DNA from: Vulcanimicrobiota bacterium
GTDB taxonomy: Bacteria > Vulcanimicrobiota > Vulcanimicrobiia > Eremiobacterales > Eremiobacteraceae
Assembly: GCA_019237415.1 (NCBI GenBank)
Contig: JAFAHD010000067.1
Location: forward strand, 1-32,223
DNA length: 32,223 bases
Reading direction: 5' to 3'
Shown: one piece after another, positions 1 through 32,223 of the stretch
Position numbering within the stretch: the stretch's first letter is position 1
Layout: each line of letters opens with the position of its first letter
Program-made: the position numbers and the translations under genes
Notes under the pieces: generated by a model
Databases searched by the model: none
The model's input: the letters and a program-made list of their open reading frames with translations, nothing else
Told to the model about the DNA's origin: nothing

Positions 1-455
1 TCGATGAGCCCCTTGGGCCCGAAGTATTTCTTCGCGACGGCGTCGAGCCGCGCTCGGCGCTCGGACAGAGACCGCGCCGCGAGCGCGCTCCGCGGCGCGT
101 CGGCCAGGATGTCGAACACGATGTAGTTCGCCGGATGCTGCGCGGCCAGCGCATTGACTCGGCTGCTTGCGGGATGGATCCGCTGCAGCAGCTCGTCGAA
201 ATCAGAGCGCGCGCCGGTTCGGATGACGAGCTCGCCGTCGAGGATGCACGTGCGCAGCGGAAGTGCTCTCACGGCGGCGACCACTTCGGGGAAATAGCGG
301 TCGAGCCGCTTGTCGGACTTCGAGCGCAACTCGACCACCGCGCCGCGTTTGAACGCGATGCAGCGGAACCCATCCCATTTCGGTTCGTACTGCCAGCCCG
401 AGCCTTTTGGCAGTTCGTCGAGGTGACGCGCCTCGGCCGGCTCGAATCGTTTCAA
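1..455 (-). CDS. ATP-dependent DNA ligase, N-terminal part (LigC-like), truncated by window edge
   Basis: This is the amino-terminal part (about 151 codons) of an ATP-dependent DNA ligase, reading leftward off the window. The adenylation motif EPKWDGFR is clear, with the nucleotide-accepting lysine at about residue 26 if translation starts at the TTG at 455. It is followed by LRSKSDKRLDRYFPE, by ILDGEL (motif III region) and by FDELLQRIHPA, an order typical of the LigC / LigD ligase domain. Such enzymes seal nicks, often in non-homologous end joining or base-excision repair. The start is uncertain. An in-frame stop lies about 100 nt upstream, at roughly 555-557, and only TTG or CTG codons occur between it and motif I. 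With about 25 residues before the active lysine, this is a stand-alone ligase or a ligase-first protein; the C-terminal OB domain lies outside the window. Confidence 0.85.
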   Translation of the reverse strand, partial: MKRFEPAEARHLDELPKGSGWQYEPKWDGFRCIAFKRGAVVELRSKSDKRLDRYFPEVVAAVRALPLRTCILDGELVIRTGARSDFDELLQRIHPASSRVNALAAQHPANYIVFDILADAPRSALAARSLSERRARLDAVAKKYFGPKGLI

Positions 456-559
456 GCCGCCGTCTTCGCGGCGCTCTAGGCAGATGCTTTCGCTTCGTGG
501 TGAAGCGCGACGATCGCGAGAGGGCAGGCTTGTGCGCGCGCCTAAAAACGCGAATCATC

Positions 560-590
560 ATTATATATAGAGCGGGTAGGCCTGGGGCAA
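560..590 (-). promoter_or_regulatory. Candidate promoter for the leftward ligase gene
   Basis: On the minus strand a perfect -10 box TATAAT covers 565-560. A TTGCCC that could serve as a -35 box covers 590-585, but the spacer of 19 nt is long. Transcription would start near 553 and leave a leader of about 100 nt before the ligase start. The same AT-rich island (561-569) reads TATATA on the plus strand and could also supply the -10 box for tRNA-Cys; no good plus-strand -35 was seen. It is the only AT-rich patch in the 148-base gap between ligase and tRNA. Confidence 0.4.
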
Positions 591-598
591 GAAATGAC

Positions 599-622
599 CT
601 GCGCGCCGCCGAAAGCGCGCAG
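599..622 (+). other. GC-rich hairpin just upstream of tRNA-Cys
   Basis: The perfect 8-bp inverted repeat CTGCGCGC (599-606) / GCGCGCAG (615-622) encloses an 8-nt loop and ends six bases before the tRNA 5' end. No T tract follows on either strand, so it is not a standard intrinsic terminator. It could shape the 5' leader that RNase P removes. Confidence 0.45.
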
Positions 623-628
623 CCGCGC

Positions 629-703
629 GGCGACATAGCCAAGTGGTAAGGCAGAGCTCTGCAAAAGCTCCACTCGCCGGTTCGACTCCGGCTGTCGCCT
701 CCA
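629..703 (+). tRNA. tRNA-Cys (anticodon GCA)
   Basis: A full cloverleaf can be folded by eye. Acceptor GGCGACA (629-635) pairs with TGTCGCC (693-699). The D arm is closed by GCC/GGC. The anticodon stem GAGCT/AGCTC encloses the loop CTGCAAA, giving anticodon GCA. The T arm is GCCGG-TTCGACT-CCGGC. The discriminator base is T (700), the known identity base for cysteinyl-tRNA synthetase, and CCA is encoded at 701-703. The recG reading frame opens within the tRNA, so the two genes are effectively contiguous. Confidence 0.97.
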
Positions 704-744
704 GATCGCGCCCAAGCGCGCCCGGTGAAGCGATCGCGTCTTTT

Positions 745-2841
745 CTGGCCGCGCGGCTCACTTCGCTGGGCGCGCTCAAGCGCTCCACCCTCGAGCAGTT
801 CGAACGCATGGGCGTGCGCACCGTGCTCGACCTGTTGCGCCATTACCCCTACCGCTATGAAGACCTTCGCTCGGCGACGACCGTCGCCCAGCTGCGCGAA
901 GCGCGGGCGTCCGGCGGTGAGGTCAATCTCATGGGCGTCGTGCGCCAAGTCAAGCACGTCCGCTTGCGCGGCCGCGTGCGCGCGAAGACGACTGCGATCG
1001 TGGACGACGGCAGCGGCACGATCACCGCGATCTGGTTTGGCCGGCCGTATCTCGGCTCGGCGCTGAAACCCGGTCAGCGCATCTTCATGCGCGGACGCGC
1101 GGAGGTCACGCTGGCGGGCGTGCAGTTGCTCGTCGCTCGACATCGCGTGGTTCCAGAAGACGAGCCGTACAGCGGCGAGTTGGTGCCGATCTATCCGCTC
1201 ACTGCCGGCCTGTCGAATTACAGCGTGCAGAAAATGGTCGCTCGGGCGCTCGCCGGAGCGACCGCCGACAAGCGCGCGAGCGCGCTGCTCGATCCCCTGC
1301 CGGCACCGATCGCCGCACGACGCTCGTTCGCTGATGCGCTGTGGTCGCTGCGCGCGATCCACCAGCCGGCATCGCTCGAGGACGCAGACAAGGCGCGGGC
1401 GCGGCTGGTCTTCGAAGAGTTCTTCCTTTTAGCGCTCGCTGCGGCGCTGCGCCGCGCCGCGCGCGAAGGCGAGGCGTCGCCGGATTTCTCCAAAGCCGCC
1501 TCGCAAGCGGCGCTCATGGAATTCCACATGCAATTGCGCTCGCTGCTGCCGTTCCAATTGACCGGCGCGCAAGGGCGCGCGATCGACGAGATCGTCGCCG
1601 ATTTCGCCAAGCCGTCCCCGATGAACCGGCTGCTGCAAGGCGATGTGGGCTCCGGCAAGACCGCGGTCGCGGCGGCGGCCGTGCTCTTCGCGGTGCGCGC
1701 CGGCCATCAAGCCGCGTTCATGGCGCCGACTGAAATCCTCGCCGCGCAACAATTCAACAGCCTGACCAAGCTGCTCTCGCCCGCGGGCGTGCGCGTCGCG
1801 ATGCTCGTCGGAGCGCTGCGCCGCGCGACGCGCGACGACATCCTCGATCAGCTGCGCCGTGGCGAGATCGACGCCGTCGTGGGCACGCATGCGCTGCTGA
1901 CCGAAGACGTCGAGTTCGAGCGCCTCGGGCTTGTCGTGATCGACGAGCAGCATCGCTTCGGTGTGATGCAGCGCGCGGCGTTGCGCGCGAAGGCCGGGCG
2001 AGTCACGCCGCACACGCTTGTCATGACCGCGACGCCGATCCCGCGCACGCTGGCACAGACCGTGTACGCGGATCTGGACATCTCGGTCATCGACGAGATG
2101 CCGCCCGGCCGTAAGCCGCCGAAGACGTTCGTGCGCGAGGTCGGCAGCAAGGACAAGATCTTCGCGTTCATCAGGGAGCAAGTGCAACAGGGCCGGCAAG
2201 CATACGTCGTGTGTCCGGCGATCGACGAGTCTGAGCGCGCGATGCACACCGCGGTCGCCCAGGCCGAAGAGCTGCGCGCCAATGCGTTCAAGGGGCTGCG
2301 CGTCGGCTTGCTGCACGGCAAGATCGGCGGTCCCGACAAAGAGAAGATCATGCGGATGTTCGCCGACGGTTTCTTGCAGATCCTCATCGCGACGACCGTG
2401 GTCGAGGTCGGCGTCGACGTGCCGAACGCGACCGTCATGTTGGTCTTCGATGCGCAGACGTTCGGGCTCGCGCAGTTGCACCAGTTGCGCGGTAGGGTCG
2501 GGCGCGGGGCGGCGGCCTCGTACTGCATTCTGGTGGCGAGCGACGAGTCGGAAGAATCCGCCCGGCTGCACATCCTGGAGAAGACCAACGACGGTTTTGC
2601 GATCGCAGAAGAAGATGCGAGGATTCGCGGCAGGGGCGACCTGCTCGGCACGCGCCAACACGGGTCGATGAAATTCCGGCTGGCCGATCCCGTGACCGAT
2701 TTCTCCGAATTCCTTGAGGCCAAAAAGGACGCCGACGCGCTGATCGCGCGCGATCCCGGTCTGCAGCGCCGCGAGCATGCCCGGCTTGCGGCCTTCCTCG
2801 CGGCGCAGGATACGGATATCGCGTTGCGCGCAAGCTCTTAA
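745..2841 (+). CDS. recG: ATP-dependent DNA helicase RecG
   Basis: RecG remodels stalled replication forks and branch-migrates Holliday junctions. The order is an N-terminal wedge/OB region, then a superfamily 2 helicase core. Walker A GDVGSGKT is at about residue 299, the DEQH box at about 400, and MTATPIPRTLA (motif III) and QLRGRVGRG (motif VI) follow. Length from 745 is 698 residues, close to the usual 680-700. The start is a problem: the frame is open back into tRNA-Cys, and between the tRNA end and the first conserved segment (LTSLGALK, aligning with the RecG N-terminus) there is no ATG, GTG or TTG. The choices are CTG at 745, GTG at 643 inside the tRNA, or ATG at 808, which would cut off part of the wedge domain. 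CTG 745 is chosen because it gives the expected length. rsmD follows after 36 nt. Confidence 0.95.
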   Translation: MAARLTSLGALKRSTLEQFERMGVRTVLDLLRHYPYRYEDLRSATTVAQLREARASGGEVNLMGVVRQVKHVRLRGRVRAKTTAIVDDGSGTITAIWFGRPYLGSALKPGQRIFMRGRAEVTLAGVQLLVARHRVVPEDEPYSGELVPIYPLTAGLSNYSVQKMVARALAGATADKRASALLDPLPAPIAARRSFADALWSLRAIHQPASLEDADKARARLVFEEFFLLALAAALRRAAREGEASPDFSKAASQAALMEFHMQLRSLLPFQLTGAQGRAIDEIVADFAKPSPMNRLLQGDVGSGKTAVAAAAVLFAVRAGHQAAFMAPTEILAAQQFNSLTKLLSPAGVRVAMLVGALRRATRDDILDQLRRGEIDAVVGTHALLTEDVEFERLGLVVIDEQHRFGVMQRAALRAKAGRVTPHTLVMTATPIPRTLAQTVYADLDISVIDEMPPGRKPPKTFVREVGSKDKIFAFIREQVQQGRQAYVVCPAIDESERAMHTAVAQAEELRANAFKGLRVGLLHGKIGGPDKEKIMRMFADGFLQILIATTVVEVGVDVPNATVMLVFDAQTFGLAQLHQLRGRVGRGAAASYCILVASDESEESARLHILEKTNDGFAIAEEDARIRGRGDLLGTRQHGSMKFRLADPVTDFSEFLEAKKDADALIARDPGLQRREHARLAAFLAAQDTDIALRASS

Positions 2842-2877
2842 GGAGCTTGCCGCGCGGCCGTCCAATGAGCTTGCTGC

Positions 2878-3510
2878 ATGCGACTTGCAGGTGGCAGCCG
2901 CGCACGGGCCGTGCTTTCGGCGCCCAAAGGCGCGAAGACGCGTCCCACCGGCGCGAAGGTCCGTGAAGCGATGTTCGCGATTCTCGCACAGCGCGTCGAA
3001 GGCGCGCGCGTGCTAGATTTGTTCGCCGGCTCTGGGGCGTTGGGGCTCGAGGCGATGTCGCGCGGCGCGGCGTCGGTCGTGTTCGTCGACGACGACGCGA
3101 ACGCGGTCATGACCATTCGCCGCAACGCCGTGCGCGTCATCGGCGACACCGACAGCTTCCGGATCATGCCGATGCAGGCGCTGCGCGCGCTGCGCGCGCT
3201 GCGCGGCACGTTCGACATCGTGCTGGTCGACCCGCCCTACGAACGGGGCGCGCTCGACGAGCTGCGCCTTATGATGCAGAAGTCGCTGCTCAGCCCTGAA
3301 GGCATCGCCGTCCTCGAACACGCGAGTTCCGCCAAGCCCGATCTGCCTGACTCGCTCGAGGTCGTCAAGCGCGCCAAGTATGGCGACACGTCGCTGACCT
3401 TCGCGGTCTGCAAACGCGGCAAAGGCGCCGCGCTGCAGAGCGGATCCGAAGCGGCGGTCGCGCGCGCGCCGCGCGAGCGGAAGCAGGCGTCGCGGACCAG
3501 GCGGGCATGA
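2878..3510 (+). CDS. rsmD: 16S rRNA (guanine-N2)-methyltransferase RsmD
   Basis: RsmD methylates the exocyclic amine of G966 in 16S rRNA during 30S assembly, using S-adenosylmethionine. The protein opens with MRLAGGSRAR and has TRPTGAKVREAMF at residues 21-33, typical of the family. The SAM-binding motif LDLFAGSGALGLEAMSRG is at 46-63, and the catalytic DPPY tetrad at 118-121. It is 210 residues long; the last 30 are a basic, low-complexity tail beyond the usual fold. Three 9-bp copies encode ALRALRALR near residue 101. The gene overlaps coaD by four bases (ATGA), so the two are probably translationally coupled. recG-rsmD-coaD is a common neighbourhood in many bacteria. Confidence 0.93.
   Translation: MRLAGGSRARAVLSAPKGAKTRPTGAKVREAMFAILAQRVEGARVLDLFAGSGALGLEAMSRGAASVVFVDDDANAVMTIRRNAVRVIGDTDSFRIMPMQALRALRALRGTFDIVLVDPPYERGALDELRLMMQKSLLSPEGIAVLEHASSAKPDLPDSLEVVKRAKYGDTSLTFAVCKRGKGAALQSGSEAAVARAPRERKQASRTRRA
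3178..3204 (+). repeat. Three tandem 9-bp copies inside rsmD
   Basis: GCGCTGCGC occurs three times in a row and encodes Ala-Leu-Arg three times. It keeps the frame and lies between the SAM-binding and DPPY motifs, so copy-number change would lengthen a linker by three residues without destroying the gene. Confidence 0.6.
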
Positions 3511-4043
3511 GACAAGCGCGCGTGAAGCCGACGCGGGTCACGCCGTCCAGGGCCGGCATCGTCGTCGTCTATCCAGGCAGCTTCGATCCGGTGACGTACG
3601 GACACCTCGACATCGTCCAGCGCGCCGCTTCGCAGTTCCCACATGTCGTCGTGGCGGTCGTCGCCAATCCGAGCAAGTCGCCGATGTTCACGCTGCCGCA
3701 ACGAGTTGAAATGCTGCGTGAAGCGTGTGGCAGCATGCGCAACGTCGAGATCGACGCATTCGAGGGTTTGCTCGTGGACTACGTGCGGCGCTTCGAGCGT
3801 GCGCTCATCGTCAAGGGACTGCGCATCGTGTCCGACTTCGAGCACGAGTTCTCGATGGCGCTGCTCAACCGGAAGCTCAAAGGCGGCGCGGAGACGATCT
3901 TCATGCCGGCGAGCCCGCAGTACGCGTACGTCTCTTCGTCCTCCGTCAAGGAAGTGTTCTCGCTCGGCGGCGACATCGCCGAGTTCGTGCCGCCGTCGGT
4001 GCTGCGCCACATGCGCGCGCGCCGCGGGAAAGCCAAGAGGTGA
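3507..4043 (+). CDS. coaD: Phosphopantetheine adenylyltransferase CoaD
   Basis: CoaD transfers AMP from ATP to 4'-phosphopantetheine, giving dephospho-CoA, the next-to-last step of coenzyme A synthesis. The nucleotidyltransferase motif YPGSFDPVTYGHLDI spans residues 22-36, with the TxGH signature at 30-33. The second ATP-binding segment is YVSSSSVKEV. It is 178 residues long against about 160 for the family; the excess is a basic 17-residue N-terminal lead. The ATG at 3507 overlaps the rsmD stop. A coiled-coil gene follows after four bases. CoA supply fits with the fatty-acid genes 3 kb downstream, but they are separated by a transporter on the other strand. Confidence 0.95.
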   Translation: MRQARVKPTRVTPSRAGIVVVYPGSFDPVTYGHLDIVQRAASQFPHVVVAVVANPSKSPMFTLPQRVEMLREACGSMRNVEIDAFEGLLVDYVRRFERALIVKGLRIVSDFEHEFSMALLNRKLKGGAETIFMPASPQYAYVSSSSVKEVFSLGGDIAEFVPPSVLRHMRARRGKAKR

Positions 4044-4047
4044 TCGT

Positions 4048-4527
4048 ATGAGCATCTACACCGTGATCGACAAGCTCGAGGGCACGATCAAGGAAGGCGT
4101 TTGGCTGCCGTTCGGCGCGCGCATCGTGAGCCAAGACCGCTTGCTCGATCTCGTCGAGAAGCTGCGCTCGTCGTTGCCCGATGAGGTGAGCCGCGCGAAG
4201 GCGGTGACCAAAGACAAGGACCGGCTCATCGAAGATGCACGCGCCCAAGCGACCGCGATGGTCGCCGAAGCGTCCGCCGCGAAGACGCAGCTGCTCGACG
4301 ACTCTGAGATCACCAGACAGGCGACCGAGCGAGCCGCGCAGATCCTCGCGCAGGCCGAGGCGCACGCGCAAGAGGTCCGGCGCGGTGCCGACGAGTACGC
4401 CGACGGCGTGCTCGCGTCGCTCGATGCAAGCCTCGGCAACGCGCTCGCGGCCGTGCACAAAGGCCGCGAACAGCTGGCTTCGGATCTTTCGAGCAACGGC
4501 GCGCCGGCGACGCGCGCCCGTTCGTGA
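4048..4527 (+). CDS. Coiled-coil protein, DivIVA / ATP-synthase-b-like, following coaD
   Basis: This is a 159-residue soluble protein. The N-terminal 45 residues hold IDKLEGTIKEG and DRLLDLVEKLRSSLP. A long Ala/Glu/Gln-rich helix follows from about residue 50 to 135, with heptad-like spacing, and then a short disordered tail. Genes of this type next to coaD are often annotated as DivIVA-domain or ATP-synthase-b-like in actinobacteria and relatives; that is from memory, not a search. There is no membrane segment. Start ATG 4048 is preceded by AAGAGG about eight bases upstream. The last four bases (GTGA) overlap the GTG start of the membrane protease gene, so the two are probably coupled. Function is unknown; a scaffolding role at the membrane is possible. 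Confidence 0.75.
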   Translation: MSIYTVIDKLEGTIKEGVWLPFGARIVSQDRLLDLVEKLRSSLPDEVSRAKAVTKDKDRLIEDARAQATAMVAEASAAKTQLLDDSEITRQATERAAQILAQAEAHAQEVRRGADEYADGVLASLDASLGNALAAVHKGREQLASDLSSNGAPATRARS

Positions 4528-5690
4528 CGGAACCGAGTCAGCAAAAGCGTCCGCGCATCCGCCTGCTCATGGCTGCGCTTACCGGCGTCGGCTTGGGCCT
4601 GCTGTTGTTCTACGTGCCTTTGCCAGTTCTGGTGTTCGGGCCGGGCGACGCGGTGGACCTCAACGGCGTGGTCACCGTGCCCGGGCGCAATCCGCCGCCG
4701 GGCACGTTGTATCTCACCGACGTCAAGGTGATGCCCGGCCGGCCGGCCTTCTATATCGCCGCGAAGCTCTTCCCCGGCTTTGAGATCGTGCCGCGCAATG
4801 AGTACGCGGGCAACGAAAACGATTCGCAGTTCGACCGGGAGCTCGAAGACGCGATGGCGGAAAGCCAGAAGGTCGCGCAGATCGTCGCCGAGCGGGCCGC
4901 CGGACTGCCGGTGAAGACCAAGACGACGATCCGCATCGTCGAAGTGCGACCCAAAATGCCCGCTGCGGCCTGCTTCCGGGTGAACGACGCGATCGTGTCG
5001 ATCGACGGCCGCGCGCCCAAGGGAACCGCGTCGATCGCGCAGGCTGCCGCATCCAAGCCGGTCGGCTCGTCCTTCGCGCTCGAGATCGAGCGGGGAGGCA
5101 AGCGCCTGCCGGTGACCTGCCGCACCGCGCTCTACGGGGGCAAGCCGCTGTTCGGCATGATCGTCTCGGCGCAGACGGAGCTGGTATCATTGCCCGTGCA
5201 CGTGGCATACGACGTCAAGGATATCAACGGCTCGTCGGCCGGGCTGATGTTCGCGCTGCAGATCTATCGCACGCTGACGGGCGAGCCGCTGGCGGGCGGC
5301 GTGAAGATCGCGGGCACCGGGGTCTTGGCCGCGGACGGAACGGTTCTGCCGGTCGGCGGTGCGATCGAAAAACTGCGCGCGGCCATGCATGAGGGCGCGC
5401 AGATCTTCTTGGTGCCCAAGATGGATTACGAGTCGGTCTCAGCGGTAGGCGGAATCACGGTCTTTCCGGTGACCTCGTTTGACGACGCCCTGCGCCAGCT
5501 GCGCCACGCCCCGAGCGCGCGTCCGTCGATGATCGCCAATCCCGCGAAGATGATCGCCATGCCAAGGGCATTGCCGGGCGTTAGACGCTCGCCAAGGAAC
5601 AGCGCGCCGAGCGCCAACGCGCTGACCGGCGTCAGGAGCGTGACCAGCATGACGTTGGTCGGGCCCACGCGCGCGAGCAACCCGAAGTAG
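4524..5690 (+). CDS. Membrane-anchored PDZ / Lon-like (S16) serine protease
   Basis: The protein begins with a basic stretch and one membrane segment (about residues 13-32). An extracytoplasmic region includes a PDZ-like part (about 140-200), and then a Lon-type S16 protease domain. The nucleophile is in NGSSAGLMFAL (Ser238), and the partner lysine in GGAIEKL (Lys283); their 45-residue spacing resembles Lon. B. subtilis YlbL has the same plan. The start is GTG 4524, overlapping the previous stop. The domain should end near residue 330 (about base 5515), but the frame continues for 57 more residues across the 3' end of the convergent transporter gene, giving a Pro/Arg/Ser-rich tail with no recognisable fold. 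The tail may be real or an uneventful read-through of the opposite strand. Confidence 0.88.
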   Translation: MTEPSQQKRPRIRLLMAALTGVGLGLLLFYVPLPVLVFGPGDAVDLNGVVTVPGRNPPPGTLYLTDVKVMPGRPAFYIAAKLFPGFEIVPRNEYAGNENDSQFDRELEDAMAESQKVAQIVAERAAGLPVKTKTTIRIVEVRPKMPAAACFRVNDAIVSIDGRAPKGTASIAQAAASKPVGSSFALEIERGGKRLPVTCRTALYGGKPLFGMIVSAQTELVSLPVHVAYDVKDINGSSAGLMFALQIYRTLTGEPLAGGVKIAGTGVLAADGTVLPVGGAIEKLRAAMHEGAQIFLVPKMDYESVSAVGGITVFPVTSFDDALRQLRHAPSARPSMIANPAKMIAMPRALPGVRRSPRNSAPSANALTGVRSVTSMTLVGPTRASNPK

Positions 5691-6400
5691 AGCACGTACG
5701 CGAACGCCGTGCACGGCAGCGCGAGACCGGCGAGCGCGAGCCAGGTGCCGGCGGACGCGTGCGTCAGCGCGGACAACGCATGCGGTACCGCGAGCGCCGG
5801 GATCACGCTGAGCACCGCGGATGCGCACAGCTGTCCAGTCGCGGCCACGAGCGGTTCGATGCCCATGCGCGCAAACCGCCGCGCGAACAGTCCGGCCATG
5901 GAGTAGGAAAGCGACGCCGCCAGCACCGCGAGTTGCGCGAGATCGGTGAGATTCAAACCGGCGAGTGCGGCCGGTCCGAGCAAGACAGCGACGCCGGCGA
6001 GGCCGAATGCGGCACCGAGCGCGCGATTGGCGCGCAGCCGCTCGCCGCTGAGGAAATGCGCGAGCACGACGGCGAAGATCGGCGTCGTCGCGTTGAGGAT
6101 CGATGCGAGGCCGCTGCCGATGCGGATCTCCGCCCAGGCGATGAGCGTGAAGGGTACGATGTTGTTGAGCACGCCCATCACGGCGAACGCGAACCACGCT
6201 TGCAAGCCGGTCGGCAACGAGCGCCCGCTCGCGCGCAGCACGACGAGCAGCGCGAACGATGCCAATAGCAGCCGGACGAACACGGTAACCGGCGGCGCGA
6301 TGGCCTCCGCCAAGATGCGGTAGAAGAAGAACGAGCCGCCCCAAATGACTGAAAGCACCACCAATATGCTCCAGTCGCGGGCGGTCATGTTCGAAGGCAT
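5426..6400 (-). CDS. EamA/RhaT-family (DMT superfamily) transporter
   Basis: This is a strongly hydrophobic protein of about 324 residues with around ten membrane helices arranged as two EamA repeats. Hallmarks are WGGSFFFYRILAEAIAP in the first helix pair, NATTPIFAVVLAHFLSGERL near the end of the first repeat and LVTLLTPVSALALGALFLGE in the second. Family members export amino acids, metabolites or drugs; the substrate cannot be read here. Start candidates are ATG 6448, 6400 and 6388. 6400 is chosen because it leaves the consensus promoter of the divergent operon (6469-6497) outside the gene, though 6388 would also suit. The final 28 residues are polar and lie antisense to the protease domain of the convergent gene, so the shared region is read on both strands. 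Confidence 0.9.
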   Translation of the reverse strand: MPSNMTARDWSILVVLSVIWGGSFFFYRILAEAIAPPVTVFVRLLLASFALLVVLRASGRSLPTGLQAWFAFAVMGVLNNIVPFTLIAWAEIRIGSGLASILNATTPIFAVVLAHFLSGERLRANRALGAAFGLAGVAVLLGPAALAGLNLTDLAQLAVLAASLSYSMAGLFARRFARMGIEPLVAATGQLCASAVLSVIPALAVPHALSALTHASAGTWLALAGLALPCTAFAYVLYFGLLARVGPTNVMLVTLLTPVSALALGALFLGERLTPGNALGMAIIFAGLAIIDGRALGAWRSWRRASSNEVTGKTVIPPTAETDS

Positions 6401-6468
6401 GCAGCCATCATAGCGACCAAGCACGTCCAGGTCTATCCGCTTCAGCATGTCCCGCAGGAAGGCACCAT

Positions 6469-6497
6469 TTGACAGGTTTCCCCCGCTTCTCTATAAT
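6469..6497 (+). promoter_or_regulatory. Consensus sigma-70 promoter of the DUF177-rpmF-fab operon
   Basis: TTGACA (6469-6474) and TATAAT (6492-6497) are both perfect matches and are separated by exactly 17 bases. Transcription should begin around 6503-6505. That rules out the ATG/GTG-like codons further upstream for the next gene and places its start at GTG 6558, leaving a leader of about 53 nt. A two-box consensus match like this is unusual in such a GC-rich sequence and suggests strong constitutive transcription. Confidence 0.88.
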
Positions 6498-6515
6498 GAT
6501 GCAAGTCATTCTGAC

Positions 6516-6538
6516 AGCCCGTCACGACGGCGGGCTTT
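6516..6538 (+). promoter_or_regulatory. Leader hairpin of the DUF177-rpmF-fab operon
   Basis: AGCCCG (6516-6521) pairs with CGGGCT (6531-6536). Two further pairs (one U-G) extend the stem to eight base pairs around the loop ACGAC, followed by TT. It sits at about +12 to +34 of the predicted transcript. The T run is too short for a firm terminator call. It might be an attenuator, a 5' stabilising stem or a protein-binding site. No known riboswitch was recognised. Confidence 0.5.
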
Positions 6539-6557
6539 CGTATTCGCAGGCATCCCC

Positions 6558-7064
6558 GTGAAAATCTCAGTAGAACGCCTCTTCGGCCCCGACATCGACG
6601 TCATCGAGGTCGACCAACCGCTGCGGCTGCACGACGACCTGGCCGCTCGTTATCCAGACGGCGTCCGCGTCACCGGCACGATTCGCCGGATCCAGCGCGG
6701 CGTCTACATGGAGGGCGAGGTCACGGGTTCTGAAGTGGAGACGTGCGGGCGCTGCCTCGAACCGTTCGTGCGCGCTGCGCGCGTCGAGATCGCCGAAACG
6801 TTCAGCGAAGACGTTGCGCCGCAAGACGCGCAGTTCGCAGATGTCGCGCCGCTCGTGGACCGCTCGATCGATCTGGACGAACTGGTCGAGCAGCTGCTGG
6901 AGGTCGACGAACCGATCGCGGCGGTATGCACGGAAGATTGTTTGGGGATCTGTCCGCAGTGCGGCAGCAATCGAAATCGCGAGCGCTGCAACTGCAAGGA
7001 CGAACAGGTCGACGAACGCCTGGCAGGCCTGGCAAAATTCATGCAAGAACCCGGAGTGAACTAG
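6558..7064 (+). CDS. DUF177 / YceD family protein
   Basis: A 168-residue protein of the DUF177 (YceD, 23S rRNA accumulation protein) family, which is almost always encoded directly before rpmF. In E. coli and plants family members are linked to 23S rRNA maturation. Features are the central CGRCLEPFVR motif, an acidic region around DLDELVEQLLEVDEP and a C-terminal cysteine cluster (CTEDCLGICPQCGSN...CNC) that probably binds zinc. The GTG at 6558 is chosen because the consensus promoter upstream fixes the transcript start near 6504; a longer open frame back to 6447 would begin before the promoter. A weak AGG lies seven bases upstream. rpmF begins five bases after the stop. Confidence 0.9.
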   Translation: MKISVERLFGPDIDVIEVDQPLRLHDDLAARYPDGVRVTGTIRRIQRGVYMEGEVTGSEVETCGRCLEPFVRAARVEIAETFSEDVAPQDAQFADVAPLVDRSIDLDELVEQLLEVDEPIAAVCTEDCLGICPQCGSNRNRERCNCKDEQVDERLAGLAKFMQEPGVN

Positions 7065-7069
7065 AACTC

Positions 7070-7267
7070 ATGGCCAATCCGAAACAGAAACGAAGCAAGT
7101 CGAACACGCGCACGCGGCGCGCGACCTGGAAGACCAAAGCGCCGGTCGTGTCGACCTGTCCGCAATGCCACAAGGAGCGCCGTCCGCATTACGCGTGCCC
7201 GAACTGCGGCTATTACAACGGCCGCCAGGCGATCGCGCAAAAGGACGAGGCGGCGCCCGCCGGCTAG
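7070..7267 (+). CDS. rpmF: 50S ribosomal protein L32
   Basis: A 65-residue L32. It starts MANPKQKRSKSNTRTRRA, the conserved basic N-terminus that threads into the large subunit, and carries the two zinc-ribbon pairs CPQC and CPNC, so it is the zinc-binding (C+) form. The ending after NGRQAI is an Ala/Pro-rich tail. It lies five bases after DUF177 and 15 bases before fabH. The usual plsX between rpmF and fabH is absent. Confidence 0.97.
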   Translation: MANPKQKRSKSNTRTRRATWKTKAPVVSTCPQCHKERRPHYACPNCGYYNGRQAIAQKDEAAPAG

Positions 7268-7282
7268 GCCGTCGCCAACGCG

Positions 7283-8392
7283 ATGATGTACGGCGTCACC
7301 ATCAGCGGCGTCGGCGCGTATGCGCCGCCCGGCGTCCTCACCAATGAGGACCTCGAAAAGCTCGTCGACACGAGCGATGAGTGGATCGTCCAGCGGACGG
7401 GCATGAAACGCCGGCACATCGCCGGTCCGAACGAAGCGACTTCTGATCTCGCGTTTCCGGCGGCGCTGGCGGCGCTCGCAGCGGCCACGCGCGAGCACAA
7501 AGACATCCAGTGCATCATCGTCGCCACCGCGACGCCCGACTATCTGTTCCCTGCGACGGCATGTCTGGTCGCCTCGCGCTTGGGCGTTCCAGGCGCCGCG
7601 GCCTTCGACGTCTCGATCGGCTGCTCGGGCTTCGTCTACGCGCTGACGACGGGCGCCGCGCTCATCCGTTCCGGCGTGTATTCACGCATGTTGATCATCG
7701 GCGCCGAGACGTTGTCGAAGCTCGTCGATTATACCGATCGGGCGACGTGCGTGCTGTTCGGCGATGGTGCCGGCGCCGTCGTGCTCGAGCGCTCCGAAGA
7801 AGACTGCTTCCTCGGCAGCGAGCTGGGCGCCGAAGGCTCGGATCCCAGCGTGCTCTATCTGCCGGGCGGCGGCAGCCGCTTGCCGTTCAACCGCGCCACG
7901 AACGGTCATCTCAACGGCGCGCCCGAGGGCCGCGTGGCTGCACCAGCGCCAGTGGACGCAAATGGTGCGCTCGCAGCCGAACGTCTGGGCTACATCCAAA
8001 TGCAAGGCCAAGCGGTGTTCAAGTTCGCCGTGCAGCAAATGGCGGGCTCCGTGCAGGCCGCATTGGAAAAGGCTGGGCTGACCACCGCAGACGTCGATTT
8101 CGTCGTGCCGCATCAGGCGAACAAGCGCATCGTCGACGCCACGATGAAGATGCTCCAGCTGCCGCTCGACAAGTGCATCACGAACATCGACGAGTATGGC
8201 AACACCTCGTCCGCCTCGATCCCACTCGCGCTGGCCGAAGCCGTCCGGGCCGGCCAGGTGAAGAAGGGCAACGTCGTCGTGTTCGTCGCCTTCGGCGCGG
8301 GCCTTTCGTGGGGCGCGGTCGTATGGCGCTGGTTGGGTGCGCCGGTCGGCGACGTGCCCAGCATCGCACCCGCGCAGGCAAGCCAAGCCTAA
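7283..8392 (+). CDS. fabH: 3-oxoacyl-ACP synthase III (KAS III)
   Basis: FabH condenses an acyl-CoA (usually acetyl-CoA) with malonyl-ACP to start type II fatty-acid synthesis. The catalytic triad is visible: Cys114 in SIGCSGFVYAL, His277 in VPHQAN and Asn307 in EYGNTSS. WIVQRTGMKRRHIA near residue 35 is the CoA-site region. It has 369 residues, longer than the usual 310-335; the excess is a Gly/Ala/Pro-rich insert at about 195-235 (ATNGHLNGAPEGRVAAPAP) and a C-terminal tail. The insert lies before the LGYIQMQG segment, where KAS III proteins vary. Start is at the first of two adjacent ATG codons; no strong ribosome-binding site is seen, so coupling to rpmF is likely. Confidence 0.95.
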   Translation: MMYGVTISGVGAYAPPGVLTNEDLEKLVDTSDEWIVQRTGMKRRHIAGPNEATSDLAFPAALAALAAATREHKDIQCIIVATATPDYLFPATACLVASRLGVPGAAAFDVSIGCSGFVYALTTGAALIRSGVYSRMLIIGAETLSKLVDYTDRATCVLFGDGAGAVVLERSEEDCFLGSELGAEGSDPSVLYLPGGGSRLPFNRATNGHLNGAPEGRVAAPAPVDANGALAAERLGYIQMQGQAVFKFAVQQMAGSVQAALEKAGLTTADVDFVVPHQANKRIVDATMKMLQLPLDKCITNIDEYGNTSSASIPLALAEAVRAGQVKKGNVVVFVAFGAGLSWGAVVWRWLGAPVGDVPSIAPAQASQA

Positions 8393-8398
8393 GACCGC

Positions 8399-9382
8399 AT
8401 GCCGACGCTCGGTGTCGTGTTTCCCGGCCAGGGATCGCAAAGCGTCGGGATGGGCGTCGACGTTGCGGCCAAGTTTCCGTCGTCGGCGGAATGCTTCGAG
8501 CGCGCGTCCGCGATCTTAGGATACGACGTGCTCGCGCTCTGCCGCGACGGCAGCGACGAACAGCTGCGCGAGACGCGCGTCAGCCAGCCCGCGATCTTCA
8601 CCGTCAACGTCGCCATCTATCGCGCCGTCCGGACGCTTGGCTTTACGCCCATCGTGTCCGCCGGCCACTCGTTCGGCGAGTATTGCTCGCTCACGATCGC
8701 GGATTCGCTCTCCTTCGACGAGGCGCTGAGACTGGTCAACGAACGCGGCATCGCGATGGGTGCCGCGGCCGACGAGGCGCCCGGAAGCATGGCGGCCGTG
8801 ATCGGCTTCGATCAGCAGCGCGTTGAGGCCATGTGCGCGCAAGCGCGCGCGATGAGCGGCGCGCGCGTCGACCTCGCGAACCTGAACGCGCCGATCCAGA
8901 TCGTCGTCTCCGGGGACGTGGCGGGCGTCAATGCATTGTGCGACATCGCGCGCCAAGCAGGCGCGAAGCGCGTCGTCGTGCTCAATGTGTCGGGCGCCTG
9001 GCATAGCGAGCTGATGCGCTCTGCGGTCGCGCGCTTCGCGCCATTCGTCGAAGCCGCCGCGTTCGCGCTGCCTGCCTTCGAGGTCATCAGCAACGTGGAG
9101 GTCGCGCCGTATCATTCGGTCGAGCAGATCCGGCGTTGCCTCGTCGCGAGCCTCATGTCGCGCGTGCGCTGGCACGAGACCGCAGAAGCGGTCGCTGCGC
9201 GGACGCCCGATTTCATCGTCGAGTGCGGCGCCAGCGCGGTGCTGGCGCCGATGTTCCGCCGCGTGTCCGGCGTCGATTCGGAGCGGGTCGTCCATGTGGC
9301 GGACAGCTCGGGCATCGAACGGCTTGCGCGGCTCGAGACCGCGCCTTCGAGCGGCAGCGCCGCCCGCGCGCAGGCGACGTGA
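8399..9382 (+). CDS. fabD: Malonyl-CoA:ACP transacylase
   Basis: FabD loads malonate from CoA onto acyl carrier protein. The protein begins with FPGQGSQ (residues 8-14), has the nucleophile elbow GHSFGEY with Ser91, and the active-site histidine in GAWHSELM (His202). The NLNAPIQIVVSGD segment is also typical. It has 327 residues, slightly above the usual 310, because of an Ala/Ser-rich tail. It begins six bases after fabH and overlaps fabG by four bases (GTGA), supporting one transcript and coupled translation. Confidence 0.96.
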   Translation: MPTLGVVFPGQGSQSVGMGVDVAAKFPSSAECFERASAILGYDVLALCRDGSDEQLRETRVSQPAIFTVNVAIYRAVRTLGFTPIVSAGHSFGEYCSLTIADSLSFDEALRLVNERGIAMGAAADEAPGSMAAVIGFDQQRVEAMCAQARAMSGARVDLANLNAPIQIVVSGDVAGVNALCDIARQAGAKRVVVLNVSGAWHSELMRSAVARFAPFVEAAAFALPAFEVISNVEVAPYHSVEQIRRCLVASLMSRVRWHETAEAVAARTPDFIVECGASAVLAPMFRRVSGVDSERVVHVADSSGIERLARLETAPSSGSAARAQAT

Positions 9383-10125
9383 GCGGACAGCTGCACGGCA
9401 AGACCGCATTGGTCACCGGCGCGGGAACCGGGATCGGCCGCGCCATCGCGCTCGCATTCGCGCGCGAGGGCGCTGCGTTGATGCTCGCAGGGCGCCGCCG
9501 CGAGCCGCTCGAGCAGGTCCGGCAGGAGGTCGAGGGGTCCGGCGGAATGGCGCACGTGCACCTCGCCGACGTCGCTGTGCAGACCCAGGCTGCAGACCTT
9601 GTCGGCGCGGCGGTCAAAACGTTCGGCCGTTTGGACGTGCTCGTCAACAACGCCGGTCGTACGTACGACCAGCTTATCCTGCGGATGAAGTGGAAGGAGC
9701 TGGAGAACACCCTGGCCACCAACCTGCAGTCCATGTTCTACACGTGCGCTGCAGCAGGGAAGGTGATGATAGCTCAGAAGGGCGGCTCGATCGTCAATGT
9801 CACTTCCGTCGTGGCGTTGACGGGAAACCCCGGACAGAGCGCGTATGTCGCTTCCAAGGCCGGCGTGATCGGTCTGACCAAATCGCTCGCGCACGAGTTC
9901 GGATCGCGCAACATCCGCGTCAACGCGCTCGCGCCGGGATTCATCGAGACCGAGATGACCGCGTCGCTGCCGGACGCGCTCAAAGCGCAGTATCTCGCCC
10001 GCGTGCCGCTGCGGCGGTTCGGCGCAACCGACGAAGTCGCCCGCGTCGCGGTGTTCTTGAGCAGCGACGCGTCGGCATACGTGACGGGTCAAACTCTGGC
10101 CGTCGATGGCGGCCTACACATGTAG
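9379..10125 (+). CDS. fabG: 3-oxoacyl-ACP reductase
   Basis: FabG reduces 3-oxoacyl-ACP to 3-hydroxyacyl-ACP with NADPH. This 248-residue classical short-chain dehydrogenase has the cofactor motif TGAGTGIG (13-20), NNAG (90-93) and the catalytic Ser143, Tyr156, Lys160 (YVASK). The ending [14 protein letters not shown] is the standard FabG C-terminus. The GTG start at 9379 overlaps the fabD stop; longer open frames upstream would lie entirely inside fabD. Position between fabD and acpP supports the fatty-acid role over another SDR function. Confidence 0.95.
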
Positions 10126-10180
10126 TAGGGCGTTCTTGCGAACGCGCAAGACAGAGCCCACGGAGGTCAACACGAATCTG

Positions 10181-10420
10181 ATGTCAGTCTTCGAGAAAGT
10201 GAAGAAGACCATCGTCGAGCAGCTCGGCGTGGAAGAGAATGAGGTGACGATGGATGCGTCGATCACGGACGACCTCGGTGCCGATTCGCTCGATCAGGTG
10301 GAGCTTGTGATGGCGCTCGAGACGGAATTCAACCTGGACATCCCTGACGAGGAAGCCGAGAAGATCAAGACCGTCGGCGACGCCGTCAAGTATATCGAAG
10401 AGGTCACCGAGAAAGCGTGA
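10181..10420 (+). CDS. acpP: Acyl carrier protein
   Basis: A 79-residue acidic ACP. The phosphopantetheine attachment serine is in [18 protein letters not shown], a textbook match, and helix III holds [17 protein letters not shown]. The open frame extends upstream to 10106, overlapping fabG, but the first ACP-like residues are [15 protein letters not shown], so ATG 10181 is chosen. GGAGGT at 10162-10167 lies 13 bases away, rather far; the CTG at 10178 would be a little closer. Only a 55-base gap separates it from fabG. fabF does not follow as it does in many bacteria; ffh comes next after 50 bases. Confidence 0.96.
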
Positions 10421-10470
10421 CGGTCGCGCGCGGCTCCGCCCCGCACCCGCACCCGCGCTAGTCTCCTCCG

Positions 10471-11790
10471 ATGTTCGAGTCTCTCACCGATCGCCTCTCG
10501 GCGATCTTCAGCCGGTTACGGTCGCGCGGAAAGCTTAACGAAGCAGACGTCTCGGAAGTCCTCCGGGAGGTCCGCGTCGCGTTGCTCGAGGCCGACGTCA
10601 ATCTTGGCGTCGTCAAGGATTTCATCGCGTCCATCCGCACCCGTGCGGTCGGTGCCGAGGTGCTCGAATCGATGACGCCGGCACAGGCCGTCATCGCCAT
10701 CGTACGCGACGGCCTGGTCGAACTGCTGGGGACGACGGCAGAACCGGTTCGCTTCGCGGGCGCCGGCGTGACGAGCGTGATGCTCGCCGGATTGCAAGGC
10801 AGCGGCAAGACGACGCACGCGGCGAAGCTGGCGCTGCGCTGGCTGGGCGAGGGGCGCCGGCCGCTGCTCGTCGCCTGCGACGTGCACCGGCCCGCTGCGG
10901 TCGAACAGCTGCGCGCGCTGGGCGAGCAGATCGGGGTGCCGGTCTATCTCGAACCCGGTTGCCAGGACGCAGCGGCGATCGGGCGCCGCGCGCTCGAACA
11001 AGCGCGCACGACCGGCAACGGCGTCGCGATCTTCGATACTGCCGGCCGCTTGCAGATCGACGAGCCCATGATGGCCGAGCTCGAGCAGGTCAGGACGGCC
11101 GTTGCGCCCCTCGAAACCCTGCTCGTCGTCGACGCGATGACCGGACAAGAGGCCGTCAAAGTTGCGCAGGCCTTCGATCAGCGCATCGGCGTGAGCGGCA
11201 CCATCCTGACCAAGCTCGACGGCGACTCACGCGGGGGCGCCGCGCTCTCAATCCGCGCGGTGACCGGCAAACCGGTGAAGTTCGTCGGCATCGGCGAGAA
11301 GGTCGATGCGCTCGAACCCTTCTATCCGGACCGGCTCGCGTCGCGCATCCTCGGCATGGGCGACGTGCTGACCCTCATCGAGAAGAGTCAGCGCGTCTAC
11401 GACGAACGACAAGCCAAGCAGCTTGCCGCCAAAATACGGAAGGCAAGTTTCACGCTGTCGGACTTCCTCGATCAGATGCGGCAGATCAAGAAAATGGGCT
11501 CGGTGCAGGATCTGCTCAAGATGATCCCGGGCATGGACAAGCTCGCAGGGCGCCAAGAAGTCGACGACGCCGAGCTGGCGCGCGTCGAGGCGATCATCTT
11601 GTCGATGACGCCGCGGGAACGCGATGATCCGCGCATCTTGAATGCCAGCCGCCGCCGCCGCATCGCGGCCGGCAGCGGCCGGACCGTCCAGGACGTCAAC
11701 CGCCTCGTGAAACAGTTCGAAGCGTCTCAGAAGATGATGAAGACATTGACCAACACGCGCAATCCGCAGTTTGCGCGGTTGAAGAAATAA
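10471..11790 (+). CDS. ffh: Signal recognition particle protein Ffh (SRP54)
   Basis: Ffh binds signal peptides emerging from the ribosome and, with 4.5S RNA and FtsY, delivers the nascent chain to the membrane. Domain order is N (1-90), G with GLQGSGKTT (107-115), DTAGR (189-193) and [10 protein letters not shown] (247-256), then the Met-rich M domain from about 300 ([24 protein letters not shown] for RNA binding; [11 protein letters not shown]). It has 439 residues, normal for the family, with a short tail ending FARLKK. rpsP follows, its ribosome-binding site overlapping the ffh stop codon. Confidence 0.97.
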
Positions 11791-11794
11791 GGAG
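11789..11794 (+). promoter_or_regulatory. Ribosome binding site fixing the TTG start of rpsP
   Basis: AAGGAG overlaps the TAA of ffh and ends six bases before TTG 11801. This is the best Shine-Dalgarno match among the housekeeping genes and is why the non-ATG start is accepted for S16. Confidence 0.85.
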
Positions 11795-11800
11795 ATTCGT

Positions 11801-12103
11801 TTGGCCGTCAAGATCAGATTGCGCCGCACCGGCGCGAAAAAGCAGCCGTCCTACCGCGTGGTGGTCGCCGATTCCGGCTCGCCTCGCGACGGACGTTTCA
11901 TCGAGATCATCGGACATTTCAATCCGCGCCGCGAGCCCGCCGAGCTCATCCTCGATGAGGAGAAGGTCAAGCGCTGGCTCGGCAACGGCGCGCAGCCATC
12001 GGACACCGTCGCGCGCCTGCTGGCCGGGAAGGGCCTGTACGACGCAGCCAAGGTGCCGGCGCGCAAACCGCGCGAGAAGCGCAAAGGAAAAGCCAATGCC
12101 TGA
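11801..12103 (+). CDS. rpsP: 30S ribosomal protein S16
   Basis: A 100-residue S16. [24 protein letters not shown] and [13 protein letters not shown] are diagnostic of this early 30S assembly protein. The start is TTG, placed by the AAGGAG site; the second codon onward aligns with the family N-terminus. A basic C-terminal tail (KPREKRKGK) follows the conserved GLYDAAK region. It overlaps the next gene, khpA, by eight bases, as in the rpsP-khpA-rimM arrangement of many Gram-positive-type bacteria. Confidence 0.97.
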
Positions 12104-12620
12104 CCGTCCGCCTGAATTCACCGACATCGACCTGGATGAGGAAGACGAAGAAGAAGACTCGCCAAAACCCGGCGCGCCTGAAGAGGAGCCGATCGAATTC
12201 GACATCGACCACGACGACGAAGACGACGACGGCAACGGGGACGACGATGAGGATGACGACACAGAGCGCGATCCCGACGGGCTCGGTGCCGCCGGTGCGG
12301 ATGACGGGCCGCGAAGCTCCGCGCACGCGCCGTCCGCCCGGTACGAGGATGAGGAAGAGGGCGAGGGCGTACGCGACGGTATCCAGCGCGCCGCAGCTGT
12401 CTTGAAGTACATCGTCGAGCAGATCGTCGACGAGCCGAGCCAGATCTCGATTGGCGCGACCGAGGACGACCGCGGGCCAGTGCTCTTGCTGCGCGTGGCG
12501 GAAGACGATCGCGGCAAGGTCATCGGACGTCAGGGCCGGATCGTGCAAGCTATCCGCACGGTTGTCAAAGCTGCAACCGTCGGCACGGGCGAGAAGGTCA
12601 GCGTCGAAATCATCGATTGA
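12096..12620 (+). CDS. khpA: KH-domain RNA-binding protein KhpA with a long acidic N-terminal extension
   Basis: The last 72 residues are a standard Khp[32 protein letters not shown] with the RNA-binding GxxG loop (GRQG, 144-147), and a C-terminal strand ending VSVEIID. KhpA binds RNA, usually with KhpB, and affects division and cell size in streptococci. The unusual part is the first ~100 residues: residues 10-60 are about 60% Asp/Glu, with runs of up to four acidic residues. The family normally has 75-85 residues in total. ATG 12096 overlaps rpsP by eight bases. An in-frame TTG at 12402 (residue 103) coincides with the usual family start and would give a 72-residue form, but no ribosome-binding site precedes it. 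Coding in this frame across the acidic part is the most plausible reading of the strand. Confidence 0.85.
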
Positions 12621-13132
12621 GCGGCGACGGGCGCGAGCTCAGCGTCTTGGTCGGCCGGGTGGTCGGAGTGTTCGGATTGCGCGGCGACGTCAAAGTCGCC
12701 GCGTCCGTTTTAGAGCTCCGGCCGGGGCTGCACGTGCTCGCGCGCGCGCCGGGCAAACCGGAACGCGCGCTAACCGTGCGAGGGGTGCGTCCGGCCCCGG
12801 CGCATCTGCGCGTGCTCTTCGACGGCGTGGATGACGCGGATGCCGCCGAGCGGTTGCGCGGCATGACGTTGCATGCGGCGCTCGCCGACCTGCCGGCGCT
12901 GCCGGCCAACGCGTATCGCGAGGTAGAGCTTGTGGGCATGCGCGTGCGCGACATACGTCTCGGGGAATTGGGCGCCGTGGTCGGCGTCGCGCAGTATCCG
13001 GGCGCCGACATGATCGTCGTGGGCGAAAAGCGCACGCTGATCCCGATGCTCGAGGCGTACGGCGTGAACGTCGACCGCGCGGCGCGCACGATCACGACGG
13101 CGCTGCCGGCCGGATTCGAGGAGCTGCTCTGA
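12617..13132 (+). CDS. rimM: Ribosome maturation factor RimM
   Basis: RimM assists assembly of the 30S head and binds S19. The N-terminal RimM barrel has VGRVVGVFGLRGDVKVAA (residues 12-29), a variant of the usual GKIVGTHGLRGEVKV; the C-terminal PRC-type barrel has REVELVGMRV and KRTLIPMLEAYGVNVD. It has 171 residues, normal size. The TTG start overlaps the khpA stop (TTGA), so translation is coupled. The gene order then departs from the common rimM-trmD-rplS: the next gene is proline dehydrogenase. Confidence 0.93.
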   Translation: MSGDGRELSVLVGRVVGVFGLRGDVKVAASVLELRPGLHVLARAPGKPERALTVRGVRPAPAHLRVLFDGVDDADAAERLRGMTLHAALADLPALPANAYREVELVGMRVRDIRLGELGAVVGVAQYPGADMIVVGEKRTLIPMLEAYGVNVDRAARTITTALPAGFEELL

Positions 13133-13136
13133 CGTG

Positions 13137-14045
13137 ATGCGCGCGGCGTTGCTCGGCGCGGCAGGCAATCAGCCGCTGCAGCGGTTCATCACCCATCATG
13201 GGCGGCGCTTCGGCGCCTACCGCTTCGTCGCCGGAGAGACGCTCGACGAGTTCATCGCCGCCGTTCGGTCGGCCAACGCGCGCGGCATGCGTGTCGCAGC
13301 AGGCCTGCTCGGGGAAGATGTGCGCAGCCGCGACGCGGCAGCCGCCGTCGCGCGAGAGTACTGCGACATGCTCGACCGCTTCGCGCTCGACCGCGTCGAT
13401 GCGAACGTCGCGCTGAAGCTCACGCATCTCGGCTTGACCATCGATCGAGACCTCGCGCTCGCCAACGTCGCTGCGGTCGCGGCGCGTGCCGCCGAGCACG
13501 GCAACTTCGTGCGCATGGACATGGAGCAATCCGCGCACACGGACGCGACGCTCGATATCTATCGGGGCTTGCGTGCGCGAGGCGTCGACAACGTCGGCGC
13601 AGTGCTGCAGTCGTACTTGTATCGCTCCGAGGCCGACCTGCTGGCGCTGCTGCCGCTGAACCCAAGCCTGCGCATCGTCAAGGGGGCGTATCTCGAATCC
13701 GCCTCGGTGGCGTATGCCCGCAAGCGCGACGTCGACGCGAACTACGTCAAGCTGCTCGAGCTGTGCCTTCACCGCGGCCGCTTCACCGCGATCGCGACGC
13801 ACGACGACGCGATCATCGACCACGCGGTGGGCTTCGTCGAGCGCGAGTCGATCGGCCGCGATCGATTCGAGTTCCAGATGTTGTACGGCGTGCGGCCCAA
13901 ACTGCAGAGCGCGCTGGTCGCGCGCGGGTTTGATGTCCGAATCGCCGTGCCGTTCGGGTCCCAGTGGTATCCGTACTTCATGCGCCGGCTTGCCGAGCGG
14001 CCTGCGAACGTCTTGTTCTTGCTGCGGTCGATGTGGCGCGGATGA
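13137..14045 (+). CDS. Proline dehydrogenase family flavoenzyme (possible hydroxyproline dehydrogenase)
   Basis: A monofunctional PRODH-fold protein of about 302 residues, FAD-dependent, which would oxidise proline (or 4-hydroxyproline) to the pyrroline carboxylate. Family motifs in order are KLTHLGL (95-101), FVRMDMEQS, LQSYLYRSEADL, RIVKGAYLE (lysine at 183), FEFQMLYGVR and YFMRRLAERP (281-290), whose two arginines match the carboxylate-binding pair of PutA (R555/R556). In the preceding strand the sequence is RIAVPFG where PutA has RIYAPVG, so the tyrosine known to clash with a 4-hydroxyl is Ala here. Start ATG 13137, or GTG 13134. The gene overlaps the next (aldolase family) by four bases, indicating a shared pathway. 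No P5C dehydrogenase is in the window. Confidence 0.9.
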   Translation: MRAALLGAAGNQPLQRFITHHGRRFGAYRFVAGETLDEFIAAVRSANARGMRVAAGLLGEDVRSRDAAAAVAREYCDMLDRFALDRVDANVALKLTHLGLTIDRDLALANVAAVAARAAEHGNFVRMDMEQSAHTDATLDIYRGLRARGVDNVGAVLQSYLYRSEADLLALLPLNPSLRIVKGAYLESASVAYARKRDVDANYVKLLELCLHRGRFTAIATHDDAIIDHAVGFVERESIGRDRFEFQMLYGVRPKLQSALVARGFDVRIAVPFGSQWYPYFMRRLAERPANVLFLLRSMWRG

Positions 14046-14896
14046 AGCACCTGACGACGGGCGTCAACTGCGCGACGCTCACACCGATGGACAGCGATGG
14101 AGCGGCGTGCATCCCGCTGTTGGCCGCGCATTGCCGCTGGCTGCTCGCGCAGGGCTGCGCGAACGTCGTGCTGTTGGGAACGACCGGTGAAGCGAACTCA
14201 TTCAGCCTGGAAGAGCGCAAGGCGATCCTCGAGGACTTGCTCGAGACGGGCCTCGAGCCTCAGCGCTTGATCGTCGGCACCGGCTGCTGCGCGATCGACG
14301 ACACGGTGACGCTGACGAGGCATGCGCTGCGCTGCGGCGTCGACCGAGTGCTCGTGCTGCCGCCATTCTACTATAAGAATATTGAAGATGCTGGGCTGAT
14401 CGAGGCCTTCGCAAAGACGATCGATGCGGTGGGTGATGGCCGCTTGCGCCTCTATCTGTATCAGATCCCGCAATTGACGGGCGTGGCGTTTTCGGCGGCG
14501 GTGATCGAATCGCTGCTGCACGCGTATCCAGCTATCATCGCCGGCATCAAAGATAGTTCCGGCGACTGGGAAGGCATTCGCGCCCTGTGCTTCCAGTTCG
14601 GCAAGCGCATGGACGTGCTCGCGGGCAGCGAGCGCTTCCTGATCGCGGCGCTGCGGGCGGGCGCAACCGGCTGCGTCACCGCGACCGCAAACGCACACCC
14701 CGCGATGATCGCGCAACTCTATGAACGCCGGGGCGAGGCCGATGCGGAAGCAGAGCAAGCACGAGTGACCGCCGCGCGAGCAGCATTCGAGCGTCTTCCC
14801 GTGATCGCTGCGCTCAAGGAGGCGACGGCGCGCCGCACGGGTGACGAGCGTTGGCGGAATCTACGCCCGCCGCTGCTGCCGTTGCCGCTCGCGTAA
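14042..14896 (+). CDS. DapA/NAL-family class I aldolase, possibly 4-hydroxy-2-oxoglutarate aldolase
   Basis: A 284-residue (beta/alpha)8 lyase of the dihydrodipicolinate synthase / N-acetylneuraminate lyase family. The pyruvate-carboxylate-binding GTTGE is at 46-50, the active-site tyrosine in YQIP at 140-143 and the Schiff-base lysine in GIKDSSGD (Lys170). These show a pyruvate-handling enzyme but do not separate DapA from the many relatives. Reasons against biosynthetic DapA: GIKDSSGD in place of the usual GIKEA-type context, and tight coupling (ATGA) to a proline-dehydrogenase gene. Hydroxyproline breakdown ends with an aldolase of this family (HOGA type) that splits 4-hydroxy-2-oxoglutarate into pyruvate and glyoxylate, so that assignment is favoured by context only. 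Confidence 0.85.
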   Translation: MKHLTTGVNCATLTPMDSDGAACIPLLAAHCRWLLAQGCANVVLLGTTGEANSFSLEERKAILEDLLETGLEPQRLIVGTGCCAIDDTVTLTRHALRCGVDRVLVLPPFYYKNIEDAGLIEAFAKTIDAVGDGRLRLYLYQIPQLTGVAFSAAVIESLLHAYPAIIAGIKDSSGDWEGIRALCFQFGKRMDVLAGSERFLIAALRAGATGCVTATANAHPAMIAQLYERRGEADAEAEQARVTAARAAFERLPVIAALKEATARRTGDERWRNLRPPLLPLPLA

Positions 14897-14910
14897 GCGC
14901 ATGAGCTTCG

Positions 14911-16056
14911 TTAGTGCGGCGCTGGGGCGACGTTGTTGTTGAGGTTGGGTTTCGGCGTGGCGACCTGGACCGCCGCCGAGCAGTTCTCGGCGCCACGGAA
15001 AAAGCCGCACACCCGGTATTCGAAATAGCCGTTGCTGGGCGCATTCGTGATATCTGAGTACGCGGCCGTGGGTTTGGCGATCTGCGGGCTTATCGACGCC
15101 CACTCACCCGTGTAGACGCCCTGATCCGCGAGGCCCTTCTTTGGACCGACCTGGACGAGGCGGCGCTCCACCTGATGCGAGTCGTCGTAGTCGGGGGTCC
15201 ACTTGACAATCACCACGCTGGACGTCAGCCGCGTCGCGGTTACCCCTTGGGGAGCAAATGCGCCGGGCATCGGCGCGGGGGGCGGCGCCGGCGTGCGCCA
15301 TTTGATCGCGACGCACGCCTGATCTCCGCGCGAACCGATGGCGCACACGGTGAAGTCGTACCAGGTCGCTGGATTGAGCGGGTAGATCAAGGTCTGGTCC
15401 TGTTCGTCGGTGGACGTGGGCATCGTCTTCGTCTGTGCGCCAGTCGTCGCGCCGTCTTTGATCCACGTGATCGTGTTCGATCTGACGGGGCTGTCGGACT
15501 TGACCGGCGGGTTGAGCCAACCCAACCCGACCGCTTCAAAACTTGACCCGGGAAGAACGCGCAGATTTTGAGGAGCTGGCACGCCGATGATCTTCGGCGG
15601 AGGTGGTGGACCGACCGGAGTGACGCCGATCCAATACGAGCAATAGTTGCCATAACTGCCGAACGCGGCGCAGACTTGGTACGTGTATTTTGTCGACGGC
15701 GACAGTCCAGTGTCCGTATAGGCGCCGGCATTTCCCGGCAGCGTCGCGACCGGTTTCCCATCGCGATTGATGATGATTTGATTGGGCATGAGGAGCGGAT
15801 AGCTGCCATTTCCATATGCATCGGTCGCGACGCCGCCCGAGTAGGCGAGCCATGCCAACGTATAGGTAGTGCTCGTCGCCGGCTTTGCCGCGGGGCCCAT
15901 CTCCGGCGCGATGATGCACACGGCATCCTGATTCAGGATGTTCTGATCGCATGTCATTTGGGTCGCCGAAGCCGGTGCAGAAAGCAGAAGCAGAAGCGTG
16001 AGCGCGCCAGCCATGAGGAAAGCAGATGCAGTGGCAATGCAACGACGATTGGACAT
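14911..16056 (-). CDS. Secreted protein with three cysteine-paired FnIII-like modules
   Basis: 381 residues starting at ATG 16056, with AAAGGG about ten bases upstream; a longer frame begins at 16086. A signal peptide (residues 1-32, hydrophobic GALTLLLLLSAPASA) is followed by an N-terminal C36/C47 pair, then three modules of fibronectin-III-like character (SPSTKYTYQVC, NPATWYDFTVC, GYFEYRVC). Each ends in a strand pair holding two cysteines (129/139, 238/248, 350/359) and the terminator VTP, RTP or ATP. Proline-rich linkers (GPPPPP, APPPAPMP) separate modules. The architecture suggests a surface or secreted adhesive or polysaccharide-binding protein that folds with disulfides outside the cytoplasm. 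No catalytic domain or anchor is seen. Base composition looks less GC-rich than its neighbours, which may mark an acquired gene. Confidence 0.75.
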   Translation of the reverse strand: MSNRRCIATASAFLMAGALTLLLLLSAPASATQMTCDQNILNQDAVCIIAPEMGPAAKPATSTTYTLAWLAYSGGVATDAYGNGSYPLLMPNQIIINRDGKPVATLPGNAGAYTDTGLSPSTKYTYQVCAAFGSYGNYCSYWIGVTPVGPPPPPKIIGVPAPQNLRVLPGSSFEAVGLGWLNPPVKSDSPVRSNTITWIKDGATTGAQTKTMPTSTDEQDQTLIYPLNPATWYDFTVCAIGSRGDQACVAIKWRTPAPPPAPMPGAFAPQGVTATRLTSSVVIVKWTPDYDDSHQVERRLVQVGPKKGLADQGVYTGEWASISPQIAKPTAAYSDITNAPSNGYFEYRVCGFFRGAENCSAAVQVATPKPNLNNNVAPAPH

Positions 16057-16143
16057 AGTGATGTCGCCCTTTTCGACTACGTGCAAACCGTCAATGAAAC
16101 GAAAGAGACAGTCGGCGAGTTCCAGGCCGGCCGGGTGATGACC

Positions 16144-16896
16144 TCAGGCTGGTGCGGCGGTTATTTTCTCGAGGAACGTCCCGATCGCGGGATTGACCAC
16201 ATCGGGACGCTCGGCCATGACGATGTGGCCCGCTCCCGGCACCTCGAGCAGTTCGCTACCCTGAATGCGTTCGTGCAGAAAGCGCGAGAACTTCGCAGGC
16301 GTGAGCTTGTCCTCGCTGCCGACGACGATGAGCGTCGGCACGCAGATCTGGCCAAGCCGTTCCATCACGTCGAATTCATCACAGGCCGCGTAATCCAGCC
16401 GCGTCGCGCGTTGCCCGACACGCTCGTGCCACTCGCGGGCGTGCTGCCGAAGCTCGGCTGACGCATTCGACGACACCGCAAAATCGACGAGCTGCTCGAT
16501 GCATGCCGGCCATGAGTTGTCGATCGACTCGAAGATCGCGGGAGAGACGCGCAGGCGCGCGCCCGTGCCGATGAGGATAAGGCCGGCGGCCTGCTCCGGA
16601 TGTTGCAATGCCCATTCGAGCGCGATAGCGCCCCCAAGCGAGTTTCCCCCGACGACTGCTTTCCCGTTTCCGGACTCGCGGACATGGCGCGCAAGCCACC
16701 GAGCCATGTCGGCCACCGACGTGAGCGGCTCGCCTTCGGGGTGCCCAGGAAGCGAAAGGGCTTCGGACTTCGGAAATGCCTCGACCTGCGCACGGAAGCT
16801 GTCCTGCGTGTAGCCCGAGCCGTGGATCCAGAAGAGGCGAGCGTTGGGCACGGGCCCATGATTTGACGGGCGGGCGCAGTTGGCCCGGCAGGGCAT
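16144..16896 (-). CDS. Alpha/beta-fold hydrolase
   Basis: A 250-residue alpha/beta hydrolase. The first strand and oxyanion region are RLFWIHGSGY, the nucleophile elbow GGNSLGGA (Ser), the acid is in VGSEDKLTP and the base in GAGHIVM. The substrate is unknown; homologous enzymes include esterases, lactonases and C-C hydrolases. The open frame extends to 17058 but that part is antisense to the exonuclease gene and reads as basic low-complexity sequence, so a start at ATG 16896 or at GTG 16851 (just before the first strand) is preferred. It is transcribed away from the exonuclease fusion with only about 30-75 bases between the starts, which must hold both promoters. Confidence 0.88.
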   Translation of the reverse strand: MPCRANCARPSNHGPVPNARLFWIHGSGYTQDSFRAQVEAFPKSEALSLPGHPEGEPLTSVADMARWLARHVRESGNGKAVVGGNSLGGAIALEWALQHPEQAAGLILIGTGARLRVSPAIFESIDNSWPACIEQLVDFAVSSNASAELRQHAREWHERVGQRATRLDYAACDEFDVMERLGQICVPTLIVVGSEDKLTPAKFSRFLHERIQGSELLEVPGAGHIVMAERPDVVNPAIGTFLEKITAAPA

Positions 16897-16926
16897 CGCA
16901 CGCGTGTTCGACGAACTTGCGTTCGC

Positions 16927-18747
16927 ATGCTGGACGTCGCGAGCGTGGGGGCGCTCGAGAAGCTCGACCTTTGGTCGTGCCCCTTTGCGGTCGTCGACAT
17001 CGAGACGACCGGCAGCGTCGCTGGGCGGCATGCGGTCACAGAGATCGCGCTCGTACACGTCGTCGAGGGGCGGCTCACCAAGCGCTGGCGGTCATTTGTG
17101 AATCCGCGGCAGCCGATCCCGCGCTTCATCTCCGCGCTGACCGGCATCACCGATGACATGGTCGCCGGCGCCCCGCTCATAGGCCGCGTGTTGCCGGACG
17201 TGCTCGAGTTCATCGGCGATGCCATCGTCGTCGGCCACAACGTGCGTTTTGACGCGGGGTTCATCGAACACGAACTGCGCGCGCACGGCTACTCGAGCCT
17301 TGCGAACCCGACCATCGACACGCTGGTGTTGGCGCGCCGCACGATCGCCGAAGTGGCGAACTACCGCTTGGGAACGCTGACGCGTGAGCTGGGGATCGAC
17401 GTCGAACGACATCACCGCGCGCTGGCCGATGCCACCGCGACGGCCGAGCTGCTCGTGCACTGCATCCGCAAGCTCGAAGACCAGGGCGTGTTCACCTATG
17501 GCGGGTTGCTGGAGTGTTTGCGGATGCGCGCGCAGCCGCGTCGCCGCCCGCTGAGAGCGCGCGCGTGCGAGCCGCCCGCGCAGCTGCCGGTGTGGACGTC
17601 GATCCTGCTCGACGAGCTGCAAGAGGTGCCCTCAAAACCAGGCGTCTATCTGCTCAAGGACGCCGGCGACGGCGTGGTCTACGTCGGCAAATCGCGCAAT
17701 TTGCGCCAGCGGCTGCGCGCATATGCCACGACTGGGCTGCCCGCAGGCGGCAAGATACAGGCGCTGCGCGGCGTCGTGGCGTCGTTTGAGTTCTTAGAGA
17801 CAGGCTCCGAATTCGAGGCGCTGTTGCTCGAGGCGCAACTCGTGCGCCAGCACGATCCGCCGTTCAACGCGCTGCTGCGCAATTTCAAGGAGTTCGCGTT
17901 CCTCAAGCTCGAGCCGGGTCCGCGTGGCCGCGCGCTCGCGACCACCCGATTGCTTGCCGACGGCGCGCGCTACTATGGGCCGTATCGCAGCATGCCTGCC
18001 GTTCGCGCCGCGGTCGCGGCGCTGCAGGACGCGCTCGACTTGCGCGGCGACGATGCACCCCGATCCGACTCGCCGGTGGTGCCTCCCGGCCGTGCAGAAG
18101 CGCTCGTGGACGAGGCGATCGCGTTTCTCGAGGGGGCCGCCGACGACGTGCTGCTCGCGACGGCGCGCAGACGCGACGAAGCGACGGCGCGCGGGCGGCA
18201 CGAGGTCGCGTCGCGCGAGGAGCAGCGGCTCGAACGGCTGCGGCGCCTTCGCTCGAACCACGCGAATCTCGAATTCGCCGCCGGCTTGAACGTCGTCGTG
18301 CTTGCTGGCTCGACCGACCCCGCGATCGAGCAATGTTTTCTTTTCTGCGGCGGCCGGCTTGCCGGCCAGTGCGGGTTGCCGCGCCGGTTGCCACTTCGAG
18401 AAGAGGCGCGGCGCGCGTTGGCGACCCTGCTGGCCGAGCGCTATCGGCCGGGCTGCGCCCCTCACTCGTTCACGCGGCAAGAAGAGATCGACCAGATAGG
18501 CATCCTGGCTACGTGGTACCGAGAGCGGCGAGAGGGGTTGTGCTATATCGACCTGCCGGCCGTGGAACCGGGCGCCGGCTTGGCGGCCTCATGGGCAGCG
18601 GCGATCCTCGACGGCCAGCCGTTAGACGTGCGCCGGGAAGTACCAGAGAATCAAGGCGAACAGCAGCACGAATCCAGCCGTCAAGAGGTAGAAGACGAAA
18701 GCTGCCCCGCCATCGCCGGCGCGATGATGCTCGATCTGGCTGGTTGA
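16927..18747 (+). CDS. DEDDh 3'-5' exonuclease fused to a UvrC-type GIY-YIG nuclease domain
   Basis: 606 residues with two nuclease modules. Residues 15-185 are a DnaQ-type exonuclease: VVDIETTG gives Asp24 and Glu26, HNVRFDAGF gives Asp109 and HHRALADATATAEL gives His163 and Asp168, the full DEDDh set. Residues 235-320 form a GIY-YIG domain like the UvrC N-terminus / Cho: GVYLLKD and VYVGKSRNLRQRL, then EFEALLLEAQLVRQHDP, a UvrC signature. A C-terminal region with a UvrC-like middle part follows, but no UvrC RNase H-like endonuclease or HhH domain is recognisable. Similar fusions occur in actinobacteria (the Rv2191 type). It probably acts in DNA repair, cutting and trimming at lesions. The last 42 codons run antisense to a small membrane-protein gene and look non-coding in composition, so the natural end may be nearer 18625. 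Confidence 0.88.
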   Translation: MLDVASVGALEKLDLWSCPFAVVDIETTGSVAGRHAVTEIALVHVVEGRLTKRWRSFVNPRQPIPRFISALTGITDDMVAGAPLIGRVLPDVLEFIGDAIVVGHNVRFDAGFIEHELRAHGYSSLANPTIDTLVLARRTIAEVANYRLGTLTRELGIDVERHHRALADATATAELLVHCIRKLEDQGVFTYGGLLECLRMRAQPRRRPLRARACEPPAQLPVWTSILLDELQEVPSKPGVYLLKDAGDGVVYVGKSRNLRQRLRAYATTGLPAGGKIQALRGVVASFEFLETGSEFEALLLEAQLVRQHDPPFNALLRNFKEFAFLKLEPGPRGRALATTRLLADGARYYGPYRSMPAVRAAVAALQDALDLRGDDAPRSDSPVVPPGRAEALVDEAIAFLEGAADDVLLATARRRDEATARGRHEVASREEQRLERLRRLRSNHANLEFAAGLNVVVLAGSTDPAIEQCFLFCGGRLAGQCGLPRRLPLREEARRALATLLAERYRPGCAPHSFTRQEEIDQIGILATWYRERREGLCYIDLPAVEPGAGLAASWAAAILDGQPLDVRREVPENQGEQQHESSRQEVEDESCPAIAGAMMLDLAG

Positions 18748-18768
18748 GGTGACGCTCGGAGCTGACAT
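18622..18768 (-). CDS. Small single-span membrane protein (48 residues)
   Basis: An ATG at 18768 opens a 48-codon frame ending at TAA (18624-18622). The first 20 residues are polar (QIEHHRAGDGG), and residues 22-44 form one clear membrane segment (FVFYLLTAGFVLLFALILWYF) ending PAHV. Third codon positions are mostly G or C, as in neighbouring genes, while the opposite strand (the tail of the exonuclease fusion) has many A/T-ending codons here; this favours the small gene as the real coding strand. The frame is 126 bases antisense to the end of that fusion. No strong ribosome-binding site is seen (AGTGAG about eight bases upstream). It resembles accessory subunits of oxidases or other small membrane regulators only in general form; no family is recognised. 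Confidence 0.6.
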   Translation of the reverse strand: MSAPSVTSTSQIEHHRAGDGGAAFVFYLLTAGFVLLFALILWYFPAHV

Positions 18769-18921
18769 GGCACGCTCACTTTAGCGCATGATCCAGAAGT
18801 TCTGCTGAATATCATCTTCCTTTCAGCCATCGTGGAGATATGATGGCGCTCACGTCTAGCGGAGGCCTGACGGCACGGCGCGTCGTACGTCTGTCGAACG
18901 GGCCTCGCCACCGGTAACAGC
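18769..18921. other. Divergent intergenic region
   Basis: 153 bases between the leftward small membrane gene and the rightward secreted-protein gene. A TATGAT at 18839-18844 could be a -10 box for the rightward gene, with only a weak -35 (CTTCCT). A 24-codon frame from the ATG at 18842 lacks any coding character. Otherwise nothing recognisable. Confidence 0.4.
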
Positions 18922-19668
18922 ATGAAGCTTCGCACAGCCGTTCTCACCCTCGTCCTCGCCTGCACACCCGCTGCAGCGCTCGCGATCCCACACGCGACCG
19001 CGCCGATCAACTCGGTGACCAAGGACGAGCTCATCCCGCAAGGCACGTTCATCCGCGTCCGCATGCTCACGCCGCTTTCGTCGGCGTCGAGCCATGTGGG
19101 CGATATCTTCTCATGGGTCGTCTCCGACGACATCGTGGTCGGCGGGCGGACCATCGTGCCGGCCGGCAACGTCGGCTTCGGGCGCGTAGCGTACGTCTAT
19201 CCGGCGCACGGCGGCAACCAGCCCGGGTACGTGAAACTCCAGTTCTTCTCGATCGCGCTCACGGATGGCGGCAAAATCGACATCGGCGTCACCAAAGCGT
19301 CAGCAGTGCTCGACGAAAACGAGAAGAACGGTTACGGGCCGGCCGCCGACGACGTCGCGAGCATGTTCATCCCGTATTTCTTCATCTTCGATTTGCGTAA
19401 GGGCCAGGATGAGGTGATCCAAAAGAACGCGGTGTTCCACGTCGCGACGATCGAGGATGTGTTCGTGCAGCCCGCAGCCGTCGCGGTATCAGCAACGCCG
19501 CCGCCGGCGCCGTCACCTGCGCCGAGCGGAGCTTCGCCAGTACCTGCGACGCCGCAGCCCGGCGCATCGCCGACGCCGACGCCTCCGCCCGGCACGACCG
19601 GGCCGGGTCATCGCCCGACGCCCGCGCCGTCGACGCCGCCGGCTCCCGCCCCATCGCCTACGAGATAA
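18922..19668 (+). CDS. Secreted beta-rich protein with Pro/Ala/Thr-rich tail
   Basis: 248 residues. The signal peptide is MKLRTAVLTLVLACTPAAALA. A beta-rich core of about 165 residues begins IPQGTFIRVRMLTPLSSASSH and continues with VGDIFSWVVSDDIVV and TIVPAGNVGFG; alternating short strands and turn motifs resemble the barrel of VirB10/TrbI-type and other bacterial secreted proteins that keep a 'PAG' turn, but I do not recognise the family with certainty. Residues 190-248 are a Pro/Ala/Ser/Thr repeat (SPAPSG, TPTPPPG, APSTPPAPAPSP), likely extended and disordered, perhaps spanning cell-wall layers. It is preceded by a short intergenic region and converges with the FAH-family gene ten bases beyond its stop. 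Confidence 0.7.
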   Translation: MKLRTAVLTLVLACTPAAALAIPHATAPINSVTKDELIPQGTFIRVRMLTPLSSASSHVGDIFSWVVSDDIVVGGRTIVPAGNVGFGRVAYVYPAHGGNQPGYVKLQFFSIALTDGGKIDIGVTKASAVLDENEKNGYGPAADDVASMFIPYFFIFDLRKGQDEVIQKNAVFHVATIEDVFVQPAAVAVSATPPPAPSPAPSGASPVPATPQPGASPTPTPPPGTTGPGHRPTPAPSTPPAPAPSPTR

Positions 19669-19678
19669 GCGCCGCGCT

Positions 19679-20398
19679 TTAGACGACGCGATTCGTCAGC
19701 GTGCCGATGCCTTCGATCGAGATGCTGACCGTATCGCCGCGTTGCATCGGGGCGATGCCGCTTGGCGTGCCGGTCGCGATGACGTCGCCCGGTTCGAGCG
19801 TGAACGCGGCGCTGATGTACTCGACCAGCGCCGGCACGTCGAAGATGAGCTTGCTGGTCGGGCAGTCCTGCTTGATCTGCCCGTTGAGGCGCGTCGTGAC
19901 GCGCAGCGCGGCGGGATCGAGGCCGCTCACGATGCACGGCCCGAGCGGCGCAAACGTGTCGAAGCCCTTCGCCCGCGCCCACTGACCGTCGCTGTTCTGC
20001 AGGTCGCGGGCGGTGACGTCGTTGCAGATCGTGTAGCCGGCGATGACGTCATACGCATCCTTCCGGGCGACGCCATGACAGCGCCGGCCGATGACGACCG
20101 CCAACTCGCCTTCATAATCGACGCGCGTGCTTTGGCTGGGGTAGACGATGTCGCCCTGCGGGTCGTTGAGCGCCGACGGAGCTTTGAGGAACAAGAGCGG
20201 CTCCTTGGGCAGTTCGTTGCCCAGCTCGGCGGCGTGATCGGCGTAGTTGCGGCCGACCCCGATGATCTTGGAAGGCAGGCACGGCGCAAGAAGCCTGACC
20301 GAGGCGAGCGGCCAACGCTGACCGCCGAATGCAGCGCTATCGTCCTCGATAGTGCCGCTGCGCACTGCGCCGTCCGCCAAAAAGCGTATCGTCTTCAT
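19679..20398 (-). CDS. Fumarylacetoacetate hydrolase (FAH) family protein
   Basis: 239 residues. The FAH catalytic core is present: KIIGVGRNYADHAAE, the metal-binding DYEGELAVVIG with its acidic residues, GYTICNDVTARDLQ and the closing GDVIATGTPSGIAPM. Family members hydrate or cleave C-C bonds next to beta-keto acids, or decarboxylate oxaloacetate; an acylpyruvase or oxaloacetate decarboxylase activity is as likely as fumarylacetoacetase. Size fits the small bacterial FAHD1-like form. It reads divergently from the flavin disulfide reductase, 77 bases away, across a run of alternating GC (20409-20426). Confidence 0.92.
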   Translation of the reverse strand: MKTIRFLADGAVRSGTIEDDSAAFGGQRWPLASVRLLAPCLPSKIIGVGRNYADHAAELGNELPKEPLLFLKAPSALNDPQGDIVYPSQSTRVDYEGELAVVIGRRCHGVARKDAYDVIAGYTICNDVTARDLQNSDGQWARAKGFDTFAPLGPCIVSGLDPAALRVTTRLNGQIKQDCPTSKLIFDVPALVEYISAAFTLEPGDVIATGTPSGIAPMQRGDTVSISIEGIGTLTNRVV

Positions 20399-20475
20399 GA
20401 CGCGCGTTTGCCCGCGCGCGCGCGCATTGCCTTGTCGAGAGGCATTGGCGCGCAGGCGCGCGGAAGTGGCGGTCC

Positions 20476-21876
20476 ATGAGCACGCACGAATTTGATTTCT
20501 GCGTCGTCGGCGCAGGCAGTGCCGGCTATGCCGCAGCGACGACTGCGCGCAGAATGGGCAAGCGAGTCGCGTTCGTCGAGGGTGAAGGCGAGCTGGGCGG
20601 CTTGTGCATCCTGCGCGGCTGCATGCCGTCGAAAACGGAACTTCGTTCCGCGCAGATCGCGCACTTGGCGCGCACCGCGGGTAATCTCGGCATTCGGGTG
20701 ACGGGCGTGGAGCCGGATGTGCCGGCAGTCGTGGCGCGCAAGCGCCGCATCATCGAAGGATTTGCCGATTACCGCGCGGCCGGCATCAAAGAGTTTCCGC
20801 TCTTCCGCGGCCAGCCGAAGTTCACCGGTCCGCGCGAACTGGCCGTCGACGGCCAAACGGTGCGTGCATCGAAATTCCTCATCGCGACCGGCTCGCACAT
20901 ACACGTTCCGGACATCGCCGGCCTCCGAGCCACCGGGTTCGTGGACAGCGACGGCGTGCTCGAGCTCGAGCGGCCGCAAAAAAGCTTCATCGCGCTCGGC
21001 GGTGGGCCGACGTCGTGCGAGCTGTCGCAGTACTTGCGCCGGATGGGCTGCGACATGACGATCGTGCAACGCAGCGCGACGCTGCTCTCGCTCGAGGACG
21101 AAGACGTCGGCACGGCGCTGGCCGGCGCTTTTGAAGACGAAGATATCGCGGTCCACACCGGCATGAGCATCAAGCGGGTGGAGCGCGCCGGTGCGCGCAA
21201 ACGCGTCGTCGCGCAGCGCGGGCGAGAAGAGATGGTGTTCGAGGCGGACGAGATCTTCTTGGCGCTTGGCAGGCGTCCGAACGTCGAAGGCTTCGGCTTC
21301 GAGCTCGCGGGTGTGGCGTTCGACCATGGCGGAGTGAAGACCGACGCGTATCTGCAGACGACGAACCCCGATATCTTCGCCGCCGGCGACGTGACCGGCG
21401 ACTACGAGCTGGTCCACGTCGCCGTCTACGAGGGCCAGCTGGCGGCGCGCAACGCGTTGGGCGCAGGGAAGCAGAAGGCCGACTACGACTTGCAGCACGC
21501 GCGTGCCGTCTTCAGCGATCCGCAAGTCGCGGTCGCGGGAAGGACCGAGCGCGAGTGCAAGCAGCGCGGCATCGAATACGCGGTCGCATCGTACCCGTTC
21601 GACGATCTCGGCAAGGCGATCAGCGCGGATCTGACCCAAGGGTTCGCCAAGATGCTCGCTGCGCCTGATGGGCGGATCCTCGGCGTGACGATCGTCGGCG
21701 CAGACGCGGCGGACCTCATCCATGAAGCGATCGCGCTGGTGTATTTCAAAGCGAACGTGCGCGACGTCATCGCCATGCCCCATCTGCACCCGACGCTCGC
21801 CGAGATCCTGACCTACCCGGCCGAGGAGCTGTGCGAACGGCTTGAAGGCGAGGCGCATGTCCTCGTCTCGCCGTAA
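20476..21876 (+). CDS. Pyridine nucleotide-disulfide oxidoreductase (lipoamide dehydrogenase / mercuric reductase type)
   Basis: 466 residues, class I flavoprotein disulfide reductase. FAD site VVGAGSAGYAAA (10-21), redox-active pair CILRGC with Cys44 and Cys49, NAD(P)-binding region FIALGGGPTSCEL, second FAD motif IFAAGDVTGD, and the C-terminal dimer-interface HLHPTLAEI that completes the neighbour's active site. The CX4C pair and HxHPTxxE fit dihydrolipoamide dehydrogenase, mercuric reductase and related quinone reductases. There is no E1/E2 gene nearby, so the substrate disulfide is uncertain. The 3' end overlaps the next gene by about 20 bases, indicating coupled expression with a methyltransferase and a hydroxyacid dehydrogenase. 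Confidence 0.92.
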   Translation: MSTHEFDFCVVGAGSAGYAAATTARRMGKRVAFVEGEGELGGLCILRGCMPSKTELRSAQIAHLARTAGNLGIRVTGVEPDVPAVVARKRRIIEGFADYRAAGIKEFPLFRGQPKFTGPRELAVDGQTVRASKFLIATGSHIHVPDIAGLRATGFVDSDGVLELERPQKSFIALGGGPTSCELSQYLRRMGCDMTIVQRSATLLSLEDEDVGTALAGAFEDEDIAVHTGMSIKRVERAGARKRVVAQRGREEMVFEADEIFLALGRRPNVEGFGFELAGVAFDHGGVKTDAYLQTTNPDIFAAGDVTGDYELVHVAVYEGQLAARNALGAGKQKADYDLQHARAVFSDPQVAVAGRTERECKQRGIEYAVASYPFDDLGKAISADLTQGFAKMLAAPDGRILGVTIVGADAADLIHEAIALVYFKANVRDVIAMPHLHPTLAEILTYPAEELCERLEGEAHVLVSP

Positions 21877-22657
21877 GAAGGCGCTCTTCGAGCACCCGCG
21901 CCTGTACGACCTCGCGTTCGGATTCCGCGATTTCGTCGCGCAGGCCGACGGGCTGCTCGCCTTAACGGCCCGCTATGCGGCGCGCAAGCCGCGGTCCGCC
22001 GTCGAGTTGTGCTGCGGTCCGGCGCATCATCTGCGCGAGCTGGCGGCCCGCGGCTTGCGCGCCTACGGCGTCGATCACAACGCGGAGATGCTCGCCTACG
22101 CGCGCAGCCTGAGCAAGCGCGACGGCGTCGATGTGCGCTTGTTGCGTTCCGACATGCGCACGTTCGAGCTGCCCGAACGGGTCGACCTGGCGTACTGTCT
22201 GTTCGATTCGTTCTGCCACAACACGACCGACGGCGACGCGGTGGCGACGCTGCGATCGACCGCGGCCTCGCTGCGGCGCGGCGGCATCTTCATCATCGAG
22301 CTGACCCACCCGGCGGATTTCTTCGAAGGGGTGCGCTCGCGCAGCTCGAGCCGTTGGACACAGCGTTACCCGGACGTGGTAATCTCAACTCGCTTTGCGC
22401 ACGACAACATCGATCCGATCGCGGAGACGTTCGAGCCCGGCATCGAGATCGACGCGCGCTACCGCGACGGGCGCGCGGCGGTGCGCATCGTCGATCGCCT
22501 GCAGTACCGCATCTGGCTGCGCAGCGGACTGCGGAACATCGCCGCGGCGAGCGGCTGCTTCGACATCGTGGGCTGGCACGGCGATCTGACGCCCGCCATC
22601 CCATTGAGCATGCGCGACGAGTCGTGGCAGATGGTCGTGGTCATGCGGCGGCATTGA
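21857..22657 (+). CDS. SAM-dependent class I methyltransferase
   Basis: 266 residues. The SAM-binding loop is VELCCGPAHHLRELAARG (motif I variant with CCGP), followed by YGVDHNAEMLAYAR (acidic end of strand 2), RSDMRTFELP and the motif-IV segment VDLAYCLFDSFCHN. The FIIELTHPADFF and FDIVGWHGDL parts resemble small-molecule methyltransferases of the Methyltransf_25 type. ATG 21857 lies inside the end of the preceding reductase; a TTG at 21842 is an alternative. It shares one base with the following gene (TGATG). The methyl acceptor is unknown; chemistry on a keto or hydroxy acid is suggested by neighbours only. Confidence 0.88.
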   Translation: MSSSRRKKALFEHPRLYDLAFGFRDFVAQADGLLALTARYAARKPRSAVELCCGPAHHLRELAARGLRAYGVDHNAEMLAYARSLSKRDGVDVRLLRSDMRTFELPERVDLAYCLFDSFCHNTTDGDAVATLRSTAASLRRGGIFIIELTHPADFFEGVRSRSSSRWTQRYPDVVISTRFAHDNIDPIAETFEPGIEIDARYRDGRAAVRIVDRLQYRIWLRSGLRNIAAASGCFDIVGWHGDLTPAIPLSMRDESWQMVVVMRRH

Positions 22658-23607
22658 TGAAGATCGTCGTCCTGTCGATTCCGAATTGGTCGCACCGTCT
22701 GGTGGAGCGGTTGGGATCTGCATACTCAATCGCGGATGTCGACGCGAAGGATCAGATCGCATTGGCGCGCGAGCTGCCTGACGCCGACATTCTGGTCAGC
22801 GGCAGCTTCAGCGCAGCGCTGGCGCCGTTGTGCCGGTCGCTCAGACTGCTCATCTCTCCGTGGGCGGGAACCGAGAACATCGACCGCTCGGCGCTTCCTG
22901 CGGGAGTCGCGGTGGTCAGCTCGGGCGGCACCGAGGAGCCGATCGCCGAGTACGCGATCGCAATGCTGGTCGCGCTGCGGCGCAGGCTGCGAGAAGCAGA
23001 TCGCGCCCTGCGCAGCGGCGAGTGGGCCTTCGGTTTTTGGGGCGGCGCATTTGTCGACGAGCTCTTCGATTCGACGCTGGGGCTGCTCGGCTTCGGGCGC
23101 ATCGGCCGCGAAGTGGTCAAGCGCGCGCACGCGTTCGGCATGCGCTGCAGCGCCTTGACGCTGCATCCGGAGAGAGCCGTCGACGTCTCCGGATGCGCTG
23201 TCGGGCCGCTTGCGGAACTGGACGCGGTCGACTCGTTGGTTGCAGATGTGGACGCGCTGGTGATCTGCTGCGAGCTTTCGGACATCACCCGCGGAATGAT
23301 CGACGCGCGCCGGCTCGCGCTGATGAAGGCGAGCGCGGCGATCGTCAATGTCGCGCGCGCTCCGATCTGCGTGGAGCGCGACCTCTACGAGGCGTTGCGC
23401 CAGAAGCGCATCGCGGGAGCGGCCCTCGACGTGTGGTATGAGTATCCGAAAGCCGCGGGAGAGCGGATGGCCCCGTCAGCATTTCCGTTCCACGAGCTGG
23501 ACAACGTGATCATGACGCCCCACTACAGCGGCTGGACGCGCGCCGCGCTCGCGCGTCGCCTCGAGGGGATCGTGCGCACGATCGAATCGTTTGCCGCCAG
23601 CGCGTGA
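22657..23607 (+). CDS. D-isomer-specific 2-hydroxyacid dehydrogenase family protein
   Basis: 316 residues. The NAD-binding loop is GLLGFGRIGREV, with a catalytic Arg in NVARAPICVERDL and His in TPHYSGWT; the acid partner lies near LDVWYEYP. The pattern matches the D-2-hydroxyacid dehydrogenase fold (phosphoglycerate, glyoxylate/hydroxypyruvate or formate dehydrogenase-like), oxidising or reducing a 2-keto/2-hydroxy acid. The NVARA signature departs from the usual N-x-x-R-G, replacing Gly with Ala. Start ATG overlaps the methyltransferase stop. Its last 85 bases are antisense to the end of the UDG gene, so the final residues are constrained on both strands. Confidence 0.9.
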   Translation: MKIVVLSIPNWSHRLVERLGSAYSIADVDAKDQIALARELPDADILVSGSFSAALAPLCRSLRLLISPWAGTENIDRSALPAGVAVVSSGGTEEPIAEYAIAMLVALRRRLREADRALRSGEWAFGFWGGAFVDELFDSTLGLLGFGRIGREVVKRAHAFGMRCSALTLHPERAVDVSGCAVGPLAELDAVDSLVADVDALVICCELSDITRGMIDARRLALMKASAAIVNVARAPICVERDLYEALRQKRIAGAALDVWYEYPKAAGERMAPSAFPFHELDNVIMTPHYSGWTRAALARRLEGIVRTIESFAASA

Positions 23608-24281
23608 GCGCGCTTGAAGACGCTGCGCAGCATCGGCAGCGTCAGTCTTCCGGTGTTGGTGTTCTGGCGGCCGGGGTGGTAACTCCCCAATAACGTGATG
23701 TCGCGCTTCCCCTTCGCGGCGAGCACGTATTCGGCGCCGTGCGCGAACCGCGGCCGGCGCCCGCTCTGCGTCGCGTAGCCGCGTTCGCGCAGGCGGTCGT
23801 ATGCGATGTCAAAGCCGATCTTGCCGAGACCGACGACGACGCGCACCTCCGGAAGCAGATCGAGCTCGGCGCGCATGTGATCCGCGCATGCTGCGAGCTG
23901 TTTCTTCGTCGGCTTGTTCTGCGGCGGCGCGCAGCGCAGGGCCGCGGTCATGAACGCGCCGATCAGCGCGAAACCGTCATCGCGCCGTTCCGATGTGGGC
24001 TGCGTGGCAAGACCCGCCTGATAGAGCGCGGGCGCAAGCCATGCGGCTGAGCCGTCGCCCGTGAACATGCGCCCGGTGCGGTTGCCGCCGTGCGCCGCCG
24101 GTGCGAGCCCGACGATGAGGATGCGTGCGTCCGAGTCCCCGATGCTCGGCACGGGTTTGCCCCAGTAGATGTCGTGCGCGAACTCGCGCTTGCGGACGCG
24201 CGCGATTTCGGCGCAGTAGCGCCGGAGCTCGGGGCACCTGCGGCACGCGACGATCCGGTCGCGCACCCGGGCCAGCGTCAT
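23523..24281 (-). CDS. Family 5 uracil-DNA glycosylase (UDGb type, iron-sulfur)
   Basis: 252 residues. Motif 1 GLAPAAHGGNRTGRMFTGD (58-76) is diagnostic of family 5; it lacks the polar catalytic residue of family 1 and 4 enzymes. Motif 2 is GSYHPGRQNTNTGRL. Cysteines 13, 16, 117 and 132 are in position to hold a 4Fe-4S cluster. Enzymes of this family excise uracil, hypoxanthine and related deaminated bases and are common in heat-tolerant archaea and high-GC bacteria. ATG overlaps the stop of the upstream SDR gene (ATGA). The last ~28 residues are basic and lie antisense to the 2-hydroxyacid dehydrogenase. Confidence 0.93.
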   Translation of the reverse strand: MTLARVRDRIVACRRCPELRRYCAEIARVRKREFAHDIYWGKPVPSIGDSDARILIVGLAPAAHGGNRTGRMFTGDGSAAWLAPALYQAGLATQPTSERRDDGFALIGAFMTAALRCAPPQNKPTKKQLAACADHMRAELDLLPEVRVVVGLGKIGFDIAYDRLRERGYATQSGRRPRFAHGAEYVLAAKGKRDITLLGSYHPGRQNTNTGRLTLPMLRSVFKRAHALAANDSIVRTIPSRRRASAARVQPL

Positions 24282-25276
24282 GCGCGCCCGAGGTCCGGTC
24301 CGAGGCGCTGCATATCATAGTTCAGCGTCTCGGGCAGTCCTGCTTCGAGCGGCCGCGGATCGTAGCCGAGATCGCGCTTGGCTTTGGCGTTGTCGCCGAT
24401 ATACGTGACGCCGGCGATGATGCGCAGCGCTTCGCCCGTGTACATGGACGGCAACGGAATCGCCGCGCCGGCGACGCGCATGAACGCCGACATCGCGCGC
24501 ATCGTTGAAGGGCCCGGATGGATGGTGGGCGCTTTGATGCCGGTGATGCGCTCGGCAACGGCGAGGGTCTCGATCACCGTGTGCGGCGGGCCGGCGACGA
24601 TGTATGTCTGGCCGGCTTGGCCGCCTTCCATCGCGAGCAGATGCGCGCGCGCGGTGTCCTCGACGTGCGCCCAGCAAAACGCGGTGATGCTCGGCGCGAT
24701 CATGAGCGTTCTGCGCAGGTACGCGACGAAGGTCGCGTTCACCAAGCTCGTGTCGCCCGGACCGTACACGGCACCCGGCATGACGATGACGAGCGGCAGC
24801 CCGTCGCGCACCATCGGCTCCGCGACTTCGTGATGTGCGACCCATTTGGTCCGGTCGTATTCAGAGAGCCACGGTCCACCAGCCGTGCGATACGACTCGT
24901 CCACGAGCGCGCCATGCGTGTCCCCGTTGACGGCCAGCGTGCTGGTGTAAACGCCCCTCGGGATGCCGAGCTCCTTCATCGCGGTCAAGACATTGCGCGT
25001 GCCCTCGATGTTGATGGCCGCTCCTTGGGCCGGGTCGCGGTCGCCGATCTTGTACCAGCCGGCGATGTGGAAGACGCCGTCGGCGCCCGCCATCGGCGCG
25101 CGCAGGCTGACGGCGTCCGTGATGTCGCCCGCATGCAGGCGTACCCCGAGTCGCGCGAGATGCTGCGCGCGCGACGGGTCGCGCACGAGCGCGTCGACCT
25201 CCTGGCCGGCTTCCACAAGTAAACGCGCGACGCGCGAACCGATGAAACCTGTCGCGCCGGTGATGAAGAACCGCAT
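24278..25276 (-). CDS. Extended SDR, NAD-dependent epimerase/dehydratase (dihydroflavonol-4-reductase-like)
   Basis: 332 residues. It begins MRFFITGATGFIGSRVARLL, with the extended-SDR TGATGFIG nucleotide loop. FHIAGWYKIGDRDP, YTSTLAVNG and YDRTKW (Tyr-x3-Lys) are catalytic-region elements, and VIVMPGAVYGPGD follows. It resembles the hopanoid-associated HpnA / dihydroflavonol reductase branch. The open frame extends back to 25333 but the extra 19 residues are not SDR-like, so ATG 25276 is taken as the start. The gene is translationally coupled to the UDG by ATGA; no functional link is obvious. Confidence 0.9.
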   Translation of the reverse strand: MRFFITGATGFIGSRVARLLVEAGQEVDALVRDPSRAQHLARLGVRLHAGDITDAVSLRAPMAGADGVFHIAGWYKIGDRDPAQGAAINIEGTRNVLTAMKELGIPRGVYTSTLAVNGDTHGALVDESYRTAGGPWLSEYDRTKWVAHHEVAEPMVRDGLPLVIVMPGAVYGPGDTSLVNATFVAYLRRTLMIAPSITAFCWAHVEDTARAHLLAMEGGQAGQTYIVAGPPHTVIETLAVAERITGIKAPTIHPGPSTMRAMSAFMRVAGAAIPLPSMYTGEALRIIAGVTYIGDNAKAKRDLGYDPRPLEAGLPETLNYDMQRLGPDLGRA

Positions 25277-25331
25277 CGCGTTCGCGTTTTGTGCCGCATC
25301 GCAGAGGCACCTTTCCGGCCAAGGAGGACGC

Positions 25332-25367
25332 ATGCGCCGCCTGGGCCAAGGCGCGGCGTGCGAGTGA
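25332..25367 (+). CDS. Leader ORF (11 residues) ahead of the VIT-family gene
   Basis: AAGGAGG at 25321-25327 is a near-perfect ribosome-binding site that faces not the transporter but this ATG, four bases later. The frame reads 11 codons (MRRLGQGAACE) and ends in a TGA that overlaps the GTG start of the next gene (GTGA). No ribosome-binding site lies close before that GTG, so the transporter is probably translated by re-initiation. The peptide has no recognised domain; the role would be in coupling. Confidence 0.5.
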   Translation: MRRLGQGAACE

Positions 25368-26080
25368 CGACAGACAAGCCATCACAACGACAGCGCCTTG
25401 TCGGCGAAGCGCAGAGCGGCACGATACGGGCCGCGGTCCTCGGCATCAGCGACGGACTCGTCACCAATGTATCGCTCATCCTCGGCGTGGCCGGTGCGAA
25501 TGCTGAAGCGGGCTTCGTGCGGCTCGCAGGCCTCGCGAGCCTTGTTGCGGGTGCGGGCTCGATGGCTGTGGGCGAGTACATCTCGATGCAGGCACAGCGC
25601 GAACTGCTCGAACGCGTGTTGCGCGACACGCGCGAAGACATGCGAACCGATCCCGAGTCGATGATCAGGCGTCTCACGCGCATCTTCGAAGAAGAAGGCG
25701 TGCACGATCACGATGCGAGGCACGCCGCTGAGACGGTCGCCGCCCAACCCGAACAGGCGGTGCAGACCTACGTGCAGGCGGGGCTCGGCTTCAATCCGTC
25801 TGAGTTGGGATCGCCCATCGCGGCGGCGCTCTCGTCCTTGGTCACGTTTGCGATCGGTGCGCTGATCCCGCTGCTGCCGTGGTACGTCTGGAGCGGCGAC
25901 CGCGCTGCGCTCGCTTCGATCATCCTTGGTGCGGTGTGCGCGCTCGCGATCGGCGCGTATCTCGGCCGGCAAACCGGCAAGGGATTACTGTACTCCGCGC
26001 TGCGGCAATTGTTGGTGGTCGCGATTGCCGCTTCGATCACATACCTCGTCGGGCGCATCTTCCGGGTGCCGGTCAAGTAG
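25364..26080 (+). CDS. VIT1/CCC1-family membrane transporter
   Basis: 238 residues from GTG 25364. It shows the VIT1/CCC1 hallmarks: AAVLGISDGLVTNVSLILGV in the first membrane span, MAVGEYISMQAQREL, an acidic cytoplasmic stretch (EEEGVHDHDARHA) and three C-terminal membrane spans (LVTFAIGALIPLLPW; ILGAVCALAIGAYLG; LVVAIAASITYLVG). Family members move Fe2+ or Mn2+ and belong to the vacuolar iron transporter group; the acidic/His cytoplasmic part probably senses or binds metal. Longer frames reach 25289 but lack homology. It is likely translated from an upstream leader ORF. It starts 87 bases from the divergent SDR gene. Confidence 0.9.
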   Translation: MTTDKPSQRQRLVGEAQSGTIRAAVLGISDGLVTNVSLILGVAGANAEAGFVRLAGLASLVAGAGSMAVGEYISMQAQRELLERVLRDTREDMRTDPESMIRRLTRIFEEEGVHDHDARHAAETVAAQPEQAVQTYVQAGLGFNPSELGSPIAAALSSLVTFAIGALIPLLPWYVWSGDRAALASIILGAVCALAIGAYLGRQTGKGLLYSALRQLLVVAIAASITYLVGRIFRVPVK

Positions 26081-26118
26081 CGCGCGGAACTAAGAGCGGG
26101 TCCAAGAAAGGACAGTTC

Positions 26119-26547
26119 ATGCCAACACGGACAGCACAAGCGCAATGGAACGGCGATCTGCGCGGCGGAGGCGGGCGCATGCGCTTCGGCAGCGGCGCGT
26201 TTGACGGCGCCTACTCGTTCGATTCGCGTTTCGGCGACGGGAAGGGGACGAATCCCGAGGAGCTCATCGCGGCAGCGCACGCGGGTTGTTTCAGCATGGC
26301 GACGGCCGCCGCGCTCACGCGCGCGGGATATCCGCCTAAGTACATCGACACGAACGCGACGCTGACCATCGAGCAAAAGCCGGAGGGGTACCGGATCACG
26401 TCGATCGCGCTCGACACGAAGGCGGAAGTGCCCGGAATCGACGAGGCGCAATTCAAAGCGATCGTCGACGAGGCGAAGAGGACGTGTCCGGTCTCCGTCG
26501 CGCTGGCCAGCGTGAACATCACCTTGACCGCTGCGTTGAAGCGCTAG
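26119..26547 (+). CDS. OsmC-family peroxiredoxin
   Basis: 142 residues. The OsmC domain carries GTNPEELIAAAHAGCFSMA with the peroxidatic cysteine and, about 70 residues on, the resolving cysteine in KRTCPVSVAL; both are present. OsmC and Ohr proteins reduce organic hydroperoxides using small thiols. The HAGCFSM sequence fits OsmC more than Ohr. The ATG at 26119 is preceded by AAAGGA. Neighbours are an iron/manganese-type transporter and a secreted aspartic-protease-like protein, consistent with oxidative or metal stress, but no regulator is seen. Confidence 0.93.
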   Translation: MPTRTAQAQWNGDLRGGGGRMRFGSGAFDGAYSFDSRFGDGKGTNPEELIAAAHAGCFSMATAAALTRAGYPPKYIDTNATLTIEQKPEGYRITSIALDTKAEVPGIDEAQFKAIVDEAKRTCPVSVALASVNITLTAALKR

Positions 26548-26554
26548 CCGGGCG

Positions 26555-27418
26555 ATGAAGCGAGCTTCGTTCCTCGCCGCACTGGGCGGGTGCGCACTGG
26601 CGCCAATAGCCGTTTCGCCGCTTGCCGCGCGCGCGGCGAGTTTGCCGGGCGAAACGGCGTTGACGCCGCTGTTCAAAGGCGGCCGGCCATTCCTCACGCT
26701 CACGCCGCCGGATGGGTCGCGCGCGCTCGCATGGCTCGACACCGACGGGAGCGGGTTCATCACACGCGCCTTTGCGCAGCGTGCCGGGCTCGCGCTGCTC
26801 AACGGTCGCGCTGCGTTGCCCAAGTTCGCCGAACCGCTGCCGCCGGTCGGCGGGGATGGCATGCTGCCCATCATCGATCCGGATCCGAAAGATCCGATCC
26901 TCGCGGGGATCGACCTCCAGCTCGGCAGTTCGTGGTTTGCCGGCCGAGTGTGGACGATCGACTACCGCAACGAACAGATCCTGTGGCATCCGGACGGGCA
27001 CTCGATCACCGCGGATGCGATCAATCCCGTGAAACTGCATTTCCCGACCCCGGGGTATCCGTCGGTGCCGGTGGTCGTCGAGGGCGAGCTGGTCGAGATG
27101 ATGCTCGATACCGCCGCCTCAGTCGTCGAGAAGACCGGCACGGTGTTCGCGACGAGTTTCATCACCCGCGAGCGCTTCGCGAAATGGCATTCGGCGCACC
27201 CGGAGTGGAACGTGAAGAACATCTCGCCCGGCGTCGATCAGATCGAAGTGCCGGAAGTGAAGATACTGAGCATCGGGCTGGGCGACGTCGCGTTCACGAC
27301 GCGCCCCAACGACGACGTGTTCGAAGGCGAGCACGTTGCGGGCAAGCTCGGATCGAATGCGTGGGCCTTCCACGTGCTGATGCTCGACTACATCCGCGGA
27401 ATGGCCGCCTTCGAGTAG
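26555..27418 (+). CDS. Secreted retropepsin-like aspartic protease family protein
   Basis: 287 residues. An N-terminal export signal (MKRASFLAALGGCALAPIA...ARA, residues 1-28) precedes two half-domains of retroviral-protease character: LAWLDTDGSGFITRAFA (Asp-Thr-Asp-Gly/Ser) and VEMMLDTAASVVEKTG (Asp-Thr-Ala). In retropepsin-like folds each half gives one catalytic aspartate; here both halves are in one chain. GGC near residue 12 might be a lipobox but its surroundings (ALGGC) are poor. The function is probably periplasmic or surface proteolysis or a non-catalytic relative. It starts seven bases after osmC and ends four bases before an epimerase gene. Confidence 0.7.
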   Translation: MKRASFLAALGGCALAPIAVSPLAARAASLPGETALTPLFKGGRPFLTLTPPDGSRALAWLDTDGSGFITRAFAQRAGLALLNGRAALPKFAEPLPPVGGDGMLPIIDPDPKDPILAGIDLQLGSSWFAGRVWTIDYRNEQILWHPDGHSITADAINPVKLHFPTPGYPSVPVVVEGELVEMMLDTAASVVEKTGTVFATSFITRERFAKWHSAHPEWNVKNISPGVDQIEVPEVKILSIGLGDVAFTTRPNDDVFEGEHVAGKLGSNAWAFHVLMLDYIRGMAAFE

Positions 27419-27422
27419 CGTC

Positions 27423-28427
27423 ATGGATTTGTTGATCATCGGCGGCACGAGGTTCTTGGGTCCGCATGTGGTCGAGGCGGCGCTTGCGCGCGGCGACCGG
27501 GTAACGCTCTTCAATCGCGGAGGCAGCGGTGCGACGCCTGCAGGCGTCGAGTGGATCAAGGGAGATCGCGATGGCGGTCTGGGCGCGCTTGCGGGCGGGC
27601 GGTGGGATGCGGCGATCGATACCTGCGGTATGGTGCCGCGCATCGTGCGGGCGTCAGTGGAGGCGATCGGTCCGGATGTCGGACGCTACGTCTTCATCTC
27701 GACGATCAGCGTGTATCCCGAAGACTTCGGTGGGTCGCTCACGGAAGATGAACCGGTCATCGCGTTAGCGGATCCATCAGTCGAAGAAGTGACGCCGCAG
27801 ACATACGGCGGGCTCAAAGCGCTGTGCGAAACGGAGGTCACTTCGCGGTTGGGCGATCGCGCGCTGATCGTGCGGCCAGGTCTGATCGTGGGACCGCTCG
27901 ATCCGACCGATCGCTTCACCTACTGGCCGAACCGGTTCGCGCTCGGCGGCGAGGTGCTGGCGCCCGGCACGCCAGACGCATATGTGTCGTTCATCGACGT
28001 GCGCGATTTAGCGCGCTTTCTCTTGGACGCAGTCGGCGCAGGCGCATCCGGCGTGTACAATGCAAGCGGAACGTATGGCGTGATGACGATGAGCGACGTC
28101 CTGGGCGCATGCTCGCGCGCGGCGGATGGCGGCGCGCCGGTCTGGGTCAGCGAGGCGTTTTTGCTCGCCAACGATGTGACGCCGTGGACGGAAATGCCGT
28201 TGTGGGTGCCGCAGGGCGAAGACGTCATCATCAGAGCGAGTTCTGCTCGCGCGGTCGCGGCCGGGCTTGCATACCGGCCGCTCGATGACACCGTGCGCGC
28301 GACGCTTGCATGGACGCGCGGATTGGGCATCGATCGCGCGCTGCGCGCCGGCCCGACGCGCGAGCGCGAAGAGGCGCTGCTGCGGAAATGGAAGCTTACG
28401 GAGGCGGAGGCCACTTCGCAGCGCTGA
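27423..28427 (+). CDS. NAD-dependent epimerase/dehydratase (atypical SDR)
   Basis: 334 residues. IIGGTRFLGPHVVEAALARG is the nucleotide-binding N-terminus, with the GGTRFLG loop of the CSP41/RNA-binding-like atypical SDRs. RYVFISTISVYPEDF is followed by QTYGGLKALCETEV, where the expected YxxxK is YGGLK. VRPGLIVGPLDPTDRF and VSFIDVRDLARFLLDAV are also epimerase-type. The substrate is not evident. The stop is 32 bases inside the convergent DUF5996 gene. Confidence 0.88.
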   Translation: MDLLIIGGTRFLGPHVVEAALARGDRVTLFNRGGSGATPAGVEWIKGDRDGGLGALAGGRWDAAIDTCGMVPRIVRASVEAIGPDVGRYVFISTISVYPEDFGGSLTEDEPVIALADPSVEEVTPQTYGGLKALCETEVTSRLGDRALIVRPGLIVGPLDPTDRFTYWPNRFALGGEVLAPGTPDAYVSFIDVRDLARFLLDAVGAGASGVYNASGTYGVMTMSDVLGACSRAADGGAPVWVSEAFLLANDVTPWTEMPLWVPQGEDVIIRASSARAVAAGLAYRPLDDTVRATLAWTRGLGIDRALRAGPTREREEALLRKWKLTEAEATSQR

Positions 28428-29286
28428 CGCCGGCTTCAAAACCGCTCTTGCAGAAATCGAGCAGCGTGCCGCGCGGGTCTTCGGCGCTGCGCACCGAGCT
28501 GAAGGGAAGCAGTCCGAGATGCCCGCCGCCGCTCGGCTGCCAACTCGCCTGACCAGGCGGTCGCAACGGCAGCTCGATCAGCGTCGGCGGTTCCGGCGCG
28601 GTGTACGTATAGTACGCCGGCATCGGCGTGTTTGGATCCCCCGCCCAGAAACCGACCGCGATCACTTCGTGGGAATACGCTTCGCGCTCGACGCGGTTCG
28701 CTTGCGGACGCGGCGGCGCGCGCCGCCCGGAGTATTGGCCCATCGCGAGATCGAGACTGTGCCAGAACAGGTGCACCGGGCTCGTCTTGCCGATGAAGCC
28801 GTCGGCGTGCTGTTCGTAGACATCGCGCGTCCAGAGCATGATGTGCCACCAGCGCCGTATCGCGTCGGAGTCGTAGCTGTGGTGCTCTTCGTCGCGCGCG
28901 AACGGGGTCGACATGTCGACGCCGTAAGGCCGGGCTCGGATCGTGACGTCGATGCCGAGGTCACGCAGCGCCTGCATGAAGTCGCGGTAGAACGTCGCGA
29001 CGGAAAGGCCGTCGTGCAGCGGCATGTGGTGTTCGCGTCCGTCCGACACCGTGATGACGAGTTCGTTTTCGTTGAAGTCGAACGTGACGTCGAAGAAAAG
29101 GTCGCCGTAGCGCAGCGGCGGGCTGTACAGGCCGCGCGCCGTCAGATGCAGCGTGATGTGCCACCAGTGGTTGCGATGCGGCGCGAGCGCGAGGCGGACC
29201 TTGCCGACGATCTGCGCCCAGAGGTGCATGGTGCGTTTTGTCGGTTCCCACGCCTCGTACGGAAGAGCTGGCAACGTGAATGACAC
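28396..29286 (-). CDS. DUF5996 family protein
   Basis: 296 residues. The N-terminus EAWEPTKRTMHLWAQIVGK followed by APHRNHWWHITLHLTARG is the DUF5996 signature, whose many His/Trp residues (HLW, NHWWH, DEEHHSYD, RRWWHIMLW, HLFWHSLDLAM) are conserved. The protein has no signal peptide and no membrane helix; function is undefined. A metal site formed by these histidines is possible but not shown. It ends in a Gly/Pro-rich tail (AAKWPPPP), antisense to the epimerase end. It follows the RMD1-like gene by 15 bases on the same strand, so they are probably one operon. Confidence 0.8.
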   Translation of the reverse strand: MSFTLPALPYEAWEPTKRTMHLWAQIVGKVRLALAPHRNHWWHITLHLTARGLYSPPLRYGDLFFDVTFDFNENELVITVSDGREHHMPLHDGLSVATFYRDFMQALRDLGIDVTIRARPYGVDMSTPFARDEEHHSYDSDAIRRWWHIMLWTRDVYEQHADGFIGKTSPVHLFWHSLDLAMGQYSGRRAPPRPQANRVEREAYSHEVIAVGFWAGDPNTPMPAYYTYTAPEPPTLIELPLRPPGQASWQPSGGGHLGLLPFSSVRSAEDPRGTLLDFCKSGFEAGVSAAKWPPPP

Positions 29287-29301
29287 GATCGGTCCTCCGT
29301 C

Positions 29302-30408
29302 TTAGTGGCGCAGCCCGAGGATGCCGACGACGATCTCGATGGCGATGAGCACGATGACGATCAACTCGAGGAATTCGCCGCGCGCTGTCTGCGCCTGATC
29401 CGTCAGGTATCGGTAGACATCGCCGACGCTGTCGAGCTTTGATTCGATCTGCTTTTGCCAGACGTCAAGGCCGAGGCGCTTTGCGACGGCTCGATAGACG
29501 CGCGCGTAGTAGGCGTCGCCGACGATCTTGAGCGCGTTGCTGGCGCGGTCGATGAGCTCCCGGATGTCGACGAGCAGGTAGCGCAGCTCCTGAGCGCGCT
29601 CTTCCGTGCCGCGCCTGTGCAGCAGCGGCCAGCGCGGGCGCGGCGGCACGTCAGCGGCGTAGATGGCGTCCAGCTCGGCGTCAAGCTGCGCGTCGTATGT
29701 CCGGAACTCGACCAGCTGCGAGTTGGCGAACTCGAGGAGGTCGAGCAGGACCTCGGCGTTGTCCTTGCTGTCGTAGATGAATGCGGAGTCCCATTGCACC
29801 ACGACGAGGTCATCGGGCAAGTAGCTGAAGTGCTGGCGCAGCGTCTCATCTTGTTCCGCCGGCGCGAGCGGCTGATGTTCGGCGTGCATCAGGCCGACGA
29901 TCGCCGCGCCGTAGTGATCGAGCAGCGCGGCGGCATCGAGCGGCACGTCGAGCCGCTCGAGCGCGCTTGTGAAATAGTCTTCGACCAGCGTCGGATGCGG
30001 ATCGCCGAGCGCGGAGGCGCAATCGCGCAGGATCTCGTCAAGCACGCGCCGCGCCTCGCTGACGAGCCGGTCCCCGGCGCGCAGACCGATCGCGAGGTCG
30101 ATGTACCCGGACCACGGGCCGGAGTATGGGAACGCGAAGCGGATCGAGATGACGCCGTAGTCGTAGATCTTCACCCGCGCGCTGGCGGTGACGCCGTCGA
30201 GCGCGACGGGCGGAAGGTTTGCTCCCAAGGGCGGCACGGCGAACTGGATGTGCTCGGCGGTCGGCGCCGCGCGAAAGCGCAGCGGCGCGGGCTCGGCGCT
30301 TTCGCCGGCGATGCTGCGCAGCTTCGTGAGGTCGATCGTGTCGGAGACGTCGAAGAGAAAGCTGGTGTAGAACGTCGCGTTTGCAATCTGCGGACCTGCG
30401 ACTGGCAT
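29302..30408 (-). CDS. C-terminally membrane-anchored RMD1/DUF155-like protein
   Basis: 368 residues. The first half has YDYGVISIRFAFPY and a beta-rich domain; then YLPDDLVVVQWDSAFIYD and DNAEVLLDLLEFANSQLVEFR. The second half is helical: ELRYLLVDIRELIDRASNALK and WQKQIESKLDSVGDVYRYL. One membrane segment lies at the very end (LELIVIVLIAIEIVVGILG, about 347-365). This organisation matches the RMD1/Sif2-like DUF155 family, known from mitochondria (RMND1) and some bacteria, whose members sit at membranes through a C-terminal anchor. Recognition is by architecture and the last 60 residues, not a search. A CTG seven codons upstream lies behind AGGAGGA and could be the real start. Confidence 0.6.
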   Translation of the reverse strand: MPVAGPQIANATFYTSFLFDVSDTIDLTKLRSIAGESAEPAPLRFRAAPTAEHIQFAVPPLGANLPPVALDGVTASARVKIYDYGVISIRFAFPYSGPWSGYIDLAIGLRAGDRLVSEARRVLDEILRDCASALGDPHPTLVEDYFTSALERLDVPLDAAALLDHYGAAIVGLMHAEHQPLAPAEQDETLRQHFSYLPDDLVVVQWDSAFIYDSKDNAEVLLDLLEFANSQLVEFRTYDAQLDAELDAIYAADVPPRPRWPLLHRRGTEERAQELRYLLVDIRELIDRASNALKIVGDAYYARVYRAVAKRLGLDVWQKQIESKLDSVGDVYRYLTDQAQTARGEFLELIVIVLIAIEIVVGILGLRH

Positions 30409-30439
30409 GGCGCCAGTCTCGCCGCGCAGCGTGCTGGAT

Positions 30440-30461
30440 TCCTCCTCGGCCGGCAGGAGGA
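30440..30461. promoter_or_regulatory. Inverted repeat carrying a ribosome-binding-like sequence on both strands
   Basis: TCCTCCT (30440-30446) and AGGAGGA (30455-30461) form a perfect 7-bp inverted repeat around CGGCCGGC. It lies between the leftward RMD1-like and the rightward DUF4239 genes, so each transcript would present AGGAGGA. If transcribed through, the stem would hide that site. No start codon lies at the usual spacing on the plus strand; on the minus strand CTG is ten bases away. Confidence 0.4.
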
Positions 30462-30531
30462 GCGCTGCTCGCCGAAAAGCTGATGGATGCGGCTCTCACC
30501 CATGCTTGCATGACGGAGGCTTTGCCAAACG

Positions 30532-31332
30532 TTGAGCATCAACGCGGCTAGCATCACGTTCCCCACGTTGTTCGTGCTTCTTCTGGTCCTCGCGGCGGGC
30601 GCAATCACGTTTTTCGTGGCGCGAATGGTCCGAGGGCCGGGAGCCGACGATGCACCGTTCGGCGTCATCCAAGCCGGCGCGTTCGGCTTGATCGGGCTGC
30701 TGCTGGGGTTCTCATTTTCGCTCGCGGTCGGGCGCTACGATCAGCGCCGCGCCGTCACGGTGAAAGAGGCAAACGCGATCGGCACGACTGCGCTGCGCGT
30801 GCAGCTGCTCGAGCAGCCGGTCGAGCAGCAGATGTGGACGGTGCTGCGCGAGTACGCGGCGGCGCGTTACGACTTCGCATCGGCTGTGGCGGGGCAAAGA
30901 GACGAGCCTGCGCGCAGGTCGACCAAGCTGCAAGAACAGATGTGGGCACTCGCGATGCGCGCGGCGCACGACGACCCGCGCTCGACGATGACGCCGTTGT
31001 TCATCGCGACGCTCAATGATACGATCGACGTGAGCGCGGAACAGGCCGCAGCGCTGAATGCGACGATCCCAGCTCAAGTGTTGAACGTCCTCGTGCTCGT
31101 GATGCTGCTGGCCGCTTCGCTGCTCGGCGCGCATTTCGGCAGGACGGGTCGTTTCGAAATCATCCCTTTCACCGCGTTCGCGTTGATGCTCGCGCTCACG
31201 TATGCGGTCATCCTGGATCTGGATCAGCCGCAGCGCGGGTTCATCAAAGTGCCGCTCGATCCGTTGAGCAGCGTGAAAGCGCAGCTGAGCGGCCCGATTC
31301 CTTCGCCGACGGCGCCGCCGATCACGCGCTAG
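30532..31332 (+). CDS. DUF4239 (bestrophin-like) membrane protein
   Basis: 266 residues. Two N-terminal membrane spans (FPTLFVLLLVLAAGAITFFVA; AGAFGLIGLLLGFSFSLAV) precede GRYDQRRAVTVKEANAIGTTALRV, the hallmark of DUF4239. A cytoplasmic helical domain follows, then two further spans (VLNVLVLVMLLAASLLGAHF; IIPFTAFALMLALTYAVIL) and LDQPQRGFIKVPLDPL, another conserved segment. The family is related to bestrophin anion channels by sequence databases but its role is unknown. The start is TTG 30532, with GGAGG 12 bases upstream, rather far. The next gene starts five bases after the stop (GTG 31337 / ATG 31340). Confidence 0.85.
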   Translation: MSINAASITFPTLFVLLLVLAAGAITFFVARMVRGPGADDAPFGVIQAGAFGLIGLLLGFSFSLAVGRYDQRRAVTVKEANAIGTTALRVQLLEQPVEQQMWTVLREYAAARYDFASAVAGQRDEPARRSTKLQEQMWALAMRAAHDDPRSTMTPLFIATLNDTIDVSAEQAAALNATIPAQVLNVLVLVMLLAASLLGAHFGRTGRFEIIPFTAFALMLALTYAVILDLDQPQRGFIKVPLDPLSSVKAQLSGPIPSPTAPPITR

Positions 31333-31339
31333 CGTCGTG

Positions 31340-32223
31340 ATGGACGGGTCAGTCCAGTCGCTCGCCCAAGCGCAGGCGATCGCGCCCGACCTATGGACGA
31401 CGTTGCGCGGCGTCTTCCGGCTGGATCCGCACGCATTCACCGCCAGCTTGGCGCTCAAGGACGCGCCGTTGGTCGCCGCGGCGATCGTGCTGCTGGCCGC
31501 TCTGTCGGAAACCGTCGGGCAAAGCGTCGTGCTGTTCGCGAACCGCATCAAACCTGGGCGCTTCGTGTTCAGCTTGCTGGTGTCGGCCCTGCTGTTCGCG
31601 TTCGGTTACGTGTTCTTGACGCTCTCGACGTGGGCCATCACGCTGCTGCCGCTCGCCACGAAGGTATCGCTGCGATCGCTCGCCATCGTGTATGCGTTCA
31701 GCTACGCGCCGCTGGTGCTTGGATTCTTCGAGGCTGTGCCGTATCTCGGTGTCGCCATCGGCTGGTTCTTGCGCATTTGGTTCTTGCTCGCGTCATTGGT
31801 CGGCGTTGCGGCGGTCGGCCATCTCGCGCTGCCCGACGCCGTGCTCTACGTCGGTTTGGGGTGGCTCGTCACGGTGGTGGGAAGACAGACGGTGGGGCGG
31901 CCGCTCGCGCGGCTCACGCAATGGATCATGAGTGCGGTTGCGGGGGTCACGTTCGAGTCTGATGAGAGCAAGGCGATTTCGGGAGCGCAGTCCGCGAAGC
32001 CGGAGGAGAATGCCGAGTCCGTTGTTGGTTCAGCGACGCTGCCGCCGGCCAGCGCGGCGACCGCGCGCAGCAACCACCCGTGGACGAGCCGCTGGCAAGT
32101 CATCGCCACCGCGCTGGGCTTCATCGTGGTCGCCGTCATCACCGCGGTAGCGATCAAGCCGCTGCAGAACGTGTTGTTCGGATGGACGGGCCACTTGCCG
32201 GGACCGCTTCGCTTGCCGTTCGA
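31340..32223 (+). CDS. Multi-pass membrane protein (YIP1-like), cut by window edge
   Basis: Reading from ATG 31340 (or GTG 31337) the frame stays open to the end, at least 294 codons. Hydrophobic segments are at about residues 44-66 (PLVAAAIVLLAALSETVG), 78-105, 110-135 (SLAIVYAFSYAPLVLGFFEA), 138-160 and 170-180. A polar, Ser/Glu/Ala-rich stretch (about 205-245) follows, then another span near 258-275 (VIATALGFIVVAVITAVAI). YAFSYAPLVLGFFEAVP is reminiscent of YIP1-family proteins. Function unknown. It starts seven bases after DUF4239, so the two are likely one transcript. The C-terminus lies outside the window. Confidence 0.7.
   Translation, partial: MDGSVQSLAQAQAIAPDLWTTLRGVFRLDPHAFTASLALKDAPLVAAAIVLLAALSETVGQSVVLFANRIKPGRFVFSLLVSALLFAFGYVFLTLSTWAITLLPLATKVSLRSLAIVYAFSYAPLVLGFFEAVPYLGVAIGWFLRIWFLLASLVGVAAVGHLALPDAVLYVGLGWLVTVVGRQTVGRPLARLTQWIMSAVAGVTFESDESKAISGAQSAKPEENAESVVGSATLPPASAATARSNHPWTSRWQVIATALGFIVVAVITAVAIKPLQNVLFGWTGHLPGPLRLPF

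Follow-up and report, generated by a model that had tools for sequence, protein, structure and literature searches.

The window, meaning the whole 32,223-nt stretch of contig JAFAHD010000067.1 that was analyzed, contains a convergent gene pair whose 3' ends overlap and a third gene divergent from the smaller of the two. The larger partner, at 16927-18747 (+), is a PRK07883-like gene that joins a DEDD exonuclease to a GIY-YIG nuclease. Its product matches RNase_T (9.7e-34) and GIY-YIG (1.6e-6) in Pfam and NF005906 in NCBIfam (1.4e-111, below that model's cut-off), with the exonuclease domain at residues 22-176, the GIY-YIG domain at 238-311 and the best NCBIfam model covering 14-554. The read-through tail at 18622-18747 (+) lies beyond all of these, and the absence of any domain over cut-off there agrees with the sequence-only reading, in which the tail had been described as lacking a domain.

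Antisense to this tail is a gene for a 48-aa small membrane protein at 18622-18768 (-), with an ATG start and a TAA stop; the ATG at 18768 is the sole ATG, GTG or TTG start in the open frame. The overlap (18622-18747) amounts to 126 nt, or 42 codons with both stops counted, and is in exact antisense register, as expected from the earlier placement of the small ORF opposite the last 42 nuclease codons. Because codon boundaries are common to both frames, position 3 of the small gene faces position 1 of the nuclease. The small frame has a GC content at third codon positions (GC3) of 0.77, consistent with the GC-rich third positions reported for it. The nuclease frame has a GC3 of 0.62 in the overlap versus 0.83 in its body, so the 'A/T-ending codons' attributed to its tail hold relative to the body but not otherwise.

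The divergent neighbor at 18922-19668 (+) encodes a secreted-looking protein with a Pro/Thr/Ser-rich C-terminus and no Pfam or NCBIfam family over cut-off. Its homologs occur in 97 of 101 genomes searched (E<=0.001), often with several per genome. On the far side of the nuclease gene, an ORF at 14911-16086 (-) matches a fibronectin type III domain.

Features of the small membrane protein

The 48-aa protein begins with a polar head of about 20 residues that precedes a single membrane span. The transmembrane core at residues 23-41 (18646-18702, minus strand) reaches a hydropathy maximum of 2.63 (Kyte-Doolittle, 19-residue mean), and AlphaFold2 predicts one helix at residues 19-47, with block mean pLDDT values of 89 and 96 over residues 21-40; the polar head is of low confidence and the overall mean is 74.6. 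These results bear out the layout of polar head plus single span that had been proposed from the letters. All ten members of the family found in related genomes (46-50 aa) have a single strongly hydrophobic stretch, with 19-residue means of 1.98-2.66, and at fewer than 60 aa, with a single hydrophobic helix some 20 residues long, each of them classifies as a small single-span membrane protein.

Nine of 50 alignment columns are invariant in all ten members (M1, D19, G21, A23, F26, Y27, W42, P45 and H47), and F33 and Y43 are nearly so. The most compact conserved element is a C-terminal motif before the stop, W-Y-x-P-[RKAT]-H-x (18625-18645, minus strand), in which W42, P45 and H47 are present in 10/10 members and Y43 in 9/10. 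Across the family the heads carry 1-7 K/R and 2-5 D/E and the tails 0-1 K/R; since these charge differences are weak, an N-in orientation is only weakly favored, with the W-Y-x-P-R-H end inferred to sit at the outer face. By eye, a Shine-Dalgarno-like sequence is clear in some genomes only, and a scan finds no sigma-70-like promoter or terminator.

Searches of the small protein against PDB, PHROGs, PADLOC and plasmid sequences return no match, and a phage tblastn search yields only 15 mycobacteriophage matches at E 4, which are taken as noise. Matches to known families are confined to single members and fall below cut-off. The window's protein alone matches DUF983 (PF06170) at residues 11-40 (E 0.014; 16.1 versus a cut-off of 22.6 bits), and this assignment was rejected, as the match covers only 30 of 85 profile positions and the other nine members are unmatched. 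One member has an SPT_ssu-like match (E 0.08), and the protein of genome G006 matches TorE (E 0.029; 14.1 versus 77.75 bits) and NapE (E 0.19; 11.9 versus 68.8 bits).

Distribution and placement among relatives

The small protein was searched as a single sequence against 101 genomes and as a profile built from ten homologs against 117 genomes of the class (14 in the window's family and 103 outside it). The single-sequence search gives matches at E<=1 in 26 genomes; the ten at E<=4e-4 all belong to the window's family, and the other 16 (E 0.012-0.8) lie outside it and are discounted as homologs. The best of these, in G081 (E 0.012), was inspected by eye and seems to straddle the boundary between two frames, the end of a cytochrome-oxidase-like one and the beginning of the one that follows. 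As follows from its construction, the profile recovers its ten source members, all at E 3e-20 or better; its remaining matches reach only E 0.02-0.5. With these taken as noise, the small gene is present in 10 of 14 genomes in the family and in 0 of 103 outside it. The frame is thus conserved as a protein among relatives, the comparison by which the sequence-only reading had suggested it be judged, and because of this conservation the small ORF is beyond chance. Judged from these searches, it represents a new orphan small-protein family, apparently confined to one bacterial family among the genomes searched. Among annotated records of the lineage none was found with the small gene, which is absent from the one named family record, and a limited literature search on Eremiobacterota small proteins gave nothing evidently on it.

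The small gene lies between the nuclease gene and the divergent gene in nine of the ten genomes that have it. The tenth copy, in G008, has a different locus, flanked by genes for a solute-binding protein and for a formate/nitrite transporter, and is divergent from the latter. At the shared locus the nuclease ends ahead of the small gene in five of nine genomes, leaving gaps of 377 nt (G004), 7 nt (G005), 38 nt (G011), 28 nt (G012) and 114 nt (G013). It reads through into the small gene by 126 nt in the three genomes of the window's genus (G000, G001 and G002) and by 99 nt in G006, and only these genomes have the tail. Six small genes, including the one in G008, therefore have no opposing nuclease frame. 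Where there is no overlap, the nuclease ends shortly after the position that corresponds to residues 564-573. From this arrangement the nuclease tail appears to be a late arrival and the overlap secondary; the relatives lack the tail and not the small frame, the reverse of the pattern that would have told against the small ORF. Parsimony suggests that the lineage leading to the window's genus lost the nuclease stop, and that G006, which the nuclease tree does not place firmly, lost it in the same event or in one of its own.

In the four family genomes without the small gene (G003, G007, G009 and G010), the nuclease gene lies close to the divergent gene, and a search for a relocated copy with the G008 protein as query gives one match at E 0.74, which is noise. 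The nuclease tree groups all four with support of 100/99, whereas in the divergent-gene tree G007 pairs with G008 and the four do not form one group; a single loss is thus likely rather than certain.

Selection on the overlapping frames

Codon-position and window comparisons were made among the three genomes of the window's genus, with codons 1-566 serving as the nuclease body. Variable sites at nuclease positions 1, 2 and 3 number 121, 76 and 333 in the body versus 19, 8 and 13 in the overlap, so that in the overlap the wobble position of the small gene becomes the most variable one. None of 526 body windows of 40 codons has as many variable sites at position 1 as at position 3 (highest ratio 0.61; Fisher p 0.0002), although three related sequences with a common history make both the window count and the p value indicative only.

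Pairwise dN/dS for the small gene, obtained with a home-made Nei-Gojobori count, is 0.11 (G004/G013), 0.12 (G005/G012), 0.25 (G004/G011) and 0.33 (G013/G011) for pairs without the overlap, 0.26-0.32 for pairs within the window's genus, and 0.18 and 0.46 for two pairs with G006, the third pair being saturated. Within the overlap, a home-made two-frame count after the OLGenie logic (as outlined in PMC7531306) puts the small-frame ratio at 0.30 (bootstrap 0.15-0.55) and the nuclease-frame ratio at 0.53 (0.27-1.11). The value of 0.30 alone is indecisive, since control windows from the nuclease body, read in the same antisense register, equal it or fall below it in 36 of 527 cases. The result for the nuclease frame is firmer, with a tail ratio above that of all 527 body windows (highest 0.41). 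Taken together, the codon-position shift, the pairwise values and the two-frame count indicate that the small frame is under purifying selection. The nuclease tail is itself probably under little constraint at the protein level, but because its ratio lies below 1 some constraint may exist.

Interpretation, possible roles and a candidate operator

By comparison with relatives, 18622-18768 is a real, conserved and separate gene for a family-specific single-span membrane protein. The full explanation we favor, and hold to be somewhat better than even, is that this gene was present beside the nuclease before the nuclease grew into it, and that its product assists or regulates a larger membrane protein and is under a CRP/FNR-type regulator. 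The small gene would have stood next to the nuclease gene and divergent from the gene for the secreted-looking protein, and loss of the nuclease stop codon would then have produced a secondary convergent 3' overlap. In such a case the antisense short ORF is the part shown to be real by comparison and the tail of the long gene is the part to doubt; convergent overlaps of this kind are a natural annotation trap. Two short proteins of E. coli O157:H7, ano and laoB, are likewise encoded antisense to an annotated gene (see also the review PMC7457138), ano being described as almost completely embedded and laoB as originated by overprinting. Here, by contrast, relatives have the small gene without any overlap, and it is the tail of the larger gene that came later.

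The reverse possibility, that the functional part is the C-terminus of the nuclease, with an antisense frame that only looks conserved, is highly improbable. All 3/3 genomes within the genus have an open tail, as G006 has in part, the tail ratio is below 1, and in-register antisense stops are rare anyway in the GC-rich nuclease gene (5, 2 and 2 in 566 codons). An antisense by-product, however, would not be expected to persist in six genomes without an opposing nuclease frame, which refutes this reading unless those genomes are misassembled, nor to draw the variation in the overlap to its own wobble position opposite a tail whose ratio is worse than that of every body window. It is also quite unlikely that the gene acts mainly at the RNA level, with its convergent transcription tuning the nuclease. 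The geometry would allow this, four genomes having 3' overlaps of 99-126 nt and three more having gaps of 7-38 nt, but the small frame is under protein-level constraint and the gene persists at another locus in G008. A hydrophobic peptide resembling a type I toxin, with its mRNA under antisense RNA control, would likewise be small and single-span, with its own upstream region and a patchy presence among genomes. We consider this very unlikely, since there is one credible copy per genome, mostly at one fixed chromosomal place across genera, PADLOC, plasmid and phage searches give no credible match, of which the PADLOC result bears on toxicity only indirectly, the polar-head residues D19 and G21 are conserved, and the convergent nuclease mRNA is the only antisense transcript suggested.

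An unlikely reading, though one with several points in its favor, is that the protein is a small subunit of a respiratory enzyme, of the CydX, CcoQ or NapE/TorE kind. Size and shape fit, the TorE and NapE matches in G006 point the same way though far below cut-offs, the divergent neighbor of the G008 copy is a formate/nitrite transporter gene, and a CRP/FNR-like site lies beside the gene. Cytochrome bd (PF01654), whose cydA gene normally shares an operon with that of CydX, occurs in only two of the 14 family genomes, G009 and G010, neither of which has the small gene, and COX1-type oxidases occur in all 14 and do not separate the two groups; a CydX role is therefore out and an oxidase role unsupported. 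In the stretches inspected, no gene next to the small one could be recognized as an oxidase or reductase. The two cytochrome bd genes are at G009:C13:220-1473 and G010:C77:1060-2325.

Returning to the family-specific membrane protein, by analogy it would most likely serve a larger membrane complex, as an accessory subunit or as a regulator, and its single helix might pack against a larger membrane protein. Proteins of the CydX, AcrZ, KdpF and YohP type are similarly below about 50 aa with one helix and frequently act as subunits or regulators of larger membrane proteins (PMC11539335, PMC4325964, PMC7267776 and PMC12719787). The present gene differs from these in having no sequence match, in not lying beside a recognized membrane-complex operon and in being restricted to a single family in the genomes searched.

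The intergenic region that the small gene shares with its divergent neighbor contains a dyad at 18840-18853, ATGA-N6-TCAC (GTGA-N6-TCAT on the strand of the small gene). CRP/FNR sites consist of two inverted half sites of the TGTGA-N6-TCACA type, which we take the dyad to resemble. The pattern [AG]TGA-N6-TCA[CT], picked after inspecting the nine stretches from these related genomes, occurs toward the divergent gene in 9/9 genomes with the small gene at this place, twice in G006, and in 0/5 of the stretches ahead of the divergent gene in genomes that lack the small gene or have it elsewhere; G010 has one match, at -278, which lies inside the nuclease gene. The relocated copy in G008 has no such dyad upstream either. 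In first-order Markov shuffles 0.6-1.8% per stretch hold a dyad, and a stricter form is nearly unique in the genomes, with 10 matches across all 14, six of them at the small-gene locus. Crp-type HTH proteins (HTH_Crp_2) are encoded in all 14 genomes, in 13 of them over cut-off, and a regulator of CRP/FNR type may control the small gene through this candidate operator. The family would then add an orphan small protein with both a clean motif and a candidate operator. More speculatively, and on the doubtful side, a family-specific small membrane subunit with a dedicated CRP/FNR-type switch and the 18922-19668 protein could form one envelope-response unit that is on under one condition, such as a change in oxygen or redox state.

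Upstream of the small gene, a block with the sequence AGATGATATT lies a few bases before the ATG in G002 (L073, about 4237-4255), a position compatible with a leaderless transcript, and some 40-50 nt upstream of the ATG in two sister genomes. A genome search with GCTAGACGTGAGC, allowing 2 mismatches, shows no excess (43 matches versus 143 for the reversed control). Elsewhere in the window, an Rfam scan finds nothing besides a tRNA gene at 629-700 (+), which overlaps the listed start (643) of an ORF for a RecG-like helicase, whose true start is probably further in.
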